Origin: Candidatus Thiodiazotropha sp. (ex Myrtea sp. 'scaly one' KF741663)
GTDB taxonomy: Bacteria > Pseudomonadota > Gammaproteobacteria > Chromatiales > Chromatiaceae
Direction of reading: 5' to 3'
Length of the DNA: 64,000 bases
Assembly (NCBI GenBank): GCA_025655555.1
Contig: JAHXIQ010000001.1
Coordinates: 496,001-560,000, forward strand
In this document: in pieces, positions 1 to 64,000 of the stretch
How positions within the stretch are numbered: position 1 is the stretch's first letter
Layout: each line of letters starts with the position of its first letter
The notes under the pieces: generated by a model
The model's database searches: none
Seen by the model: only the letters and a program-made list of their open reading frames with translations
What the model was told of the DNA's origin: nothing
Program-made: the position numbers and the translations under genes

Positions 1-1057
1 CGACCAACACCAAAACAACGGTAATGATCCAGAAGCGTACGATGACACGGGGTTCCGGCCATCCCTTGAGTTCAAAGTGGTGATGTAATGGCGCCATGCG
101 GAAGATGCGTTTACCGGTCAGCTTATAAGAAGCCACCTGCAGCACGACCGAAACGGTCTCAACCACAAAGACCCCACCCATGATGAAGAGGACGATCTCC
201 TGGCGTACTGCAACCGCGACAACACCCAGTGCAGCGCCAAGGGCCAAAGCCCCAACGTCACCCATGAAGACCTGAGCGGGATAGGTGTTGAACCAGAGAA
301 AGCCGAGACCGGCGCCCACCAGTGCGGCACAGAAGACAATCAGTTCCCCCACGCCAGGCAGATAGGGAATCTTCAGGTAAGTGGCGAAATCCGCATGTCC
401 GGTAACATAGGCCATCATACCCAGCGCACCACCCACCATCACGGTAGGCAGGATCGCCAATCCGTCGAGCCCATCGGTGAGATTGACCGCGTTGGATGAC
501 CCCACAATCACCAAATAGCTGAAGAGCACGAAGACCGGCCCCCACTCGAGAGAGACATCCTTCAGATAGGGGATCAGCAGCGCTGTCTCTACCGAAGAAC
601 TGGCAGTGACGTAGAAAACAATCGATGCGCCCAAACCCGCCACCGACTGCCAAAAATATTTCCAACGGGCGGCCAGCCCTTTGGGATCGCTGAGCACCAA
701 TTTTTTATAGTCATCCACCAGGCCGATGAGACCGAAGGCCATGGTTACGATGAGAACGATCCAGACATAGCGATTGCTCAAATCTGACCAGAGCAATGTG
801 GAGATGGCGATGGCGACCAGGATCAATGCACCACCCATAGTCGGTGTGCCCGCCTTGGAGAAATGCGTCTCTGGACCGTCGTCACGAACTGTCTGACCGA
901 TCTGATGAAAACTAAGACGCCGGATCATCATCGGCCCCAGCAGCAACGAGATCAACAGTGCTGTCAGCACACCCAAAATGGTACGCAACGTCAGATACTG
1001 AAAGACACTGAATCCGCTGTCGAATTGAGTCAGCCAATTTGTCAGGTAGAGCAACAA
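1..1057 (-). CDS. mraY: Phospho-N-acetylmuramoyl-pentapeptide transferase MraY (3' end outside window)
   Basis: MraY is the integral membrane enzyme that transfers phospho-MurNAc-pentapeptide from UDP to undecaprenyl phosphate, giving lipid I. About 352 codons are visible, so only some eight C-terminal residues are missing compared with E. coli MraY (360). Family landmarks are clear: [18 protein letters not shown] near the N-terminus, LVDDYKK, the [11 protein letters not shown] block with catalytic Asp residues, and [17 protein letters not shown] in the last third. No ATG fits. The likely start is a TTG (or the next codon, also TTG) two bases after the murF stop, with GGGGAGGA overlapping the end of murF as ribosome binding site. 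Last visible gene of the dcw operon. Confidence 0.96.
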
Positions 1058-1059
1058 GT

Positions 1060-2427
1060 TCAGGTCCTCCCCATATCCATTAACTGCTGCAACACCCGTT
1101 CCATGCCGGCACTGCGTGAGCCTTTGATCAGCAACGTGTCGCCGGCCTTGGCATTCAATGCTAATTCATTGACCAGGTCCTCAATCCGTTGAAAGGACTT
1201 TGCACCCTCACCAAAGCTCTCAGCTGCGTGTGAGCTGAGGCTGCCCAGGGTGTAGAGATGCTCGATATCAGCCTGACGCGCCCGCTTACCGAGATCGGCG
1301 TGGAGGTCGACAGCCTCTTCACCCAGCTCCGCAAGATCTCCCAGCACTAACCACTGCCCACCGGGCGCCTCACGCAGGACCTGAATGGCAGCCTCCACGG
1401 AATCGGGATTCGCGTTGTAGGTATCGTCCACAAGTCGGAGACCACTGGCAGAGACACGGGTGCACAATCGGCCGTTGACCGGCTCCACCGAAGCCAAACC
1501 CCGCTGGATTTGTGAAATGGTGCAATTCATCGCCAGTGCGGCAGCAATGGCAGCCAGTGCATTGAGCAGATTATGTCGACCTGCCAATGCCAGCTCGATA
1601 TCAAAACTTGACTCCCGATAGGAGACCGTCATGTGGCTGCTGAAACCTGTGTCGGACCAACGTGTCACTGCCTGATTCAGATCGGTGCGCACCTGAGCCC
1701 GGGGTGATCCACCGAAGGAGATCATGCGCCGCTCACCCAAGAGCTGACGCCAGAGAGGAAAGTAGTCATCGTCCGCATTCAGCACTGCCACACCCTGGGG
1801 ATTGAGACCACTGAGAATCTCCCCTTTGGCCTGAGCCACGCCTTGCAGATCTCCGAATCCCTCAAGATGCGCTGCACCGGCATTGGTAATGACAGCCACA
1901 TCCGGCCGGGCAATCTGAGTCAGATAACCGATCTCTCCGGGATGGTTGGCCCCCATCTCGATGACAGCGAAGGACTCGTCCTGTAATTGGAGCAGTGTCA
2001 GAGGCAGGCCGATATCGTTATTCAGATTACCCGGCGTGGCCAACACCGGACCCCGCTGACCCAGGATAGCGGCAGTCAGTTCCTTGACCGTGGTCTTGCC
2101 GTTGCTGCCGGTAATACCAATCATCGGCACAGAGAAGCGGTCACGCCAAAGTGCGGCCAACCGGCCCAGCCCGAGCCTGGTATCGTCTACGCGAATCTGC
2201 GGTACATTTTCATCCCGCACCTCACTGACCATCAGTGCGGCGGCACCATTCTCAATAGCCTGGGGAATGAATCGATGTCCATCAAAATTCGGGCCTTTTA
2301 GCGCGACAAACAGATCGTCGGACTGCAGCGTCCGGGTATCGGTACTGACTGCACTGAAACTGACGTCTGCCCCGATCTGTACACTATCGAGTCTTTCTGT
2401 CACTTGCGAGAGAGACAGGCTGTTCAT
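1060..2427 (-). CDS. murF: UDP-MurNAc-tripeptide--D-alanyl-D-alanine ligase MurF
   Basis: MurF adds D-Ala-D-Ala to UDP-MurNAc-tripeptide in the cytoplasm, the last soluble step of the peptidoglycan precursor pathway. The protein (455 residues from the chosen start) shows the Mur ligase ATP loop [13 protein letters not shown], the [13 protein letters not shown]-terminal signature, [11 protein letters not shown] and the [11 protein letters not shown] motif of MurF. An in-frame ATG at 2445 gives six extra residues, but the ATG at 2427 forms an ATGA overlap with the murE stop and has GGGAGG just upstream, so I prefer it. The tight overlap on both sides indicates translational coupling within the dcw operon. 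Confidence 0.96.
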
Positions 2428-3965
2428 TCGCCAGCCTCCCGCCACTCGGCCAGTGCCGCAGTGACCTGCTCCCGGTCATCGAAATGCAGAACCTGCTCAC
2501 CGATCAGTTGATAGTCTTCATGCCCCTTCCCCGCAACCAACACCATGTCGCCCGGTCGGGCCATCTCAATAGCACGTCGGATGGCGAGTCCACGATCACC
2601 TTCAATCTGTGTCGCTTCAGGTTGATGCATACCCGCCAGAATCTGCTGGATAATTTCAGCGCTTGATTCACTGCGGGGATTGTCATCGGTAACGAAAACC
2701 ACATCCGCAAGTTGCTCCGCCAGGGCACCCATCTGAGGCCGCTTGCCCCGGTCCCTGTCACCTCCACAACCAAACACCACAAAAAGCCTGCCATCACAGT
2801 GGACACGTGTCGCCTGCAACGCTTTCTCCAGGGCATCCGGTGTATGTGCATAGTCGACAACCACTGAGGGTTTTTCATCACCAGTGAAAAGCTGCATACG
2901 CCCCGGCACGGTAGTGAGCTCCACCATGACGCGCAACGCTCTCGAAAGATCCCAGTCTCGTTGCAGTAATACCAACAACACTGCCAGCAGATTGGCTGCA
3001 TTGAAGCGGCCCAACAGGCGGGTCTTGAGTAGCCCCTCCCCACGATGAGTGGCGATACGGATTTCCATACCCTGTGTCGTGGGGGTGATCTCTATCGCAC
3101 GAGCCCAGCCGGACAATCCATCCGGTAGTTCCGCATCGGCTTTGAGAGAGTAAACCAGAGTCTCCACATCGTTCGATAGCACATTCAGCAGGCTAGCGCC
3201 CTGCGCATCATCGATATTAATTACCGCAGACTCTAGCCCCGGCATCTGAAACAGCCGCTGCTTGGCCGCCGCATAGTTCTCGAAGCTACCGTGATAATCG
3301 AAATGGTCGCGACTCAAATTAGTGAAGATGGCGCCTGTGAAATGAACGGCTGCAGCACGCCCTTGATCCAGCGCGTGAGAAGAGACCTCCATGCTGACTG
3401 TCTTCGCACCACCCAGCCACATCTCTGTCAACAGCCGTTGGACCGTCACTGCGTCTGGCGTGGTAAACCCCGTACTTTCCAGTGCAGAGGGGAATCCATA
3501 GCCCAGCGTTCCCATGATCCCGCAGGGTCCGTCATTCTGCAGCGCCTGCGCTAGCAACTGGCAAACGCTGGTTTTACCGTTGGTGCCAGTCACGCCGAAT
3601 ACCGTCAGATGCTGGCTGGGATCACCATAGAAGCGTGCTGCAATCTCACTGATGTGTACCGAGAGTTTCGGCATTGCCAACAGCGGAAAACCCTCTTTAA
3701 TCAAATCTGCCGCCAGTTGGTCACCCTCTGCATTATCGGGCTCCCACAGAATCACCTCGGCACCCTGCGCCATGGCCTGACGCGCAAAAGCCAGGCCGTG
3801 ATGACGGGTGCCCGTACAGGCAAGAAAGATCGCACCGTCAACCACCTGTCGGCTATCCAGCGTCAGACTTGTCACCTCACAATCCTGCCCGGGCGGGACA
3901 GGCAACAGGCCTGCCAGCAATCCGCTGAGCGTCGGCTGCGCTGGCGTCTGTTCAGCCGCCATCAT
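2424..3965 (-). CDS. murE: UDP-MurNAc-L-Ala-D-Glu--diaminopimelate ligase MurE
   Basis: MurE adds the third stem residue to UDP-MurNAc-dipeptide. At 513 residues it has typical length. Visible motifs are the ATP loop GVTGTNGKTSVCQ, TTPDAVTVQ, the VSSHALDQGR block, FTNLSRDHFDYHGSFE (the Lys/His region that holds the carbamylated lysine in the family), VVDYAHTPDALEKAL and DDNPRSESS. The DNPR tetrad is the family signature for meso-diaminopimelate selection, as expected in a Gram-negative. Two consecutive ATG codons are available at the start; the first overlaps the ftsI stop. Confidence 0.97.
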   Translation of the reverse strand: MMAAEQTPAQPTLSGLLAGLLPVPPGQDCEVTSLTLDSRQVVDGAIFLACTGTRHHGLAFARQAMAQGAEVILWEPDNAEGDQLAADLIKEGFPLLAMPKLSVHISEIAARFYGDPSQHLTVFGVTGTNGKTSVCQLLAQALQNDGPCGIMGTLGYGFPSALESTGFTTPDAVTVQRLLTEMWLGGAKTVSMEVSSHALDQGRAAAVHFTGAIFTNLSRDHFDYHGSFENYAAAKQRLFQMPGLESAVINIDDAQGASLLNVLSNDVETLVYSLKADAELPDGLSGWARAIEITPTTQGMEIRIATHRGEGLLKTRLLGRFNAANLLAVLLVLLQRDWDLSRALRVMVELTTVPGRMQLFTGDEKPSVVVDYAHTPDALEKALQATRVHCDGRLFVVFGCGGDRDRGKRPQMGALAEQLADVVFVTDDNPRSESSAEIIQQILAGMHQPEATQIEGDRGLAIRRAIEMARPGDMVLVAGKGHEDYQLIGEQVLHFDDREQVTAALAEWREAGE

Positions 3966-5698
3966 CCCTTATCTCCCAGACGGGCCATCAGGGTGTTTTC
4001 CTGCCAAGGCTTATCCGGTGCAATATTCATCAAACGCAACGCACCGCTCATCACCTTGGAAAAGACCGGAGCAGCCACCAGACCACCGTAGTAATCCTCA
4101 CCGCCTGGCTCGTCGATGATGACCGCCATCACCAAACGGGGATCACTGGCCGGTGCCATGCCGACGAACAGCGAGAGATACTTGTCCTCTGCATAGCCAC
4201 CCGCCACCGCCTTCTTGGCAGTGCCGGTTTTGCCTGCAACACGGTAGCCGGGGATGGCTGCCAATGGCGCAGAACCTTCACCACTGACCACGGTCTCGAG
4301 CATCTTCACCACCGCACGTGCGGTACGCTTGCGCAGCACACGTTCACCCTCGGGCAAATGCTCGAGTTTGAGCAAGGAGACCGGCATTCGTATACCGTCG
4401 TTGGCCAGCACCGCATAGGCGCGTGCCAGCTGGAGCGGAGTTACGGAGAGGCCGTAGCCAAAGGAGAGGGTTGCCTGCTCAAAAGGCGACCATTCTGAAA
4501 AATAGGGCAGCCGACCGCTCGACTCACCGGGGAAGCTGCTACCCGTGGTCTCACCAAAGCCGAACCTGGAGTAGACCTTCCAGAGGGTCTCTGGCTCCAT
4601 CGAGAGCGCAATCTTGCTGGCCCCCACATTGCTCGACTTACGCAGCACGGCAGCCACGTCAATCATGCCGTAGTTGCGATGATCCCGCACAAGGTAGCGG
4701 CCGACTTTCATCTGGCCAGGCCTGACATCGATAGGTGAATCTGGCTTGATATGCCCGTTCTCCAAGGCTGCTGCCACGGTGAATGGCTTCATGGTTGAAC
4801 CCGCCTCGAAGACATCGGTCACTGCCCGATTGCGCAGACGGCTGACCCGATTGCCGCGGGGCGCATTGGGGTTATAGGAAGGACTATTGACCATGGCCAG
4901 AATTTCACCGCTGCGGGTATCGAGAATCACAGCAGAACCGGAACGTGCATGGTGTTTGTTGACCGCCGCCTTTAGCTCACGATAAGCAAGAAACTGCAAC
5001 CGTCTGTCTAGACTGGTCACAAGATCTCGTCCCTGCGCTGGGCTCTGGATATTCTCAACCTGCTCAACCACGCGACCTTTGCCGTCCTTGATGACACGTT
5101 TAGCACCGGCAGTCCCACTCAGCCACTCGTCGTAAAGCAGTTCCAATCCTTCCTGTCCCTGATCATCAATATTGGTAAAGCCCACCATGTGCGCCACCAC
5201 TTCCCCACTGGGATAGAAGCGACGGAACTCGGGCAATAGATCGATTCCCTCCAAGTCCAGTTTCTGCACTGCATCTGCCAAATCAGGGTTGATTCGACGT
5301 TGCAAATAGACGAAGCCACGGTCACTGGCAAGCACACGACGCAGACGATCCGGATCCAGGTTCAGGGTCGAAGCCAGAGCGCCTATAGTTTGTGCATCCC
5401 CCTGTAGTTTTCTGGGATTGGCCGTCACACTTTTGACCGGCGTGCTGATGGCCAGGGGTTCACCGTTTCGATCCGTGATCATGCCCCGGCTGGCGCTCAC
5501 CGACATGACCCGAAGATAGCGACGTTCACCCTGCTCCTGAAGAAAGGCAGTCTCGATAACCTGCCGGTCGATCGATTGCCAAACCAGTGAGGCACAGGCA
5601 AGCACCATCACCACAAGCACGGTGATACGCCGAGCCCGGTAACTCGGTACCCGCTTGATCTCTGCCTGTTGACCTTTTTTACGTTTCGCGCTCGCCAT
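3962..5698 (-). CDS. ftsI: Septal peptidoglycan transpeptidase FtsI (PBP3)
   Basis: FtsI is the class B penicillin-binding protein that cross-links septal peptidoglycan with FtsW. The 578-residue product has a short basic cytoplasmic N-terminus, one membrane segment (about residues 25-45, ITVLVVMVLACASLVWQSI), a pedestal domain and the transpeptidase domain. The three active-site motifs are visible: STMK (SxxK, nucleophile Ser), SSN (SxN) and KTGTAKK (KTG). It begins two bases after the ftsL stop and overlaps murE by four bases, the usual gammaproteobacterial order. Confidence 0.97.
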   Translation of the reverse strand: MASAKRKKGQQAEIKRVPSYRARRITVLVVMVLACASLVWQSIDRQVIETAFLQEQGERRYLRVMSVSASRGMITDRNGEPLAISTPVKSVTANPRKLQGDAQTIGALASTLNLDPDRLRRVLASDRGFVYLQRRINPDLADAVQKLDLEGIDLLPEFRRFYPSGEVVAHMVGFTNIDDQGQEGLELLYDEWLSGTAGAKRVIKDGKGRVVEQVENIQSPAQGRDLVTSLDRRLQFLAYRELKAAVNKHHARSGSAVILDTRSGEILAMVNSPSYNPNAPRGNRVSRLRNRAVTDVFEAGSTMKPFTVAAALENGHIKPDSPIDVRPGQMKVGRYLVRDHRNYGMIDVAAVLRKSSNVGASKIALSMEPETLWKVYSRFGFGETTGSSFPGESSGRLPYFSEWSPFEQATLSFGYGLSVTPLQLARAYAVLANDGIRMPVSLLKLEHLPEGERVLRKRTARAVVKMLETVVSGEGSAPLAAIPGYRVAGKTGTAKKAVAGGYAEDKYLSLFVGMAPASDPRLVMAVIIDEPGGEDYYGGLVAAPVFSKVMSGALRLMNIAPDKPWQENTLMARLGDKG

Positions 5699-5700
5699 GT

Positions 5701-5973
5701 TCAGCGCCTGATTACCACAACTTCATTAACACCGGGCAGGTGCATCAGTAACCTGTCCCGCGCCTGTTTTTCAATCTCTGAATGGGTTGCCAGCGTGCTC
5801 TCTTCCAGCTGCAGCCGACCCCACTCAACACCCAACCTTTCCTTTTCTGCCTGCAATGCCTGCAAACCGACAAAATGCCGACGGCTAAGGTACTTGCTGT
5901 AGACAACAGAAACCGCCGATCCCACCACGGCAACCAGCAACAAGCCAATTAACCAATGTCGCGTCAGATTCAT
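5701..5973 (-). CDS. ftsL: Cell division protein FtsL
   Basis: A 90-residue bitopic protein with one hydrophobic segment at residues 7-26 ([20 protein letters not shown]) followed by a heptad-rich periplasmic helix ([20 protein letters not shown]), the architecture of FtsL, which joins FtsB and FtsQ to activate FtsWI. Sequence conservation in this family is poor, so the assignment rests on size, architecture and position between rsmH and ftsI. Its ATG overlaps the rsmH stop (ATGA). Confidence 0.92.
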
Positions 5974-6899
5974 GCCAGTCGCTCCGCCACGCGTAACACT
6001 GCACTGCGTGCGCGTGGATTGGCCTCAATCTCTACCGCATCCGGTGAGATCGCTTTGCCTATCAGTCTTAGACGGGGCTGAAGCTGATCCTGTCGCACCG
6101 GCACACCAGGTGGAAAGCGATCCCCCTTAGCCTGATCTCTCATAAATCGCTTGATGATCCGATCTTCCAATGAGTGGAAACTGATCACCACCAACCGGCC
6201 ACCCAGTGCCAACACATCAAGCACCTGAGTCAGGCAGGTCTTGATTGCATCCAGCTCTCCATTGATATGAATACGAATCGCCTGAAAACTCCGGGTTGCA
6301 GGATGCTTGCCTTTTTCCCAGGAGGGATTGGCCTTGCTCACCAGTTCAGCCAGCCGTGCGGTTGTTGTGATTGGGCTTTCCGCCCTCGCCTCCACGATGG
6401 CGCGAGCAATACGTTTCGCATGCCGCTCCTCTCCATAGGTCTTCAATACACCGGCGATCTCACCGGCCTCTGCTCTGGCAAGCCATGTCGCTGCCGACTC
6501 ACCCTGCGAGGTATCCATACGCATATCCAAGGGCCCATCCTTGCCGAAGCTAAAACCACGCTCCGATTGATCCAGTTGCGGGGAGGAGACCCCCAAGTCG
6601 AGTAAGATTCCATCAACCCGGCCCATCACGCCCACCTGTTCGGCAATTTCTCCCAACATGGCAAAACTGCCATGTACGATGTTGAAACGTGAATCGTCTG
6701 CAAACATCTGTTCTCCGTAGGCTACTGCCTGTGGATCCCTGTCGATTGCAATCAGCTGACCTTCTTGTCCAAGCCCTTCCAATATCAGGCGACTATGCCC
6801 TCCCCGTCCAAAAGTGCCGTCCAGATAGATACCCGCCGGGTTGATGTTCAGCGCCTCAATCGAGGGCTGCAGCAAAACAGAGAGATGCGCCGGCTGCAT
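5970..6899 (-). CDS. rsmH: 16S rRNA (cytosine-1402-N4)-methyltransferase RsmH
   Basis: RsmH (MraW) methylates N4 of C1402 of 16S rRNA using S-adenosylmethionine. From the start chosen here it is 309 residues, close to E. coli (313). Motifs: [13 protein letters not shown] at the start, [12 protein letters not shown] (SAM binding), [33 protein letters not shown] and [13 protein letters not shown]. An upstream in-frame start at 6986 would lie deep inside mraZ. The ATG at 6899 forms a one-base TGATG overlap with the mraZ stop and yields the family N-terminus, so it is preferred. Confidence 0.96.
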
Positions 6900-7354
6900 C
6901 AGATCGAGATCGACTTGAAATCGTCCGGCAGATCGAGATCGTTCAAATCGATCTTCTGCAACCAGGCGTCCTGTCTCGCGTTCCAAATCTCCTCGTCCCA
7001 GAGTTCGAACTTGTTAATCTGGCCCACCAGGGCAACTTTTTTGTCGAGCTTGGCGAACTTGCGCAATTCCTGTGGGAGTAAAATTCTGCCCTGACCGTCC
7101 ATGTCAATTTCATGTGCATTACCGATGTAGAGCCGCTGCAGATTGCGTGCGGCCTCATCGAATGAGGGTAATGCCTTGAGCTTCTCTTCGATTTCAAGCC
7201 AAATGGGCTTGGGATAGATCAGGAGACAACGGTCCTTATCAACGGTAATCACCAATTCGGAGGCACAGGACTCCACCAACCGGTCGCGATAGCGAGTCGG
7301 TATGGCAATACGCCCTTTGGTATCCAAATTGAGTGATGAAGCCCCGCGAAACAA
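6899..7354 (-). CDS. mraZ: Division/cell wall cluster transcriptional repressor MraZ
   Basis: MraZ is an AbrB-fold, ring-forming DNA-binding protein that represses its own promoter at the head of the dcw cluster. The 151-residue product has both SpoVT/AbrB repeats: [18 protein letters not shown] near the N-terminus and [16 protein letters not shown] in the middle, followed by [17 protein letters not shown]. The start is a TTG giving [11 protein letters not shown], which matches the family N-terminus exactly, with GGGGGG eight bases upstream. Promoter and repeat operator lie directly upstream (7378-7441). Confidence 0.96.
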
Positions 7355-7377
7355 ACCAACCCCCCGGACAGAATCCT

Positions 7378-7441
7378 CTCCCTAATTTTCCACATTCTTC
7401 CACTTCTCACCATATTAGGTCCCGGATTCACCACTTGTCAA
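7378..7441 (-). promoter_or_regulatory. mraZ promoter with overlapping MraZ-type repeat operator
   Basis: Read on the minus strand, TTGACA (7441-7436) and TAATAT (7417-7412) are separated by 18 bases, a strong sigma-70 promoter. Immediately downstream and overlapping the -10 are repeats with an exact 10-base period: TGGTG at 7412, TGGAA at 7402, TGGAA at 7392 and GGGAG at 7382. E. coli MraZ is known to bind TGGG-type repeats with this spacing at the mra promoter. Autorepression of the dcw operon is therefore inferred. Confidence 0.85.
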
Positions 7442-7590
7442 GGAACAGATCACAAAAATGCTTTAATGCTCAGTGAGTTACGAACGTTTTCTTGGGCAAA
7501 AAATACCCATCACATCCACTGCAAATACAGTGATATGACATCAGAACCTAAAGTAATTTATTAAGATCTGAGCTGTGAGATGAAAAGTGG

Positions 7591-7614
7591 TGGAAGATTG
7601 TGGAAGAGGTGGGA
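7591..7614 (+). promoter_or_regulatory. Second MraZ-box-like repeat, opposite orientation, at the rnpB 3' end
   Basis: On the plus strand TGGAA occurs at 7591 and 7601 and TGGGA at 7610, a 10/9-base period. The stretch TGGAAGATTGTGGAAG differs at only one position from the corresponding stretch of the mraZ operator (7402-7387). It lies where the RNase P RNA gene ends, about 250 bp upstream of mraZ. Binding by MraZ is only inferred from similarity. Confidence 0.4.
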
Positions 7615-7956
7615 GCCGGCCGGTAAGCCGGGTTCTGTCGTGGACAGTCATTCATCTGGGATGCGTGTCACCACACACCTCAAGCAACCTACCCGGGAAC
7701 CATGCGGGCCGCACAATGTTCCCCTATTTGGTCTTGCTCCGAGTGGGGTTTGCCCTGCCACTTCTGTTGCCAGAAGCGCGGTGCGCTCTTACCGCACCAT
7801 TTCACCCTTACCTCGGCCCGAAGGCCGCTGGCGGTATATTTTCTGTGGCACTTTCCGTAGGCTTGCGCCTCCCAGGCGTTACCTGGCACTCTGCCCTATG
7901 GAGCCCGGACTTTCCTCTGCTACACGGATGCAGCAGCGACTGCCTGGCCGACTCCC
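7609..7956 (-). ncRNA. rnpB: RNase P RNA (M1 RNA, type A)
   Basis: Catalytic RNA that trims the 5' leader of tRNA precursors. On the minus strand the conserved blocks appear in order: GAGGAAAGTCCGGGCTCC (CR-I), CAGGGTGCCAGGTAACGCC-like segment near 7890, GAGGTAAGGGTGAAA, GGTAAGAGCGCACCG, GGAGCAAGACCAAATAGGGG and the terminal GACAGAACCCGGCTTA. The closing helix P1 is formed by GGGAGTCGGCC at 7956-7946 and GGCCGGCTCCC at 7621-7611, which fixes both ends. A sigma-70 promoter lies just upstream. Confidence 0.97.
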
Positions 7957-7963
7957 GCAGCAG

Positions 7964-7992
7964 ACTCTAGGTCTTATCCCCACACGACGCAA
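7964..7992 (-). promoter_or_regulatory. rnpB promoter
   Basis: Minus-strand TTGCGT (7992-7987) and TAGAGT (7969-7964) are separated by 17 bases; the predicted start falls about 7 bases downstream, at the first base of the P1 helix of the RNase P RNA. It begins just after the egtD stop, so rnpB is expressed from its own promoter. Confidence 0.65.
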
Positions 7993-7998
7993 GCAGAA

Positions 7999-8961
7999 TC
8001 AATTTTTTGCTACATCAAACAGATAGATTGCGAACAGTCTCTGCCTATCCAACCAGTGACATCTGGCTTTGAACCCTGCCTGCCCAGCCAATGAGAGAAA
8101 TTCATCTGGTGCATACTTATAAGAACTCTCCGTGTGCAAGGTTTCTCCTTCCCTGAACTGGAAGCTTTGTCCGTTCACCCTGACCCTCTGAAGTTGCCGA
8201 CTAACCAAGTGCATCTCGATTCGGCCTGCATCCTGATTGTAATAGGCCTGATGAGCGAAAGTGTCTGGATCTAAATCCGCATCCAACTCACGACGGATAC
8301 GATACAGAAGATTCAGATTAAACTCGGCGGTCACACCTGCCGCATCATTGTATGCGGCGTCCAGTATCTCCGAGGGTTTCTTGGTGTCCACGCCGATTAA
8401 AAGCATCCCTTCTTCACCGAGCGCCTTTTGCACCATTTTGAGAAATAACAATGCCTCGACCGGTTCGAAGTTACCCAGGCTTGAACCCGGGAAGAAGGCA
8501 AGACGGCGTCCCTCTGGCAACGTGCTCGGCAGGGGCAAAGAATGAGTGTAATCAACACAGACCGCATGCACCGGCAACCAGGGAAAATCCATTACCAGAT
8601 CGTGGGCTGCACCCTTGAGATAGTCACAAGAGATATCCATCGGCACATAGGCGGAGGGCTCCAATGCCTCCAATAGCAGCCTGACCTTCGCTGCATTACC
8701 CGCACCAGGTTCGATCAGAATTCGCTGACGGCCGGTATGCGCCTCGATCTCCTCAGCCACCTGAAGGAGCATCGCCCGCTCCACATCCGGCAGATAGTAC
8801 TCCGGCTGACGGCAGATGGCATCGAATAACTCAGAGCCACGTTCGTCGTAGAAGAACTTGGGCGGTATCGATTTCTGCGTTCGAGATAATCCACTGATCA
8901 CCGCCTCATGCAGACTGAGACCCTCAGGCTTGAGATCATGAAAAGTGATCCTGGCAGTCAT
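7999..8961 (-). CDS. egtD: L-histidine N-alpha-methyltransferase EgtD (ergothioneine biosynthesis)
   Basis: EgtD trimethylates L-histidine with S-adenosylmethionine to give hercynine, first step of ergothioneine synthesis. The 320-residue protein shows the family features: KSIPPKFFYDERGSELFDAI near residue 35, PEYYLPDVERAML, the SAM loop IEPGAGNAAKVRLLLEAL, PMDISCDYL, FFPGSSLGNFEP, LLIGVDTKK, and YNDAAGVTAEFNLNLL, which carries histidine-binding residues. Its ATG overlaps the egtB stop by one base (TGATG), so the two are translated as a unit. No egtA or egtC is visible nearby. Confidence 0.94.
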   Translation of the reverse strand: MTARITFHDLKPEGLSLHEAVISGLSRTQKSIPPKFFYDERGSELFDAICRQPEYYLPDVERAMLLQVAEEIEAHTGRQRILIEPGAGNAAKVRLLLEALEPSAYVPMDISCDYLKGAAHDLVMDFPWLPVHAVCVDYTHSLPLPSTLPEGRRLAFFPGSSLGNFEPVEALLFLKMVQKALGEEGMLLIGVDTKKPSEILDAAYNDAAGVTAEFNLNLLYRIRRELDADLDPDTFAHQAYYNQDAGRIEMHLVSRQLQRVRVNGQSFQFREGETLHTESSYKYAPDEFLSLAGQAGFKARCHWLDRQRLFAIYLFDVAKN

Positions 8962-10244
8962 CAGAGATCCTCCGCCAGGCGGATACCCGTAAAGGGCCAG
9001 CGATCGTGAGGATAGTAAAAGTTGCGGTAGCTGGCACGAATGTGATCAGACGGCGTGACACAGCACCCCCCCTTCAAGACCATCTGGTTGGACATGAACT
9101 TACCGTTGTACTCACCCATGGCACCTTTCAGGGGTTTAAAACCGGGATAGCCGGCATAACTGGTATTGGTCCAATTCCAGAGATCTCCATACCATTGCCC
9201 TTCAGGCAGGGCAGTTGCAGGATGTAGATAGCCGGTCTCGAAAAAATTGCCATCCACAGTCTTTTGCTCATCAAGCATCAGTTCCAACTCCGCTTCACCA
9301 GGCAGGCGTTTACCCACCCAACGCGCATAGGCGTCAGCCTCATAGAAGCTCATGTGACAGACCGGCTGATTGGGATTCAGGTCTCTAACTCCTCCCAGGG
9401 TGTATTCCCTCCACTCACCCTCAACAGAACGCCAGTAAAGAGGATGCCGCCAACCCTGCTGATTGATTAATGTCCAGCCATCCGCCATCCAAAGCGCCGG
9501 TTGCTGGTAACCGCCGTCATCAATGAATTCCAGATATTCTTGATTGGTAACCAGGCGGTTCGCCAAACGGTGATCCCGCATCAGTACTTGATGCCTGGGC
9601 GTTTCATTATCGAATGAGAACCCATCACCTGCATGCCCCATCTCATGCACACCACCTGCCCGCTCTTCCCAACGCACGGGAGAAACCAGTACGGGTGATT
9701 CCGTCAGATCCGATCGATAGGCCGGCAGTAGCGGATTCACTGACAGATTGTGTTTGATATCCATCAGCAGCAGTTCCTGATGCTGCTGTTCGTGGTTGAG
9801 TCCCAATGTGACGCGAAACGCCAGATCATCCCATTGCTCACTATCCACCCAAGCCATCAATCTCCTCATCTGCTCATCCACGTGCCGGCGATAGTTGTAG
9901 ATCTCCTCAACAGTAGGCCGGGACAGCATTCCCCGCTTAGGCCTCGGGTGCATTTCGCCAACCGTATAGTAATAACTGTTAAAAATATAATTGAAATCAG
10001 GATGATATGGACGATAGTCCTTGCGAAAATGGGATAATACGAGTGTCTCGAAGAACCAACTGACATGGGCCAGGTGCCATTTTGGAGGACTGGTTTCGAC
10101 GATTGACTGCAACTGATAATCGTCTATCGCCAAAGGCTCGCAGATCAGTTCACTGACTGCCCGAACCGCCTCGTACCGGCTCAGCAGTCGCTCATCGTAT
10201 GCTTCCGATGTATCCAGCGTTTCCGTCGATGGTAGTGTCGACAT
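8961..10244 (-). CDS. egtB: Hercynine oxygenase / sulfoxide synthase EgtB
   Basis: EgtB is a non-heme iron enzyme that couples a thiol to hercynine with oxygen, giving the sulfoxide precursor of ergothioneine. The 427-residue protein has an N-terminal DinB-like domain carrying the iron ligands (WHLAHVSWFFE with one His, and NHEQQHQE, the HxxxHxE motif) and a C-terminal formylglycine-generating-enzyme-like domain (MGHAGDGFSFDNETP, ending YRNFYYPHDRWPFTGIRLAEDL, split here as PHDRWPFTGIRLAEDL). Thiol specificity (cysteine or gamma-glutamylcysteine) cannot be decided by reading. Forms a two-gene operon with egtD. Confidence 0.93.
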   Translation of the reverse strand: MSTLPSTETLDTSEAYDERLLSRYEAVRAVSELICEPLAIDDYQLQSIVETSPPKWHLAHVSWFFETLVLSHFRKDYRPYHPDFNYIFNSYYYTVGEMHPRPKRGMLSRPTVEEIYNYRRHVDEQMRRLMAWVDSEQWDDLAFRVTLGLNHEQQHQELLLMDIKHNLSVNPLLPAYRSDLTESPVLVSPVRWEERAGGVHEMGHAGDGFSFDNETPRHQVLMRDHRLANRLVTNQEYLEFIDDGGYQQPALWMADGWTLINQQGWRHPLYWRSVEGEWREYTLGGVRDLNPNQPVCHMSFYEADAYARWVGKRLPGEAELELMLDEQKTVDGNFFETGYLHPATALPEGQWYGDLWNWTNTSYAGYPGFKPLKGAMGEYNGKFMSNQMVLKGGCCVTPSDHIRASYRNFYYPHDRWPFTGIRLAEDL

Positions 10245-10932
10245 CAGACGAACCTCCCCTTTTTTCCTTAAGAGACTGCCTTTAGGGCTATCGGTTCACT
10301 CGGATAATCACACAAATATGAATTTAATTCATCACGCCGGAGCTGTATTGATAATTTTCAATGCCATCTCAGCAAGTCAGGGCATACTGATGCTCAAGTC
10401 AATGCATATCCAGGCCGTAAACATAGGTAGAACCGGCTGATCGATTTCCAGCCCATCGACAGACGGCACATTGACTCCCGACGGGCTTTGGCAGACTACC
10501 CAATGTAGTAGAGAGGTAACGCCATGAAATACCAAACACAGAAACACACCTCAATCGATGCTGTGATGTTGGCATTTGCCACAATCTGGATAATTTCCGT
10601 GTTCGTCAGTCTTATCGTCTGATTGCACATACTCCGTCTGAGACTCCTATACCGTCCTTACCGCCCAATATAAGGGCACGCTGCCCCCTGTCGAAACACC
10701 TTTCGGCAAAGCTGGCGCTATCTGCGTGTCTGAGTCATTAACCATTTCCCAAAGGCAATCCGGGTCGACAATCAAGAGGGGGCGACTGATCTGAAAAATC
10801 AGAACCCGATCATGATTTGGAAACGGGTTGAAAAAGTGTGACATAGAACCTGCCTGAGATGTGAACTGGCACCTGCTGTTTTGCCCTCAACAACCGATAC
10901 AGTAGATATCAGTTATCACTAGAGCTTCACCC
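10245..10932. other. Intergenic region upstream of egtB
   Basis: About 690 bases between the divergent egtB and the Ig-domain gene. Apart from the 32-codon frame at 10524-10622 I see no gene. A 65-codon frame on the minus strand at 10647-10844 lacks a convincing ribosome binding site or protein-like composition. The egtB promoter must lie near 10250-10330 but no clear -35/-10 pair stood out. Confidence 0.5.
10524..10622 (+). CDS. Putative 32-residue single-pass membrane peptide
   Basis: The ATG at 10524 is preceded by GAGAGG with good spacing. The product starts MKYQTQKHTSIDA and continues as one hydrophobic helix of about 19 residues (VMLAFATIWIISVFVSLIV) ending at the stop. A polar, basic N-terminus followed by a membrane helix is the pattern of small bacterial membrane proteins. 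I do not recognise a family. It could be a chance frame; the ribosome binding site and hydrophobic pattern are the only support. Confidence 0.45.
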   Translation: MKYQTQKHTSIDAVMLAFATIWIISVFVSLIV

Positions 10933-12348
10933 ATGGCTTCCTCGCGCATTCAATTCAGCACTCTTATTCTTCTTGTCATATTGGTTAATATCAGCACGGA
11001 AGCACTGGCTAAAAAGCCGGTCTCAACAACCCCCCCTCCCGATGAGACATCCACGACCCTCAATAACAAACAGGCACTCAATTTAGCAAAGGCCCACCTG
11101 ACCGCTTTTCAGGCTGTCGATCCTGAGTTCACATTAAAACAACTGAAAAACTACATACTCAGTCTTAATACAACGTCTCTGACTGAGATTGAAGCGTCGC
11201 TGCAATCCTATCTGCTCTCCTTACAACCCGCTGATCCGAACAAAGCTCCAACTATCAGCGGCAGCCCAATCACATCGATCACCGAGGGTGAGTCTTATGC
11301 ATTTACACCATCGACGAGTGATCCCGATGGTGACAACCTGACATTCAGCATTCTCAACAAACCGACATGGGCAATCTTCAACACCAACACCGGTAACCTG
11401 AGCGGGTTGCTGGCTGAGGGTACCGCAGGCATCTATACCAATATCCAGATCAGCGTCAGTGACGGAATTACGGAAAGTGCACTGCCGGCATTCGACATCC
11501 TTGTCCGCGAAGCTGTTGTTGAGCCATTGCCTGGCCCACCCACTCTGATATCTGCAGAGATCGTCGGCGAAGATATCATTCTTACCTGGGTCCAGGAGAA
11601 AGCCATACCTGAAGGCGGTTATGACACCTTTATTGATGGCATCGATACCGGCTCTGAATACCGCACCACTTCGACTTCAGTCACTATTGTTGGACTGGAG
11701 CTGACACAAAATCACTGCTTCAAGGTTGAGTCTAGATATACCGATACAGGAGAGTACTATAGGTCCAACCAGCTCTGTACAGACGCCCAAACGGCTGAAA
11801 ACCAGGCACCTGCAATATCAGGCACGCCTTTAAGCAATGTCACCGTTGGCGACAGCTACAACTTTTCACCATTAGCAAGCGACCCGGAAGGTGACAACCT
11901 GAGCTTCTCTATCATGAACCTCCCTGCCTGGGCCAGCTTTGAACCCGCCACCGGCATCCTTTACGGTACACCTGGCGAGCAGGACATCGGCAGTTACATT
12001 GACATTCAGATTACGGTTTCAGACGGTACTTCAAGCTCATCCCTGATGCCATTTAGCCTGACTGTTGAACCTGCACCAGTCCAAAGTTCCACAACCCTCT
12101 CCTGGGTTGCGCCAACCATGCGTGCAGACGGCACGCCCCTATCACTCAGTGAAATCAATGGTTACAGAATTTATATGGGCGCGACGGGGGCTGAATTGGC
12201 ACCCGTTATGGATATCAACGATTATACCGTCAACGAATATACACTGACCGATCTAGCAACCGGCACTTACTACTTTTGTATCACCGCCTATGACATAGAT
12301 GGCAACGAGAGCAGCTATTCAAACATCATTTTGAAAAGCATGCTCTGA
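10933..12348 (+). CDS. Exported protein with two putative Ig (He_PIG) domains and fibronectin type III-like segments
   Basis: A 471-residue protein with an N-terminal signal peptide (hydrophobic STLILLVILVNISTEALA, residues 9-26). Two similar modules start at about residues 109 and 296 and share PxISGxPxxxxxxGxSYxFxP, SDPxGDNLxFSI and a Trp-Ala-x-Phe turn, the pattern of He_PIG/cadherin-like Ig domains. Each is followed by a fibronectin III-like segment; the C-terminal one ends YYFCITAYDIDGNESSYSN. Such modular proteins are usually extracellular and bind carbohydrate or surfaces, but no catalytic domain is visible, so its role is unknown. No anchor or sorting signal is seen. Confidence 0.8.
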   Translation: MASSRIQFSTLILLVILVNISTEALAKKPVSTTPPPDETSTTLNNKQALNLAKAHLTAFQAVDPEFTLKQLKNYILSLNTTSLTEIEASLQSYLLSLQPADPNKAPTISGSPITSITEGESYAFTPSTSDPDGDNLTFSILNKPTWAIFNTNTGNLSGLLAEGTAGIYTNIQISVSDGITESALPAFDILVREAVVEPLPGPPTLISAEIVGEDIILTWVQEKAIPEGGYDTFIDGIDTGSEYRTTSTSVTIVGLELTQNHCFKVESRYTDTGEYYRSNQLCTDAQTAENQAPAISGTPLSNVTVGDSYNFSPLASDPEGDNLSFSIMNLPAWASFEPATGILYGTPGEQDIGSYIDIQITVSDGTSSSSLMPFSLTVEPAPVQSSTTLSWVAPTMRADGTPLSLSEINGYRIYMGATGAELAPVMDINDYTVNEYTLTDLATGTYYFCITAYDIDGNESSYSNIILKSML

Positions 12349-12581
12349 GTTGAAAGCGATCAGATGGAACATCATCATCGACCATGTTATCGATGGTATT
12401 GCTCATCAGCACTAAAAAACAACAGGCCATTTACACCCACTGCACTAATCCTAACTCCAGTCCCTCATCTGAATGTGGAGCCTGTTTCAGGCTCCATCTC
12501 ATTGAGAGACTACACAATTACGCTACAATTGGTTTTGCCAGTGTGTAAACACGCAAACCTTCACTCCTGAATTGGCCTCAT

Positions 12582-13094
12582 ATGACCAGTAAAAATAAAA
12601 CCGACAAAGCCGCTGTAAAGCCACCTAGTCAACCACCCAAAGAGCTCCAGCTGGACTACGCCTCACTACCACAAAAGCCAATCAAGCTAAAAAAAGATCT
12701 CAATCACCCACCCACCCGGAAGGAAAGGCCGTCCGGTAAAAAGGCTCAGACCAAGAAGGAGCCAATTCCTGTCCCGCGACGAAAAGCCACTGTCAAGAAA
12801 AAAGCCAACACCAACAAATCTACTCAGTGGACATTAAAAGGTATCAGCCCTGAGTCAAAGGCACTCGCAACTAATGCAGCCGAACAGGTGAATATGAAAG
12901 TCAGTGAATGGCTTGAAAAAGTAATCCATCAAGCGACACAACCATCACCTGAAAATGCCACACCAATAGATACAGAGATGCTCACCTCCACACTGAAATC
13001 CATTCAGCAGCGACTCAATCGTATCGAACAACAGAAGGGCTTTTGGGGACGGTTTTGGGATCAATTTATGGAACAGTCGAAAAAAAAGGATTAG
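12582..13094 (+). CDS. Lys/Pro-rich basic protein with a short helical domain
   Basis: A 170-residue protein of unknown function. Residues 1-85 are low complexity and strongly basic (many KK and PP pairs), likely disordered and perhaps nucleic-acid binding. Residues 87-115 (ISPESKALATNAAEQVNMKV then SEWLEKVI) resemble the short ribbon-helix-helix-like segment found in several proteobacterial proteins that begin a long coiled coil. The rest is amphipathic helix ending in a Lys run. No signal peptide. Immediately followed by a bidirectional terminator shared with the convergent tRNA operon. Confidence 0.75.
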   Translation: MTSKNKTDKAAVKPPSQPPKELQLDYASLPQKPIKLKKDLNHPPTRKERPSGKKAQTKKEPIPVPRRKATVKKKANTNKSTQWTLKGISPESKALATNAAEQVNMKVSEWLEKVIHQATQPSPENATPIDTEMLTSTLKSIQQRLNRIEQQKGFWGRFWDQFMEQSKKKD

Positions 13095-13122
13095 CGAAAG
13101 AGCTCCGCTAATCCTGTTGTTT
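13080..13122. terminator. Bidirectional Rho-independent terminator
   Basis: A 9-bp stem GGATTAGCG / CGCTAATCC (13088-13096 with 13106-13114) is flanked by an A-run on the left and TGTTGTTT on the right. Read on the minus strand it ends in a long T-run, so it is a strong terminator for the tRNA operon; on the plus strand it ends the preceding gene. Confidence 0.85.
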
Positions 13123-13197
13123 GGTGGGCCATGTAGGATTCGAACCTACGACCAATGGATTAAGAGTCCACTGCTCTACCAACTGAGCTAATGGCCC
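13122..13197 (-). tRNA. tRNA-Lys (anticodon CUU)
   Basis: Minus-strand cloverleaf of 76 bases with encoded CCA. The acceptor GGGCCAT pairs with ATGGCCC, the D arm is AGCTC...GAGC, the T arm GTAGGTTCGAATCCTAC. The anticodon loop CUCUUAA gives CUU, reading AAG lysine codons. Last gene of the four-tRNA operon. Confidence 0.95.
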
Positions 13198-13241
13198 GAT
13201 GAGGCTATCGATTCGTCCGGTAAAATACTGGACATTGAAAA

Positions 13242-13318
13242 TGGGGTGGACGATGGGTCTCGAACCCACGACCGCCGGAATCACAATCCGGAGCTCTACC
13301 AACTGAGCTACGCCCACC
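13242..13318 (-). tRNA. tRNA-His (anticodon GUG)
   Basis: Minus-strand tRNA of 77 bases with encoded CCA and the extra 5' G(-1) opposite C73 that marks tRNA-His. The anticodon loop UUGUGAU gives GUG, and the T arm is GTGGGTTCGAGACCCAT. Confidence 0.96.
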
Positions 13319-13376
13319 ATTAACCTTTTCTACTACCCTGCTAGGGCTCTTCTCTGCAGAACCAATCCTGCTGAAT

Positions 13377-13725
13377 TGGCACGCCCGGCAGGATTCGAAC
13401 CTGCTACCCTCGGCTTAGCTTACCAACTACGCCTTTCGACGCCCCCATATTGGAGTTTGTGGTCTGGACTATCTCTTCACCATCTCAGGTGCCGCACGTA
13501 TAGTCTCTACGGATCCCCTCGGCTACCGGACCTTTCGTCCGTCCACCGTTTGGATGGATCAACCGAAGGTTTCCTCGGGATTGCCATCAGCACGACCTGT
13601 TAAGGTTTCCCCGATACAGTGCGATCCACTTTATGAGTTCTGCTTCCTCATAAAGGCTCCTAATTAGCATACCTCTAGGGTATGCGCTCAAAGGCCGATG
13701 CTCTATCCAAATGAGCTACGGGCGC
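13377..13725 (-). tRNA. tRNA-Arg (anticodon UCU), interrupted by a group I intron
   Basis: Exon 1 (13725-13691, 35 bases) begins GCGCCCGTAGCTCATTTGG and ends in the anticodon loop ...CCTT. Exon 2 (13418-13377) begins CTAAGCCGAG and carries the T arm GCAGGTTCGAATCCTGC, acceptor CGGGCGT, discriminator G and encoded CCA. Joining the exons restores a 5-bp anticodon stem UCGGC/GCCGA around the loop CUUCUAA, giving UCU. The spliced molecule closely resembles E. coli tRNA-Arg(UCU). The intron lies between positions 34 and 35, inside the anticodon, so no functional tRNA exists without splicing. The gene lies between tRNA-Pro and tRNA-His in one transcription unit. Confidence 0.93.
13419..13690 (-). 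ncRNA. Group I self-splicing intron (IC3-like) in tRNA-Arg(UCU)
   Basis: A 272-nt insertion. On the minus strand it contains the group I core: P4/P5 region ATCGGGGAAACC with GATGGCAATCCCGAGG, then GTAGAGACTATACG and GGTGAAGAGATAGTCCAGAC, where GACTAT (13505-13500) pairs with ATAGTC (13472-13467) as P7, the guanosine site. A perfect 8-bp P2 hairpin lies at 13654-13630. P1 can form between exon GGCCUU and internal guide GGAGCC, placing a U-G wobble at the splice site, with one C-A mismatch. The last intron base is G, as required. The core strongly resembles the Azoarcus tRNA-Ile intron by memory. No homing endonuclease frame is present. Confidence 0.92.
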
Positions 13726-13735
13726 AGTAAAAATT

Positions 13736-13812
13736 TGGTCGGGGTAGAGAGATTCGAACTCCCGACATCCTGCTCCCAAAGCAGGCGCGCTACCAGACTG
13801 CGCTATACCCCG
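13736..13812 (-). tRNA. tRNA-Pro (anticodon UGG)
   Basis: Minus-strand 77-base tRNA with encoded CCA. The acceptor CGGGGTA pairs with TACCCCG, the anticodon stem CTGCT/AGCAG encloses UUUGGGA giving UGG, and the T arm is GGGAGTTCGAATCTCTC. First gene of the Pro-Arg-His-Lys operon, 44 bases from the predicted transcription start. Confidence 0.95.
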
Positions 13813-13862
13813 AAAACCAACCGGGAAACGAAGTTACGCCACCCGGATGCGCGAAGGGCGGA

Positions 13863-13891
13863 ATCATACTGACGAAGCCCCCGCAGGTCAA
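13863..13891 (-). promoter_or_regulatory. Promoter of the tRNA operon
   Basis: Minus-strand TTGACC (13891-13886) and TATGAT (13868-13863) with a 17-base spacer. The bases after the -10 (TCCGCCC) are GC-rich, like the discriminator of stringently controlled stable-RNA promoters; such control is inferred. Confidence 0.8.
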
Positions 13892-13973
13892 TGGTATCAG
13901 CCAGGACAAACTGACACACCACCGGCAATTCGGTATCATGCGTTTCCTTTCGGGATAGACACTGGAACGGTAG

Positions 13974-14834
13974 ATGAGTGCGAACATATTAGACGGCAAG
14001 GCCATTGCGACCGATCTCAGGCAGCAGATCAAATCAAGTGTTGACCAGCGAGTCGCCACAGGACAGCGCCGGCCAGGTCTGGCAGTGGTGTTGGTGGGTG
14101 AAAATCCCGCCTCCCAAGTCTATGTCAGAAACAAGCGGAAGTCCTGTGATGAAGTGGGATTCTATTCCGTATCCCATGATCTGCCTGTTTCCACCACCCA
14201 GGATGAGCTGCTAGCGTTGATTGACCAGCTAAATGCCGACGATGACATCGATGGCATCCTCGTACAGCTGCCGCTACCCGACCATATTGATGAGGAGTCG
14301 GTCATCGAGCGCATCCTGCCGACCAAGGACGTGGACGGCTTCCATCCCTACAACGTGGGCCGACTGGCCCTGCGCATGCCGGTACTGCGTTCGTGCACAC
14401 CGAAAGGGGTGATGACCCTGCTTGAGCGAACCGGCCAGAAGCTGGAGGGCCTCGACGCGGTCATCATCGGCCAGTCCAACATCGTCGGTCGCCCGATGGC
14501 TCTGGAGCTGCTGGCGGCCCGCTGTACCATCACCGTCTGCCACAGCCGCACCAAGGATCTGGCGGAGAAGGCACGCAATGCGGATGTCCTGGTGGTAGCG
14601 ATCGGCCGCGGGGAGTTCGTACCCGGTGATTGGATCAAGCAGGGAGCCATTGTCATCGATGTAGGCATGAACCGAAACGAGCAGGGCAAACTGGTAGGGG
14701 ATGTGGACTTTGAGACGGCCAAAGAGCGGGCCAGTTGGATCACTCCTGTACCCGGAGGGGTCGGTCCCATGACGATTGCAACACTGCTGGAGAACACCCT
14801 ACAGGCAGCAGAATTGCATAGCGCTGCAAAGTAA
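13974..14834 (+). CDS. folD: Bifunctional methylene-THF dehydrogenase / methenyl-THF cyclohydrolase FolD
   Basis: FolD interconverts 5,10-methylene-THF, 5,10-methenyl-THF and 10-formyl-THF with NADP. The 286-residue protein has [20 protein letters not shown]-like N-terminal block containing YVRNKRKSC with the catalytic Lys, the [12 protein letters not shown] signature, [16 protein letters not shown], the NADP loop [18 protein letters not shown] and the C-terminal [18 protein letters not shown]. Length and motifs are normal. It stands alone, divergent from the tRNA operon and convergent with cysS. Confidence 0.97.
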
Positions 14835-14908
14835 GGCGATTCCTCTCTACCATGGCATGATTGGTGCGGCTGGACCGCATCCTACGACCCCTGCCGAACC
14901 GGATTATC

Positions 14909-16297
14909 TCAACCTCGTCGCCAGGTGGTGCCTTGGGCGCCATCTTCCAGAATGATGCCAGCGTCCTGAAGCGCATCGCGGATTCGGTCGGCCTCGGCCC
15001 AGTTTTTCTCTGTTCTGGCATCGATACGGGCCTGGATCATAGCCTCAATCTTCTCATCCAAAAGCCCCTCATCCCCCGACTGAAAACCACCTCGCAAAAA
15101 AGCCTCTGGATCATCCTGCAGAATACCTAAAACAGCACCCAACTGTTTCAGCACCCCGGCCAAGGCGGCAGCTGCCGTCACGTCCGATTCCTTGAGCTTG
15201 TTGATCTCACGAACCAGATCGAACAGCACGGCCAAGGCCTCAGGTGTATTGAAATCGTCATCCATGGATTCACGGAAACGTTTCTCATATGCCTCACCGC
15301 CAGCGGGCTCGGCTTCTGGCAGTCCACGCAATGCTGTATAGAAACGGGTCAGTGCGGCACGGGCATTGTCGAGATGTTCCGTATCGTAATTCAGGGGCGA
15401 GCGATACTGACTGGTCAGAATGAAATAGCGAATCTCCTCGGCCCGGTAGCGTTCGAGAATCTCTCTGACGGTGAAGAAATTACCCAGTGACTTCGACATC
15501 TTCTCGTCGTTGATACGCACGAAACCGTTGTGCATCCAGTATTTGACGAAGGGGTGGCCGGTCGCGCCTTCGGACTGGGCGATCTCGTTTTCGTGGTGGG
15601 GAAAGGTCAGGTCGGCCCCACCGCCGTGAATATCGAAAGTATCTCCGAGTGCTTTGGTCGACATGGCGGAGCACTCAATATGCCAGCCGGGACGGCCTCT
15701 TCCCCAGGGTGAATCCCAGGCGGGCTCATCCGGCTTGGCGGTCTTCCACAAGGCAAAATCGAGGGGATCACGCTTGGCTTCACCCGGCTCCACCCGGGCT
15801 CCAGACTGCAGATCCTCGATCGACTTACCCGAAAGCTTGCCGTATTCGGGAAAACTGCGGACATCGTAGTAAACATCGCCATTATCAGCCGCATAAGCAT
15901 GTCCCTTTTCGATCAGCTTGCCGATCATGGTAAGGATCTCATCCATGTGCTGCGTCGCTTTTGGCTCATCGGTCGGCCTCAACACACCCAGCGCATCCGC
16001 ATCTTCATGCATGGCTTGTATGAAGGTTTCCGTCAGCTCGATGAAAGGCACACCGCGCTCATTGGCCCGGTTGATGATCTTGTCGTCGATGTCAGTGATA
16101 TTGCGGATGTAGGCCACATCATAGCCACTGGCCTGCAGATAACGGTAGACCACGTCAAATACCACCATCACCCTGGCATGGCCCAAGTGACAGAGATCAT
16201 AGACCGTCATACCACAGACATACATGCTGACCTTCCCCTCCTGCAGGGACTGAAAGATCTCTTTTTGGCGGGTAAGGTCGTTATAGATTTTTAGCAT
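14909..16297 (-). CDS. cysS: Cysteine--tRNA ligase CysS
   Basis: Class I aminoacyl-tRNA synthetase charging tRNA-Cys. From the chosen start the protein has 462 residues, as in E. coli. Motifs: [15 protein letters not shown] near the N-terminus (zinc Cys and HIGH-type HLGH), [11 protein letters not shown] (zinc His residues), [19 protein letters not shown] with the KMSKS loop, and [15 protein letters not shown]. An ATG at 16363 would add 22 residues unlike the family; MLKIYNDL at 16297 gives the standard N-terminus. Confidence 0.96.
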
Positions 16298-16511
16298 TAT
16301 TTGAGGCCATCCAGGCAGTGAGTAAACCCCACGCATCTTAGCGAAATCAGACAGGCTCCACAAAAATCATCAGCACCTCTCTCTTTCGAACTCCAGGTGA
16401 AAACCTTGTTACCAGTAAACCATTTGTTCTGTAAGGCAAACTTACAGAGAAGCCCGTACTGAAAAATCACTTTTGATCATAACCGGTTGAATCAAATGAG
16501 ATAAATAATAA

Positions 16512-16527
16512 CGGCACATATATTGCG
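16512..16527 (+). promoter_or_regulatory. Sigma-54 (-24/-12) promoter of the hydrogenase operon
   Basis: The stretch CGGCACATATATTGCG has the GG-N10-GC spacing and matches the TGGCAC-N5-TTGC consensus except for the first base. It lies about 70 bases upstream of hybO. Hydrogenase operons controlled by sigma-54 with HupR/HoxA-type activators are known; the activator gene is not in this window. Confidence 0.7.
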
Positions 16528-16595
16528 GTAATCCAGGATCTCTCCTCACGAGAGCCTGACGCACATCGCCACCATTGATACCTGGAGAATGACTG

Positions 16596-17717
16596 ATGGC
16601 AGACAACGAATTCGACTTCACGGCCGTGGAGAAACGCTTGGGCGTCTCCCGCAGGACTTTTCTCAAATTCTGCACCGGTGTTGCGGCTTCTCTTGGTTTA
16701 TCTTCAAATGCAGCAATGGCGATGGCCCAAGCGGTGGCCGATCCCAAACGCCGGCCACCCGTGATCTGGCTGCACGGTCAGGAGTGCACCGGCCCCAGTG
16801 AATCGCTCCTACGTTCTGAGCAGCCCTCTCTCGAACACCTTATTCTCGATCTGATCTCTCTCGACTATCACCAGACCCTCGATACCGGCGCCGGTCATCA
16901 AGTGGAAGAGATCAAAAAGCATGTCATGCAGGAGAACAAGGGCAAATACCTGTTGGTAGTCGAAGGCGCCATCCCCCTCGCGAGTGACGGTATCTTCTGC
17001 AAGATCGGCGGTGAGACCATGGTCGATATCACCCACGAGGCGGCTGAAAATGCTGCAGCCATTGTTGCCTTCGGCTCCTGTGCGAGCTGGGGTGGCGTGC
17101 AGTCTGCAGCGCCTAACCCCACTGGCGCTGTCGGTGCACCACAGCTGCTGAAGGGTAAGACGGTAGTCACCATCCCCGGCTGCCCGCCCAATCCGGCAAA
17201 TTTTATCGGTACTGTGCTCTACTTTGTGACCTTCGGCAAACTACCGCCACTCGACGAAAAAGGTCGTCCAAAATGGGCCTATGGCCGACTGATTCATGAA
17301 AACTGCTACCGGCGCCCTCATTTCGATGCCGGGCGATTCGCTGAGGAGTTTGGCGACGAAGGTCACCGCAAAGGTTATTGCCTCTATAAACTGGGCTGCA
17401 AGGGACCGGAAACCTATAACAATTGCCCGAGTCTGGAATACAACAATGTGGGAGGCGGTGTCTGGCCCATCGGCGTCGGTCATCCCTGTTTTGGTTGTTC
17501 GGAGGGCGGTGTAGGCTTCAACAAGCCGCTATTCAGTCTGGCAGATGTCAAAACCCACACCCCACCCAATATGTTCCCTTCCATCAGTGATCGTGAAGGC
17601 AGCACGGGTATTTCAGCAGGTGCCGCAGCACTCACCGGTGCTGCAGTGGGTGTCGCGGTCGGCGCCTCTGCCATGGCAGCAAAGAAATTAGACCGCAAAG
17701 AAAGCGACGAGCAATAG
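16596..17717 (+). CDS. hybO: [NiFe] hydrogenase small subunit HybO (group 1, Hyd-2 type)
   Basis: Electron-transfer subunit of a membrane-bound periplasmic uptake hydrogenase. The 373-residue precursor has a Tat signal (SRRTFLKF at residues 18-25, then a hydrophobic stretch) and a C-terminal Gly/Ala-rich membrane anchor near residues 332-358. Cluster ligands are visible: GSCASWGG and PGCPPNP (proximal), LIHENCYRR, GYCLYKLGC (distal), NNCPS and HPCFGC (medial). The proximal CxxC is altered: residues 64-67 read C-T-G-P, codons TGC ACC GGC CCC, where E. coli HybO has CTGC. The sequence otherwise follows HybO closely (DAGRFAEEFGDEGHRKGYC-like block). First gene of the operon. Confidence 0.95.
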   Translation: MADNEFDFTAVEKRLGVSRRTFLKFCTGVAASLGLSSNAAMAMAQAVADPKRRPPVIWLHGQECTGPSESLLRSEQPSLEHLILDLISLDYHQTLDTGAGHQVEEIKKHVMQENKGKYLLVVEGAIPLASDGIFCKIGGETMVDITHEAAENAAAIVAFGSCASWGGVQSAAPNPTGAVGAPQLLKGKTVVTIPGCPPNPANFIGTVLYFVTFGKLPPLDEKGRPKWAYGRLIHENCYRRPHFDAGRFAEEFGDEGHRKGYCLYKLGCKGPETYNNCPSLEYNNVGGGVWPIGVGHPCFGCSEGGVGFNKPLFSLADVKTHTPPNMFPSISDREGSTGISAGAAALTGAAVGVAVGASAMAAKKLDRKESDEQ

Positions 17718-17727
17718 GGAGAGGCGC

Positions 17728-18699
17728 ATGAAACGCAGAGATTTTCTCAAGGCGTCTCTCGGTGGCACAGCGGCACTACTAGGTAGCGGCTCGGCTGAAG
17801 CAAGAGGCAATCTGGAGCCCACCGAAGAAGCCATCGGCATGCTGTTTGACTCCACACTCTGCATCGGTTGCAAGGCCTGTGTCAGCAAGTGTAAAGAGGT
17901 CAATGGTATGCCACCTGTCCCCATGGGCGATGAGACCCAATATGACGCGGCATTTGATCTCTCACCCAAGACTCTGAATGTCATCAAGGTCTACACAGCG
18001 GGTGAAGGCACGCATAAAGATCAGACAGAAGACGGTTTTGCTTTCGAAAAGCGCAGCTGCATGCACTGTGTCGACCCCGGGTGTGTTTCTGTCTGTCCGG
18101 TAACCGCACTCGTGCGTCATCCCAAAACCGGCATTGTTACCTACGATGCCGATGCCTGCATCGGCTGCCGTACCTGCATGACCGGCTGCCCCTACAATGT
18201 ACCCCAGTTCGATTACGACAATCCCTTCGGAGAGATCCACAAGTGTCAGATGTGCAATCAGGCGGGGGTGGAAAGAATCGACAACGGCATGATGACAGGT
18301 TGTGCAGAGGCCTGTCCCACCGGTGCGACACTTTTCGGATCCCGCAAAGCCTTGCTGAATGAAGCACAGCGACGCATGACGCTCAAACCCGGTGAGATAT
18401 ACAACTACCCGCGTGGCGATGTACGCGATCCTGATAGCCACCATGAAAAAGCGGTGCCTGAGTACAAGCAACATATCTGGGGTGAAAAGGAGGCCGGCGG
18501 CACGAACGTGTTGCATATCTCTGCGGTACCGTTCGACAAGCTGGGCATGCCCCCGCTGGGAGAACGCTCATACGCCTCTATCTCGGAAACCGTACAACAC
18601 ACCCTGTATCAATATCTGGCCCTGCCGGCTATTGCCCTCGCAGGACTGACCTACGTGGTCCGGCGCAACAACAACGATGATGATGAGGGAGAGTCATGA
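17728..18699 (+). CDS. hybA: Hydrogenase-2 ferredoxin-like subunit HybA
   Basis: Periplasmic 4x[4Fe-4S] protein that links HybO to the membrane subunit HybB. The 323-residue precursor starts with a Tat signal (RRDFLKASLGG). Four cysteine clusters follow: CIGCKACVSKC, CMHCVDPGCVSVCPV, CIGCRTCMTGCPYNVP and CQMC...CAEACPTG. A hydrophobic C-terminal helix (YLALPAIALAGLTYVV) anchors it, as in E. coli HybA. It overlaps hybB by ATGA. Confidence 0.95.
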   Translation: MKRRDFLKASLGGTAALLGSGSAEARGNLEPTEEAIGMLFDSTLCIGCKACVSKCKEVNGMPPVPMGDETQYDAAFDLSPKTLNVIKVYTAGEGTHKDQTEDGFAFEKRSCMHCVDPGCVSVCPVTALVRHPKTGIVTYDADACIGCRTCMTGCPYNVPQFDYDNPFGEIHKCQMCNQAGVERIDNGMMTGCAEACPTGATLFGSRKALLNEAQRRMTLKPGEIYNYPRGDVRDPDSHHEKAVPEYKQHIWGEKEAGGTNVLHISAVPFDKLGMPPLGERSYASISETVQHTLYQYLALPAIALAGLTYVVRRNNNDDDEGES

Positions 18700-19835
18700 G
18701 CGAACATCAACCACTCAAACGACCGATCATCACCCTGCCATTTATCGTGCTCAGTGTGATCGCCCTGATCGGTCTCTATTTTCTCGCCCTGCGCTTCGTC
18801 AACGGGATGGGATTCGTCACCAACCTCAACAGCGGTTATGCCTGGGGACTCTGGGTTGTCTACGATGTGATCGTCGGCACCGCACTGGCTTGTGGCGGCT
18901 ATGCCCTGGCGATCACTGTCTATGTAATGAATAAGGGAAAATATCATCCCTTGATCCGACCCGCCCTGCTTGCCAGCCTGCTGGGTTATGCGCTTGGCGG
19001 ATTGGGTGCTTTCATCGATATGGGGCGCTGGTGGCAGTTCTACAACATCTTCCTGCCCTGGCATATGAACTTCAATTCCGTGATGCTGGAAGTAGGTCTC
19101 TGCGTCGCGACTTATATCCTGGTGCTCTTCATCGAGTTCTCACCGGCTTTTCTGGAGAAGATCGGCGCCAAGGGCCTGTTGAAGGCACTGAACAAAGTGC
19201 TGTTTCTATTTATCGCCCTGGGCGTGCTTCTCCCAACCATGCACCAATCCTCCCTCGGCACCATGCTGATCGCGATGGGTTACAAGGTGCACCCACTGTG
19301 GCAGACGCTGCATATCCAACCACTGCTGGCAGTGCTGACCGCACTCACAATGGGATTCGCCGTGGTGGTTTTTGAGGCATCGTTTTCCGCTGTTGGATTT
19401 CGCCGGCCCTCTGAGACGCCTCTCCTCGCAGGGCTGGGCAAGGCCATCGTTGGCCTGCTGGGTGCATATCTGATCATTCGATTTGCTGAAATTATCCTGC
19501 AGGGAAAACTGGGGCTGATCTTCGCGGGGGATCTGGGCAGTCTGATGTTTTTCCTGGAAACCGCCCTGTTTGCCTTCCCCTTACTGGTGCTACTGTCGCC
19601 TCAACGGCGTCAGAGCGGCCCCTATCTGCTCTATGCGGCTGTGTGCATGCTTCTCGCCGGTGCGCTCTATCGATTTAACGCCTTCCTGATCACCTATGAT
19701 CCAGGTCCCGGCTACAGCTATTTTCCGTCTGTTTCAGAGATCATGGTTACCGCAGGCATCGTGGCCATCGAGATCATGGCTTACCTCGTCGTCGTAAAGA
19801 TGTTCCCCGTGCTACATAACGCAGACCCTGCGTGA
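18696..19835 (+). CDS. hybB: Hydrogenase-2 integral membrane subunit HybB (NrfD family)
   Basis: NrfD/PsrC-family membrane protein of 379 residues with about ten hydrophobic segments. It exchanges electrons with the quinone pool and, in Hyd-2, takes the place of a cytochrome b anchor. Conserved features are SGYAWGLWVVYDVIVGTALA near the start, GRWWQFYNIFLPWHMNFNSV and LPTMHQSSLGTML. The order small subunit-HybA-HybB-large subunit marks the complex as Hyd-2 (group 1c) rather than Hyd-1. Confidence 0.95.
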   Translation: MSEHQPLKRPIITLPFIVLSVIALIGLYFLALRFVNGMGFVTNLNSGYAWGLWVVYDVIVGTALACGGYALAITVYVMNKGKYHPLIRPALLASLLGYALGGLGAFIDMGRWWQFYNIFLPWHMNFNSVMLEVGLCVATYILVLFIEFSPAFLEKIGAKGLLKALNKVLFLFIALGVLLPTMHQSSLGTMLIAMGYKVHPLWQTLHIQPLLAVLTALTMGFAVVVFEASFSAVGFRRPSETPLLAGLGKAIVGLLGAYLIIRFAEIILQGKLGLIFAGDLGSLMFFLETALFAFPLLVLLSPQRRQSGPYLLYAAVCMLLAGALYRFNAFLITYDPGPGYSYFPSVSEIMVTAGIVAIEIMAYLVVVKMFPVLHNADPA

Positions 19836-19859
19836 CAAAGAACTTTAGGAGATTCTGTT

Positions 19860-21563
19860 GTGACAACACGAATTACTGTTGACCCGATTACCCGCATTGA
19901 AGGCCATCTTCGCATCGATGTGGAAGTCGATGATGGCAAAGTGAGCAAGGCCTGGTCGTCCGGTCAGATGTGGCGGGGTATCGAGAAGATCCTGGTCGGT
20001 CGCGACCCCCGTGAGGCCTGGACTTATACCCAACGCTTCTGCGGTGTCTGCACCACGGTACACGCCATTACTTCTGTGCGGGCTGTAGAGAATGCGCTGG
20101 ATCTGGAAGTACCGGTCAATGCCCAGCTGATCCGCAATATCATCCAGTGTGCCCATGCGGTGCAGGATCATATCGTGCACTTCTATCACCTCTCTGCCGT
20201 CGACTGGGTGGATGTGGTTTCCGCACTGGACGCAGACCCGGTCGCTACCGCCAAACTGGCAGAGAGTCTGTCTGACTGGCCGCTCAACGGCCCCCATGAG
20301 ATGAAGGCCGTACAGGAGAGGCTGAAGACCTTCGTCGGCAGTGGACAGCTCGGCCCATTCGCCAGCGGCTACTGGGGCCATCCCGCCATGAAGCTGCCGC
20401 CTGAGGTCAACCTGCTGGCGGTTGCACACTATCTGCAGGCCCTCGATGTGCAGAACTACGCCAACAAGATTGTCGCCATTCTCGGAGGCAAGAGCCCGCA
20501 TATCCAGAACGTAGCCGTCGGTGGGGTGAGTAACTCAATCAGCCACGGGGCACCTTCTGTGCTCAACATTGAGCGCCTGATGCTGATTAAAGGCTTTATC
20601 GACAAGCTGGACCCCTTCGTTAAATCGACCTACCTGACCGATGTCCCGGCAGTCGGGGCCTTCTATCTCGACTGGGCCGGTATCGGCGGCGGGGTGATGA
20701 ACTATCTCACCGTGCCGGACTGCCCCCAGGACACCAAAGGCACCCTATTCGATCTGCCCGGCGGCTACATCGAGAACGGTGATTTGAATTCACTGAAACC
20801 GATCACCACCTTTAACGATAGCTATTTCCGCGACGGTGTTGCCGAAAGCTCCAGACATGCCTGGTATGAAGGTGAAAAGGCACTGCATCCCTGGGAAGGC
20901 GAAACCGAACCCGAGTACACCGACTTTCAAGACGATGGGAAATACTCCTGGGTCAAGGCACCGACTTTTTACGACAAACGCGCCGAGGTCGGCCCTCTGG
21001 CGGATGTTCTGGTCGGTGTCGCCACAGGCAACGCCCGCTATAAGAAATATCTCGATCAGGCCATGGGCACGCTGAAAGCCGTTTCACAAAACCCCGACAT
21101 ACCTCTGGCAGCCATTCACTCGACCATCGGCCGTCATGCAGCACGCGCTGTGCGCTGTGCAGTCATGATGGACACCCTGAAAGATCAATGGCAGAAACTG
21201 GTCGATAATATCGGTACCGGTGACACTGATACTTTCAACGCGCCCGTATTCCCCAAAGGTGAAATCAAGGGTGTTGGATTCCATCAGGCTCCCCGCGGCA
21301 CCCTATCCCATTGGGTGGTGATCGAGGACGGTAAAATTAAAAATTACCAGGCGGTTGTGCCCAGCACCTGGAATGCCGGCCCCCGCGATGCGAATGGAGA
21401 GATCGGTCCCTACGAATCCTCCCTGCTCGACAATCCGGTCGCCGACCCGGAGAAACCGTTGGAAGTGTTACGTACTGTCCACTCCTTCGATCCCTGTATC
21501 GCTTGTGCCATTCACATGGTGGATACGGAACAGAACGAGATCGTCAAGGTCAAGGCACTGTGA
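19860..21563 (+). CDS. hybC: [NiFe] hydrogenase large (catalytic) subunit HybC
   Basis: Carries the NiFe(CN)2CO centre that splits or forms H2. The 567-residue precursor starts at a GTG preceded by AGGAG. N-terminal DPITRIEGHLRIDVEV and L1 motif RFCGVCTTVHAI (CxxCxxxH) are intact, as is the C-terminal L2 motif DPCIACAIH. After this His a 15-residue tail (MVDTEQNEIVKVKAL) remains, the peptide removed by the endopeptidase encoded next door once nickel is inserted. It is expected to be exported with HybO by the Tat system. Confidence 0.97.
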   Translation: MTTRITVDPITRIEGHLRIDVEVDDGKVSKAWSSGQMWRGIEKILVGRDPREAWTYTQRFCGVCTTVHAITSVRAVENALDLEVPVNAQLIRNIIQCAHAVQDHIVHFYHLSAVDWVDVVSALDADPVATAKLAESLSDWPLNGPHEMKAVQERLKTFVGSGQLGPFASGYWGHPAMKLPPEVNLLAVAHYLQALDVQNYANKIVAILGGKSPHIQNVAVGGVSNSISHGAPSVLNIERLMLIKGFIDKLDPFVKSTYLTDVPAVGAFYLDWAGIGGGVMNYLTVPDCPQDTKGTLFDLPGGYIENGDLNSLKPITTFNDSYFRDGVAESSRHAWYEGEKALHPWEGETEPEYTDFQDDGKYSWVKAPTFYDKRAEVGPLADVLVGVATGNARYKKYLDQAMGTLKAVSQNPDIPLAAIHSTIGRHAARAVRCAVMMDTLKDQWQKLVDNIGTGDTDTFNAPVFPKGEIKGVGFHQAPRGTLSHWVVIEDGKIKNYQAVVPSTWNAGPRDANGEIGPYESSLLDNPVADPEKPLEVLRTVHSFDPCIACAIHMVDTEQNEIVKVKAL

Positions 21564-21588
21564 TCAATCATCGAGAGGTCATTCACTG

Positions 21589-22143
21589 ATGGAGCGTTCG
21601 AACAAGCAGATTCTCATCATCGGCATGGGCAATGTCCTGATGCAGGACGAAGGTGTCGGCGTACGTGCCGTGGAGGAGCTGGAACACCGCTATCTCATAC
21701 CCGAGGGGGTTGAGGTGGTTGATGGTGGCACCACCGGCATGGAACTCTTCGAGCCCATGAGAAATGCCAGGACAATCATCATCGCCGATGCCGTCAACAC
21801 CGGCGCACCCCACGGTACGTTGGTGCGTATCGCCAACCATGAGATCCCGGCTTTTTTTCAGACCAAACTCTCGAATCATCAGCTTGGCGTCTCCGACCTG
21901 CTTGCCCTGCTGACACTGAAGGGTGAGATGCCGGATCAGGTCACCATCATCGGCATGGTGCCCCATGCGCTGGAGAATCGCCTGGGCCTGACCCCCGAGG
22001 CTGCGCAGGGTTTAGAGAGTATGGTCCTGATGCTGGTGGAAGAGTTGAAGACACTCGGCATTGAGCTTCAGCCTCGCAGCCAGGTCTCCGACGGTCACTG
22101 GAAAAAAGAAGCCGAACAGGAAACCCGCCTGTCATGTGCGTAG
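21589..22143 (+). CDS. hybD: Hydrogenase maturation endopeptidase HybD
   Basis: Cleaves the C-terminal tail of HybC after nickel insertion. The 184-residue protein has the M52-family block ILIIGMGNVLMQDEGVGVRA at the N-terminus, with the nickel-binding Glu, VEVVDGGTTGMELFE with its Asp, and SNHQLGVSDLLALL with the His. An in-frame start at 21355 would place translation inside hybC; the ATG at 21589 follows a GAGAGG and gives the family N-terminus. Overlaps the next gene by ten bases. Confidence 0.95.
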   Translation: MERSNKQILIIGMGNVLMQDEGVGVRAVEELEHRYLIPEGVEVVDGGTTGMELFEPMRNARTIIIADAVNTGAPHGTLVRIANHEIPAFFQTKLSNHQLGVSDLLALLTLKGEMPDQVTIIGMVPHALENRLGLTPEAAQGLESMVLMLVEELKTLGIELQPRSQVSDGHWKKEAEQETRLSCA

Positions 22144-22406
22144 GCATCCCGGCGCAGGTCATTGAAGCGGGTGAGTTTGTCTCCCGTTGCCGTACCCGCA
22201 ACGGTGAAGAGTCAATCAACATGATGCTGACCGGTGCCCAGCCGGCGGGTACCTGGTTATTGACCTTCCTCGGCTCCGCACGCGAGGTTATCAGTGAGCA
22301 GGATGCACGCCACATCGACAAAGCCCTGGATGGACTCAGCGCCATCATGAGCCATGACGAAGATATCGATGTCGACCACTATTTTCCCGGTCTAGCCGAA
22401 ACCTGA
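22134..22406 (+). CDS. hybG: HypC/HybG-family hydrogenase maturation chaperone
   Basis: A 90-residue HypC-family protein beginning MCVGIPAQVIEAG. Cys2 is the conserved residue that works with HypD in delivering the Fe(CN)2CO group to the large subunit. The family signature VGxPxxV is clear; the C-terminal half is acidic. In E. coli HybG is the paralogue dedicated to Hyd-2, and location beside hybD favours that name; no other hyp genes are in the window, so a general HypC role is possible. Confidence 0.9.
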   Translation: MCVGIPAQVIEAGEFVSRCRTRNGEESINMMLTGAQPAGTWLLTFLGSAREVISEQDARHIDKALDGLSAIMSHDEDIDVDHYFPGLAET

Positions 22407-22432
22407 TCGCAACACCGTTTGGAAACAATCAC

Positions 22433-23032
22433 ATGCCTGAACTCGACTCACTCACCCAGCGAATTGAAGAGACCTTCACCCGTATCGAGCAGGAGCAGAT
22501 GAAGGGTATCCCCCTACTCAACCCAAACCTGAAAGTGCAGACCAGCAGCTTCCAATTATTTGAAGAGCGTATTGTCGGTATCGTGATCACGCCCTGGCTG
22601 ATGAACCTGATCCTGTTTCCCGCCGAGGGAGAGGATTGGAGTGACTTGACCCTGGGAGAGAAACAGACACACCGTTTTCCTGCCAATGAATACCGCTTCA
22701 TGGTGAATGAATTCGAGGGGATTGGTCAGTGCCAGACTCACTCTTTGCACTCACCCATGCATGAATTCATGGACCAGGACCACGCCGTCGCCGCTGCTGA
22801 AAGCTTCATGCAGACACTGATGGTGGAAGTGGAGCATCCAGAGCAGGACCCCCATGATGAAGAGCTGCTGGGCCGCATACTGCGCGGCGAGGAGACTCCT
22901 GAAATCGAGATGGACGGGTTTGCTCTGGCTGAAGAGAAGATAGCCGAACAGGAAGGCTGTCAAAGTGAATCCGTTGAACCCGGCATCACACGTCGCGACC
23001 TATTGCGAGGCGTCTGCCGGCGGGAAGGCTGA
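22433..23032 (+). CDS. hybE: Hydrogenase assembly chaperone HybE
   Basis: Family of chaperones that bind the Tat-dependent small subunit precursor before export. The 199-residue protein has the core MKGIPLLNPNLKVQ, GIVITPWLMNLILFP, RFPANEYRFM and LHSPMHEF. The C-terminus ends ITRRDLLRGVC; a similar RR-x-LL-x-G ending occurs in E. coli HybE (RRALLFG), so it looks like a conserved Tat-signal mimic rather than a fusion. It is longer than E. coli HybE (162) because of an acidic linker. Last gene of the hyb operon, followed by a terminator. Confidence 0.9.
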   Translation: MPELDSLTQRIEETFTRIEQEQMKGIPLLNPNLKVQTSSFQLFEERIVGIVITPWLMNLILFPAEGEDWSDLTLGEKQTHRFPANEYRFMVNEFEGIGQCQTHSLHSPMHEFMDQDHAVAAAESFMQTLMVEVEHPEQDPHDEELLGRILRGEETPEIEMDGFALAEEKIAEQEGCQSESVEPGITRRDLLRGVCRREG

Positions 23033-23036
23033 GGCA

Positions 23037-23070
23037 CAAAAAAAGGTGCGATCTCGTCGCACCTTTTAAA
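23037..23070. terminator. Bidirectional terminator between hybE and the chemoreceptor gene
   Basis: An 11-bp perfect stem, AAAAGGTGCGA (23041-23051) with TCGCACCTTTT (23057-23067), five-base loop, A-run on the left and TTTT in the right arm. It can end both converging transcripts. Confidence 0.9.
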
Positions 23071-23135
23071 AAATCAGTTTGTACCCAATCTCCGAATGGC
23101 CCCAGAATCCGGGGCCACCGATAAGGCTAGCTTGC

Positions 23136-24743
23136 CTACACCTTGAACTGATTGACCATCTTGTCGAGTTGGGCGGAGATCTGTGCCACCTCTTCACTCT
23201 CCTTGAGCGTCCTGCAGGTACCTTCTGCGGTCTGATGCGAAACCTCATTGATGGCAATGATGTTCTTGTTGATTTCGCTGACCACCGAGGTCTGCTCCGA
23301 GGCTGCCGTAGCGATCACTGAGTTCATCTCACTGATCGATTCGACTGCACCGGAAATCTCCGCCAATGCCTCTCCGGCGCGGCTGGAGTCGGATACACTT
23401 TGGTCCGCATCTTTTTTACTGCTATCCATCACGTGAACGGCCTGATTCGAGGCTGAAACCAACTGCTCAATGATATCCTGGATTTCGTGTGTCGCCTCTT
23501 GTGTGCGTTGCGCCAGGTTACGAACCTCATCCGCCACCACGGCAAACCCGCGTCCCTGCTCACCGGCCCGTGCTGCCTCAATTGCAGCATTCAGCGCAAG
23601 CAAGTTAGTTTGTTCGGCGATTGCGGTAATCGACTCGGAAACCTGTCCGATGCTCTGCGTGCCTTCAGCCAGTTGGCGCACTACCACAGCCGCATCATCC
23701 ACCCGACTGGCGAGACGTGTAATGGAATTGGAAACCTCGGCAACCACGTCTTTACCTGAATCCGCATTGGTTTTCGCCTCGATCGCTGCCTGTTCGGCGC
23801 TGGCTGCGTTCCTCGCAACTTCCTCGGCGGCCACCGAAAGCTCACCGATAGCCACGGTCAGTTGTCCGGTCTCTTTTTCCTGCTCATCAACCCCATCACG
23901 GGTCTTCTTGGTCACGCTGGCAAGCTGATCTGCAGAGTTCGCCAATCCATCCATGGTCTTCGCCAGATCATCGATTGTCGGCTGAAATTTATCCAGCATC
24001 TGATTGACTGCCTCGCCTACGTGACGGAATTCGTCATTGGTGCCAAGGGTGACTCTCGGGCGTAGATCCGACTCAGTGCCAATTTTATTCATGGTGGCCT
24101 TCAATCCATTAAGTGGCTTGATTACCACTTTCCGCATGATCAAATTGATCACAAACAGACCGACAATCAGCACCAGGAAGTTGATGACGCCACTGATTAG
24201 CAGCTCATCATGAATCGCTTTATCGCGGGCCTCTAACGAAAAAGTCAGACGACCTGCGCCAAGAATCGTGCCTTCAGGCAAAGCATGGCATGTCAGGCAA
24301 TTGGTGCCGTTTCGGTCGGAAACCGCTGCGAAAGGCTCAATGATGGTCAGCAACCGTTTACCTTTAACTGTTTCGACCTGTACGATCTTTTCGCCACTGA
24401 GCGCTCGCCTGTCAAGGTCATCCAACGGCTTTTCATGATCGAAGCCGGGACCGAATGTCCCATTGACCGCTTCACCACGAAGCATTCGCACCTCGACGAC
24501 GCCATCCCGTTTCTGGATCTTCTCCCGTAGCATCTCCCGATTACCCATGGTGCCGGTAAACATCATGGCGTTCATGCTATCGAGGTAGCCGTGCAGAACA
24601 TCAAATATCTGATGCTCCGTCAGCCTGAGGAGCCGATCTTTCTGCTGTTCTGCAGAGTAGATGGTCACTACAGACATGATCAGGATAAAGATCAGTGCCA
24701 TAGGTGTCAGAATTTTCCACTGCACCGAAATATACTTTTTCAT
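23136..24743 (-). CDS. Methyl-accepting chemotaxis protein with a periplasmic c-type heme motif
   Basis: A 535-residue transmembrane chemoreceptor. Membrane helices lie at about residues 10-29 and 175-198, enclosing a periplasmic sensor with CLTCH (C149, C152, H153), a c-type heme attachment site. A HAMP segment follows, then an MCP signalling domain whose tip [20 protein letters not shown] is highly conserved. The C-terminus has no CheR-tethering pentapeptide. Heme in the sensor suggests detection of oxygen, NO or redox state; similar heme-Cache receptors are known in Geobacter. The start MKKYISVQW at 24743 is chosen because the longer form adds 11 residues ahead of the normal membrane anchor. 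Confidence 0.9.
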
Positions 24744-24988
24744 GGTCAATAACCCACTTCGAATAACTAAACTCATTCACTCGATAGCTAGTATGTCGGC
24801 AAGCTTTCACAACACTTGAGGAATTTACTGCGTAAGCTTCGAAAGCCTAAAGATTCGCAAATACCTCCCGATAACCTCACTGAACCGACCATTGGGATAC
24901 GCCCAATGTTGGCAGTACCCGGAGGCGGCATTAATTGTGATGCCAGCTAATACCGGCTTGAGAATGAAGTCATTGCGGGAGTCCTTTC

Positions 24989-25306
24989 ATGGAAAAATAT
25001 ATTTTTTTGGCCCTTTTCCTCCTCACTTTTGTGAGTGGCGCTGTACATGCAGACCAGACCTTGGCCATGCAGTCCGGATGCCTGGGCTGTCACAAAGTCG
25101 ACGTCAAACTGGTTGGCCCAGCATTCAAAGATGTGGCAGCTAAATACGCCGCCGACCCCTCGGAGATCGATCGGCTGACAAGCAAGGTAAAGGCAGGCAG
25201 CACACCTGGCGAACCTTTAGTCTGGGGTAGTGTGGCCATGCCGCCCAACATGGCGCCACCGGAAAAAATCAAACAGGTCATCGAGTGGGTGATGACACTG
25301 AACTAG
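24989..25306 (+). CDS. Small periplasmic cytochrome c (class I, c551-like)
   Basis: A 105-residue monoheme cytochrome. A signal peptide (FLALFLLTFVSGAVHA) precedes a mature domain of about 83 residues with CLGCH near its N-terminus, VGPAFKDVAAKY and the Met ligand region GSVAMPPNMAPPEKIKQVIEW, the layout of cytochrome c551/c-552 electron carriers. It could carry electrons between periplasmic dehydrogenases and a terminal oxidase or reductase. It is monocistronic and divergent from the heme chemoreceptor gene. Confidence 0.93.
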   Translation: MEKYIFLALFLLTFVSGAVHADQTLAMQSGCLGCHKVDVKLVGPAFKDVAAKYAADPSEIDRLTSKVKAGSTPGEPLVWGSVAMPPNMAPPEKIKQVIEWVMTLN

Positions 25307-25536
25307 AGCGTCTTTGATGCTGATTAATCACTTTTTCAGCGTCAAGCCTCTGATTCACAAGATTTGTAGAGTCATCCGTTTCAACGATACGACTTACCTG
25401 TAATAATGATTTCGATAATTAAGATCAACAATACGCCTTGCCTATTTTTTTCTGGGGACAGCGCTTCCATCCAAAGGAAAAAGCATGATCCGCGTGGCGA
25501 ATGAAGTAGTTGCAAATAACATTGAGGAGCAAATCC

Positions 25537-25917
25537 ATGTTCACCCCTAAAACCGTATCCTTTGCCTCAGCGCTTTCCCTCATGCTGTTGGTTGGTTGCA
25601 GTGCCGGGCCGGCTGCAGTCAGTTTCAAATCCGAGGTCAAACCGCTGATCGACAAATATTGTACGGAATGCCATACACAAGGTGGCGCCGGTGCAGAAGC
25701 AAGCGGCTTTGTGACAGAAAACTATGCCGCTGTCATGAAAGGCACCAAGTTCGGTCCAGTAATCGTAGCAGGAGACCCGCTCTCCAGTTCATTCTATCGA
25801 CTGGTTGCCGGCAAGGTCGATCCGTCGATCCGCATGCCACACGGCAAAGAAGCCCTTTCGCCTGAAGAGATTGTGAAAATTGAGCTGTGGATTGAGCAGG
25901 GTGCGAAAAACAACTAA
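25537..25917 (+). CDS. Lipoprotein cytochrome c-like protein
   Basis: A 126-residue protein with a lipoprotein signal (LLVGC, Cys about residue 20) and one heme motif YCTECH followed by a Gly-rich turn, VTENYAAVMKGTKFGP, and RMPHGKEALSPEEIVKIELW. The layout matches the small PSCyt1/'planctomycete-type' cytochrome c domains in which a Met in the RMPHG turn is a likely ligand. ATG at 25537 has GAGGAG upstream and is preferred to the one at 25510. Electron partner unknown. Confidence 0.85.
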   Translation: MFTPKTVSFASALSLMLLVGCSAGPAAVSFKSEVKPLIDKYCTECHTQGGAGAEASGFVTENYAAVMKGTKFGPVIVAGDPLSSSFYRLVAGKVDPSIRMPHGKEALSPEEIVKIELWIEQGAKNN

Positions 25918-25939
25918 ACCACAACCTGTGGATTATTAA

Positions 25940-25963
25940 CCCGGCCTTCCAAGCAAGGCCGGG
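25940..25963 (+). terminator. Probable terminator hairpin after the lipoprotein cytochrome gene
   Basis: A 9-bp perfect stem CCCGGCCTT / AAGGCCGGG with a six-base loop, followed by ATGTTCGTTT, a weak T-tract. Confidence 0.6.
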
Positions 25964-26093
25964 ATGTTCGTTTCCATCTCAATGTCTTTGGCCAAAGACA
26001 CCCAATACCTCATGGTCATCACCCCCTTTTTATAGACTCTCCTAACCGTTATGATGTGTGCCTTTACACATCATGATCGGGCAAGAGAATCCA

Positions 26094-26663
26094 ATGAAAA
26101 GACTTACACAACGATTACTGACACTCCTGCTGCTAGTCGGCATCACTACCGGAAACGCATGGGCAGAGACCGTTCAGGTCGAGATGGTGACCTCTATGGG
26201 CAGCATCAAGCTGGAACTCGACAGGGATAAGGCACCTGAGACAGTCGATAATTTCGTACAGTACGTTCGTGACGGTTTTTTCGACGGTACGATCTTTCAC
26301 CGGGTTATTAAGGGTTTCATGATTCAGGGGGGTGGCTTCACACCTGATATGAAAAAGAAATCGACACGTGCGCCGATTCAAAACGAAGCCAAAAACGGCT
26401 TAAAGAATATGCGCGGCACCCTTGCCATGGCGAGAACTTCTGATCCCCACTCAGCCACTGCACAATTTTTCATCAACCACAAAGACAACGCTTTTCTTGA
26501 CTATCCCAGCCGTGACGGATGGGGTTATGCGGTTTTCGGCAAGGTAACAGACGGCATGGACGTAGTTGACGCTATTGCCAGCGAGATGACTGGGACCAAA
26601 AACGGTATGCGTGATGTACCAAAAAAATCCGTCTTGATTGAAAAGGCCACTGTGATCGAATAG
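26094..26663 (+). CDS. ppiA: Periplasmic peptidyl-prolyl cis-trans isomerase (cyclophilin PpiA type)
   Basis: A 189-residue cyclophilin with a signal peptide ([17 protein letters not shown]). The cyclophilin core is complete: [38 protein letters not shown] with the catalytic Arg, [17 protein letters not shown] and [14 protein letters not shown]. It helps fold exported proteins. A paralogue without a signal peptide follows 57 bases downstream, so the pair covers periplasm and cytoplasm. Confidence 0.94.
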
Positions 26664-26720
26664 TGCGCATCGTACCTAAGATTGACTGCAGAATTCATTT
26701 TTAAATAAACAGGAATCCCT

Positions 26721-27212
26721 ATGATCACGTTAACCACTAATTTAGGCCCCATCGTTATTGAACTGGACGAGGCCAATGCTCCCAAGAGTTGTGAAAATTT
26801 CAAACAGTACGTCAAAGATGGCTTTTTTGACGGTACCATTTTTCACCGGGTCATCGACAATTTTATGATCCAGGGTGGCGGCTTCCAACCCGGCATGATT
26901 CAGAAACAGACCCGCGACCCTATCGAGAATGAGGCCAAGAACGGCCTATCCAATGAGGCAGGCACCATTGCCATGGCGCGTACGATGGAACCCCACTCCG
27001 CCACGGCCCAGTTTTTTATTAACGTATCCAACAACAAGTTTCTCGATCATCCCGGACAGGACGGCTGGGGTTACTGCGTCTTCGGTAAGGTCAGCAGCGG
27101 CATGGATGTCATCAACCAGATCAAGGACGTGGAAACGACAACACGCGCAGGCCATCAGGATGTGCCGGCAGAAGACATCATTATTGAAAAAGCGGAAATC
27201 AGCGAAGATTAG
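26721..27212 (+). CDS. ppiB: Cytoplasmic peptidyl-prolyl cis-trans isomerase (cyclophilin PpiB type)
   Basis: A 163-residue single-domain cyclophilin without signal peptide. It carries [36 protein letters not shown] and YCVFGKVSSGMDVINQI. The sequence is closely similar to the preceding gene, so the pair probably arose by duplication. In E. coli and many proteobacteria ppiB sits next to lpxH, as here. Confidence 0.96.
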   Translation: MITLTTNLGPIVIELDEANAPKSCENFKQYVKDGFFDGTIFHRVIDNFMIQGGGFQPGMIQKQTRDPIENEAKNGLSNEAGTIAMARTMEPHSATAQFFINVSNNKFLDHPGQDGWGYCVFGKVSSGMDVINQIKDVETTTRAGHQDVPAEDIIIEKAEISED

Positions 27213-27260
27213 TGCACAACTTCTGTGTAGTCCCTCTATTTGAGATCGTTGGAGTACTAG

Positions 27261-27995
27261 TTGCCTGAACATCTCTTCATATCAGACCTGCACCTCTCCG
27301 CCGAAAGGCCGGAGGTGGTGCAGTTTTTCCTCCGTTTCATCAAGCAACGAGCCATCCAGACAGATCATCTCTATATCCTTGGTGATCTCTTCGATGTCTG
27401 GATCGGTGATGATGACCGGCGTGCGCCTATTCCTGAAATCGTATCCGCACTGAAGCATCTGACCCAGTCAGGGACCCATCTCTACTTCATGTACGGCAAC
27501 CGTGATTTTCTTATCGGTGATGACTTTTGCCGGGATTGCGGCGCTGAATTGTTATCTGACCCTAAACCGATCGAGCTGTTCGGCACCCCCACCCTGCTGA
27601 TGCACGGAGATCTTCTCTGTACGGACGACCTGGATTATCAGGCTTTCAGAAGACAGGTTAGGCACCCGGACTTCGCTCTACAGTTCCTTTCCCTGTCGCT
27701 CGATGCCCGCAGGGAGCAGGCAAAAGCCTATAGAGAACAGAGCGGCGAAGCCAATGCGAATAAGGCGGAGGTCATCATGGACGTCAATCAGCAGGCAGTG
27801 ATGTCTTATCTAACAGATTACGGCGCAGACAGGCTGATTCATGGACATACCCATCGCCCGGCAGACCACCCCTTCACTATCGATGGAAAAGACAAAATCA
27901 GACATGTGCTTGGAGAGTGGCATGATGATAGCGCAGAAATTATCAGTGTCACCGAAGATGGGGTGACACGGGAAAAATACACTAGGGCCTGTTAA
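27261..27995 (+). CDS. lpxH: UDP-2,3-diacylglucosamine diphosphatase LpxH
   Basis: Hydrolyses UDP-2,3-diacylglucosamine to lipid X and UMP, fourth step of lipid A synthesis, at the inner membrane surface. The 244-residue protein has the calcineurin-type metal motifs FISDLHLSAERP, LGDLFDVWIGDDD, GNRDFLIG, LLMHGDLLCTDD and IHGHTHRPADH. The start is a TTG ten bases after GGAG; it directly precedes the conserved metal motif and no ATG fits. It overlaps the converging gene by four bases. Confidence 0.95.
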   Translation: MPEHLFISDLHLSAERPEVVQFFLRFIKQRAIQTDHLYILGDLFDVWIGDDDRRAPIPEIVSALKHLTQSGTHLYFMYGNRDFLIGDDFCRDCGAELLSDPKPIELFGTPTLLMHGDLLCTDDLDYQAFRRQVRHPDFALQFLSLSLDARREQAKAYREQSGEANANKAEVIMDVNQQAVMSYLTDYGADRLIHGHTHRPADHPFTIDGKDKIRHVLGEWHDDSAEIISVTEDGVTREKYTRAC

Positions 27996-28717
27996 CCGCC
28001 AATCCCCATCGGTACCTGCTGATAGTCTTCAGGCAAAGAAAAATGCTCTGCAGAAATCTTGAAGCTTGCCTGAAAATCCACCAACTCCTCGCCATAACCC
28101 TGATCGCTCCAAATCTTTACGGGTAACCCCTTCTGTATAAAAGCATCAGGTGCATAGGCGTGAACCACGCTGTCACAAGCATCACGAAACTCATTGGGAA
28201 GGGTTGCGAGAGCAACTGCCTGTTGGGCTGCAAGCACGGTAAGATACTCACCGTACGCGCTGATAACCTCCGTCATTGTTGATGGCAGGACAAAGGCCTC
28301 ACGACAGATAGTACCATTGGCCATCAACTGCCAATGTTGTGGCTTGATACCGGCAATCTCAGGCACATCATGATTCTTGTTGGAGCGAATTTCCAATCTC
28401 AAATCGTCAGGTAAATGTTGATTATTTTTTTCAGCCGGATCGATAACCAGGATGGATCGCTCGGTTGCATTCACACTGTAGATCACACGTTCACGGCGAT
28501 CGAAGAGGATAAAGCCAGGGTCCTGCTCTCCCTGGTCCAGTCTCACATAGTCAGCTGTCACCAACAGGCGATTAATATAGGCTGCGTCATCTGGCGCCTC
28601 CACCCGGTAGACCAAGAGACCCGCGTCGACTTCAAGGGCGTGTAGCGGAAGGATTGTCAGTGAGAGGACAATGAATGCGGTCAAAGCCAGGAAACGGTTA
28701 ATCACTCTTCTGCACAT
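27992..28717 (-). CDS. Exported protein of unknown function
   Basis: A 241-residue protein with an N-terminal signal peptide (FLALTAFIVLSLTILPLHA). The mature part is predicted mixed alpha/beta with no metal or catalytic motif I can name; it contains single Cys residues near the middle (GTICREAF, RDACDS). The segment RERVIYSVNATERSILVIDP recalls DUF4412-like periplasmic proteins, but this is weak. It follows a DUF455 ferritin-like gene with a 16-base overlap, so the two are probably co-expressed. Confidence 0.8.
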   Translation of the reverse strand: MCRRVINRFLALTAFIVLSLTILPLHALEVDAGLLVYRVEAPDDAAYINRLLVTADYVRLDQGEQDPGFILFDRRERVIYSVNATERSILVIDPAEKNNQHLPDDLRLEIRSNKNHDVPEIAGIKPQHWQLMANGTICREAFVLPSTMTEVISAYGEYLTVLAAQQAVALATLPNEFRDACDSVVHAYAPDAFIQKGLPVKIWSDQGYGEELVDFQASFKISAEHFSLPEDYQQVPMGIGG

Positions 28718-29529
28718 AAGCGCTCCAAACGGTTTAATTCCTCTTCACTGAATCCTGCCTGCCGACGTGCCTGATGGTGTAACGGGCAGCGGATACCTCC
28801 GCGCACAAAATCACTCAAGAGGTTGAAATAGGTCGCCTCCGGCTCCAATCCCCGGGTTTCACAAAGATGGTGAAACCAACGCGTGCCGAAATGCACATGT
28901 CCAACCTCTTCATCCAGGATTACCTGCAGTACTTCGACAGTTCGTTCGTCACCGATAGCTGCGAAACGCTGCATGATGCCCGGTGTCACGTCGAGACCGC
29001 GAGCCTCTAACATGCGCGGCACCAGCGCCATACGGACCAGTGGATCGTGAGCGGTCTGAACGGCCATGTCCCACAGCCCGTTGTGTGCGGGAAAATCTCC
29101 GTAATCGACCCCACCATCACGCAATCGTTCCCGCAGAAGACGGAAATGGTAGACCTCCTCCTGTGCAACCTGGATCCAGTCACTATAGAAATCGGCAGGT
29201 AGATTGGGGAATCGCTGTACGGCATCCCAGGCCAGATTGATGGCATTGAACTCGATATGGGCGATGGCGTGAATCAAGGCCAGTCGGCCTTTTTCACTAC
29301 CCAGCCGTCGCCGGGACAAATGGCGAGGATGGACCAACTCCGGCTTTGCCGGATGACCCGCCTCACGCAAGTCATCTGCTGATGTCCATCCGGTCAAACA
29401 CAACCGCCCCGTTTTCCAGGCGCTGGCGGTCTCATCGGTCAGGCTGAGTTTCTCCTCCACTGAATCGGTCAACAGACAGTTGCGTGCCACCTGATAAAGA
29501 CTTTCTGTGGGAACCTCCGGCATTTTCAT
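28702..29529 (-). CDS. Ferritin-like DUF455 family protein
   Basis: A 275-residue protein of the DUF455 family, a ferritin-like diiron fold. Candidate iron ligands are in the helices carrying HAIAHIEFNAINLAWD (E and H), WIQVAQEEVYHF (E and H), MLEARGLDVTP and ILDEEVGHVHFG (E and H). The substrate is unknown; family members have been suggested to be oxidases or tRNA-modifying MiaE relatives. The ATG directly abuts the stop of the upstream kinase gene. Confidence 0.88.
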   Translation of the reverse strand: MKMPEVPTESLYQVARNCLLTDSVEEKLSLTDETASAWKTGRLCLTGWTSADDLREAGHPAKPELVHPRHLSRRRLGSEKGRLALIHAIAHIEFNAINLAWDAVQRFPNLPADFYSDWIQVAQEEVYHFRLLRERLRDGGVDYGDFPAHNGLWDMAVQTAHDPLVRMALVPRMLEARGLDVTPGIMQRFAAIGDERTVEVLQVILDEEVGHVHFGTRWFHHLCETRGLEPEATYFNLLSDFVRGGIRCPLHHQARRQAGFSEEELNRLERLCAEE

Positions 29530-30774
29530 TCAGCACCTCATACCGATCACCAAATCCATCACATTGGTCCCTGTGGGACCGGTTGTTATGAGATCCCCGC
29601 TGGCCTCGAGCAACCGACCGGCGTCTGCTGCAGCCAGAGATTCTGCCGCATCAAAACCCGCCAGAACCCCCCGGCCGAGGGTACCTCCATCAACTAAAGC
29701 GCCAGCATCCTCTGTCGCTCCATCAGTGCCATCAGTACCCGCTGCCAGCAAATAGCAATCACTGGAACCGGCCAGGGCTACCGCTGCGGCAAGGGCCAAG
29801 TGTTGATTACGCCCACCCTGCCCTGGTTCGGGAGGCAGATGAACGGTGGTTTCACCCCCCCAGATGGAGATCCCCGGCTTGCCGTCCTGTAGCTGAGCGG
29901 CCAGTTTCAAACCAGTCTCAGCCGCATCTCCGAGCAGAAAATCCTCATGCAAGGTAACAGGATAGCCCAGCTGACCCGCCCGCTCGGCAGCCGCCTGTTT
30001 AGCCAGCTCGAGATTGGCTACGATCTGCAACACTGGCGATTCATCTGGCAGATCCGCACGCTGCGCAAGTCCTGCCATCACCCTAGTCTGCAACCAATCC
30101 GGCAGGGACATGGCAGAAAGTTGTTCATGTAAATCCGCTTCAGGCAGCAACAGGCCTGAGCCGATAGCTGCAGGCTCGTCTCCCGGCACATCCGAGATAG
30201 CGAGGGCATATAAAGACCGCTCACCGAGTCGTGTCAGCAGCCCCCCACTCTTGATCTGAGAGAGCCCCTTTCGCACTCGGTTCATCTGTACGATATCCAG
30301 TCCGCTGCCCAGCAACCACTGGTTGGTCCTGGCCAGAAACTCGAGATCGACACCCGCCACCGGCACTTCCACCAGACTGGAAGTGCCGCCGGAAATGAGA
30401 AACAGCAGTAGTAACCCATCGTCCGCAGAGAGAAAATCCAGCAAACTGTGTCCCGCCTGCAGGCTATTTTTATCCGGCACCGGGTGGGCGGCCTCGATCC
30501 CCTGCCAACCCCGGCGACGGCAAAAATCGTAATCGAGATGCCCAAACTTGGAAATAATCAGTGCCTTACGAATCCGCTTGCCCAGCACCCGGTCCGCCCC
30601 CACCGCCATAGATTGAGCCGCCTTGCCGACCGCCACCAAATGCAAAGGCCCTTCAAAAGGATTGGCTTTCAACCATTCGGAGACAACAGCGGCTCCCTCC
30701 ACTTTTATCAGCGCAGCCTGAAGGATCTGTAAAAGATGGTTGCGATATTGTGCTGTCAATCTTTCTTGTTCCAT
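29530..30774 (-). CDS. Glycerate 2-kinase / MOFRL family protein (GckA/TtuD type)
   Basis: A 414-residue protein of the glycerate kinase type 2 family (N-terminal DUF4147 and C-terminal MOFRL domain). Features include LVAVGKAAQSMAVGADRVLG, EAAHPVPDKNSLQAG, the Gly/Ser-rich LFLISGGTSSLVEVPV, and in the MOFRL half WGGETTVHLPPEPGQGGRNQ and AAGTDGTDGATEDAGALVD. It phosphorylates D-glycerate to 2-phosphoglycerate; older annotations call the family hydroxypyruvate reductase. In an autotroph it could recover glycerate from photorespiratory-type salvage. First gene of a three-gene minus-strand run. Confidence 0.92.
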   Translation of the reverse strand: MEQERLTAQYRNHLLQILQAALIKVEGAAVVSEWLKANPFEGPLHLVAVGKAAQSMAVGADRVLGKRIRKALIISKFGHLDYDFCRRRGWQGIEAAHPVPDKNSLQAGHSLLDFLSADDGLLLLFLISGGTSSLVEVPVAGVDLEFLARTNQWLLGSGLDIVQMNRVRKGLSQIKSGGLLTRLGERSLYALAISDVPGDEPAAIGSGLLLPEADLHEQLSAMSLPDWLQTRVMAGLAQRADLPDESPVLQIVANLELAKQAAAERAGQLGYPVTLHEDFLLGDAAETGLKLAAQLQDGKPGISIWGGETTVHLPPEPGQGGRNQHLALAAAVALAGSSDCYLLAAGTDGTDGATEDAGALVDGGTLGRGVLAGFDAAESLAAADAGRLLEASGDLITTGPTGTNVMDLVIGMRC

Positions 30775-30824
30775 TCAGGCTGGGTTACACTGTTCGGGTT
30801 CGTTATACCGCCAGGAGCAGAGCG

Positions 30825-31754
30825 TTGGGAAGCATACAGCTACGTCGGAACTTCAGCCGCAACATCCTCGTCCGGATGATCATCATGTCAGCGGTCATCG
30901 CAGCCCTGATGGTGTGGAAGTTCGAATTCATCAATCAGGTCTATTTCCGTGACCAGCTGACCAGTACCGGCCTCATCATCAACGGCACGATCGTCGGCCT
31001 CTTTGCCATCGGCATCCTACGCATGATTACCATCTTTCTCCACTACGCCCAGGAGGAGAATGCACTGATCCGCTTTCTGCGCAATCTGCGCGAAGGGGAA
31101 CAGGACCCACTGAAGCGTATCCATAAAAAAGCCATCATCGGCAACCGCTATCGCACCATGCAGGGGCTGTTCAAGGCGAATTGCCCGATTAACCACGGCT
31201 CCCTGGCCTCAACTCTGGTAGCCAACGAGAGCACCCGCAACAGCCTGCCGAAGTTCATCAACAATATCCTGATCCTGACCGGCGTCTTCGGTACGATCGT
31301 CTCCCTCTCCATCGCCCTCATCGGTGCTTCGGACCTGCTCGCCACTTCGATCAATGTAGGCGGCATGGGAATGGTGGTGCACGGCATGTCCACCGCCCTC
31401 TCCACCACCATTACCGCCATCATCTGTTTCATCTTTTTCGGCTATTTCAATCTCAAACTGAGTGATGTACAGACCAACCTGATCAGCGCCGTGGAGCAGG
31501 TCACCGTCAATGAACTGCTGCCCCGCTTCCAGGTACAGACCGACAGCGCCCTCTACGAATTCACAGGTCTGGTGCGCTCCCTGCAGGAGCTGGTCAACCA
31601 GATGAAGCAGTCCCAAGAGGGCTTCGAGGCAGTTGAACAACGCGTACTCGAGACCTTGCAGAGCTATCAGGAGAAGAGCGAGACCATGCATGAAGACATG
31701 GCAGAGGTTAAGCATCTTCTGAAGCGGGGCTTCCGCCTCCATGAGGACGACTGA
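30825..31754 (+). CDS. MotA/TolQ/ExbB-like ion channel subunit
   Basis: Inner membrane protein of 309 residues from a TTG start that has AGGAG seven bases upstream. An upstream GTG (30750) would overlap the divergent kinase gene and lacks a ribosome binding site. Four membrane segments are visible: IIMSAVIAALMVWKF, a pair near LIINGTIVGLFAIGILRMI, ILILTGVFGTIVSLSIALIG and TALSTTITAIICFIFFGYF. The last two form the MotA/ExbB proton-channel domain. The C-terminal 75 residues are helical and polar. With the next gene, five bases on, it looks like a proton-driven stator pair. Confidence 0.85.
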   Translation: MGSIQLRRNFSRNILVRMIIMSAVIAALMVWKFEFINQVYFRDQLTSTGLIINGTIVGLFAIGILRMITIFLHYAQEENALIRFLRNLREGEQDPLKRIHKKAIIGNRYRTMQGLFKANCPINHGSLASTLVANESTRNSLPKFINNILILTGVFGTIVSLSIALIGASDLLATSINVGGMGMVVHGMSTALSTTITAIICFIFFGYFNLKLSDVQTNLISAVEQVTVNELLPRFQVQTDSALYEFTGLVRSLQELVNQMKQSQEGFEAVEQRVLETLQSYQEKSETMHEDMAEVKHLLKRGFRLHEDD

Positions 31755-31759
31755 CCCCC

Positions 31760-32719
31760 ATGGACGACGGCTTCATCGATCTGCGTCTCAACCAGCGTTC
31801 CAGCGAAGGGGACGACAGCTTCTGGCCCTCCTTCACCGACATCATGACCGTGATCGTGATGATCTTCATGCTCGCCATGGTCATCCTGCTGCTGCGCAAC
31901 ATGGAACTACTGAGCCAGCTGCGCTCCACCATGGAAGCGGAACAGCAGGCAGCGGAACTGGCCCGCACCACCGGAGAAGAGAATGTCACCCTGGAAGAGA
32001 AACTGATCGCCAGGGAGTACGAACTCTCCATGCTGCGCATGCAGATGATGCGTATGGAAGAGCGCGCTGAAGAGCAGGAGGCTGCGATCGCCAGCCAGCG
32101 CCACCAGATCACCACTTTAAGCCGCGAACGTGATCTGCTCGATACTCAGGTAGCAAGACTCAGCCGCGAGAGTGATCAACTGCGTAGCCAATTGACTCTG
32201 TCCAATCGTAATATCGAGCGCCTCAATAGCGACCTGGATCAGGCGAACCAAAGACAAGCGGCCACCCTGGCAGACCTGGAGGCACTACGCCTCTCCTTCA
32301 GCAGCCAGGAAGAGGAACTCTCTGCGGCCTTGGCGCAGAATATGACAGCCACCCAGGAGCTGTCAGATCTCAAAACAGATTTCTCCGATCTCAAGATCAA
32401 ATATGACAGACTGGTCAGACCTGCCCGTACCGCAAAAGGCAAAACCCTGGTCGAAGTGCGCTATGCGAAATCCGGCGGTAAGTACCGAATCGATTACAAA
32501 GGCCCCGGGCAAACCGGTTTCAAACGCATCTCCCGCAAGACGCTGGATCAAAAGCTGACCCGGTTGAAAAAGAAAGACAACAATCTTTACGTCAAGGTCA
32601 TCCTGCCGAAGGACAGCGGGCTCTCCTATAGTGAAGCCTGGTCTTTCACCAACCACCTGCATCAAAATTACGACTATTATTTCCAGGAGGAGGCGAAGAA
32701 AGAGCGTATCGTCGAATAG
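31760..32719 (+). CDS. MotB/ZorB-like membrane coiled-coil protein without OmpA domain
   Basis: A 319-residue partner of the upstream channel. The N-terminus WPSFTDIMTVIVMIFMLAMV is a single membrane helix with Asp27 at the position of the proton-binding Asp of MotB/ZorB. Residues 50-225 form a long coiled coil (rich in LExxL/REx repeats). Instead of the peptidoglycan-binding OmpA domain of MotB, residues 230-319 form a basic, probably beta-rich domain (LVEVRYAKSGGKYRIDYKGP) that I do not recognise. Likely an ion-driven machine with an unknown cytoplasmic or periplasmic target. Confidence 0.8.
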   Translation: MDDGFIDLRLNQRSSEGDDSFWPSFTDIMTVIVMIFMLAMVILLLRNMELLSQLRSTMEAEQQAAELARTTGEENVTLEEKLIAREYELSMLRMQMMRMEERAEEQEAAIASQRHQITTLSRERDLLDTQVARLSRESDQLRSQLTLSNRNIERLNSDLDQANQRQAATLADLEALRLSFSSQEEELSAALAQNMTATQELSDLKTDFSDLKIKYDRLVRPARTAKGKTLVEVRYAKSGGKYRIDYKGPGQTGFKRISRKTLDQKLTRLKKKDNNLYVKVILPKDSGLSYSEAWSFTNHLHQNYDYYFQEEAKKERIVE

Positions 32720-32815
32720 TGCCGTTAGATCAGGTGGGAATTTAACCTACCTGTTCGAGTCTAACTGTCGGATAGTTTGGGAACGGATCTGCTTCAGATT
32801 CAGGCAGTCAACATC

Positions 32816-33352
32816 ATGAAATACAACATCAACCTGCTCACTACAGGCCTACTCTGTGGCATCGTTCTTGGCGGTTGCGCCTCCAAGGTACCGGAGTACA
32901 TACGCAACGCCCCCGCCGGTGATATTCGTGTGGATGAAGTACAACAGGAAGCCACACGCTTCGTAGAAAATGAGGTTCGTTGGGGCGGCAGTATCATTTC
33001 AGTACAAAACCTTTCAGATGAGACACATATTGAAGTCCTCGCCGTTAACCTGAGCAAATCGGGCAAACCACAGGATGATGCAAAAAGCAGAGGACGATTC
33101 ATCGCCAGAATCAAAGGATTCCTGGAACCGGAAGAGTACCCCAAAAACCGCCTTCTAACAGTTACAGGCACTGTAAAAGAAGTCGTTGAGCAGCCAGTTG
33201 GCAGCTACCCCTATCCTTACCCGGTGGTGGAAGTGAAGGCTTATTATCTCTGGCCGGAGGACGTCTACTACTCACCTCATCATTACGATCCTTTTTACAA
33301 CCCCTATTTCTACCCGCACCCCTATTGGCGCAGGTATCCCTACTACTGGTAG
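32816..33352 (+). CDS. Slp-family outer membrane lipoprotein
   Basis: A 178-residue lipoprotein with lipobox LGGCAS near residue 22. The body matches the Slp family: VRWGGSIISVQNL, TEIEVLAVNL-like block (here THIEVLAVNL), GRFIARIKGFLEPEEY, LLTVTGTVKEV. The C-terminus is rich in Tyr, Pro and His (SPHHYDPFYNPYFYPHPYW), a low-complexity tail. Slp proteins are starvation- or acid-induced outer membrane lipoproteins in E. coli; function unclear. The ATG at 32816 is used because it directly precedes the signal peptide. Confidence 0.88.
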   Translation: MKYNINLLTTGLLCGIVLGGCASKVPEYIRNAPAGDIRVDEVQQEATRFVENEVRWGGSIISVQNLSDETHIEVLAVNLSKSGKPQDDAKSRGRFIARIKGFLEPEEYPKNRLLTVTGTVKEVVEQPVGSYPYPYPVVEVKAYYLWPEDVYYSPHHYDPFYNPYFYPHPYWRRYPYYW

Positions 33353-33359
33353 ACGTGGA

Positions 33360-33893
33360 ATGAAACACACCACCCTTATCCTTCTGGCTGCCCTAATATC
33401 CCTCGTCCTCTCAGCCTGCAGTACAGCACCCAAAGTTGCTGCTGATGCTGATCGCAGTCCGACGCCTGCAGAAGTGACTGCAGCAGCAACGTCCGATTCT
33501 GGCAAAAGACTGCAATGGGGCGGTGTCATTGTAGAAAGTCGCAATCTGGCTGATATCACCGAACTGCAGATTCTCGCCTACCCGCTGAAGAAAGATGGGA
33601 GACCCGACGTTACCGCCTCTCCCAATGGACGATTCCTGGCGCAACATCAAGGCTATCTCGAAACCGTCGATTACGCCAAAGGCCGCCAGGTAACAGTAAC
33701 CGGCAAGTTTTCTGAAGTCCGCGCCGGAGAAGTCGGCGATGCCCCTTACGACTTCCCAACCCTCACCACCGATGAACTGGTACTTTGGCCTGAAGCATCA
33801 GCAACAAAACCAAAACCCAGAGTCAATTTCGGCTTCGGTGTGGGCTCAGGTGGCCGCTCCTGGGGCGGCGTGGGTGTCGGTATCGGATTCTGA
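33360..33893 (+). CDS. Second Slp-family outer membrane lipoprotein
   Basis: A 177-residue paralogue starting seven bases after the previous gene. It has lipobox LSACS, the core LQWGGVIVESRNL, TELQILAYPLKKDGRPD, GRFLAQHQGYLETVDY and VTVTGKFSEVRAG. The C-terminal tail is Gly-rich (GGRSWGGVGVGIGF) instead of Tyr-rich. Tandem Slp genes suggest duplication; co-transcription is likely. Confidence 0.88.
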   Translation: MKHTTLILLAALISLVLSACSTAPKVAADADRSPTPAEVTAAATSDSGKRLQWGGVIVESRNLADITELQILAYPLKKDGRPDVTASPNGRFLAQHQGYLETVDYAKGRQVTVTGKFSEVRAGEVGDAPYDFPTLTTDELVLWPEASATKPKPRVNFGFGVGSGGRSWGGVGVGIGF

Positions 33894-34247
33894 GATTGCC
33901 TTTGCTTTTTAAGCTTTTTGCCTGAAACAATCATCAGACAGCTGTTTTTCCAGATCCAGACCTAACTGATCGGCCGATCAAACGGGCCCGATACGGCCTG
34001 CCCCCATAAATAACCAGTTATATCAGTGTGTTGTGAATTGTTAAATATACAATTCCAGCTTTTTCACAACTTAAGATCCTCACTTATTAGCCGATATTAA
34101 TAAGCACAACCAAGGGAGGAGGCGGATTCTCTTTCTTTATGACTAGAGGTTCAGCGCAATTCGGTCGGGATCAGTGCTGAAAAAGAGGATTCATCGGTGA
34201 AAACTTACCACCTTGACGCTACTTGTCATGCACTATCGGGGTGATCG
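33894..34247. other. Intergenic region upstream of the pseudopilin operon
   Basis: About 350 bases, A+T-rich in the middle (around 34010-34100). I see no gene, RNA or confident promoter; GGGAGGAGGCGG near 34113 looks like a ribosome binding site but no open frame of note follows it. Confidence 0.4.
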
Positions 34248-34718
34248 TTGAGAAGTACATCCCGTAAATCAGAGACAGGTGGTTTCTCCATCGCGGAACT
34301 CATGCTGGCCATGGCCATCCTGACGATTGTGTCTGCTATCGCCATTCCGATGTATCAAGGTTATGTGGCTACTGCTGAAATGGGCAGCGTCATTCAGGAG
34401 ATGAAACAGGTTGAGTTGATCCTGGAAAACTACAAGCTCGATACAAAAGCTTATCCCGCTAGCCTGGACGAGGTCGGCGTGAATATGCTCGATCCCTGGG
34501 GCAACCCCTATCAATATCTGCCTATCGAAGGGGCAGGTAATAAAGCCAAGGGACATCAGCGTAAGGATCACAATCTGGTGCCCATCAACTCAGACTTCGA
34601 TCTCTACAGTATGGGTGAAGACGGTGCCAGCTCACCGCCGCTCACAGCCAAGTCAAGCCGGGACGATATTGTTCGAGCCAATAATGGTGGCTTTTACGGC
34701 TATGGTAAGGACTACTGA
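34248..34718 (+). CDS. Type II secretion / type IV pilus pseudopilin (GspG-like)
   Basis: A 156-residue pseudopilin. Prepilin peptidase site GG|FSIAELMLAMAI with the conserved Glu5 is followed by a hydrophobic helix, then the major pseudopilin region with YPASLDEVGVNMLDPWGNPY (the DPWGNPYQY signature) and SDFDLYSMGEDG, which in GspG binds calcium. The start is a TTG with GGGGTGA upstream. No other secretion or pilus gene is near; the next gene starts two bases later and encodes a c-di-GMP protein. Confidence 0.88.
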   Translation: MRSTSRKSETGGFSIAELMLAMAILTIVSAIAIPMYQGYVATAEMGSVIQEMKQVELILENYKLDTKAYPASLDEVGVNMLDPWGNPYQYLPIEGAGNKAKGHQRKDHNLVPINSDFDLYSMGEDGASSPPLTAKSSRDDIVRANNGGFYGYGKDY

Positions 34719-34720
34719 GC

Positions 34721-37603
34721 GTGAGATTAACGAAAAAAATATTCAACAACCGTGTCTCTCGCAGAATCGTCGTACTGTTCATTATTGCCGCCATTATCCC
34801 CTTGCTTCTGTTGGCTGGACTAACCCTATACCAAATCCGCTACAAACTGACTGAACAGCATAGTGAGGAAATCCGCAACAGTGCCAAAATGATCGGCATG
34901 GAAATCTTCCAGAGGCTGCAATTCACCAAAGAACAGTTCCAACTCATTGCCGACAGCCTTAATGCAGGCTATAAGCCGACATCGAAAAACCTATTATTAT
35001 CAGCTGGCCCCTTACAACCAGGGCGTATCGAATCACTCCTCCAGCTTGACCAACAAGGCCGGATTACACATTTTATCGGTGACAGTCTGATCGATGGGGA
35101 GACGTTGATTGGTGAGATCCATGAACAACGCATCCCTGGCAAGGCCATGCTTTTACTCTCCTCGACAGGAGAGAGGGAAGGTAAAAGCTCACTCTACCTC
35201 ATTGTTCCGATAGATCCCGGAAATCCCACGGGGGATCTGCTGGTTGGCCGCTTGCACATTCCAGCACTGCTAGACACTGATCAACTCGACCTGAGACGCG
35301 AACAGATCTGCGTGGTTAATGAAAAAGGTGTTCCCTTTTATTGCAATAAACCCTATGACATCGCCTGGTTGGCAGATGTCATCACACTCACTCATAGTCA
35401 AAGTAGTCATCATTTCGAGTGGCAAGACCCAAAGGGCGAGAAAACCTTCACCGCATTCTGGTCTCTCTTCCTATCGCCACATTATCAAGTAGAAAAATGG
35501 AGTGTTGCTGTTGCCCTCCCTAGTCAGATCGTGCTGACCTCCGTCAATCAGTTTCAGAAGATATTTCTTCAGGTAGGCGTGGTGACACTCGGACTGGTGA
35601 TCTTGCTCAGCATCTTTACCATCAGGCGTAACATGGTCCCTTTAGAACGCCTGCTAACCGGGACACGACAGCTCTCAAGAGGTGCTTTTAATACTCGCGT
35701 CAAACTTGAAGGTAAGGATGAATTCACAGAGCTTGGTCACGCTTTCAATGACATGGCCACCAGGCTCGGAAACAGTTTCAATCAACAGGCAAACCTGATC
35801 GATTTCAGCTACAGTCTGCAACACGCAGGCATCATCCACAAAGCATTGCATGTCACATTGGATGCGCTGCCTCATTTTGTCAATTCGGATAAGCTGGCTG
35901 TCGTCTATGTAGAGCCGTCAGGTGACTTTGTGCATCTTGAATGCCTTATCAGAAAGGGGGGAGCAACCTCAGAACGCAGTAAGTCCTACACGGCACATCA
36001 GCTGAAGCTACCGACTACCCCCTGGAAAGGGATAACCAAAGCGGCAATAAAACGTTTGCCAATACTTGAACCAATCGACTTCTCAGCTGATACGGAAATC
36101 ACAATCATGCCAGCGGTAATCAAACAAGGCGTCATTGCTTGTCTGGTTCTGGAGCAAATGGAAACACACACGCCAGGCATCGATAATCTTTTTATCCTTA
36201 CCCAATTCTGTGACATCCTGGCCTCCGCCATCTCTAATATCAGGCTGAAGCAACGGCTTGAATACCAGGCCTATCATGATCCGTTAACACATCTACCGAA
36301 TCGCATCCAAATCAAGCGAGAGACAGAAAAGGCGCTACGGCGTGCCAAACAGGATCATCTTGAGCTGGCCATTATGATCATGGATATCGATCGATTTAAG
36401 CTCATCAACGATTCAATGGGACATGTCTCAGGCGATGAACTGCTGGTAGCCCTGGCGGAGCGACTCAAACAATTTACCAGCCGACGGGACATTCTCAGCC
36501 GATTTGCCGGTGATGAATTTGTTTTCCTCTTCGCTTCGAAAGGTCACGACCTTGAAAACAAACTGCCAGAGATTATTGAACGGTTGGATCGAGTCTTTCA
36601 CGATCCGTTCAGTCTTGGAAAACGTAAAATCAGGATTAGTGCGAGTAAGGGTATCGCCATGTACCCCAAAGATGGAGAAACCTTTCTCGACCTGCTGAAA
36701 AACGCTGATGCCGCCATGTATCATGCAAAACATCAGAAACCCGGTAGCTTTGCGTTTTACACACAAACGCTGCAGTACAGCCTGATAGAGGAAATGGAAA
36801 CCGAACAGAACCTGATAGACGCCCTGACACAGAAAGAGTTTGAACTTTACTATCAGCCTAGCATCCATCTCCCAAGTGGCCGCGCCATCGGCGTGGAGGC
36901 ACTGATTCGATGGAGAAGACCACACTACGGACTTATTGCGCCCAACAAATTCATACATATCGCTGAGCAGACCGGTCTGATAGAGCCGATCGGCAATTGG
37001 GTACTGAAACAAGCCTGTAAGGATTTTCTCCGTTGGAGGAATGATGGAATACTGCTGGACTATATCTCTTCCAATGTATCGAGTGTCCAATTGCAGAATC
37101 CAAATTTCGTACAAACAGTTAAGCAGACGCTTGAGATAACCGGTATGGAACCGCATCATCTGGAGTTGGAGATTACTGAGACAGCCTTTATTGAAGACTT
37201 TCAAGGCAGCCTGGATAAACTCAAGGAGATACGCGAGCTGGGAGTCAGGGTTGCTGTAGATGATTTCGGAACCGGGTATGCCTCGCTGAAATACCTCAAA
37301 GAGCTACCTGCCGATAGCATCAAAATCGACCGGCTGTTTGTCAAGGATCTACCTGACAACCAAAATGACGTCGCAATTGTTTCATCGCTTGTCACCCTGA
37401 CTAATAATTTAAAGCTCGGTTTAATTGCCGAAGGAATAGAAACTGAATCACAAAGACTTTACCTTTTGAATGCCGGCATCAACATTGCTCAGGGTTTTCA
37501 TATGAGTCGTCCATTGCCGGAAACCGAATTGCTGACGTATCTTGTGGAAAACCACATGTCTAATGAACTGCAACACATCTCAGGACTACAAACTAAAGCC
37601 TGA
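34721..37603 (+). CDS. Membrane GGDEF-EAL c-di-GMP protein with HAMP domain
   Basis: A 960-residue two-pass protein. Membrane helices (about residues 14-35 and 280-305) enclose a periplasmic sensor. A HAMP segment (PLERLLTGTRQLSRGAFNTR), a GAF-like region (about 370-510), GGDEF (about 525-680) and EAL (about 700-945) follow. GGDEF reads AGDEF and lacks an RxxD inhibition site. The EAL catalytic set is present: GVEALIRW, SNVSS, ITETAF, DDFGTGYASLKYL, KIDRLFV, IAEGIETE. It may be a phosphodiesterase or bifunctional. GTG start two bases after the pseudopilin stop implies coupling. Confidence 0.92.
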   Translation: MRLTKKIFNNRVSRRIVVLFIIAAIIPLLLLAGLTLYQIRYKLTEQHSEEIRNSAKMIGMEIFQRLQFTKEQFQLIADSLNAGYKPTSKNLLLSAGPLQPGRIESLLQLDQQGRITHFIGDSLIDGETLIGEIHEQRIPGKAMLLLSSTGEREGKSSLYLIVPIDPGNPTGDLLVGRLHIPALLDTDQLDLRREQICVVNEKGVPFYCNKPYDIAWLADVITLTHSQSSHHFEWQDPKGEKTFTAFWSLFLSPHYQVEKWSVAVALPSQIVLTSVNQFQKIFLQVGVVTLGLVILLSIFTIRRNMVPLERLLTGTRQLSRGAFNTRVKLEGKDEFTELGHAFNDMATRLGNSFNQQANLIDFSYSLQHAGIIHKALHVTLDALPHFVNSDKLAVVYVEPSGDFVHLECLIRKGGATSERSKSYTAHQLKLPTTPWKGITKAAIKRLPILEPIDFSADTEITIMPAVIKQGVIACLVLEQMETHTPGIDNLFILTQFCDILASAISNIRLKQRLEYQAYHDPLTHLPNRIQIKRETEKALRRAKQDHLELAIMIMDIDRFKLINDSMGHVSGDELLVALAERLKQFTSRRDILSRFAGDEFVFLFASKGHDLENKLPEIIERLDRVFHDPFSLGKRKIRISASKGIAMYPKDGETFLDLLKNADAAMYHAKHQKPGSFAFYTQTLQYSLIEEMETEQNLIDALTQKEFELYYQPSIHLPSGRAIGVEALIRWRRPHYGLIAPNKFIHIAEQTGLIEPIGNWVLKQACKDFLRWRNDGILLDYISSNVSSVQLQNPNFVQTVKQTLEITGMEPHHLELEITETAFIEDFQGSLDKLKEIRELGVRVAVDDFGTGYASLKYLKELPADSIKIDRLFVKDLPDNQNDVAIVSSLVTLTNNLKLGLIAEGIETESQRLYLLNAGINIAQGFHMSRPLPETELLTYLVENHMSNELQHISGLQTKA

Positions 37604-37621
37604 TACCCATTTTACATACGA

Positions 37622-38302
37622 TCAAGTCGCTTTGTGCGCCACTTGATTTCTTAGATACACCGGCAAGGCATTCTCAGCTGACACAGCCAAACCCCGATCA
37701 AAATCTGCAGCCGCCAGCAGCGCAATCTCCCTTGCACTGCATAACATCTGCGCCTGATAACCCAACAACACGCCTTGCAGCCTTTTCTCCAGAATCTCTG
37801 CCCCAGCTGTCCAGCCCGAACCGATGCCATACCACTCCCCATCGATGGGAAGACTGACCCGTTCGGCAGTTGCGACTTCCTCTTCAATCACGAGTCGCAC
37901 CAACTCGTCCTCCCCCACTTTGTAGGCAGCCCAGTAGAGTTCACCCATTCGAGCATCATAAGAAGGCAATAGATGTCGCTCGCCTTTTTCACGAAATGCC
38001 CGCTGTGCGAGCGCCGCCAGGGTTGAAACCGGCACTACCGGCAGGCCAGCGGCAAAGGCTGCCCCTTGAACCACCCCTGTGGCGATGCGAACACCGGTAA
38101 AGGAACCGGGACCACGACCGAATGCCATGGCATCGAGCTGTGACGGAGTCAGTTCCGCTTCGGCCAGCAGGTCGTCCATCATCGACAGCAGCAACTCACT
38201 GTGTCCCCGTGGTTTAACCTCATACCGAAGGTGAGTCTCATCGTCGATTAACAGCGCGGCGGAGCACGCCTCGGTCGCGGTTTCAATGGCAAGCAATTTC
38301 AT
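37622..38302 (-). CDS. tsaB: tRNA threonylcarbamoyladenosine biosynthesis protein TsaB
   Basis: TsaB is the pseudo-enzyme partner of TsaD in making t6A37 of ANN-reading tRNAs. The 226-residue protein begins MKLLAIETATEACSAALL, continues LLSMMDDLLAEAELTPSQLD and carries the hallmark FGRGPGSFTGVRIATGVVQG and LAALAQ. It converges on the preceding c-di-GMP gene with an 18-base gap. Confidence 0.96.
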   Translation of the reverse strand: MKLLAIETATEACSAALLIDDETHLRYEVKPRGHSELLLSMMDDLLAEAELTPSQLDAMAFGRGPGSFTGVRIATGVVQGAAFAAGLPVVPVSTLAALAQRAFREKGERHLLPSYDARMGELYWAAYKVGEDELVRLVIEEEVATAERVSLPIDGEWYGIGSGWTAGAEILEKRLQGVLLGYQAQMLCSAREIALLAAADFDRGLAVSAENALPVYLRNQVAHKAT

Positions 38303-38796
38303 AATGAGTTCAGTGGACCAGTATCGTTATGTGAGATGAAGATGATAGCAGGGCGAATGCTAGCATTTTGATTCAAGATACTCTCCATAAAAGGACCATT
38401 GACCTCTCCCCTCCCTGAGAGTCCTTTGTCACCTCTCCAGCCGTATCCAACGCTTCGAGAAAGTGCGCCGGTAACCTGTGATTGTGTGAAGTGAAATGTG
38501 CTACATATTCTGACTTTAATGTTGAGATAAACCCTACTTTTGAACTTTTTTTACAGCTCTGGGTAGGGTATCTCTGTAGACGACACGAACGCCATTCACA
38601 TGGTATTTTCAGTGTTAATTTATGTCATTGTTTTTTATTGAATTATTTAAATTTTTTAGTAGTTCGGGTAATTTTACATACACCTGCAGAGAATAAAGCG
38701 ACATTCAGTAACTCACTGTATTTTATATATAATATTAAATTGGCATAAGTCCTGCTTACTCTTCTCCCAACGAACACATGGATACCCCATTCGGAG
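38303..38796. other. A+T-rich intergenic region upstream of the PEP-CTERM gene
   Basis: About 490 bases, strongly A+T-rich from 38500 to 38740. An 88-codon frame at 38482-38748 has no ribosome binding site and an unlikely composition. The only element I can support is the sigma-54 type promoter at 38741. Confidence 0.5.
38741..38757 (+). promoter_or_regulatory. Sigma-54 (-24/-12) promoter of the PEP-CTERM gene
   Basis: TGGCATAAGTCCTGCTT keeps the GG-N10-GC spacing and a TGGCA -24 element. It lies 65 bases before the GTG start. PEP-CTERM genes in EpsH-encoding bacteria are known to use sigma-54 promoters with the PrsK/PrsR two-component system, which fits; the activator is not in the window. 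Confidence 0.65.
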
Positions 38797-38805
38797 ATGA
38801 AGACA

Positions 38806-39543
38806 GTGAATATAAAGAAGCTTGTAATCAGCGCGGGACTCGCAGCCTCCTTTTTTATCGGCTCTGCAGCACACGCCACTATCATGACAGACAGCCATTC
38901 GACGTCATTCAATTTTTCCTCATACAACACACTGTATGACAGAAATCCTGGAAAGGATGCTGAAGGCAAAAACTATCTGACAAAAAGGATTAACCGGCAA
39001 ACCGTCTCTATGGACCGGTTCGACAGCTCGCTGGGTACGCTGCTTGATGTTGCTATCTGGTTCGAATCCGATTGGTCTCTGACATCAACCGTCAATTCAT
39101 ACGACACCGGGTACGTTAACAGAACTGCAACCGGCCGCGGCAAGTCAGTCAGCAACCAACAAATTCGTCTAATCGATCCTTTTCGGGAGATCGCTAAAAA
39201 CAACGAGGTAGTCAGATCTAATTGCATGGAAGACAAGCCCAGATGCAGAGACACAGATTCCTCACTCGGTAACTTTAATGGCAGTTTCGATCTCGGCACT
39301 TTTTCGTTGAGCGACTTCATCGGTACCGACATGCTCGATTTCAGGGTGGTCCGCACGCTCACAGCCGACCTCTTGGGCTGTGGTTTTAACGACAGATGCT
39401 GGCAGAGAAACTCCAATAACGCCTGGAGCGGTAATGTGTATGTGGACTACACCTACTCCGTACCTGAGCCATCTGCTCTGGCTCTGATGGGCCTCGGCCT
39501 GGCAGGAATCGGCGCCAGCCGCATGCGTAAACGCAAAAGCTGA
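38806..39543 (+). CDS. PEP-CTERM sorting domain protein
   Basis: A 245-residue exported protein with a signal peptide (LVISAGLAASFFIGSAAHA) and a C-terminal PEP-CTERM signal: VPEPSALALMGLGLAGIGAS followed by basic RMRKRKS. In other bacteria this is recognised and cleaved by exosortase (EpsH), usually for export with exopolysaccharide. The body contains a pair of Cys-rich segments (NCMEDKPRC, LGCGFNDRC) and no catalytic motif. A GTG at 38806, nine bases after GGAG, is a better start than the ATG at 38797, which touches the same GGAG. No exosortase is in this window. Confidence 0.9.
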   Translation: MNIKKLVISAGLAASFFIGSAAHATIMTDSHSTSFNFSSYNTLYDRNPGKDAEGKNYLTKRINRQTVSMDRFDSSLGTLLDVAIWFESDWSLTSTVNSYDTGYVNRTATGRGKSVSNQQIRLIDPFREIAKNNEVVRSNCMEDKPRCRDTDSSLGNFNGSFDLGTFSLSDFIGTDMLDFRVVRTLTADLLGCGFNDRCWQRNSNNAWSGNVYVDYTYSVPEPSALALMGLGLAGIGASRMRKRKS

Positions 39544-39567
39544 TCCAACACTTTCGATCTCGCATCA

Positions 39568-39595
39568 ACACCCGCCTTGTGCGGGTGTTTTTTTA
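39568..39595 (+). terminator. Terminator after the PEP-CTERM gene
   Basis: Stem ACACCCGC / GCGGGTGT (39568-39575 with 39581-39588), five-base loop, followed by seven T residues. Confidence 0.9.
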
Positions 39596-39773
39596 TCCAC
39601 CAGTATCAGCCAACACACTACTCTCTCTGAGATAATCGCGGGGTGCGCTTCTAACGTGCCATGCAAACTCCATCGGTGCAGCACAGTCGCTCACTACAAA
39701 TGACACGACACGCCCAACAGGTAAGTCGACCAATTATTAACCCGGCAACTAAATATGTCTTGTTAACAGCTTT

Positions 39774-42700
39774 TCATAGGTGTTTATTCACTGAGTTAGA
39801 CGCTACCTCGTGCCGCTTCTGCAATGCTTCTTGCACACCCTGCAAAAGATCCCATAGCACCGGAATAATAAACAGTGTCAGCGCCGTTGCGGCGGCGAGT
39901 CCGGTAACAAAGGTCGATGCCATGGTGCCCCAGATCAGCGAGTAGCTTGGAAAGCCAATTGCCATTGGCAGCAGGCCCAAGGTGGTGGTCAGCGTGGTCA
40001 GCAGAATTGGCCGGAGTCGGATATGCACCCCTTCGACGATGGCCTCCCGACGCGTCATACCACTGCGATAACGCTTGTTGATAAAGTCGATCAGCACTAG
40101 CGCATCGTTCACCACAACACCTGCCACACCAATAACCGCTACGAAGCTATTGATGGTGAATAGCGTCTGTGTCACCAGCTTACCGAAGACCACTCCGATC
40201 AACGCGAAAACTACGGCGGATAGAATAATCAGCGGTTGCAAGTAAGATTGGAACTGCGTCGCCAGTATCACGTACATCACCAATACCGCGATGATGAAGG
40301 CATAGCCGAGAGATTCAAAAGATCGTTGAGTGTCCTCGTGTTCTCCACCGAAAGTGACGGTGGCGCCAGGATAGCCCTCCCGGACCTGCTCATAGTGGCC
40401 GCGCACTGCATTGACGATCGCCGGGGTGGAAGTAGGGGCGCCCTCCCGGATATCCGCTTTCAGGCTGATGGCCCGTTGTCCCTGATAACGCTTGATCTCC
40501 CCGGCCTCGTTGTAGGCGCGCACATCAACCAGATCCGACAGATAGACCGGCCTGCCGGCATCCTCCACCATCGGTATAGAGAGTGCCTGTTCAGGCGATT
40601 CCAGGCTGCCAGGATCGACATAGAGTTTGAGGTCGATCTCCTCATCCACATGCCGGTACTTCCCAATATAGCGGCCATCCAGCACACTGGCTGACAACAT
40701 GGCCACCCGGCTGTTATCGAGACCGTACTCAGCCACCCGCTGCTGATTGACTGCAAGACGGAAGACTCGCTTCGGTTCACCCCGGTCGTCCTTCAGATCG
40801 AGAAGATGCGCGCCGATGTCGGGGGACTCCCGCATAAAGGCCAGCAGCTCTTTCGCCAACGCAGATACCGAAGCCACATTGGCCCCGACTACCCGCACAT
40901 TGATGTCTTTACCGCTAGGTGGGCCGTCACTCTGTGGATGGATAGAGATTCGGTATCCATCCTTTTCGTACAGGGGAGCAAGTTTTTCCCGCATCCGTTC
41001 CAGATGGTCCAGTGGATCATCAAATGTCTGATCATCCGCCGACGGCATGGTCACCATCACCGAGCCATGATTATTGCCGTAGATCGGTTCGTAGTCTTCA
41101 TTGAAATAGAGACCCGCAAAACCGGACGTTGCGCTGGCCATACCTGGGCCATCTTCCATGATCGTCTCCGAGATCTGCTTGACCCGCTCGTTCACCTCCT
41201 CGATGGGGACACTGCTCGGTCCTATCAGATCCACATAGTAGAGTTTGTAGTCATCGGGAAAGAACTGAATACGAATCAGTGGCACCTTGCCGGAAGCCGA
41301 GAGGGAGAGAATCACTACCGAGGCGATGAACACCGCCAACACAATGGAAACTGACAGCAGCCGATACCGCAAGGTCAGGCTCAGCAGCCAATCGGTAAAG
41401 CGGCGCGCCAGACGCATCAGGGCGTTGTCACGTTCCACCAGATCCGTCGAGGCCTGCTGCCTGGGCCCGAAATCGTAGTAGTGAATGGGCAGGATGAGCA
41501 GACACTCCACCAGTGAGGCGACAATGGCGAAGGTCACCGCTTTAGGCACCAGCGCAAAAAACTGGCCGGTGGCGCCGGTCATGATCAACATCGGCAGAAA
41601 GGCGGCGACAGTGGTCATGGTGGCGGCGATTACCGGTATAGCCACCTCTGCTGTACCTTCGATAATCGCCTCACGCAACGGTTTACCCTCTTGCACGTGG
41701 CGATAGATATTCTCGGTGACGACGATAGCGTCATCCACCACAATGCCGGTCACCAGTACAAAGGAGAAAAGGGTAATCTCGTTCAGGCTGTTACCGGTGA
41801 GGTACATGATCAGCATGGTGATCATGAATGAAAACGGGATACCAATGGTCACCAGGCCCGCGTTGCGCACGCCCATGAAATACCAGATGATCAGGCTCAC
41901 CAGCGTGATACCCACCAGCATGTTCATGCCAAGCGTGTTCAATCCATCCTTGATGTAGACGGTGGAGTCCTGAGTCAGCACCACATCCACACCCTGCTCT
42001 GTGAGGGAGGGCCTGAAACTATCGACCACCGCCACGACCCGGTCACGGATATCCATGGCGTTGCCTTCATCCGACTTGATCACCTTCAGACCGATCGAGG
42101 GCTTGCCGTTGACCGAGGCGATGGCGACAGGATCGCGATAATCGAGACCGATGCGACTGGCAATATCCTCCACCCGCAACAGGCTGCCATCGGAATCCCG
42201 ACGCACGACAGTGGACTGGACCTGCTCCAGGCTGCGGAAGCGCTCATCCAGTTTAACCAGGAACTCTCCGCTCTCGTTCGTGTATTTTCCTGCCGGAATG
42301 GTCAGGTTGGCACTGCCCAGCGCCTCTGCCACCTGATCAAAACTGACACCTAGCAGTCGCAGCTTCTCTGGATCTAAAAAGACATGGAATTCCTGAGTCA
42401 GCTCTCCCGAAAACTCCACCTGCTGCACACCGGGGATCTTCAACAGCAGGATCTTGACCTCATCCGACATCAACGCCAGGGCACGATTGCTGTGCTCACC
42501 GATCAGATTGACGGAGATGACCGGCAGCCAGTCCTGCACTTTGGCATTCAGCAGCCTCGGCGGATCGACCCCCTCCGGCAGCTCATTAATGATATTCAGG
42601 ACTTCAAACCGTACCTCATTGAAGAGGCTGTCGTAGTCGCTGTCATCGACGAACTTGAGGCGGATGTGGGAGCGTCCACTGAAGGAGGTGGCGTTGATCC

Positions 42701-42938
42701 ACTCCACATCATCCACCCGTTCCACGGCCTCTTCGATCTTGCGCGTGACCAGGCTCTCGACCTCCACTGGGGAGGCTCCCGGATAGACTGTGGAGATGAT
42801 GACTTCACCGAAACCGAAATTGGGATAGCGTTCAGCCGGCAGGGCAAACAGCGTAATAAAGCCCACCACCATCAGCACCACAAACATCAGGTTGTAGAAG
42901 ACCCGTTGTTTGAGGGAGAAGGCAACCACTGATTGCAT
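39774..42938 (-). CDS. RND-family efflux transporter permease
   Basis: A 1054-residue inner membrane pump of the AcrB/MexB superfamily, which exports substrates using proton entry. There are twelve expected membrane segments with two large periplasmic loops after TM1 and TM7. Visible motifs are FALPAERYPNFGFGEVIIST after TM1, VTGIVVDDAIVVTENIYRHV (the Asp pair in TM4), and GVVVNDALVLIDFINKRYR in TM10-11. It follows the fusion protein gene by five bases. Substrate cannot be told; relatives of this subgroup are often annotated as multidrug or solvent pumps. No outer membrane TolC gene adjoins. Confidence 0.93.
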   Translation of the reverse strand: MQSVVAFSLKQRVFYNLMFVVLMVVGFITLFALPAERYPNFGFGEVIISTVYPGASPVEVESLVTRKIEEAVERVDDVEWINATSFSGRSHIRLKFVDDSDYDSLFNEVRFEVLNIINELPEGVDPPRLLNAKVQDWLPVISVNLIGEHSNRALALMSDEVKILLLKIPGVQQVEFSGELTQEFHVFLDPEKLRLLGVSFDQVAEALGSANLTIPAGKYTNESGEFLVKLDERFRSLEQVQSTVVRRDSDGSLLRVEDIASRIGLDYRDPVAIASVNGKPSIGLKVIKSDEGNAMDIRDRVVAVVDSFRPSLTEQGVDVVLTQDSTVYIKDGLNTLGMNMLVGITLVSLIIWYFMGVRNAGLVTIGIPFSFMITMLIMYLTGNSLNEITLFSFVLVTGIVVDDAIVVTENIYRHVQEGKPLREAIIEGTAEVAIPVIAATMTTVAAFLPMLIMTGATGQFFALVPKAVTFAIVASLVECLLILPIHYYDFGPRQQASTDLVERDNALMRLARRFTDWLLSLTLRYRLLSVSIVLAVFIASVVILSLSASGKVPLIRIQFFPDDYKLYYVDLIGPSSVPIEEVNERVKQISETIMEDGPGMASATSGFAGLYFNEDYEPIYGNNHGSVMVTMPSADDQTFDDPLDHLERMREKLAPLYEKDGYRISIHPQSDGPPSGKDINVRVVGANVASVSALAKELLAFMRESPDIGAHLLDLKDDRGEPKRVFRLAVNQQRVAEYGLDNSRVAMLSASVLDGRYIGKYRHVDEEIDLKLYVDPGSLESPEQALSIPMVEDAGRPVYLSDLVDVRAYNEAGEIKRYQGQRAISLKADIREGAPTSTPAIVNAVRGHYEQVREGYPGATVTFGGEHEDTQRSFESLGYAFIIAVLVMYVILATQFQSYLQPLIILSAVVFALIGVVFGKLVTQTLFTINSFVAVIGVAGVVVNDALVLIDFINKRYRSGMTRREAIVEGVHIRLRPILLTTLTTTLGLLPMAIGFPSYSLIWGTMASTFVTGLAAATALTLFIIPVLWDLLQGVQEALQKRHEVASNSVNKHL

Positions 42939-42943
42939 GGCTG

Positions 42944-43939
42944 TTACTCGTTGTTCAAGATAAACTGATCACCGGGTTTGACTGCCGGCGAGACCACACT
43001 GACCCAGTCGCCCTCCGGCCCATTGGTACGCCCAAGATAGACAACTCTGACCGCCTCACCATCCGGTCGTTTCAGCCAATATTGTTCGTAGCGTTGATCC
43101 AAAGCTTTCTCAGGTATCAGAACTGCACCTGTTCTCAAAGGAATATCAAGACCCAGTTCGACACGCAGCCCACCTCTTGGGGATTCAATGCCTTGAGCAA
43201 TCTCTAATTCCACCTGGATTTTTCGCGAGGTATCGTCGAATGCCGGAGAGATACGCAACAATCTTGCCGATACATCAAGCTGCTGCTCAGGCAACCTGAC
43301 CTTCAGCTCGTCTTCTGCATGATGCAGCGCCTGGTACTCCGCCATGCTGAGTGCGAAGGGGACAAGCAGACTGCGATAGTCACCCACTTCGACGACCGGC
43401 TCTCCCGCATTGACCCACTGCCCCGGCTCCACATGACGCCGGATGACCTGCCAACCGGCAGGCGCCTGAATGCAGTGGCGGCTTTTTCTCTCTTTCAGTG
43501 TATTCGCTGCAATCTGCAAAGACTGGATTTGTATCTGTGTCTTGTCCAGGTTCCGTTGGGCTGTATCGAGTTGGCTTTCAGATGAGCTGTTCTTTTTCAA
43601 CAACTGCCGGATACGCGCCACCTCTTTTCGAAAGTAGGTACGATCTACTACCAGCGCATCCTGCTCCGCCCTGTTGGCCTGCAGTTCCAGGTCAATGAAT
43701 GTCTGGTCAAGACAGGCGAAGGCTTCGCCCTCTCCCGTCACATCACCCACATCAGCATTGACCAGGGATACGCGCCCTGCAGCCTCAGCTGAAAGCACCA
43801 ACCTGGTGCGCGCCCGGGTAAAGCCGGACTGGACTTCCCGCTGCATCGCCGGTTTGGCTGTGATCAGACTATCCGCTGCAGACGCAGCCAGTGGCGAAAG
43901 CCAGAAAAGAACCAGGACCGAAAGAATGCTCGACTTCAT
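42944..43939 (-). CDS. RND efflux periplasmic adaptor (membrane fusion protein)
   Basis: A 331-residue HlyD/AcrA-type adaptor. A signal peptide (SILSVLVLFWLSPLAASA) is followed by the barrel-sandwich half SAEAAGRVSLVNADVGDVT, a helical hairpin with coiled-coil character (about residues 85-140), the second lipoyl half IQAPAGWQVIRRHVEPGQWV and a beta-barrel. There is no lipobox Cys. ATG at 43939 has AGGGA upstream; the ATG 24 bases earlier does not. Cotranscribed with the pump. Confidence 0.9.
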   Translation of the reverse strand: MKSSILSVLVLFWLSPLAASAADSLITAKPAMQREVQSGFTRARTRLVLSAEAAGRVSLVNADVGDVTGEGEAFACLDQTFIDLELQANRAEQDALVVDRTYFRKEVARIRQLLKKNSSSESQLDTAQRNLDKTQIQIQSLQIAANTLKERKSRHCIQAPAGWQVIRRHVEPGQWVNAGEPVVEVGDYRSLLVPFALSMAEYQALHHAEDELKVRLPEQQLDVSARLLRISPAFDDTSRKIQVELEIAQGIESPRGGLRVELGLDIPLRTGAVLIPEKALDQRYEQYWLKRPDGEAVRVVYLGRTNGPEGDWVSVVSPAVKPGDQFILNNE

Positions 43940-44020
43940 GGGTATGTGTTCCCTGAACCTCATGATAATTTGGGATATATGTGCATAACCTATACCCCAT
44001 GCGATTGAGTATCAACGATA

Positions 44021-45133
44021 TCACGTAGCGTTCGATGGATAGACCGCCTGCAACCGCTGATAGACATCGTCACTGAAGCTAGGACTGTCGTCATCCAATG
44101 CAGCAAGAATATCGGCCAGATGCTCATTGTCCTCCCTACCCTGCCAGATCTTGATATAGCTGCCGTCCTTGTAGCCGTGATCCTGGCGAAAGAAGTTAAG
44201 CACATTCTTTCCGATATAGGTTTTATAAAGCTCGTCGAAATCCAAATCTGCCGCATTCATAACCTGGGTGAATTTTTTAATATCGGCAGACTGGGTCTGA
44301 ATGGTCGACATCGCCAACTGCTCGATCGACTCCCTGAAATCCACCGTCTCGGCAGGTTGACTCAGCCCCTCCAGGGCCAGTGCCGCTGCGGATTCCATTG
44401 AATCACTGTGCAGGATCAGATCACTCAGGGCAAAGTGCCAGATATCGATGATCTCCAAGTGGACCTGCTGCATATCGGGCTTTTGATGTTTCCACCATTT
44501 CCATCCGTAGTGATCGAGCATCTCCGCACACTCGGTCCAGATGGCCCGATACCAGGCGTAGCCAGCCTCCCGCCAGTCATCATTGACTTTGCGGTTCATG
44601 GCATCCTGCAGTTCGAGCATGGTGAGAATTTTCTGTTTCATGTTGGACATCTTTTCGTTGAACCACTCATCAAGCAGGGTCACGACGGTTTCCACATACT
44701 TTGGGCAGCGTGTTTTGAACAGGCCTGATGCACGTGCCTCAAGGTATTGAGCTTCATAGCTGAGATCTTTTTCCAGCAGATCACGGCACTGGTTGCTACC
44801 ATGCCGCTGGATGAATTCCTCCTGCAACCAGCGGGTTGCGGCATAGGCCGCCTCTTTTGCTGCCTGATCGTTGCGGGACTGCGGACCCAGTTCCAGCCCC
44901 AACACCAGCGCAGCGCCGGTCAGGGTACCACAAACACCTCCCATACGGCCGACACCGCCACCCAGCCCCGTGGCGATACGCATGGCGAGCCCCTCATCCA
45001 AGCCATAACGATCAGCATAGACGGTAAGCACCGACTGAGAGCAGTTACAACCGTTGCAGAAACGATCGACGGCATCTTCTACAACTACCGATACTTTTGG
45101 GTTGTCTGTTTCGTGTGGTTTTTCTTCGGGCAT
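44021..45133 (-). CDS. Fusion of a C_GCAxxG_C_C redox domain with an all-alpha dimeric dUTPase
   Basis: A 370-residue two-domain cytosolic protein. Residues 20-150 match the C_GCAxxG_C_C family: FCNGCNCSQSVLTVYA (C26, C29, C31), LGGGVGRMGGVCGTLTGA (C68), NQC (C116) and TRC (C143). Residues 165-370 match the dimeric dUTPase type 2 found in trypanosomatids, Campylobacter and phages: LELQDAMNRKVNDDW, YRAIWTECAEMLDHYGWKWW and EIIDIWHFALSDLI, with the Glu/Asp metal ligands. It should hydrolyse dUTP (and dUDP); the Cys domain may give redox control or an Fe-S site. No stop or frameshift separates the parts. Confidence 0.85.
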   Translation of the reverse strand: MPEEKPHETDNPKVSVVVEDAVDRFCNGCNCSQSVLTVYADRYGLDEGLAMRIATGLGGGVGRMGGVCGTLTGAALVLGLELGPQSRNDQAAKEAAYAATRWLQEEFIQRHGSNQCRDLLEKDLSYEAQYLEARASGLFKTRCPKYVETVVTLLDEWFNEKMSNMKQKILTMLELQDAMNRKVNDDWREAGYAWYRAIWTECAEMLDHYGWKWWKHQKPDMQQVHLEIIDIWHFALSDLILHSDSMESAAALALEGLSQPAETVDFRESIEQLAMSTIQTQSADIKKFTQVMNAADLDFDELYKTYIGKNVLNFFRQDHGYKDGSYIKIWQGREDNEHLADILAALDDDSPSFSDDVYQRLQAVYPSNAT

Positions 45134-45236
45134 GATAGGCGCTAACGCTGACCGATTCAGAGGGAATGGTCAAGCTAACTCCCATTTTACTCATTGCGGG
45201 TATGTGGTGCGGCAGAACCGCACCGATACACTTGTG

Positions 45237-46031
45237 TTATTCAGCAAGCAGTTCCACTAGCAACCTGCCATCGGATGATTGTAGCGCATGACTGACAGGC
45301 GTAGTCACCACTCGCGATTTTCCCTTGAGTGACTGCACCTGGTTCATATCCTGGCTGAACGCAGGCACCAGTTCATCACCGGCGCCGATAGGGCCGGGGC
45401 GGACCACGGAGATGTATTCGATCTCGGGATGCGGCTGACGGTTGAGCCAGAAGAGCAGATTCCCAGGCTGCTCCGGAGTAAGGTCGAGGAGTACCTCCCA
45501 GGAGTCACGTACAACCCCATAAAGATCCCCGGCAAAGAACTCCTTGACCACGCTAATCGGAAAGGGATCATCGGTCTCTTCCAAGGCCTCTATCGCCCGC
45601 AGCGTACCCAGATGGGGAGAGGCGATGGTGATCAGCGCCTTGGGATTTTTCACCCCACCCTGCACCAGCACCATGCGGCTGACAACACCACCGGCGGAAT
45701 GCCCCACGAGTGTCACCGGCTCTCCCGGATGACGGCGCTCAACCAGGGAGATCATCCGCCGCAGCTGTTCGGCCTGGAAGCCGATCGGTGCCATGGAGAG
45801 CAGATCTACCGTATAGAACTTGTTTGCAGCCTTGGCATCCGATGCCGGAATCAAACCCCGAGGCGTCATCAGACCGGCACGCTGCCAACCCTGCCGCTCA
45901 AGCGCCCAGCTCACCCCACTGGTCTCCCAGGAACCTGCACTACCGAGATAGCCATGTACCAACAGCACCACATCGGCCCTCGAAATCATGCTGACAGAGA
46001 ACAGTAACAACAGTGCGAAAAAACGTTTCAT
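45237..46031 (-). CDS. Exported alpha/beta hydrolase (lipase/PGAP1-like)
   Basis: A 264-residue secreted hydrolase. A signal peptide (FFALLLLFSVSMISRADV) precedes VLLVHGYLGSAGSWETSG (oxyanion region), the nucleophile elbow VGHSAGG, ITIASPHLGTLRAIEAL typical of PGAP1/lipase-class proteins, and the His in VTTPVSHAL. It probably acts on lipid or ester substrates in the periplasm. It lies just downstream of soeC on the same strand, 25 bases away, so it may be in the same transcript, but a link to sulfite oxidation is not evident. Confidence 0.85.
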   Translation of the reverse strand: MKRFFALLLLFSVSMISRADVVLLVHGYLGSAGSWETSGVSWALERQGWQRAGLMTPRGLIPASDAKAANKFYTVDLLSMAPIGFQAEQLRRMISLVERRHPGEPVTLVGHSAGGVVSRMVLVQGGVKNPKALITIASPHLGTLRAIEALEETDDPFPISVVKEFFAGDLYGVVRDSWEVLLDLTPEQPGNLLFWLNRQPHPEIEYISVVRPGPIGAGDELVPAFSQDMNQVQSLKGKSRVVTTPVSHALQSSDGRLLVELLAE

Positions 46032-46056
46032 GGCTGAATCCTCCCGTTGGTAATTA

Positions 46057-47034
46057 TCAGGCCATACTCTGGTAATAGAGATTCTGTGGGTGTTTCGCCT
46101 CGGTGAAAAAGTGATAGCGCTCTATCAGCAACCCAAAATACTGAATCACAAAGGCCGCCATGGGAAGGCGGGTGGATTCCAGAATATAGGCCAGCACAAT
46201 CAGAATCACCGGCAACACAAAAACCATGAGTAAAAATCCATAGCGCAGCATCAACAGGAATCCTTCAGATTTACCGTGAAAGAACTCACGGGTATTGAAG
46301 GACCCTCCCATAAATCCCTGCGCTTTCTGATGCAGGTCGGAATGGTGCACACCGATGGCCGACTTAAGGTCCACCTTGCAGCGAAAGCGGGTATTCCGAT
46401 AGAGCGAGAATCCCCGGGTAATCGCCCCAAGCAGGGTAGCCACCACCGCCCATGTCCCATAAAAAGACACCAGATTGTTACCGAGATAGGCAGAGAAGGC
46501 AGCCGCCAGCATGAAACCCGAGGCAACACCGAGAAAGAGGAAATTGGCTACCGTTAAAGGCGAATGCCAAGCCTTGATAAAACGCAGACTGGCGTAAATC
46601 ATCGCGGTACAGAGAAACAGTAAAAAGGTGGCCACTGTGGCCAGTGCACCGATGATCAGAGTGAGATCCACAGGCAGGGTTTCGGAGATAACAAATAGGG
46701 GATCCGTCCAACCCAGATAATGAAAAAGACCATAGAGAAAGGTCAAAGCCATTGCCGCCGGCAGAACGATAACCTCCCGGGAAAGCCAGGAGGTACGCCA
46801 CTGGGTGGCGGCGCGCCAAGCCCTTTCAGGACGCCCAAGATGGAATACTGAAGCGACCAGTCCGCCTATAAGCAAGGCAATCGCAGCCAAGCTGCCCACC
46901 GCATAAAACTTATCACTCTGTACCGGCAGCAGATTGGCCAGGGAGTAGAGCTGCCCCGTATAGAGAGCGAGGAACAAACCCTGACCGGCACCGATCAGGG
47001 TAGTCAGGAAGATTACCGAAAAAGCAGGATGCAT
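46057..47034 (-). CDS. soeC: Membrane anchor subunit of DMSO-reductase-type complex (SoeC-like, DmsC family)
   Basis: A 325-residue DmsC-family protein with about eight membrane segments, which anchors a molybdoenzyme on the membrane and exchanges electrons with quinone. Features are HPAFSVIFLTTLIGAGQGLF at the start, HLGRPERAWRAATQWRTSWL (a DmsC hallmark) and FLGVASGFMLAAAF. With a cytoplasmic catalytic subunit and ferredoxin subunit upstream, the arrangement fits SoeABC sulfite dehydrogenase of purple and other sulfur bacteria. An actual DMSO or polysulfide reductase cannot be excluded. Confidence 0.85.
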   Translation of the reverse strand: MHPAFSVIFLTTLIGAGQGLFLALYTGQLYSLANLLPVQSDKFYAVGSLAAIALLIGGLVASVFHLGRPERAWRAATQWRTSWLSREVIVLPAAMALTFLYGLFHYLGWTDPLFVISETLPVDLTLIIGALATVATFLLFLCTAMIYASLRFIKAWHSPLTVANFLFLGVASGFMLAAAFSAYLGNNLVSFYGTWAVVATLLGAITRGFSLYRNTRFRCKVDLKSAIGVHHSDLHQKAQGFMGGSFNTREFFHGKSEGFLLMLRYGFLLMVFVLPVILIVLAYILESTRLPMAAFVIQYFGLLIERYHFFTEAKHPQNLYYQSMA

Positions 47035-47056
47035 CTATTTTTTCTCCGAAAAAATA

Positions 47057-47210
47057 AATTTTAAATTGTGAATTTTGAATGTTGAAGTTCGGTATTCGCT
47101 GCGCTCACCTATGTTTTGAAAATACATACTGACATCCGATACATCACAACATTCAATTTCATATAACCGTGCGCAAAGCGCACACATCAATTCAAAATTC
47201 ATAATTCAAC
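47057..47210. repeat. Palindromic element A in the soeB-soeC gap
   Basis: The 184-base gap holds a unit bounded by TGAATTTTGAAT (about 47069) and its inverted form ATTCAAAATTCATAATT (47190-47206). Each arm also contains a GC-rich hairpin-like core: TTCGCTGCGCTCAC on the left and GTGCGCAAAGCGCAC on the right. The same arrangement recurs in the next gap (47956-48145), so this is a dispersed repeat rather than ordinary spacer. Confidence 0.7.
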
Positions 47211-47218
47211 ATCCATAC

Positions 47219-47944
47219 TTACCAGGCCACGTCGTCCAGGGTCTCACCACCTTCCGGCAGGCTGGGCAACTGCTCTTTCTTGAGCGGATTGTCGGCGCGG
47301 ACCAGTTCATCCTCATGGATCTGGATGCGGGTCTTGCGGCGTGGCAGATAGTGGTTGGCCGGTTTGGTGCCCCACTCCGGCTGCAGGGCATAACCGCCCT
47401 CCTCACGAATCGCGATAGAGACCACCGAGTTGGGATCGTGCACGTCACCAAAGAGACGGGCACTGGTGGGACAGGCCAACACACAGGCCGGCTTGCGCTG
47501 GGACTCAGGCAGGGTCATATCGGTGATACGGTCGATACAGAGCGTGCACTTCTTCATCACCCGCTGCTTCTCATCGATCTCACGAGCACCATAAGGACAG
47601 GCCCAGGAGCAATACTTGCAGCCGATGCACTTATCGTAGTCCACCAGCACCACACCGTTGTCCTCACGTTTGTAGGAGGCACCAGTCGGACAGACCGGCA
47701 CACAGGGCGGATCCTCGCAGTGCAAACACGACTTGGGAAAATGGTAGGTCTCGGTGTGGGGAAAGACACCGGCTTCGTAGGTCTGTACCCGGTTGAAAAA
47801 GGTCCCTGTCGGATCTTCGTCATAGGCACGCTGATCGGTCAGCGGACCGGCCCAACCGGAGGTGTTCCACTCCTTGCAACTGGTCACGCAGGCGTGACAG
47901 CCGACGCAGACGTTGAGATCGATGACTAGTGCTAGTTGTGTCAT
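47219..47944 (-). CDS. soeB: Iron-sulfur subunit of DMSO-reductase-type complex (SoeB-like, DmsB family)
   Basis: A 241-residue four-cluster ferredoxin without signal peptide. Cysteine groups: CVGCHACVTSCKEWN, CLHCEDPPCVPVCPTG, CIGCKYCSWACPYGAR and CTLC...CVLACPTSARLFGD. It shuttles electrons between the molybdenum subunit and the membrane subunit. Related repeat elements lie on both sides, in the gaps to soeA and soeC. Confidence 0.88.
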   Translation of the reverse strand: MTQLALVIDLNVCVGCHACVTSCKEWNTSGWAGPLTDQRAYDEDPTGTFFNRVQTYEAGVFPHTETYHFPKSCLHCEDPPCVPVCPTGASYKREDNGVVLVDYDKCIGCKYCSWACPYGAREIDEKQRVMKKCTLCIDRITDMTLPESQRKPACVLACPTSARLFGDVHDPNSVVSIAIREEGGYALQPEWGTKPANHYLPRRKTRIQIHEDELVRADNPLKKEQLPSLPEGGETLDDVAW

Positions 47945-47955
47945 TTGTTTAAATC

Positions 47956-48145
47956 CAATTTTGAATTCTTAATTTTGAATTTCGGTGTTCGCTTCGCTCA
48001 CGATTTTATGGGATGCAAAAAATATCCAACTGACCCATCCCTCATCCCCTCCCCATCAAGGAGAAAATAATCCGGTTGAGGAAATCTGAATAATCGTGCG
48101 CAACGCGCACTCATCAATTCAAAATTCACAATTTAAAATTCATAA
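47956..48145. repeat. Palindromic element B in the soeA-soeB gap
   Basis: Second copy of the element seen at 47057. Left arm AATTTTGAATTTCGGTGTTC then GCTTCGCTCACG (47971-48002); right arm CGTGCGCAACGCGCACTC then ATCAATTCAAAATTC (48095-48127), followed by further ATTTAAAATTC repeats up to the soeA stop. The interior between the arms differs from copy A. Confidence 0.7.
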
Positions 48146-51058
48146 TTAATCGCCTATATTGTGTTTCCGCCGAAACTTGCCGGCAAAAAACGCCTGCCAT
48201 TTCCCACGCCGCTGGTCCTGCCCCGGTACCCGCTTCTGCGGTTTAAACTGTGGCGATGTCACCTTCGGTTCTTCCGGTCCCGCCGGATAGATCTTCACCC
48301 GCACATCGAACCAGGCGGCCTGTCCGGTGACCGGATCGGAGTTGGACATATGGTCCCCCGCCTCGCAGGGCGGCAGCTCTTCCGAGATCACATGGTTGAG
48401 CAAGAAGCCTTTCTGTGACTCGTTGGCCTTGTTCGACAGACCCCAGGCGCCGGTGGCCTTTCCGATGGCGTTCCAGGTCCAGACCGTGCCCGGCTCCACA
48501 GCCTCTGAGAAGCGTGCCATACAACGCACTTTATTGGTCGGAGACTCAATCCAGATCCAGTCCCCATCACCGAAGCCGGAGGCCTCTCCCAGTTTGGGAT
48601 TGACGAACAGATAGTTGTGGGTGTGAATCTGCCGCAGCCAGGCATTCTGCGAATCCCAGGAGTGATACATCGCCATCGGCCGCTGGGTCAGTGCGTTGAT
48701 CGGATATTGGTGAGTATCCACCAACTTGTGCTCCAGGGGCGCCGTGTAGAACGGTAATGGGTCGAAATGCTCAGCCACCCGCTTACGCAGTCGTTCAGGC
48801 GGCTGCTTACCGGGCAGCTTACCCTGGGCCGCCAGACGGAATCGCTGTAAGACTTCGGAGTAGAGATGCAGGGTGATCGGCTCCACATAGCGGGTCATAC
48901 CGTGATACCTGGCCCACTCCAGATAACCCTGATTCCAGTTGCGCATGTACTGGTAGGATTTGGGCAATTTGTGGTGATAGACGCAGCCGTTCTTCTGGTA
49001 CATCTCCCACTGTCTGGGATTGGGTTCGCCTTTGAGAAACTTCTCACCCCCCTTGCCGCGCCACCCGGCGAGAAAACCGATACCGGAGCCCGGTGAGGTC
49101 TCGTAGTTGGTGACAAAATCGGGATAGTTGCGGAACTTGCGGCTACCGTCTTCGCGTACGAATGCGGGGAGTCCCAAACGGCTACCCATCTCGATCAGCA
49201 CTTCCTGGAAAGGCTTGCAGTCGCCACGGGGTTCCACCACTGGAATGCGTACCGAATCCACCGGACCGTCGTATTCGGAGATGGGCCGGTCGAGCATCGA
49301 CATGGCATCGTGGCGCTCCAGATAGGTGGTATCCGGCAGCACCAGATCAGCAAAGGCTACGGTCTCCGACTGGAAAGCATCGGCAACGATCAGGAAGGGG
49401 ATCTTGTACTCCCCGTTCTCATCCTTGTCCTTCAGCATGTCACGGACGTTCTCCGTATTCATGGAGGAGTTCCAGGCCATGTTGGCCATGAACAACAGCA
49501 GGGTGTCTATTTTGTAGGGGTCACCACGCCAGGCGTTGGTGATCGCATTGTGCATCAGGCCGTGGACCGACAGGGGGTACTCCCAGGAGAAGGCCTTATC
49601 GATACGGACCGCCTCGCCTTCATCGTCAACAAAGAGATCATCCGGCTTGGACGGCCAGCCCAGAGGCATACCATCCAACGGCGTGTTCGGCTGGACCCCC
49701 TCGGGTCCCTTGGGCGGCTTGGGACACGGCGGGATCGGACGCGGAAAAGGCGCCTTGTGACGGAAACCGCCGGGACGATCGATAGTGCCCAGGATAGTCA
49801 TCAGGATACCCAGGGCGCGGATGGTCTGGAAGCCGTTGGAGTGGGCAGCCAGTCCTCGCATGGCGTGGAAAGAGACCGGGTTACCGGTGACGCTGTCGTG
49901 TTCGTTGCCCCAGCTATCGGTCCACTGGATCGGCAGTTCGATCTTCTGGTCACGCGCCACCACACCCATCTCATGGGCCAGGCGGCGGATAGTGTCAGCC
50001 GGGATGCCGGTGATGTCCTCGGCCCATTCGATGGTGTACTCCTCGACCCGATCCTTGAGCAACTGAAAGGCGGGCTTGACCGGCGTACCGTCATCCAGCA
50101 TAAAACTGCCCAGCAGACGTGGATCGGTGCCCGGCGTATGGGTGGAGATCTCCCGATCCAGTTCCCTATCCCACCAGAGTTTGTTCTCCGGATCGAAACA
50201 CCCCTCTTCGACATGCATCTCGAAGCGGCGGAAAAGACCATGGTCATCCCGCTTGGGATCGTCCACCACCAGCTCGGCTGAATTGGTGTACTTGATCAGA
50301 AATTCACGATCGTACAGCCCCTGATGGATCAGCTCTCGAATAATCGCCAGCATCAGGGCGCCGTCGGTACCGGGCTTGATCGGCACCCACTCATCGGCGA
50401 TGGCGGAATAACCAGTCCGGATCGGGTTGATGGAGATAAAACGCCCGCCGCGTCGCTTGAAGTCGGCAAGGGCCATCTTCATCGGATTGGAGTGATGGTC
50501 CTCTGCCGTACCGATCATGATGAAGAGCTTGGAGCGCTCCAGGTCCGGGCCACCGAACTCCCAGAAGGAGCCGCCGATGGTGTAGATCAGACCAGCTGCC
50601 ATGTTGACCGAGCAGAAACCGCCGTGGGCCGCGTAGTTGGGCGTGCCGAACTGCTTGGCGAACATGCCGGTCAGGGCCTGCATCTGGTCGCGTCCGGTGA
50701 AAAGTGCGAACCGCTTCGGGTCCTCTGCACGAATCTTACCCAGACGCTCCTGCATGAGGTCAAAGGCTTTTTCCCAGGAGATCTCCTCGAAGTCGGAATC
50801 GCCCCGCTCCGACCCGGGCTTGCGCAGCAGCGGCTTGGTCAGACGCGCAGGGGAGTACTGCTTCATGATGCCCGAAGAGCCCTTGGCGCAGATCACACCC
50901 TTATTCAGCGGATGATCGGGATTGCCCTCAATATAGCGCACCTCCCCATCACGCAGAGTGACACGGATACCACAGCGGCAAGCGCACATGTAGCACGTGG
51001 TCTCTTTGACTTCGACACGTCCCAGGTCGCTATCTGATTGGGATGTTGGATCCTGCAT
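48146..51058 (-). CDS. soeA: Cytoplasmic molybdopterin oxidoreductase catalytic subunit (SoeA-like sulfite dehydrogenase)
   Basis: A 970-residue DMSO-reductase-family protein. The N-terminus has the [4Fe-4S] motif CYMCACRCGIRVTLRDG with a fourth Cys in GVICAKG; a likely Mo-ligand Cys lies in GGFCSVNMAAG. There is no Tat signal, so the enzyme should act in the cytoplasm, which separates it from PhsA/PsrA/SreA and periplasmic dehydrogenases and points to SoeA, the sulfite dehydrogenase described in Allochromatium vinosum. Residues VLPDTTYLERHD and NAWLRQIHTHNYLFVNPKLG are typical of the polysulfide reductase/SoeA group. Substrate assignment is inference from cellular location and gene order. 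Confidence 0.85.
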   Translation of the reverse strand: MQDPTSQSDSDLGRVEVKETTCYMCACRCGIRVTLRDGEVRYIEGNPDHPLNKGVICAKGSSGIMKQYSPARLTKPLLRKPGSERGDSDFEEISWEKAFDLMQERLGKIRAEDPKRFALFTGRDQMQALTGMFAKQFGTPNYAAHGGFCSVNMAAGLIYTIGGSFWEFGGPDLERSKLFIMIGTAEDHHSNPMKMALADFKRRGGRFISINPIRTGYSAIADEWVPIKPGTDGALMLAIIRELIHQGLYDREFLIKYTNSAELVVDDPKRDDHGLFRRFEMHVEEGCFDPENKLWWDRELDREISTHTPGTDPRLLGSFMLDDGTPVKPAFQLLKDRVEEYTIEWAEDITGIPADTIRRLAHEMGVVARDQKIELPIQWTDSWGNEHDSVTGNPVSFHAMRGLAAHSNGFQTIRALGILMTILGTIDRPGGFRHKAPFPRPIPPCPKPPKGPEGVQPNTPLDGMPLGWPSKPDDLFVDDEGEAVRIDKAFSWEYPLSVHGLMHNAITNAWRGDPYKIDTLLLFMANMAWNSSMNTENVRDMLKDKDENGEYKIPFLIVADAFQSETVAFADLVLPDTTYLERHDAMSMLDRPISEYDGPVDSVRIPVVEPRGDCKPFQEVLIEMGSRLGLPAFVREDGSRKFRNYPDFVTNYETSPGSGIGFLAGWRGKGGEKFLKGEPNPRQWEMYQKNGCVYHHKLPKSYQYMRNWNQGYLEWARYHGMTRYVEPITLHLYSEVLQRFRLAAQGKLPGKQPPERLRKRVAEHFDPLPFYTAPLEHKLVDTHQYPINALTQRPMAMYHSWDSQNAWLRQIHTHNYLFVNPKLGEASGFGDGDWIWIESPTNKVRCMARFSEAVEPGTVWTWNAIGKATGAWGLSNKANESQKGFLLNHVISEELPPCEAGDHMSNSDPVTGQAAWFDVRVKIYPAGPEEPKVTSPQFKPQKRVPGQDQRRGKWQAFFAGKFRRKHNIGD

Positions 51059-51250
51059 GGAGAATAACCTTGAGTTGACTGGCCTTTTCGACAGGCGTCT
51101 GCGAATCTTCTTATATTAGCTTTTTCTGATTTACATCGCCAGGAATTGGCTATCACAATCCTTTGGGTGTGGAATATTTGCACTAATGGAGAGGCATTAA
51201 CGAGTCAAATAAGAAACTGTTTTTAAAAGCAATTGGATCTGGAAGTAGGA

Positions 51251-52318
51251 TTACTTACCGGCGCTCCGTGATCGCTCCAGATCCAGCAAAGCCCGCTTGC
51301 GATCAACCCCCCAGCGATAACCGCCAAGCTTACCGTCACCCCGCAATACGCGATGACAGGGAATGAGTACGCTAATTCGATTCGCCGCGCAGGCAGAGCC
51401 GACGGACCGGGCCGCCTTTGGCATATCGATCTTTGCGGCCAGTTCAGCATAAGTCATCACCTCCCCCTCTCGGACACTGATCAGAAAGCGCCAAACCTTC
51501 ATCTGGAAAGCCGTGCCACGCAGATCGAGAGGTAGATCGGGCCGGGGGGCACCCGTGCTGATGTATGCGTCAAGCGCATCTATCCAAGCATCAAGCTCGT
51601 GTCCATCTTTAGCGGGTGAGGAGACAACCTTCGCTTGGGGAAACTCCTCGTTCAACTGATCTAAAAGTGTGCTTTCATCCCTTCCGAATTCCACAAAACA
51701 GACACCCCGATCCGTAGCCGCCATTAGCATCGGGCCGACTGCCGTATCGCGACAGACAAAGAAAATGGTCTCACCCGCACCGCCTGACCGGTAGGTTTTC
51801 GGCGCCATCCCGAGATGACGCTTCTCTTCCCCATAGACGCGACTGACTGATCCGAAGCCTGCCGAGTAGATGGCGCTCGTAACATCCTCTCCCTGTTTCA
51901 GGGCTGTTTTGAAATGCCTGATACGAACCGCATCCTGATAGGCTTTGGGAGAGATCCCGAACGCCGCCTTGAAGGCACGCTGACAATGAGATGGCGATAA
52001 CCCCGCACGCTTAGCAAGCCCACTCAAAGTCATACGTTCGTGAGCATGTGCTTCGATATACCGGGCAATATCCGTCAGCCATTTCACGCCCTGTGCACTA
52101 TCCGTTGGCTGACAGCGTTTACAAGGCCTAAACCCGGCACGCATCGCCGACGCCACGTCAGAAAAAAAACGCATATTCTCTGATAGTGCATGACGGCTTG
52201 CACATGACGGCATGCAGAAGACGCCTGTCGTAATGACGCCATAGATAAAGCGGCCATCATATGACTTGTCCCGCTCAGCGACGGCCCTACGCATGGTTTG
52301 CTCTGCCGGAAGTGCCAT
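51251..52318 (-). CDS. ada: Ada: bifunctional DNA alkylation repair methyltransferase and transcriptional activator
   Basis: A 355-residue protein of three parts. The N-terminal Ada zinc domain has FCMPSC and PCKRC as the four-Cys site that accepts phosphotriester methyl groups. An AraC-type HTH follows (about 85-175, LSPSHCQRAFKAAFGISPKA). The C-terminal O6-methylguanine methyltransferase ends with SVLIPCHRVLRGDGKLGGYR, active Cys in PCHR. It repairs alkylated DNA and activates its regulon. The alkA-like glycosylase 480 bases away, divergently oriented, would be an expected target. Confidence 0.95.
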   Translation of the reverse strand: MALPAEQTMRRAVAERDKSYDGRFIYGVITTGVFCMPSCASRHALSENMRFFSDVASAMRAGFRPCKRCQPTDSAQGVKWLTDIARYIEAHAHERMTLSGLAKRAGLSPSHCQRAFKAAFGISPKAYQDAVRIRHFKTALKQGEDVTSAIYSAGFGSVSRVYGEEKRHLGMAPKTYRSGGAGETIFFVCRDTAVGPMLMAATDRGVCFVEFGRDESTLLDQLNEEFPQAKVVSSPAKDGHELDAWIDALDAYISTGAPRPDLPLDLRGTAFQMKVWRFLISVREGEVMTYAELAAKIDMPKAARSVGSACAANRISVLIPCHRVLRGDGKLGGYRWGVDRKRALLDLERSRSAGK

Positions 52319-52539
52319 TTCATCATTACCCAGAATCTATCTGTCACTCACATTAGAGCGCAGCAGTTCTATTTCTTCCATCCGATTCTTGTCTTGCAAT
52401 CTCGATTCCATAGAAACACATGGGTTTTAACCAAATTTGGCGGGGCAGCGCTTCTCCACTGGGTGATTGGACCAGAAAAAACTCTCGTATCATCCTATGA
52501 TGTCCGCTTAAGCAAGCGCCATTCTACTTATATTATTGT

Positions 52540-52771
52540 CAAGGGCCTGTTAACACTAATTTGATTGCCACTGTTGCACCTGAAAAAGCGCCAATCAAGG
52601 CACACCCCAAGGGCACTTCCTTCGGGGCGCAACCCGGAGGGCCAAGGCCATTTTTTCGCCCAGCGGCGTTATCAGTCGCTTATGTAGACCGGCTACACGG
52701 CACTCCTTCTGCCTTGCTGGACAAAAAATGGTCTTGGCAGTGACGATCAAATTAGTGTTAACAGGCCCTTG
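52540..52771. mobile_element. MITE-like element with 26-bp perfect terminal inverted repeats
   Basis: A 232-base element begins CAAGGGCCTGTTAACACTAA (52540) and ends with the exact reverse complement (to 52771); the repeat extends 26 bases per side with no mismatch. The interior is also imperfectly palindromic: CCAAGGCCATTTTTTCGCCC pairs with GGACAAAAAATGGTCTTGG, so the whole unit could fold into a long hairpin. A 60-codon frame inside has no transposase features. No clear target-site duplication. It sits between ada and alkA. Confidence 0.85.
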
Positions 52772-52800
52772 AACTTCAGACAGTCTGACATTGTTGAATT

Positions 52801-53412
52801 ATGAATACCCAACACATTGCTATTGGAATGAGAGCCCTGGCAGAGGTTGATCGAGACCTCAAGCAAGCCTTTGAAAAAATTGGTCCACCGCCACCCCGCA
52901 TACGACCAAAGGGATTTGAGACTTTCCTGTCCACCATAGTCAGTCAGCAGATTTCAACTGAAGTGGCACGAGTCATCATGGGTCGGGTTATCGACCTACT
53001 GCCTGAGATTTCAGCCGATGCACTGTTAATGATAGATGACCAAGCCCTACGCAAAGCCGGCTTGTCATTCCGCAAGATAGAATATGCCAAAGGCATGGCA
53101 GAAGCCGTAGTATCGGGAAGCCTGGACATCAACGGACTGAGCACGACGAGTGACGAAGAGGCAATAGCTGCCATCATGTCCCTAAGAGGTTTTGGCCGCT
53201 GGAGCGCTGAAATCTATCTTATGTTCTCCCTGCAACGAGAAGACATCTTTCCTGCCGACGATCTGGCCTTGCGGGTATCGCTGGGTCGCCTGAAAAACCT
53301 GCCAAACAGGCCCACACAAAAGCAAGCCCGCGAACTCGTTGCCCACTGGTCGCCCTGGAGAAGTGTCGGTTCACTCTTTTTGTGGCATTACTATCGCGGT
53401 GCGCCTACATAA
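52801..53412 (+). CDS. alkA: DNA-3-methyladenine glycosylase II (AlkA family, HhH-GPD)
   Basis: A 203-residue base-excision glycosylase that removes 3-methyladenine and related lesions. The HhH-GPD core is clear: FLSTIVSQQISTEVARVI, the helix-hairpin-helix MSLRGFGRWSAEIYLMFS and the catalytic Asp in FPADDLALRVSLG, ending LVAHWSPWRSVGSLFLWHYY. It lacks the N-terminal beta domain of E. coli AlkA, like Mag1-type enzymes. Position next to ada suggests an alkylation response pair, although the MITE now separates them. Confidence 0.93.
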   Translation: MNTQHIAIGMRALAEVDRDLKQAFEKIGPPPPRIRPKGFETFLSTIVSQQISTEVARVIMGRVIDLLPEISADALLMIDDQALRKAGLSFRKIEYAKGMAEAVVSGSLDINGLSTTSDEEAIAAIMSLRGFGRWSAEIYLMFSLQREDIFPADDLALRVSLGRLKNLPNRPTQKQARELVAHWSPWRSVGSLFLWHYYRGAPT

Positions 53413-53463
53413 AACAATGTATCGACTTTTTTTAATAACCCGGATGGCAGATGATGAGGATGC

Positions 53464-53820
53464 TTATGAAGAAACAACGAGCGCAAGCCCAATCGCCGCA
53501 GGGAGCGCTTGAATAAGCAGGATTTTTCGACTGGCTGTCGCTGCACCGTAAAGACCGGCAAGCAAAACACAGCTCAAAAAGAATATTTTCACACTGGTCC
53601 CATCGGCACCCAGGATAAGACCCCAGAGCAGCCCGGCTGCCAGGAAACCGTTATAAAGACCTTGATTGGCAGCCAACACCTTTGTCTTGGCTGCCATCTC
53701 CTTTGTATGCCCAAACACACGCAGTCCCAGCGGCTTATCCCAGAGAAACATCTCCAGCACAAGAAAACCGAGATGCAGAAAGGCAACGGAACCCACAACG
53801 ATGTCTGTGATAGCAGGCAC
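53464..53820 (-). CDS. DUF1304 family small membrane protein
   Basis: A 118-residue protein with four membrane segments and the family motifs FLHLGFLVLEMFLWDKP, AANQGLYNGFLAAGLLWG and FFLSCVLLAGLYGAAT. Members are widespread and uncharacterised. It is monocistronic and converges on alkA. Confidence 0.9.
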   Translation of the reverse strand: MPAITDIVVGSVAFLHLGFLVLEMFLWDKPLGLRVFGHTKEMAAKTKVLAANQGLYNGFLAAGLLWGLILGADGTSVKIFFLSCVLLAGLYGAATASRKILLIQALPAAIGLALVVSS

Positions 53821-53920
53821 TATCTATCTTTGGCTCCATGAGTTATTTGCCGGGACGTTGTCTTCACGCCTGACGCAGTCATTTGCGAACTTTTGAAATA
53901 GTGTCAATGTGATGTTTTTA

Positions 53921-54499
53921 TCAGGCATTCAGCTTACCCACAGTAACCACCAATTGGCGGCCAAGCGCCATGACAGCTTGTTGTTTCCGGTCATCTGCAA
54001 GCGTGCCATCATCATTGAATGCTTTAAAGGCCTGAGGAATGGCTTGTTGATCCGGCAAGACCGTAACACCAATATTGGCTAGCAACATCCTGAGAAACAC
54101 CAGCCCACGAAGCCCGCCCAAAGCGCCCGGAGATGCAGCTAGGATAGCAGCCGTCTTGCCCTGGTAAGCCATCAGAGGGGGTTCATCATCCGATTCGGCG
54201 CGTGATGCCCAGTCAATGACGTTCTTCAGTAATGGACTGAATGCACTGTTATATTCAGGTGAGGCAATGATGAAGGCATCATGGCTAGTCAGAAGCCTTT
54301 TGAACTTGAGGGCGTTTTCCGGCATCCCATCTTCACTCTCCAGATCCTGATTAAAGAGCGGCATCGGGTAGTCTGCCAAATCAATCCGTGTAACATCCGC
54401 CCCGGCCGCTTCGGCGCCCGACACAGCAATCGCCAATAACCTTTTATTGAAAGATTCTGTTCTGCTGCTACCTGCAAAAGCGAGTATTCTCGGTGTCAT
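53921..54499 (-). CDS. NADPH-dependent FMN reductase family protein
   Basis: A 192-residue flavodoxin-like reductase. FAGSSRTESFNKRLL is the FMN phosphate-binding loop, PLFNQDLE and FIIASPEYNSAFSPLLKNVI-type block (IASPEYNSAF, LKNVIDWASR) are family signatures. It probably reduces FMN, quinones or chromate-like oxidants with NADPH. MTPRILAFAGSS at 54499 is the better start than the ATG eight codons earlier. Confidence 0.92.
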   Translation of the reverse strand: MTPRILAFAGSSRTESFNKRLLAIAVSGAEAAGADVTRIDLADYPMPLFNQDLESEDGMPENALKFKRLLTSHDAFIIASPEYNSAFSPLLKNVIDWASRAESDDEPPLMAYQGKTAAILAASPGALGGLRGLVFLRMLLANIGVTVLPDQQAIPQAFKAFNDDGTLADDRKQQAVMALGRQLVVTVGKLNA

Positions 54500-54598
54500 A
54501 CGACCCCCCGTTAAAGCTATCACTGCAACTCACACGATACAAAAGAGTCCGCAAGCGTATGCTAGGATTTTAAAACTAAGCAAATGCAACAGCTCTGT

Positions 54599-54922
54599 TT
54601 ATTGTTGACTTGGCATCTCCACTAACTCAGACACCTCAAGTGAACCGCCAATCTCAAGAAAGGGGCAGGCCTTTACAACAGAGAGCGCCGTCTCCATGGA
54701 ATCCGATTCTATGACCGTGTAACCCGACATCTTCGTTACACCTCCGCTTGTGACACTCCCATCAGCATTGACTGTAGTCGTATCTTTCAACGGATTCATA
54801 GGACTGACTGCCGAATCCCCCAACGAAGACAGCCATTCCATATATTTAACGAAATGCTGCTCACCCTCCTCAGGACTGGATGGTTGTTCACCGCCCAGAT
54901 AAACAATGACATATTGAGGCAT
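54599..54922 (-). CDS. YCII-related domain protein
   Basis: A 107-residue protein of the YCII/DGPF family: it begins MPQYVIVYLGGEQPSSPEEG and contains MSGYTVIESDSMETALSVVK and CPFLEIGGSLEVSELV, the dimeric alpha-beta barrel pattern. Function is unknown; members occur near sigma factors or act as small dimeric enzymes. Confidence 0.85.
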   Translation of the reverse strand: MPQYVIVYLGGEQPSSPEEGEQHFVKYMEWLSSLGDSAVSPMNPLKDTTTVNADGSVTSGGVTKMSGYTVIESDSMETALSVVKACPFLEIGGSLEVSELVEMPSQQ

Positions 54923-55227
54923 TGGCTTTTCTCTCTTGATGAGATTTCACACACATGGAGATTTAAATACTGTCCTGCCTAGACTGCAGGCGGCCACTCT
55001 ATAAGTGTCGGTGTAAGTGTAGTGTAGTACGAGAAAATATAGGAACAATTAGGTTTTACAACATTACCCCAATAATCCTTGGGGGACTAAAGGGGTCGGT
55101 GACAAATAGAAAGACAAAGATTGTTATTTATCACTGATCCCTTTTATTTAGCTATCAAAAAGGAGATCAACAGGAAGAGATCGCATCAGGTTGATGACCC
55201 AGCGATGAATTCGAAGTAGACCCGAGA
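54923..55227. other. Intergenic region with an inverted repeat
   Basis: About 300 bases without a gene. The only structured element is the long inverted repeat at 55089-55145, given separately. Confidence 0.6.
55089..55145. repeat. REP-like inverted repeat
   Basis: AAAGGGGTCGGTGACAAATA (55089-55108) can pair with TATTTATCACTGATCCCTTT (55125-55144) with a few mismatches. Hairpins of this AAAGGGG-type are typical of REP/RAYT palindromes; it may also end the minus-strand or plus-strand transcripts. No RAYT transposase gene is in the window. Confidence 0.6.
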
Positions 55228-58032
55228 TCAAAGCGGACGGGGCTTTTCAATACCATAACCCTGCCCATAGTCGACACCGACTACAGTCAGCCAATCCAAC
55301 ACATCTTGGTTTTCGACAAATTCGGCAATTGTCTCTATGCCCATCTCCTTAGAGACCCTGGAGATCGATTCCACCATTGCGGCATCAACCGGATCATCGA
55401 GCAGATCACGCACAAAGCAACCATCGATCTTCAGATAATCCACCGGCAGGGTCTTAAGATAGCTGAACGACGAGAGTCCGCTGCCGAAGTCATCGAGGGC
55501 AAAGCTGACTCTGCGCTTTTTTAAACGCCTCATGAATGCAAGCGCTTCTCGCAGGTTGCCTATGGCCGCTGTTTCAGTGATTTCAAAACAGATTCTCTGT
55601 CCCAACTCCGGATTATGAGTCAGCTGCTGCTCAATGCTATTGAGGATCAGACGATTTCCCAGTGAACCACCAGAGAGGTTGATGGAGAGGTGTACATGGG
55701 TATTCTGTGGCTGCATCAGCCATTCGCAGGCCCGTCTAAGCACAATCTCGTCAATCTTGGACATGATATCGTAGCGTTCTGCAGCAGGGATGAACTGCCC
55801 AGGCGCAACGATCTGCCCATCTTCATCGACCATTCTGACCAGGACTTCACGGAAATCATGCTTGTTCGCTTCATGGGAGAGCGAAAGGATACGTTGAGAA
55901 TAGAGTACAAAGCGCTCTTCGTTGAGTGCGGACTTGATACGCGCCACCCACTGCATCTCGCTACGGCGCTCAGTCAGTTCCTGATCATCCGGTTGGTAGA
56001 CATGCACCCGGTTGCGTCCTTGGTCTTTGGCACTGTAGCAGGCCAGGTCGGCCAGGCTAAGTGCATTCGGGTCAGGTAGATCACTGTTGATTAATGCAAT
56101 CCCGAAGCTGGCACCGATCTGAAAGTGGTGATTCTCCCAGGTGAAGGGAAACTCAGCCAGCAGCACCCGTAGTTGTTCAGCAATTGTTACAGCGTTTTCA
56201 ATATCGCAACCGATCAATAACAGACCGAACTCATCCCCTCCCAGTCGGGCGAGAAGATCCGATCCGCGACTATGCTGCTGTAGCAGAGTCGCAACTTGTT
56301 TAAGCAGTTCATCACCTGCCACATGCCCGACGGTATCGTTGACGACTTTGAACTGATCCAGGTCGATATAGACCAGCACATGTTCTCCCTCCCCCTGTAG
56401 CGCTTCTTGGGTCAACTCGCTGAGGCGACGATCAAAAACCGTTCGACTCCACAGTCCGGTCAAACCATCATGCATCGCCTGGTGTTCAATCTTTCGCTGC
56501 ATCAGGCGTGCCTCGGAGACATCGTGGAATACCAGGACTACACCATTGACCTGACCCAATGAATTACGGATCGGTGCAGCAGAGTCCTCGATCGAGATCT
56601 CTTTCCCCTTCCGATTGATCAACAGTGTGTGATTCCCCAGCCCAACGACTTGGCCCTCCCGCAGGCAACGCTCGACTGGATTGTCGATCGGTTTGCGGGT
56701 GACCTCATCGACAATGGGGAAGACCTCTTCCAGACTCCGTAGATGAGCATCCTCTTTGCTCCAGCCGGTCAATATCTCGGCTACCGGATTCAGATAGTCG
56801 ATCCTGGCGTCAGCGAAGGTTGTAATCACGCCATCGCCAATGGAATGGAGCGTCACCAAAGCTCGCTCACGTTCTTCAGAGAGCACAGTCTCAAGCCGCT
56901 TCTGCTCGGTGACATCGACGTGAGTGCCCACCATCCGGTAGGGTTTACCTTGTGTATTTCTCAAGGCCCGCGCGCGCGACAGAATCCAGCGCCAACTACC
57001 ATCCTTGTGGCGCAGGCGGTGCAGAATCTCAAGGGATTTTGATGCATCCAGCATGTGTGCATCGATGCTGGCAAGGGCCTTTGGTAAATCGTCTGGGTGG
57101 ACCCGCTCTTCCCAGGAGGCGAAGGTATTGGCTACTTCTTGAGCCCGATAGCCCAGCATCTCCTTCCAGCGGGGTGAATAGTAGACCTGATCATTGATTA
57201 TATCCCAGTCCCACAATCCGTCGTTACTCCCTTCAAGCGCATAACGTAACCGCTCCTCATCAGCCAGGATCTGGGTATGCATGGCCACCACTTCCTGCTC
57301 CCTTTCCACCAGAGTATCAAGCATTCGATTCATATCGTAAGCCAGTTGTCCCAACTCATCCGGTCTATCCAGCAGGCAGTGCTCCTTGCGCTCACCAGAC
57401 TCGATTCGATTGGCAAACGCAGCCAGACGCCGGGTATCCTGAGTCAAGCCCCTACTCATAACCCAGGCAAACAACACACCCACGGCAATCGCCAACACCG
57501 TGTAGAGAAGTCCTTCGTTAGTCACCACTTCAAGGTTTGAGGCGATACCGGCGCGGCTGATACCCACCCTGGCCCACCCAATGTGACGCTGCTTTATCAT
57601 GATCGGGTGGGCGACATCGATCAGTAATTGATTATCAATCAGCACCCGTGTCTCTGAAGGCGATTCGATCAGCTGCACACTGATTGGATCACTGGCATAA
57701 CGACCCACTTGCTCACGATCAGTAAAGGCTAGAACCTGACCGTGCAGATCGGTAAACATGGCATAGCGCAGACTGGGAAAACTGTGTTGGGAGTGGATTA
57801 CCTCCTCCATACCGATGTAGTCATTCGCCAATACCCAGGAGGTACCATTCGCTGCCAGGGTCTCCGCCAATGAGATGGCTTGCTTGCGAGACTCATCCAC
57901 AAGGAAACTACTTTGACGAGAGACCAGATCAAAAACAAAGATTGTCATCAATACCGCATGCACTAACGCGATACCCAACATCAGCTGACGTCTGATCGAG
58001 GCAGTCCAGAGCTGTTTCAGTGATTGCAGCAT
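55228..58032 (-). CDS. Membrane PAS-GGDEF-EAL c-di-GMP protein
   Basis: A 934-residue protein. Membrane helices lie near residues 12-33 and 170-192 around a periplasmic region; HAMP follows, then two PAS domains (SNDGLWDWDIINDQVYYSPR; IDYLNPVAEILTGWSKED), GGDEF and EAL. GGDEF is intact with an I-site (RGSDLLARLGGDEF). The EAL motif reads EVL (FREVLVRMVD), but other catalytic residues are present: INLSGG, ITETAA, DDFGSGLSSF, YLKIDGCFV, AEFVEN and YGQGYG. Probably bifunctional. Its start overlaps the upstream PhnD-like gene by one base, which suggests that the binding protein feeds a signal to it. Confidence 0.92.
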   Translation of the reverse strand: MLQSLKQLWTASIRRQLMLGIALVHAVLMTIFVFDLVSRQSSFLVDESRKQAISLAETLAANGTSWVLANDYIGMEEVIHSQHSFPSLRYAMFTDLHGQVLAFTDREQVGRYASDPISVQLIESPSETRVLIDNQLLIDVAHPIMIKQRHIGWARVGISRAGIASNLEVVTNEGLLYTVLAIAVGVLFAWVMSRGLTQDTRRLAAFANRIESGERKEHCLLDRPDELGQLAYDMNRMLDTLVEREQEVVAMHTQILADEERLRYALEGSNDGLWDWDIINDQVYYSPRWKEMLGYRAQEVANTFASWEERVHPDDLPKALASIDAHMLDASKSLEILHRLRHKDGSWRWILSRARALRNTQGKPYRMVGTHVDVTEQKRLETVLSEERERALVTLHSIGDGVITTFADARIDYLNPVAEILTGWSKEDAHLRSLEEVFPIVDEVTRKPIDNPVERCLREGQVVGLGNHTLLINRKGKEISIEDSAAPIRNSLGQVNGVVLVFHDVSEARLMQRKIEHQAMHDGLTGLWSRTVFDRRLSELTQEALQGEGEHVLVYIDLDQFKVVNDTVGHVAGDELLKQVATLLQQHSRGSDLLARLGGDEFGLLLIGCDIENAVTIAEQLRVLLAEFPFTWENHHFQIGASFGIALINSDLPDPNALSLADLACYSAKDQGRNRVHVYQPDDQELTERRSEMQWVARIKSALNEERFVLYSQRILSLSHEANKHDFREVLVRMVDEDGQIVAPGQFIPAAERYDIMSKIDEIVLRRACEWLMQPQNTHVHLSINLSGGSLGNRLILNSIEQQLTHNPELGQRICFEITETAAIGNLREALAFMRRLKKRRVSFALDDFGSGLSSFSYLKTLPVDYLKIDGCFVRDLLDDPVDAAMVESISRVSKEMGIETIAEFVENQDVLDWLTVVGVDYGQGYGIEKPRPL

Positions 58033-58940
58033 TAGTGTAGTGGCCGTACCTCATGGACAAAGGTCTTCATGAAGTCGCGCACAACCTGGTAAGTGGCATT
58101 GGATGCACTCTCAAAACGAGACAGTTCCATCGATTCAAGGATTTTCTGTCCGCGTTCATGAGTATGCAGATTAACCAGCAGGTCGTGCACTTGATGGACG
58201 ATGACTTCAGGTACTGCTGGCAGCACAACCAAACCATTGTTGATGAGTGGTTCAGTCTCCCAGATAACCTTCAACTCCTTTTCCAGCTCCGGCCTCTCCT
58301 TTGCCAACGCTTTCCAGGGTGGAGGCCAGGTGGAGGCTGCAGCAGTCTGCTTCAGGTAGACATTCATCACCGATGACTCTTGCGAGCCCACATACCGGTT
58401 GTCCAGTTCTTGCATCACATCCACACCATGAGTCTGCAGGTAGTATTGCGGCATCATTGTAGCTGCCAATGCAGTAGGAGCCGGGTAGCTGACAGCCTTC
58501 CCTTTTAGATCCGAAACCCGTTTAATACCGCTATCCTTGCGCACCAGGATAATACCTCGAAAATTATGATCATCCCCCATCTTGCCAAATACCTGATAAC
58601 CTTTATCGACAGCATTTACGGTCTGAAAAGGGTTGGGTAAACTGAAATGGAATTTTTTGGCGTACAACTTTTCATCGTAGGACGCATAATTTCGTGATGC
58701 TTCGAGTTTGAATCTGACCCCGGGAACTTGCTCTGTCAAGTATTCCATCAGTGGACCAAACACCTCAAACAACCGTTGTGGGTTATGCAACGGATGGATA
58801 CCAAAAAGATACTCTGTCACAGAAACAGATGGGGCATCTGAAAAAGATGGCTGGTATTCGTTTACAGTCTTGTTTTCACAGGCGGTTAACAGCAACAGCC
58901 CTATGCTGAACAAAAAAAACGAGATCCTCACTATAATCAT
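58032..58940 (-). CDS. PhnD-like periplasmic phosphate/phosphonate-binding lipoprotein
   Basis: A 302-residue PhnD/PhoX-type substrate-binding protein with lipobox LLTAC (Cys about residue 21). Signatures include LFGIHPLHNPQRLFEVFGPL, VRFKLEASRNYASYDEKL, the GIILVRKDSGIKRVSDLKGK block and PTALAATMMPQYYL. Usually part of an ABC importer, but no permease or ATPase gene is near; instead it overlaps a GGDEF-EAL gene by TAATG, suggesting a sensory role. Ligand unknown. Confidence 0.9.
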   Translation of the reverse strand: MIIVRISFFLFSIGLLLLTACENKTVNEYQPSFSDAPSVSVTEYLFGIHPLHNPQRLFEVFGPLMEYLTEQVPGVRFKLEASRNYASYDEKLYAKKFHFSLPNPFQTVNAVDKGYQVFGKMGDDHNFRGIILVRKDSGIKRVSDLKGKAVSYPAPTALAATMMPQYYLQTHGVDVMQELDNRYVGSQESSVMNVYLKQTAAASTWPPPWKALAKERPELEKELKVIWETEPLINNGLVVLPAVPEVIVHQVHDLLVNLHTHERGQKILESMELSRFESASNATYQVVRDFMKTFVHEVRPLH

Positions 58941-59058
58941 CCTGAACTTCTAATTAAGAAACACGGATTCACCTCGATAATCAACCCACAGAGCCGGACA
59001 TAGAGGGCAAGCTGCGGTAGTATCCTGGCCTTTCGTTCAGGCAAGGATGAGAGGCACC

Positions 59059-59257
59059 ATGAGTACCTGCATGCAACATACTCAGGAGCAACGATACCAG
59101 ATATACGCCTTGAATAAAGTCGACAATCAGCCGCGAGGTACGCCGCAACCATGGTCTACGGGGTTATCGCCCCAAACAAGCCCATCAGTATGCCACTCAA
59201 AGAGATCAGAACAAAATCAGTTTTCGCATGAGTCCAGCGAAAATAACGGGGTCATAG
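59059..59257 (+). pseudogene. IS30-family transposase remnant (N-terminal part, internally deleted)
   Basis: The frame from 59059 reads MSTCMQHTQEQRYQIYALNK, the N-terminal helix of IS30 transposases. After about 59140 the homology continues in another frame as GLRGYRPKQAHQYATQRDQN then KISFRMSP and a stop. The HTH segment that normally joins the two is missing, so this is a deleted, frameshifted fragment. No inverted repeats or catalytic DDE part are present. Confidence 0.75.
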
Positions 59258-59310
59258 AGTAATTGTTTCCAATATTAGAGATTATTGCTCCGTCCCCCAC
59301 TGTTTCTAAT

Positions 59311-60107
59311 TTATTCACTCACCATAGAATGGCCTGTTTTTTCTAAAAGCAGGTCAGGTCGCTCCTCAATCACAAGGTGTCCTGTGTTCGGCATTTCGAA
59401 GAACAAAGCGTCTGGAATCAACTGCTGTAATAACCTTCCACGTTCAACCGGGATCCAATTGTCCTCAGTGCCCCAAAGTATCATTAGCGACTTGGTAATT
59501 TGTGAATAGACGGATTGAACTTCATCAGTATATTCCTCTTTAGCCTGCGCTATTTGTCTGTAAAATGCCGCTTGCCCATCTTTACCCATCCATGGCTGAA
59601 TAGTTTTATCCATCGTGTCATCGGATAATGGCGTATATGCTGCCGTATTGATGTAGGCTCGCACAATTGCCTCATGAATGTAATCCGGCACACCTGTAAA
59701 GGCATCTTCATGTGCTTTGACGTGCTGAAAAAAGGGTGAGCCCCAAGGCGAAATTGATACTGGATCGATTAACACTATTTTTGCAAAATCCTGCTTATTG
59801 AGTAGATGGGCACGTAATACTGTGGCACCGCCAAAGTCATACCCAATGACTGCCGGCTTTTCCAGTCCCCAGAATTTGATTAGTCGATCAAGAATTGTGT
59901 TTTGAATGCCGAGAGATACATCGCCATTCGATTTATCAGATTGACCGTAACCGATCAATCTGAAAGGGACTCGATAATATGCCTCATGTTGTAAGAGGGC
60001 CAGGGGGTACCGTGCACGACTATAACTGGAGGCCCTTCTCCCGCAACCCCGAACCTTACATAGCGGCCTTCAAACGTGTAGGTTTCTGTTAGATTCCAAT
60101 CTGTCAT
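59311..60107 (-). pseudogene. Alpha/beta hydrolase (haloalkane-dehalogenase-like), frameshifted
   Basis: The gene starts with ATG at 60107 (MTDWNLTETYTFEGRYVRFG, GEGPPVIVVHGTPWPSYN, RHIIESLSD) and hits a stop at about 59958. The rest continues in another frame from LIGYGQSDKSN. Homologues have about ten more residues (YFD-type) at the junction, so a small deletion broke the frame. Downstream parts are intact: nucleophile elbow IGYDFGGATVLRA with Asp, as in haloalkane dehalogenases, and catalytic His in NTGHLVIEERPD. Likely non-functional unless the 3' frame is translated from an internal TTG, which would lack the oxyanion loop. Confidence 0.8.
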
Positions 60108-60302
60108 GGGCTTTAAAAAATAAACAGGGGACCATGTAATTTCTTCATGACCTCCATCATTAAAATATTAAACTGTGGTCTATCCCTATTGTTCCTTCCA
60201 TGGCTTTGATCTTTACCGACGCGATGCGTTTAATAATGACATGTGTGTCCATAATATTTTCCTTTCCCAATAATTGCAGTAATTATCTGCTAAATAATTA
60301 CT

Positions 60303-60321
60303 AGGGCCTGCTAACATTAAT
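60303..60321. repeat. Fragment related to the MITE terminus
   Basis: AGGGCCTGCTAACATTAAT matches 17 of 19 bases of the MITE end at 52542-52560. It lies directly after the DUF1330 gene. No second end is seen nearby, so it is a remnant or solo end. Confidence 0.45.
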
Positions 60322-60325
60322 ACTC

Positions 60326-60613
60326 TTACTCTTCATATACGAGCAAATCCATTTCAGCAGCTTCCTGCCTAAGAGGAACTAACGATTGGTACTGTGTAGA
60401 GTCATGCCAATTATTTACTGAATCCAGATTTGGAAAGCGTATGACTACAGTATCATTGTGATTATGGCTTCCTGAAAGCACGGATGTCAGCTTACCCCTA
60501 AAAACCAACTCACCACCCCACGGTGACAATGTACCTGGTACTTTGTTGCGGTACTCCAGCCATTTCTCGGTATTTTTTACTGTAATGTGTCCAATGATGT
60601 ATGCGTTTGCCAT
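60326..60613 (-). CDS. DUF1330 family protein
   Basis: A 95-residue dimeric alpha-beta barrel protein: MANAYIIGHITVKNTEKWLE, the turn FRGKLTSVLSGSH and VVIRFPNLDSVNNWHDSTQY. DUF1330 members are of unknown function. A probable cassette, given strand and neighbours, but no attC site is recognisable after it. Confidence 0.85.
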   Translation of the reverse strand: MANAYIIGHITVKNTEKWLEYRNKVPGTLSPWGGELVFRGKLTSVLSGSHNHNDTVVIRFPNLDSVNNWHDSTQYQSLVPLRQEAAEMDLLVYEE

Positions 60614-60659
60614 ATTCTTATTCTTCTTTTTTTCGTATTAAAACAAAACAAACTGAGCC

Positions 60660-61229
60660 TCAAAGATTTCTAGCCTCATTCCAGAGCTTTACTCTATCAA
60701 CAACAGTTATCCATTCATCAAATTGGGAACGACTTTTCTGCCATCGATCCGATAATTTCTTTCTTGGATCTTCACTTAAAGAGTATGCCATGGCTTCTAT
60801 TAGCCACTCTGGAGCACGAAGAAATGCAAGAACGCCAATTTCTTCCATTTGACGGTGGTGTATCATTTCATGACGAATGTAATAAAGCTCCCAACCTCTA
60901 GGGCTAATAACAATCCCCATTTTCCTACATTGCTGGCTGATGCCTTATTAAACCAAAATTCTTGAAAACAGGTTTCGGTAGAATAAAACACAGCTCGTGG
61001 CATTTTCTCAAATGAGCCTAGCTCATCAGCGACATATTTAATGGCCCGATTGTACAATACGGAAGCCTCAATTAAACTTATTTTCATCATCAACACATAC
61101 ATTACTGCTTATACAAGAAATGCCTTTTACCTGCTCAGGTAGAAGCACTCTTACAGGCTTAAATAATGTCTATGCTGCTAAAGGAATCAATAACACAACT
61201 ACAGTTATGGTAATGACTATTTTCTTCAT
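60660..61229 (-). pseudogene. Putative HExxH metalloprotein gene, broken by one stop and two frameshifts
   Basis: The coding sequence starts with ATG at 61229 after AGGAGG (MKKIVITITVVVLLIPLAA, a signal or membrane segment), hits TAG, continues in frame TLFKPVRVLLPEQVKGISC, then shifts near 61075 (EASVLYNRAIKYVADELG), and shifts again in AAAATGGGG near 60920 to GIVISPRGWELYYIRHEMIH then HRQMEE. HEMIH is an HExxH zinc motif. The three pieces align end to end without overlap, so this is one decayed gene of about 190 residues. Family unknown. Homopolymer position of the second shift makes a sequencing error conceivable for that one. Confidence 0.75.
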
Positions 61230-61243
61230 GCTTCCTCCTGATA

Positions 61244-61289
61244 CTCTAACGCCTCGCCTCACAGTAGAGCACGCAAACGCGTGTTGAAC
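61244..61289 (-). repeat. attC-like site, short and degenerate
   Basis: On the minus strand GTTCAAC (61289-61283) and GTTAGAG (61250-61244) are in the positions of the attC core sites, with weak inner arms (ACGCGTTTGC and AGGCGAGGCG). It lies between the SGNH cassette stop and the next gene start. Short for an attC (46 bases), so possibly deleted internally. Confidence 0.5.
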
Positions 61290-61294
61290 TTTTA

Positions 61295-61936
61295 TTAGAA
61301 GAATTCTTCACCGATGACTGCCTGTGCGATAGCTTTTCCAAGTACTTCATGCTGTGGTTCATCCAGGTGAATACCATCAACTATGCTTACTTCTGTAACC
61401 GAGCCCGCATCGAAGTACATTACCGACATCTCTTGTTCCACCTTCTCAAGTTCGTTGGCTAATCCAATACAGCGTTTTTCGGCATTTTTTAATTTGCAAG
61501 CGATGCTGCCTTTAGGCTCAGTAATTCGGGGTGGCGCAACTATAAAGATTTTTGGTACAGGCATTCCCGGCTCAATGGGAGATTGCTTGATTATGTTTAC
61601 AAGCTTTGCTGTTCCTTGAGCGGAAAGCCATGCATCGTTTACATGTGTGCACTGAAAATCATTAGTGCCCAACATGAGAATAACGAGCCTCAAGGGGGAA
61701 TTCATTTCGATAACTTCGGACAAGCCCTCGGAGCCATTTCTTCCATTCTTGAAAGGATCTGACCATGTGGTTCTACGGCCATTCAGGCAGTTCTCAATAA
61801 CCTTGACGTTCTTACCTTCACTGTGAAGGGTGTTTTCAAACACCCCGGGCCACCGCTTTTCGAAAGGAAGCCGCTTTCTTGTGTTGGGAATGATCCCCCA
61901 GGTGAGACTGTCTGAGTAAATGAGTATTTGTACCAT
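61295..61936 (-). CDS. SGNH/GDSL hydrolase (cassette gene)
   Basis: A 213-residue esterase-like protein of the SGNH family. Block I is IYSDSLTWG (Ser nucleophile; GDS is replaced by SDS), block III MLGTNDF with catalytic Asn, block V DGIHLDEPQH with Asp and His. The region NCLNGRRTTWSDPFKNGRNG supplies the block II Gly. Relatives include arylesterases and cassette-borne acetylxylan-type esterases. No signal peptide. It starts nine bases after an attC-type site. Confidence 0.9.
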   Translation of the reverse strand: MVQILIYSDSLTWGIIPNTRKRLPFEKRWPGVFENTLHSEGKNVKVIENCLNGRRTTWSDPFKNGRNGSEGLSEVIEMNSPLRLVILMLGTNDFQCTHVNDAWLSAQGTAKLVNIIKQSPIEPGMPVPKIFIVAPPRITEPKGSIACKLKNAEKRCIGLANELEKVEQEMSVMYFDAGSVTEVSIVDGIHLDEPQHEVLGKAIAQAVIGEEFF

Positions 61937-61944
61937 TTTTATTC

Positions 61945-62012
61945 TTCTAACGACGCAAATAACCGGTGCTGAGCGACAGCGAAGCTGTCCGAGTTGATTT
62001 GACTTGTTATAA
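61945..62012 (-). repeat. attC recombination site (integron)
   Basis: Minus strand: GTTRRRY-complement core TTATAAC (62012-62006) opens, GTTAGAA (61951-61945) closes. Inner arms AAGTCAAATCAACTCGGACA and ACGCAAATAACCGGTGC-type pair through CAAAT.AAC.CGG with unpaired extra bases, then GACAGC/GCTGTC closes the tip. Length 68 bases. Organisation (inverted core sites around an imperfect hairpin) is the attC definition. Confidence 0.85.
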
Positions 62013-62014
62013 CC

Positions 62015-62683
62015 TTACTCGATAATTGAATATGAGCTTCTTGCATCTTCTTTTTTCATGCCATTGAAGTGCCACCATTCATAAGAAAGCGGATAAAACC
62101 CTGCCTTTAACATCGCTCGTTTCAATAGGGCTCGATTTTCCTTTTGTTTGGGAGATATATCAAAGCCAACCTTTTTAAGAAAGTATTGCCAGTAGATTTT
62201 TGCATGGCTGCTATAAAAAGGGCTTGGCCCCATATCTAGTTTGTTGCCATTTTCATCGACAATCGTGATATCTACAGCAATACCATAATTGTGCATCGAA
62301 CCTTTGATAGGATTGGCAACATACTTTTCAAAGCGAGTGCCTTTCATTTTTTCATACATGGCGCGAGAAACAGACCTTGGCCGAGCCGCATCAAGCACCT
62401 GAAGTGAATACTTTGGCTTTTCGTTTTTCAAAACTTGCTGTGCCTTTGATAGCTTTACAGCAACTTCTTTTCTTAAAAATGCTTTATTAAGCCCGCTGTA
62501 GAAATCTTCTTCAAAAAAGTTTTTATCTGAATCGGAATTGACAAGATCAACCTTGATTGAACTATCAATTTGATTTACATCAACAAGCTTTGCTTTGAGA
62601 AACTTGTTTTCAATATCATTTGCCAGCACCCCACTAGAGTTGAGCAGGGCGACTATCACAATGAATATACTTAAATAACGCAC
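62015..62683 (-). CDS. VanX-like D-alanyl-D-alanine dipeptidase (M15 family, cassette gene)
   Basis: A 222-residue exported zinc peptidase. A signal peptide (IFIVIVALLNSSGVLA) is followed by a domain with SLQVLDAARPRSV (Arg that stabilises the transition state), SMHNYGIAVDI (zinc His and Asp) and EWWHF (catalytic Glu and zinc His), as in VanX/DdpX. VanX hydrolyses D-Ala-D-Ala; an exported version would rather recycle peptidoglycan dipeptides. GTG start after GGAAG. It is not linked to vanHA-type genes here. Confidence 0.88.
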   Translation of the reverse strand: MRYLSIFIVIVALLNSSGVLANDIENKFLKAKLVDVNQIDSSIKVDLVNSDSDKNFFEEDFYSGLNKAFLRKEVAVKLSKAQQVLKNEKPKYSLQVLDAARPRSVSRAMYEKMKGTRFEKYVANPIKGSMHNYGIAVDITIVDENGNKLDMGPSPFYSSHAKIYWQYFLKKVGFDISPKQKENRALLKRAMLKAGFYPLSYEWWHFNGMKKEDARSSYSIIE

Positions 62684-62698
62684 CTTCTTCCTTTTTGG

Positions 62699-62784
62699 TT
62701 ATAATGCCCTGCATCACTGAGAAAATAAAGCTACAGAGCGTAGCGGCGTAGCTTTATTTTTTCCAGTGAACGCAATTGTTATGC
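62699..62784 (-). repeat. attC recombination site (integron), one core degenerate
   Basis: Minus strand: GCATAAC (62784-62778) and ATTATAA (62705-62699) bracket an 86-base hairpin whose arms CACTGGAAAAAATAAAGCTA and TAGCTTTATTTTCTCAGTG are almost fully complementary. The first G of the closing core is A, so recombination here may be impaired. The stop codon of the preceding gene (62779-62781) lies inside the core. Confidence 0.8.
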
Positions 62785-63135
62785 CCCGCTTATACTTTCT
62801 ACCCATGTCAAATACTCTTTCTCTTCTTTAACCTGAAATTTTTTATATTTTTCAGGATCTTTCTCTTGTAGCCCCCAGCGCCTTGATGAATGAGGATATT
62901 CTGCCGCACAGAGCAAGTCTCGATAATCAGTACACGCAAGATCAATGAATGATTCCAGTTTATCTGGTTCTTGAGACACCAGATAAAGAATGCCAAGTCT
63001 TACCCTAGATTTTTCTCTATGAAATGTTTCGGTCCCGTACACTTCAAGCAGCTGTTCAACTTCCTTTCTTTTTTCCTCTTCCGGGTACATTACTCGAAGA
63101 GCAACCGGAACAAGTGATTGGTAATCAATATTCAT
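62779..63135 (-). CDS. Cassette gene of unknown function
   Basis: A 118-residue acidic, mostly helical protein starting MNIDYQSLVPVALRVMYPEE, three bases after an attC core. An upstream in-frame start at 63195 would lie inside the attC and is rejected. The motif SRRWGLQEKDPEKYKKFQVK near the C-terminus and two Cys (LACTDYRDLLC) are all I can note. No membrane segment or signal. Its stop is embedded in the following attC site. Confidence 0.75.
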   Translation of the reverse strand: MNIDYQSLVPVALRVMYPEEEKRKEVEQLLEVYGTETFHREKSRVRLGILYLVSQEPDKLESFIDLACTDYRDLLCAAEYPHSSRRWGLQEKDPEKYKKFQVKEEKEYLTWVESISGA

Positions 63136-63137
63136 AG

Positions 63138-63227
63138 GCATAACGCTTAAGATAACTTGACTACAAAAGTAGAGTGTAGCAAAGCGAAACGGCACTTTTG
63201 TTGGTCAAGTTAATCGCATTGTTGGGT
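63138..63227 (-). repeat. attC recombination site (integron)
   Basis: Minus strand: ACCCAAC (63227-63221) and GTTATGC (63144-63138) enclose 90 bases. Inner arms ATTAACTTGACCAACAAAAG and ACTTTTGTAGTCAAGTTAT pair nearly throughout, with the extra bases on one arm that orient attC recombination. This is the clearest site in the window. Confidence 0.9.
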
Positions 63228-63230
63228 ATT

Positions 63231-63955
63231 TTATTTGATTTCAATGTCGTCCAACCTGTAGTCTTTAACCAATTTTTCTGCTTTGCTTTTTATTTTAATT
63301 GCTGAGTCTCTATCATTTAATGCAATTGCTAAATTAATCAATTCTATCGCGTCTTCAACGAAGTTGTTTTCTGAAAGAGCTATTAAACGAACGCCGTATT
63401 CTTCATTGCTATAGCGATCAATACTCTCTTTGTAGTCAGCTTCTTTTAATGTGTACTCGCGTAGAACATTGCCTATATATACTCTCGGACAATGCTGTAT
63501 TCATTTTCTTTTATTAAAGTGTCTTTAGATATACGCCAAACATCCTTTGCAAGTTTCGGTTGATTTTTATGAAGGTATTTAAATAAATCTACTGTTTTAT
63601 TGTCATCAGATAATGTTCTGTTTATAGAAGAGACATCATGAAACAAATTGCGAGTTCCTTCACCTGATTTAATAATATTTGTCTTTTTATCTCTAATGTC
63701 TTTTAAAGCCGCTAATGCGGGTGGATATTTTTTGCCAAACTCATGCCATCTACTTAACTCGAATGATAGCCGAACACCATACAAACCAGGGCGATGCTCT
63801 AAAGCATGATTATGAAACCATATTGTTCTTTCTAGAGCCTCTTCATATTCATTCATTTCTATTAAATCAGCTGTTTCTCTCATGTACTCCCGCATATCTT
63901 TTGCATGTAATGCAGAAGATATTATTAAAAAAATGAGAATGCTAAATATTTTCAT
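63231..63955 (-). pseudogene. Cassette gene, exported repeat-helical protein, frameshifted in a TA run
   Basis: The frame starts at ATG 63955 with a signal peptide (IFSILIFLIISSALHA) and stops at 63473 in SIVREYI. Homology-like coding continues in another frame as GNVLREYTLKEADYKESIDR to ...KLVKDYRLDDIEIK and TAA at 63231. The break lies in GAGTATATATAGG; removing one TA restores one frame of about 240 residues. Helical repeats suggest a TPR-like fold, but no family is recognised. It begins just after an attC core and is followed by another. Confidence 0.75.
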
Positions 63956-63964
63956 TGTTTTGAT

Positions 63965-64000
63965 ACCCAACAGTTACTTATATTGCTGGCACGAATAATG
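63965..64000 (-). repeat. attC site, closing half (continues past the window edge)
   Basis: The minus strand shows the closing core GTTGGGT (63971-63965), a perfect match to GTTRRRY, preceded by the arm CCAGCAATATAAGTAACT. The opening half would lie beyond 64000. Its presence shows that the cassette array extends to the right. Confidence 0.7.

Follow-up and report, generated by a model that had tools for sequence, protein, structure and literature searches.

Sedentary chromosomal integrons comprise intI, attI, Pc and a cassette array. The locus described here lies at the right edge of a stretch of 64,000 nucleotides from Candidatus Thiodiazotropha sp. (hereafter the window; bases 496001-560000 of contig C1, which has 986,486 bases). 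It resembles such integrons in that a putative attI is followed by co-oriented cassettes and a probable cognate intI is present in the same genome, but it differs in that this intI lies 558 kb away and that the genome holds about 20 attI copies rather than one. In 2024, Loot et al. reportedly described attG integration, in which cassettes enter many chromosomal places away from intI. Cassettes in the present genome likewise occupy many chromosomal places far from intI; however, attG sites, as far as the available account of that work goes, are not attI, whereas the sites here share about 75 bases of homology with an attI adjoining intI.

Clusters of attC sites without an adjoining intI are known as CALINs, and IntegronFinder would class the window array as one. 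The accessible text of its description presents CALINs as degraded integrons and speaks of attI searches for class 1 only (PMC9024848), and parts of a later paper state that functional IntI can mobilise CALINs in trans (PMC12444791). The clusters reported here differ from CALINs as portrayed in these texts because they begin with copies of one attI. The delta-attI cassettes of mobile integrons carry extra attI-type sites which IntI1 can use (PMC12901181). They are similar in providing attI-type sites besides the main attI; in the available portion of that paper, however, these sites serve as a cassette's downstream site within a single array, whereas here attI heads separate arrays elsewhere in the genome.

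The features of the window array are collected in Table 1. Sites were sought with two attC covariance models. R1 was built from 22 sites, after two coding-looking sequences had been excluded from 24 candidates from relatives, and gave only two matches in the window, at 61945 (E 0.0044) and 63142 (E 0.34). When 14 kb were searched unfiltered, the 61945 site ranked first (E 0.26), and 63138 was absent among the matches listed. Since R1 had failed on one of the three window sites, a larger set of 56 sites went into R2; neither model contains sites from the window. Across the whole 64 kb window, R2 gave nothing further up to E 10 beyond 63138, 61945 and 62699, the last of which has an R' core whose first base is not the conserved G in the R2 alignment. 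Fold z-scores were computed on the bottom strands of the sites. A pattern-only search (core consensus plus arm complementarity) was dropped, as it gave many matches in coding DNA. The array thus has two strong and one weak attC by covariance model, and the whole-genome search with TIGR02249 placed no integron integrase gene nearby.

Table 1. Features of the window array, listed from its attI end (window positions)
Feature	Position	Strand	Remarks
Crossover core GTTGGGT (63965-63971) and first part of putative orphan attI	63965..64000	(-)	attI continues to 64040, past the window
Cassette 1, short gene of no recognised family	63228..63964	(-)	Frame broken near 63475 (three-frame translation)
attC, cassette 1	63138..63227	(-)	R2 33.3 bits, E 6.5e-6; fold z -2.9
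Cassette 2, 118-aa protein of no recognised family	62779..63135	(-)	
Degenerate attC, cassette 2	62699..62784	(-)	R2 16.7 bits, E 0.094; fold z -5.0
Cassette 3, D-Ala-D-Ala dipeptidase-like protein (peptidase M15)	62015..62683	(-)	PF01427 57.4 bits
attC, cassette 3	61945..62012	(-)	R2 32.5 bits, E 1e-5; R1 E 0.0044; fold z -1.9
Cassette 4, SGNH hydrolase; last gene with a supported attC before it	61295..61936	(-)	PF13472 33.0 bits, cut-off 32.9
Claimed attC, unsupported	61244..61291	(-)	No R1 or R2 match; fold z -0.9
Broken gene distal to the array	60660..61223	(-)	Begins a few bases past the 61244 core; stops and frame changes; array membership uncertain

The initial annotation had proposed a cassette-like layout, which holds, since genes begin just past one site and end at the following site or close to it. 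It had also named five attC sites, of which 63138, 61945 and, weakly, 62699 are borne out; 61244 may be a decayed attC, and 63965 is the crossover of the attI-like site rather than an attC. Its VanX-like dipeptidase is a member of peptidase M15, but reaches only 29.6 bits against the NCBIfam VanX cut-off of 320 and likewise stays below the DdpX cut-off. Homologues of this protein occur in orphan-attI arrays of the related genomes G015 and G021, and a search of solved structures with it gave no match. Neither the first part of the cassette 1 gene nor the pieces of the 60660-61223 gene matched Pfam, and the cassette 2 protein had no match in Pfam, NCBIfam or PADLOC. PADLOC on six window proteins and a plasmid search with 58500-64000 were also negative. 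The reading frame is disrupted in three genes, namely the first cassette gene, 60660-61223 and a hydrolase at 59311-60107. Given its degenerate attC core and its disrupted genes, the array is partly decayed, and this copy may therefore be idle.

The whole leader of the window array extends from 63959 to 64195 (237 bases), and copies with 78-92% identity precede five other attC clusters. All six leaders are alike up to CTG|TT and different beyond it, so that similarity ends at G|TT where differing cassettes begin, and direct repeats were spotted by eye in the alignment. A simple scan of 700 bases of the leader region gave no sigma-70-like promoter that could be a Pc, which weighs against a working platform. 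The attI model R3 was built from an alignment of 17 sequences, which include the window attI and several sites found via nearby attC clusters; of 26 leader units picked by hand, six were skipped and then C1_925, C2_537 and C3_439 were left unused. R3 matches the window attI at C1:559967-560040 with 72.4 bits, a score to be read knowing that the site is itself among the 17. Counts from the whole-genome R2 and R3 searches are lower bounds, with up to 150 candidates scored in each genome. The source genome has at least 23 R3 matches, at least 20 of them at 25 bits or more, which amounts to about 20 copies of one site of about 75 bp, and one match adjoins an intact intI.

Integron integrase genes are few in this genome. 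Only two matches to TIGR02249 exceed the cut-off, C1:613-1536 and C9:63618-64556, of which the former is the nearest on the same contig and the latter, encoding a short IntI, is on another. The C1 gene encodes a long IntI (449.5 bits, cut-off 265) that aligns to the Vibrio integron integrase structure 2a3v (E 1.7e-91), and its attI is a homologue of the window orphan attI. R3 matches occur in all 22 genus genomes searched, whereas 18 genomes outside the genus, picked for lacking a full-length intI, gave none of at least 25 bits (best listed, 18.9 bits). At that threshold the genus has at least 108 matches, and 15 of these have a divergent intI-type match within 1.5 kb. Ten of the 15 intI matches are long, one per genome in ten genomes. 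Because a homologous site sits directly upstream of the long intI in these ten genomes, in divergent orientation, the 75-bp site is, judging from sequence, very probably the attI of that enzyme. Three intI loci of the genus whose open frames span 482-485 codons (G019:C22, G005:C78 and G001:C108) had no R3 match; therefore, this attI does not accompany every long IntI.

The association of attI with attC was examined in the source genome. An R2 attC follows 13 of the 23 R3 matches listed, on the same strand and no more than 6 kb downstream, and three more matches reach to within 100 bases of a contig edge; pairs with the attC upstream or on the other strand were absent. Random placement gave a mean of 0.32 and a maximum of 3 in 2000 trials. 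As seven of the 13 had served to build R3, the association was retested on unused, non-edge matches, 6 of 13 of which lead an attC (random mean 0.19, maximum 3 of 5000). The downstream attC is absent for 7 of the 20 testable matches. Conversely, for 14 of the 38 listed attC of at least 22 bits, the 6 kb upstream contain no R3 site; eight of these attC are no more than 3 kb from contig ends (C3L, C6R, C7L) and six are farther away. R2 also matches in at least six of the 18 genomes outside the genus, and single R2 matches therefore need care. Four contig ends (C1 left and C5, C7 and C9 right) carry a repeat inside which the contigs stop. A common first cassette and an insertion sequence were both considered as readings; the beginning of the repeat resembles that of an element in G004 with an IS91-family transposase, and a corresponding gene would lie beyond the contig ends.

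Orthologous loci in other species provide evidence of cassette turnover. At one orphan attI locus, G015 and G021 are 95.8% identical over 2241 bases on the attI side and 97.9% over 1405 bases in the distal part, and between these matching flanks their cassettes differ, joined at the cores (G|TT) of attI and attC. In G015, whose genome is one contig, a distance of 466 kb separates this attI from the nearest full-length intI. A cassette of 1438 bp is 99.2% identical between the source genome and G013; the array flanks differ and the cassette ends at the cores. For the window array itself no precise empty site was found, the left flank gene having close orthologues only in G015 and G021 among 56 genomes. 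In G014, the orthologous locus shows leader positions 1-157 of 237 only, with no R3 match.

The window was initially described as the distal end of a chromosomal integron array with attI and the integrase to its right. A cassette array of the chromosomal integron type is indeed present, and an attI-like site is found at its right end; it is more than a distal end, since this short array has its proximal end at the window edge. The co-orientation of cassettes and attC and the attI at the right would suit one larger integron, but no integrase-family match over the cut-off occurs rightward on the contig and no intI lies beside the attI. No ORF of 120 aa or more occurs in the 980 bases that adjoin the window on the right, ordinary genes (ABC-F ATPase, TrpB-like and others) follow from about 1 kb, and R2 found no further attC up to C1:620000. 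The larger integron is thus refuted, unless the contig is wrong; the flank on the right has matches in G014 and G018. A purely regulatory function of the repeated leader, conserved as a control region and not as a recombination site, would agree with its regulatory-looking outer half, in which the palindrome TGTAGG-N6-CCTACA, presumably similar to a GacA box, and the following motifs are conserved. Against this, conservation stops at the crossover base, where cassettes change, and the inner half is retained where the outer half has been swapped for another leader, which makes a purely regulatory role highly improbable.

Landing of cassettes at random genomic places that merely resemble the R box, as in attG integration, deserves even less credence as a general account. 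Single-cassette and small arrays are dispersed, and the six attC matches near neither attI nor contig edge may be attG insertions; the array-heading sites, however, share homology across about 75 bases and also occur next to intI genes. Orphan attI arrays could alternatively be relics of complete integrons that lost intI, with disused sites and cassettes that only decay. One attI in the source genome (C3:572616) and one in G003 (C6:176130) adjoin an intI remnant with stops, and the decay of the window array and the seven testable matches without attC fit such loss. However, the differing cassettes at the orthologous sites of G015 and G021, joined at cores, speak against decay only, as does the near-identical cassette of two species whose other common DNA at those loci is 72-90% identical. 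Eleven copies in the source genome, moreover, have one common leader in the place where intI would sit, which independent losses would not give. The relic explanation is accordingly considered unlikely.

The window feature is likely to be a small cassette array headed by its own attI copy with no integrase gene alongside, part of a distributed integron whose many attI platforms are served in trans. From these sequence comparisons we infer that the long IntI is the actor and still acts today. It would act in trans on the dispersed attI sites, binding each as double-stranded DNA, cutting it at G|TT and inserting cassettes after recognising their folded attC. Many small arrays would thereby be kept at fixed places in one genome. 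More tentatively, with the balance slightly against it, the unit of about 235 bp (palindromic leader plus attI) could be a dispersed non-autonomous element that multiplies docking sites. The integron of this clade would then grow by platform copying, and one integrase would feed a network of fixed-locus arrays that each carry a separate control region upstream.

Integrase-less arrays are commonly regarded as debris, and programs that do not search for attI overlook an orphan attI at their head. If many such arrays start with a working attI, one genome would offer many capture slots and its integrase would work genome-wide. If true, this may answer how integrase-less arrays arise and stay supplied.

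The cassette array of the window, all of whose genes lie on the minus strand, appears from its sequence to end proximally in an attI-like site. The crossover of this site had been claimed as an attC in the initial annotation, a reading now abandoned. The leader that carries it, about 235 bases long, precedes five other attC clusters at 78-92% identity among the loci fetched at that stage; the common stretch of the copy at C5:336k (contig and position in this genome) is only 76 bases, and the window copy and the copy at C2:138k have 614 bases in common at 76.5%. Aligned leaders are similar through CTG/TT, the integron crossover, and diverge beyond it, as different first cassettes would be expected to do. 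Read by eye, the alignment has about 2.5 direct repeats of 25 bases in the final 75 bases of the leader. A second, different leader is common to three attI copies (the right end of C7, C3:439k and C5:336k). Leaders also have in common an 18-bp palindrome (TGTAGG-N6-CCTACA) and, in front of attI, the motifs TGGCATCTTT and TGAGAACATTT, possibly a regulator box. The interval from the leader to the gene of the right flank contains degenerate 24-base repeats resembling AATAACATCGTTAACGAAG, which also occur in G014 and G018, two other genomes of the genus.

Coordinates of the features discussed
Feature	Sequence	Position
attI-like site, crossover core	window	63965
Leader	window	63959-64195
Leader palindrome and motifs (one of several leaders)	locus L010	90-200
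Degenerate repeats	window (L010:565-980)	64565-64980
Site claimed as attC	window	61244
Alpha/beta hydrolase gene broken by frame change, distal to array	window	59311-60107
Long IntI gene	this genome, C1 (L013:160-1539)	160-1539
Run of five attC matches	this genome, C3	400543-402385
GTTGCACAAATAG element	G004, locus L099	3828-5134
Integrase match	G016 (same genus), C3	from 17562
Tyrosine-recombinase-like match	G004, C1	23153-23674
Tyrosine-recombinase-like match	G009, C36	3233-3754

Two covariance models were used for attC: R1, trained on 22 sites adjoining integrase genes of relatives, and R2, trained on 56 sites from relatives and from elsewhere in this genome, neither containing a window site. 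By most measures their paired columns covary more than those of controls made by shuffling and sliding; in the R2 alignment, which had been fitted to the structure, two of five measures (pairs changed on both sides, and further pair types) were not above controls. R2 finds three attC in the window array (33.3, 32.5 and 16.7 bits). A further claimed attC, at 61244, has no R2 match, folds no better than shuffles (z -0.9) and is unsupported. The first cassette carries a gene of unidentified family with a broken reading frame, and further cargo comprises a 118-aa protein of unknown family, an SGNH hydrolase and the dipeptidase first called VanX-like, which stands as D-Ala-D-Ala dipeptidase-like and scores under the VanX and DdpX cut-offs. 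The dipeptidase-like gene has homologues at 77-78% DNA identity within orphan-attI arrays (those lacking an adjacent intI) of G015 and G021; G003 has a partial match. Twelve further genomes of the genus carry SGNH homologues, and in three of ten such loci scanned with R2 an attC-like match lies 3' of the gene (26.2, 16.9 and 13.4 bits). Six window proteins searched against defence families gave no match.

The genome (3.98 Mb, nine contigs), taken to be of the genus Candidatus Thiodiazotropha, contains many attI-like sites; the window occupies 496001-560000 of its contig C1 (986,486 bases). R3, a sequence-only model of 17 aligned attI sites including that of the window, has at least 23 matches here, at least 20 of them at 25 bits or more; whole-genome counts for R2 and R3 are lower bounds. 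One of these 20 adjoins an intact long intI, one an intI remnant and 18 neither, and most attI copies of this genome are orphans. Same-strand attC lie within 6 kb downstream of 13 of the 23 matches; seven have no downstream attC, and three stop at most 100 bases from the edge of a contig. Within 6 kb of the 23, no attC was found upstream or on the opposite strand. Random placement of 23 sites gave a mean of 0.32 with downstream attC and a maximum of 3 (2000 trials). R3 training includes nine of the 23, some picked for nearness to attC clusters; with these and the remaining edge site removed, the proportion is 6/13 (random mean 0.19, maximum 3, 5000 trials). In 18 genomes outside the genus, picked for having no full-length intI, R3 scores 18.9 bits at best and so has no match at the 25-bit level. 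The box TGTAGGAAAAAGNCTACAGACA, with up to two mismatches, occurs 30 times in four of 22 genus genomes, its reversed control pattern not once in the 22. An R3 match stands behind all 11 copies in this genome and behind 14 of 19 in G013, G014 and G018, several others being at contig ends.

Conversely, 24 of 38 attC matches scoring at least 22 bits lie downstream of an attI. Eight of the other 14 are near the contig ends C3 left, C6 right and C7 left; the remaining six, at C3:400k, C5:246k and C3:556k, are not. The run of five on C3, with no upstream attI match and a distant contig edge, may belong to another attI type or have arrived by another route. The G/TT of attI or attC cores is also the exact starting point of an element that opens with GTTGCACAAATAG; contigs C1 (left), C5, C7 and C9 (right) end inside it, the copy in G004 carries an IS91-family transposase, and the C3 left, C6 right and C7 left ends look like its opposite end.

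The repeated site is very probably the attI of a long integrase, as judged from sequence associations across the genus. Each of the 22 genus genomes searched, among them the present one, has R3 matches, and 15 of 108 matches of at least 25 bits have a divergent intI-type match within 1.5 kb. Ten of these 15 intI-type matches are long, spread over ten genomes, with open frames of 461-494 codons in nine and 254 in the tenth. From its residue 157 onward, the long IntI on C1 (459 aa from ATG) aligns with 2a3v, the structure of a Vibrio integron integrase (E 1.7e-91); its N-terminal ~145 residues match no Pfam family. N-terminally extended IntI relatives occur well outside the genus. Across 47 loci holding or adjoining integron integrases, R3 matched two: at 38.9 bits the Ca. 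T. endoloripes integrase locus, and at 18.4 bits a locus from a different genus of the family. The model misses the short-IntI loci L014, L099, L100, L101 and L102, the long IntI relatives outside the genus, and the genus loci L046, L047 and L048 (frames of 482-485 codons), so this attI goes with one kind of long IntI and not with all.

By hand count, same-strand attC follow the attI or leader in 19 of 41 loci examined in other members of the genus, many of those without attC ending at contig ends or covering 1.5 kb only; a single weak attC, at 19.7 bits in G016:C18, is same-strand but upstream. Three of four attI sites of G015 are 70-466 kb from full-length intI (the fourth, 1.4 kb), and the three of G004 are 92-817 kb away, one adjoining a same-strand recombinase-like match. 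Both genomes are single contigs, so these orphans are not assembly gaps. Tyrosine-recombinase-like matches lie just past attI matches on the same strand in G004 and G009, with additional ones of this sort in G004.

It is unlikely that the orphan attI arrays are mere remnants. The activity of the window copy is in doubt because of its degenerate attC core and broken genes. No cassette turnover was seen at the window locus: G014 and G018 both have its right flank, and the G014 sequence agrees with the 237-base leader for the outer 157 bases and then changes, 85 bases before its contig end. Elsewhere, orphan loci that are orthologous between species carry different cassettes: C1:632k and G013 correspond on both flanks, C2:138k and G018 likewise, and C5:336k on its attI side with G013. 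G015 versus G021 shows this most clearly, the two being 95.8% identical over 2241 bases on the attI side and 97.9% over 1405 bases distally, with differing cassettes between; identity breaks at the attI core CTG/TT and returns at the attC core GTTGGGC. A 1438-bp cassette bounded by cores is 99.2% identical between the C2:653k array and a G013 array with other flanks, other DNA common to the two genomes in these loci being 72-90% identical. Such changes fit integron recombination at sites lacking an adjacent integrase gene.

Among the titles listed from an open-access library, none concerns attI copies dispersed over a genome, and the one paper that pairs Thiodiazotropha with integron is by its title about something else; related literature comprises PMC9024848, PMC11023631, PMC9892861, PMC12444791 and PMC12901181. 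With the sites, their order, strand and homology, the missing local integrase and the core junctions in relatives all observed, we infer that the long IntI would act in trans, binding the scattered attI copies and exchanging cassettes at them.
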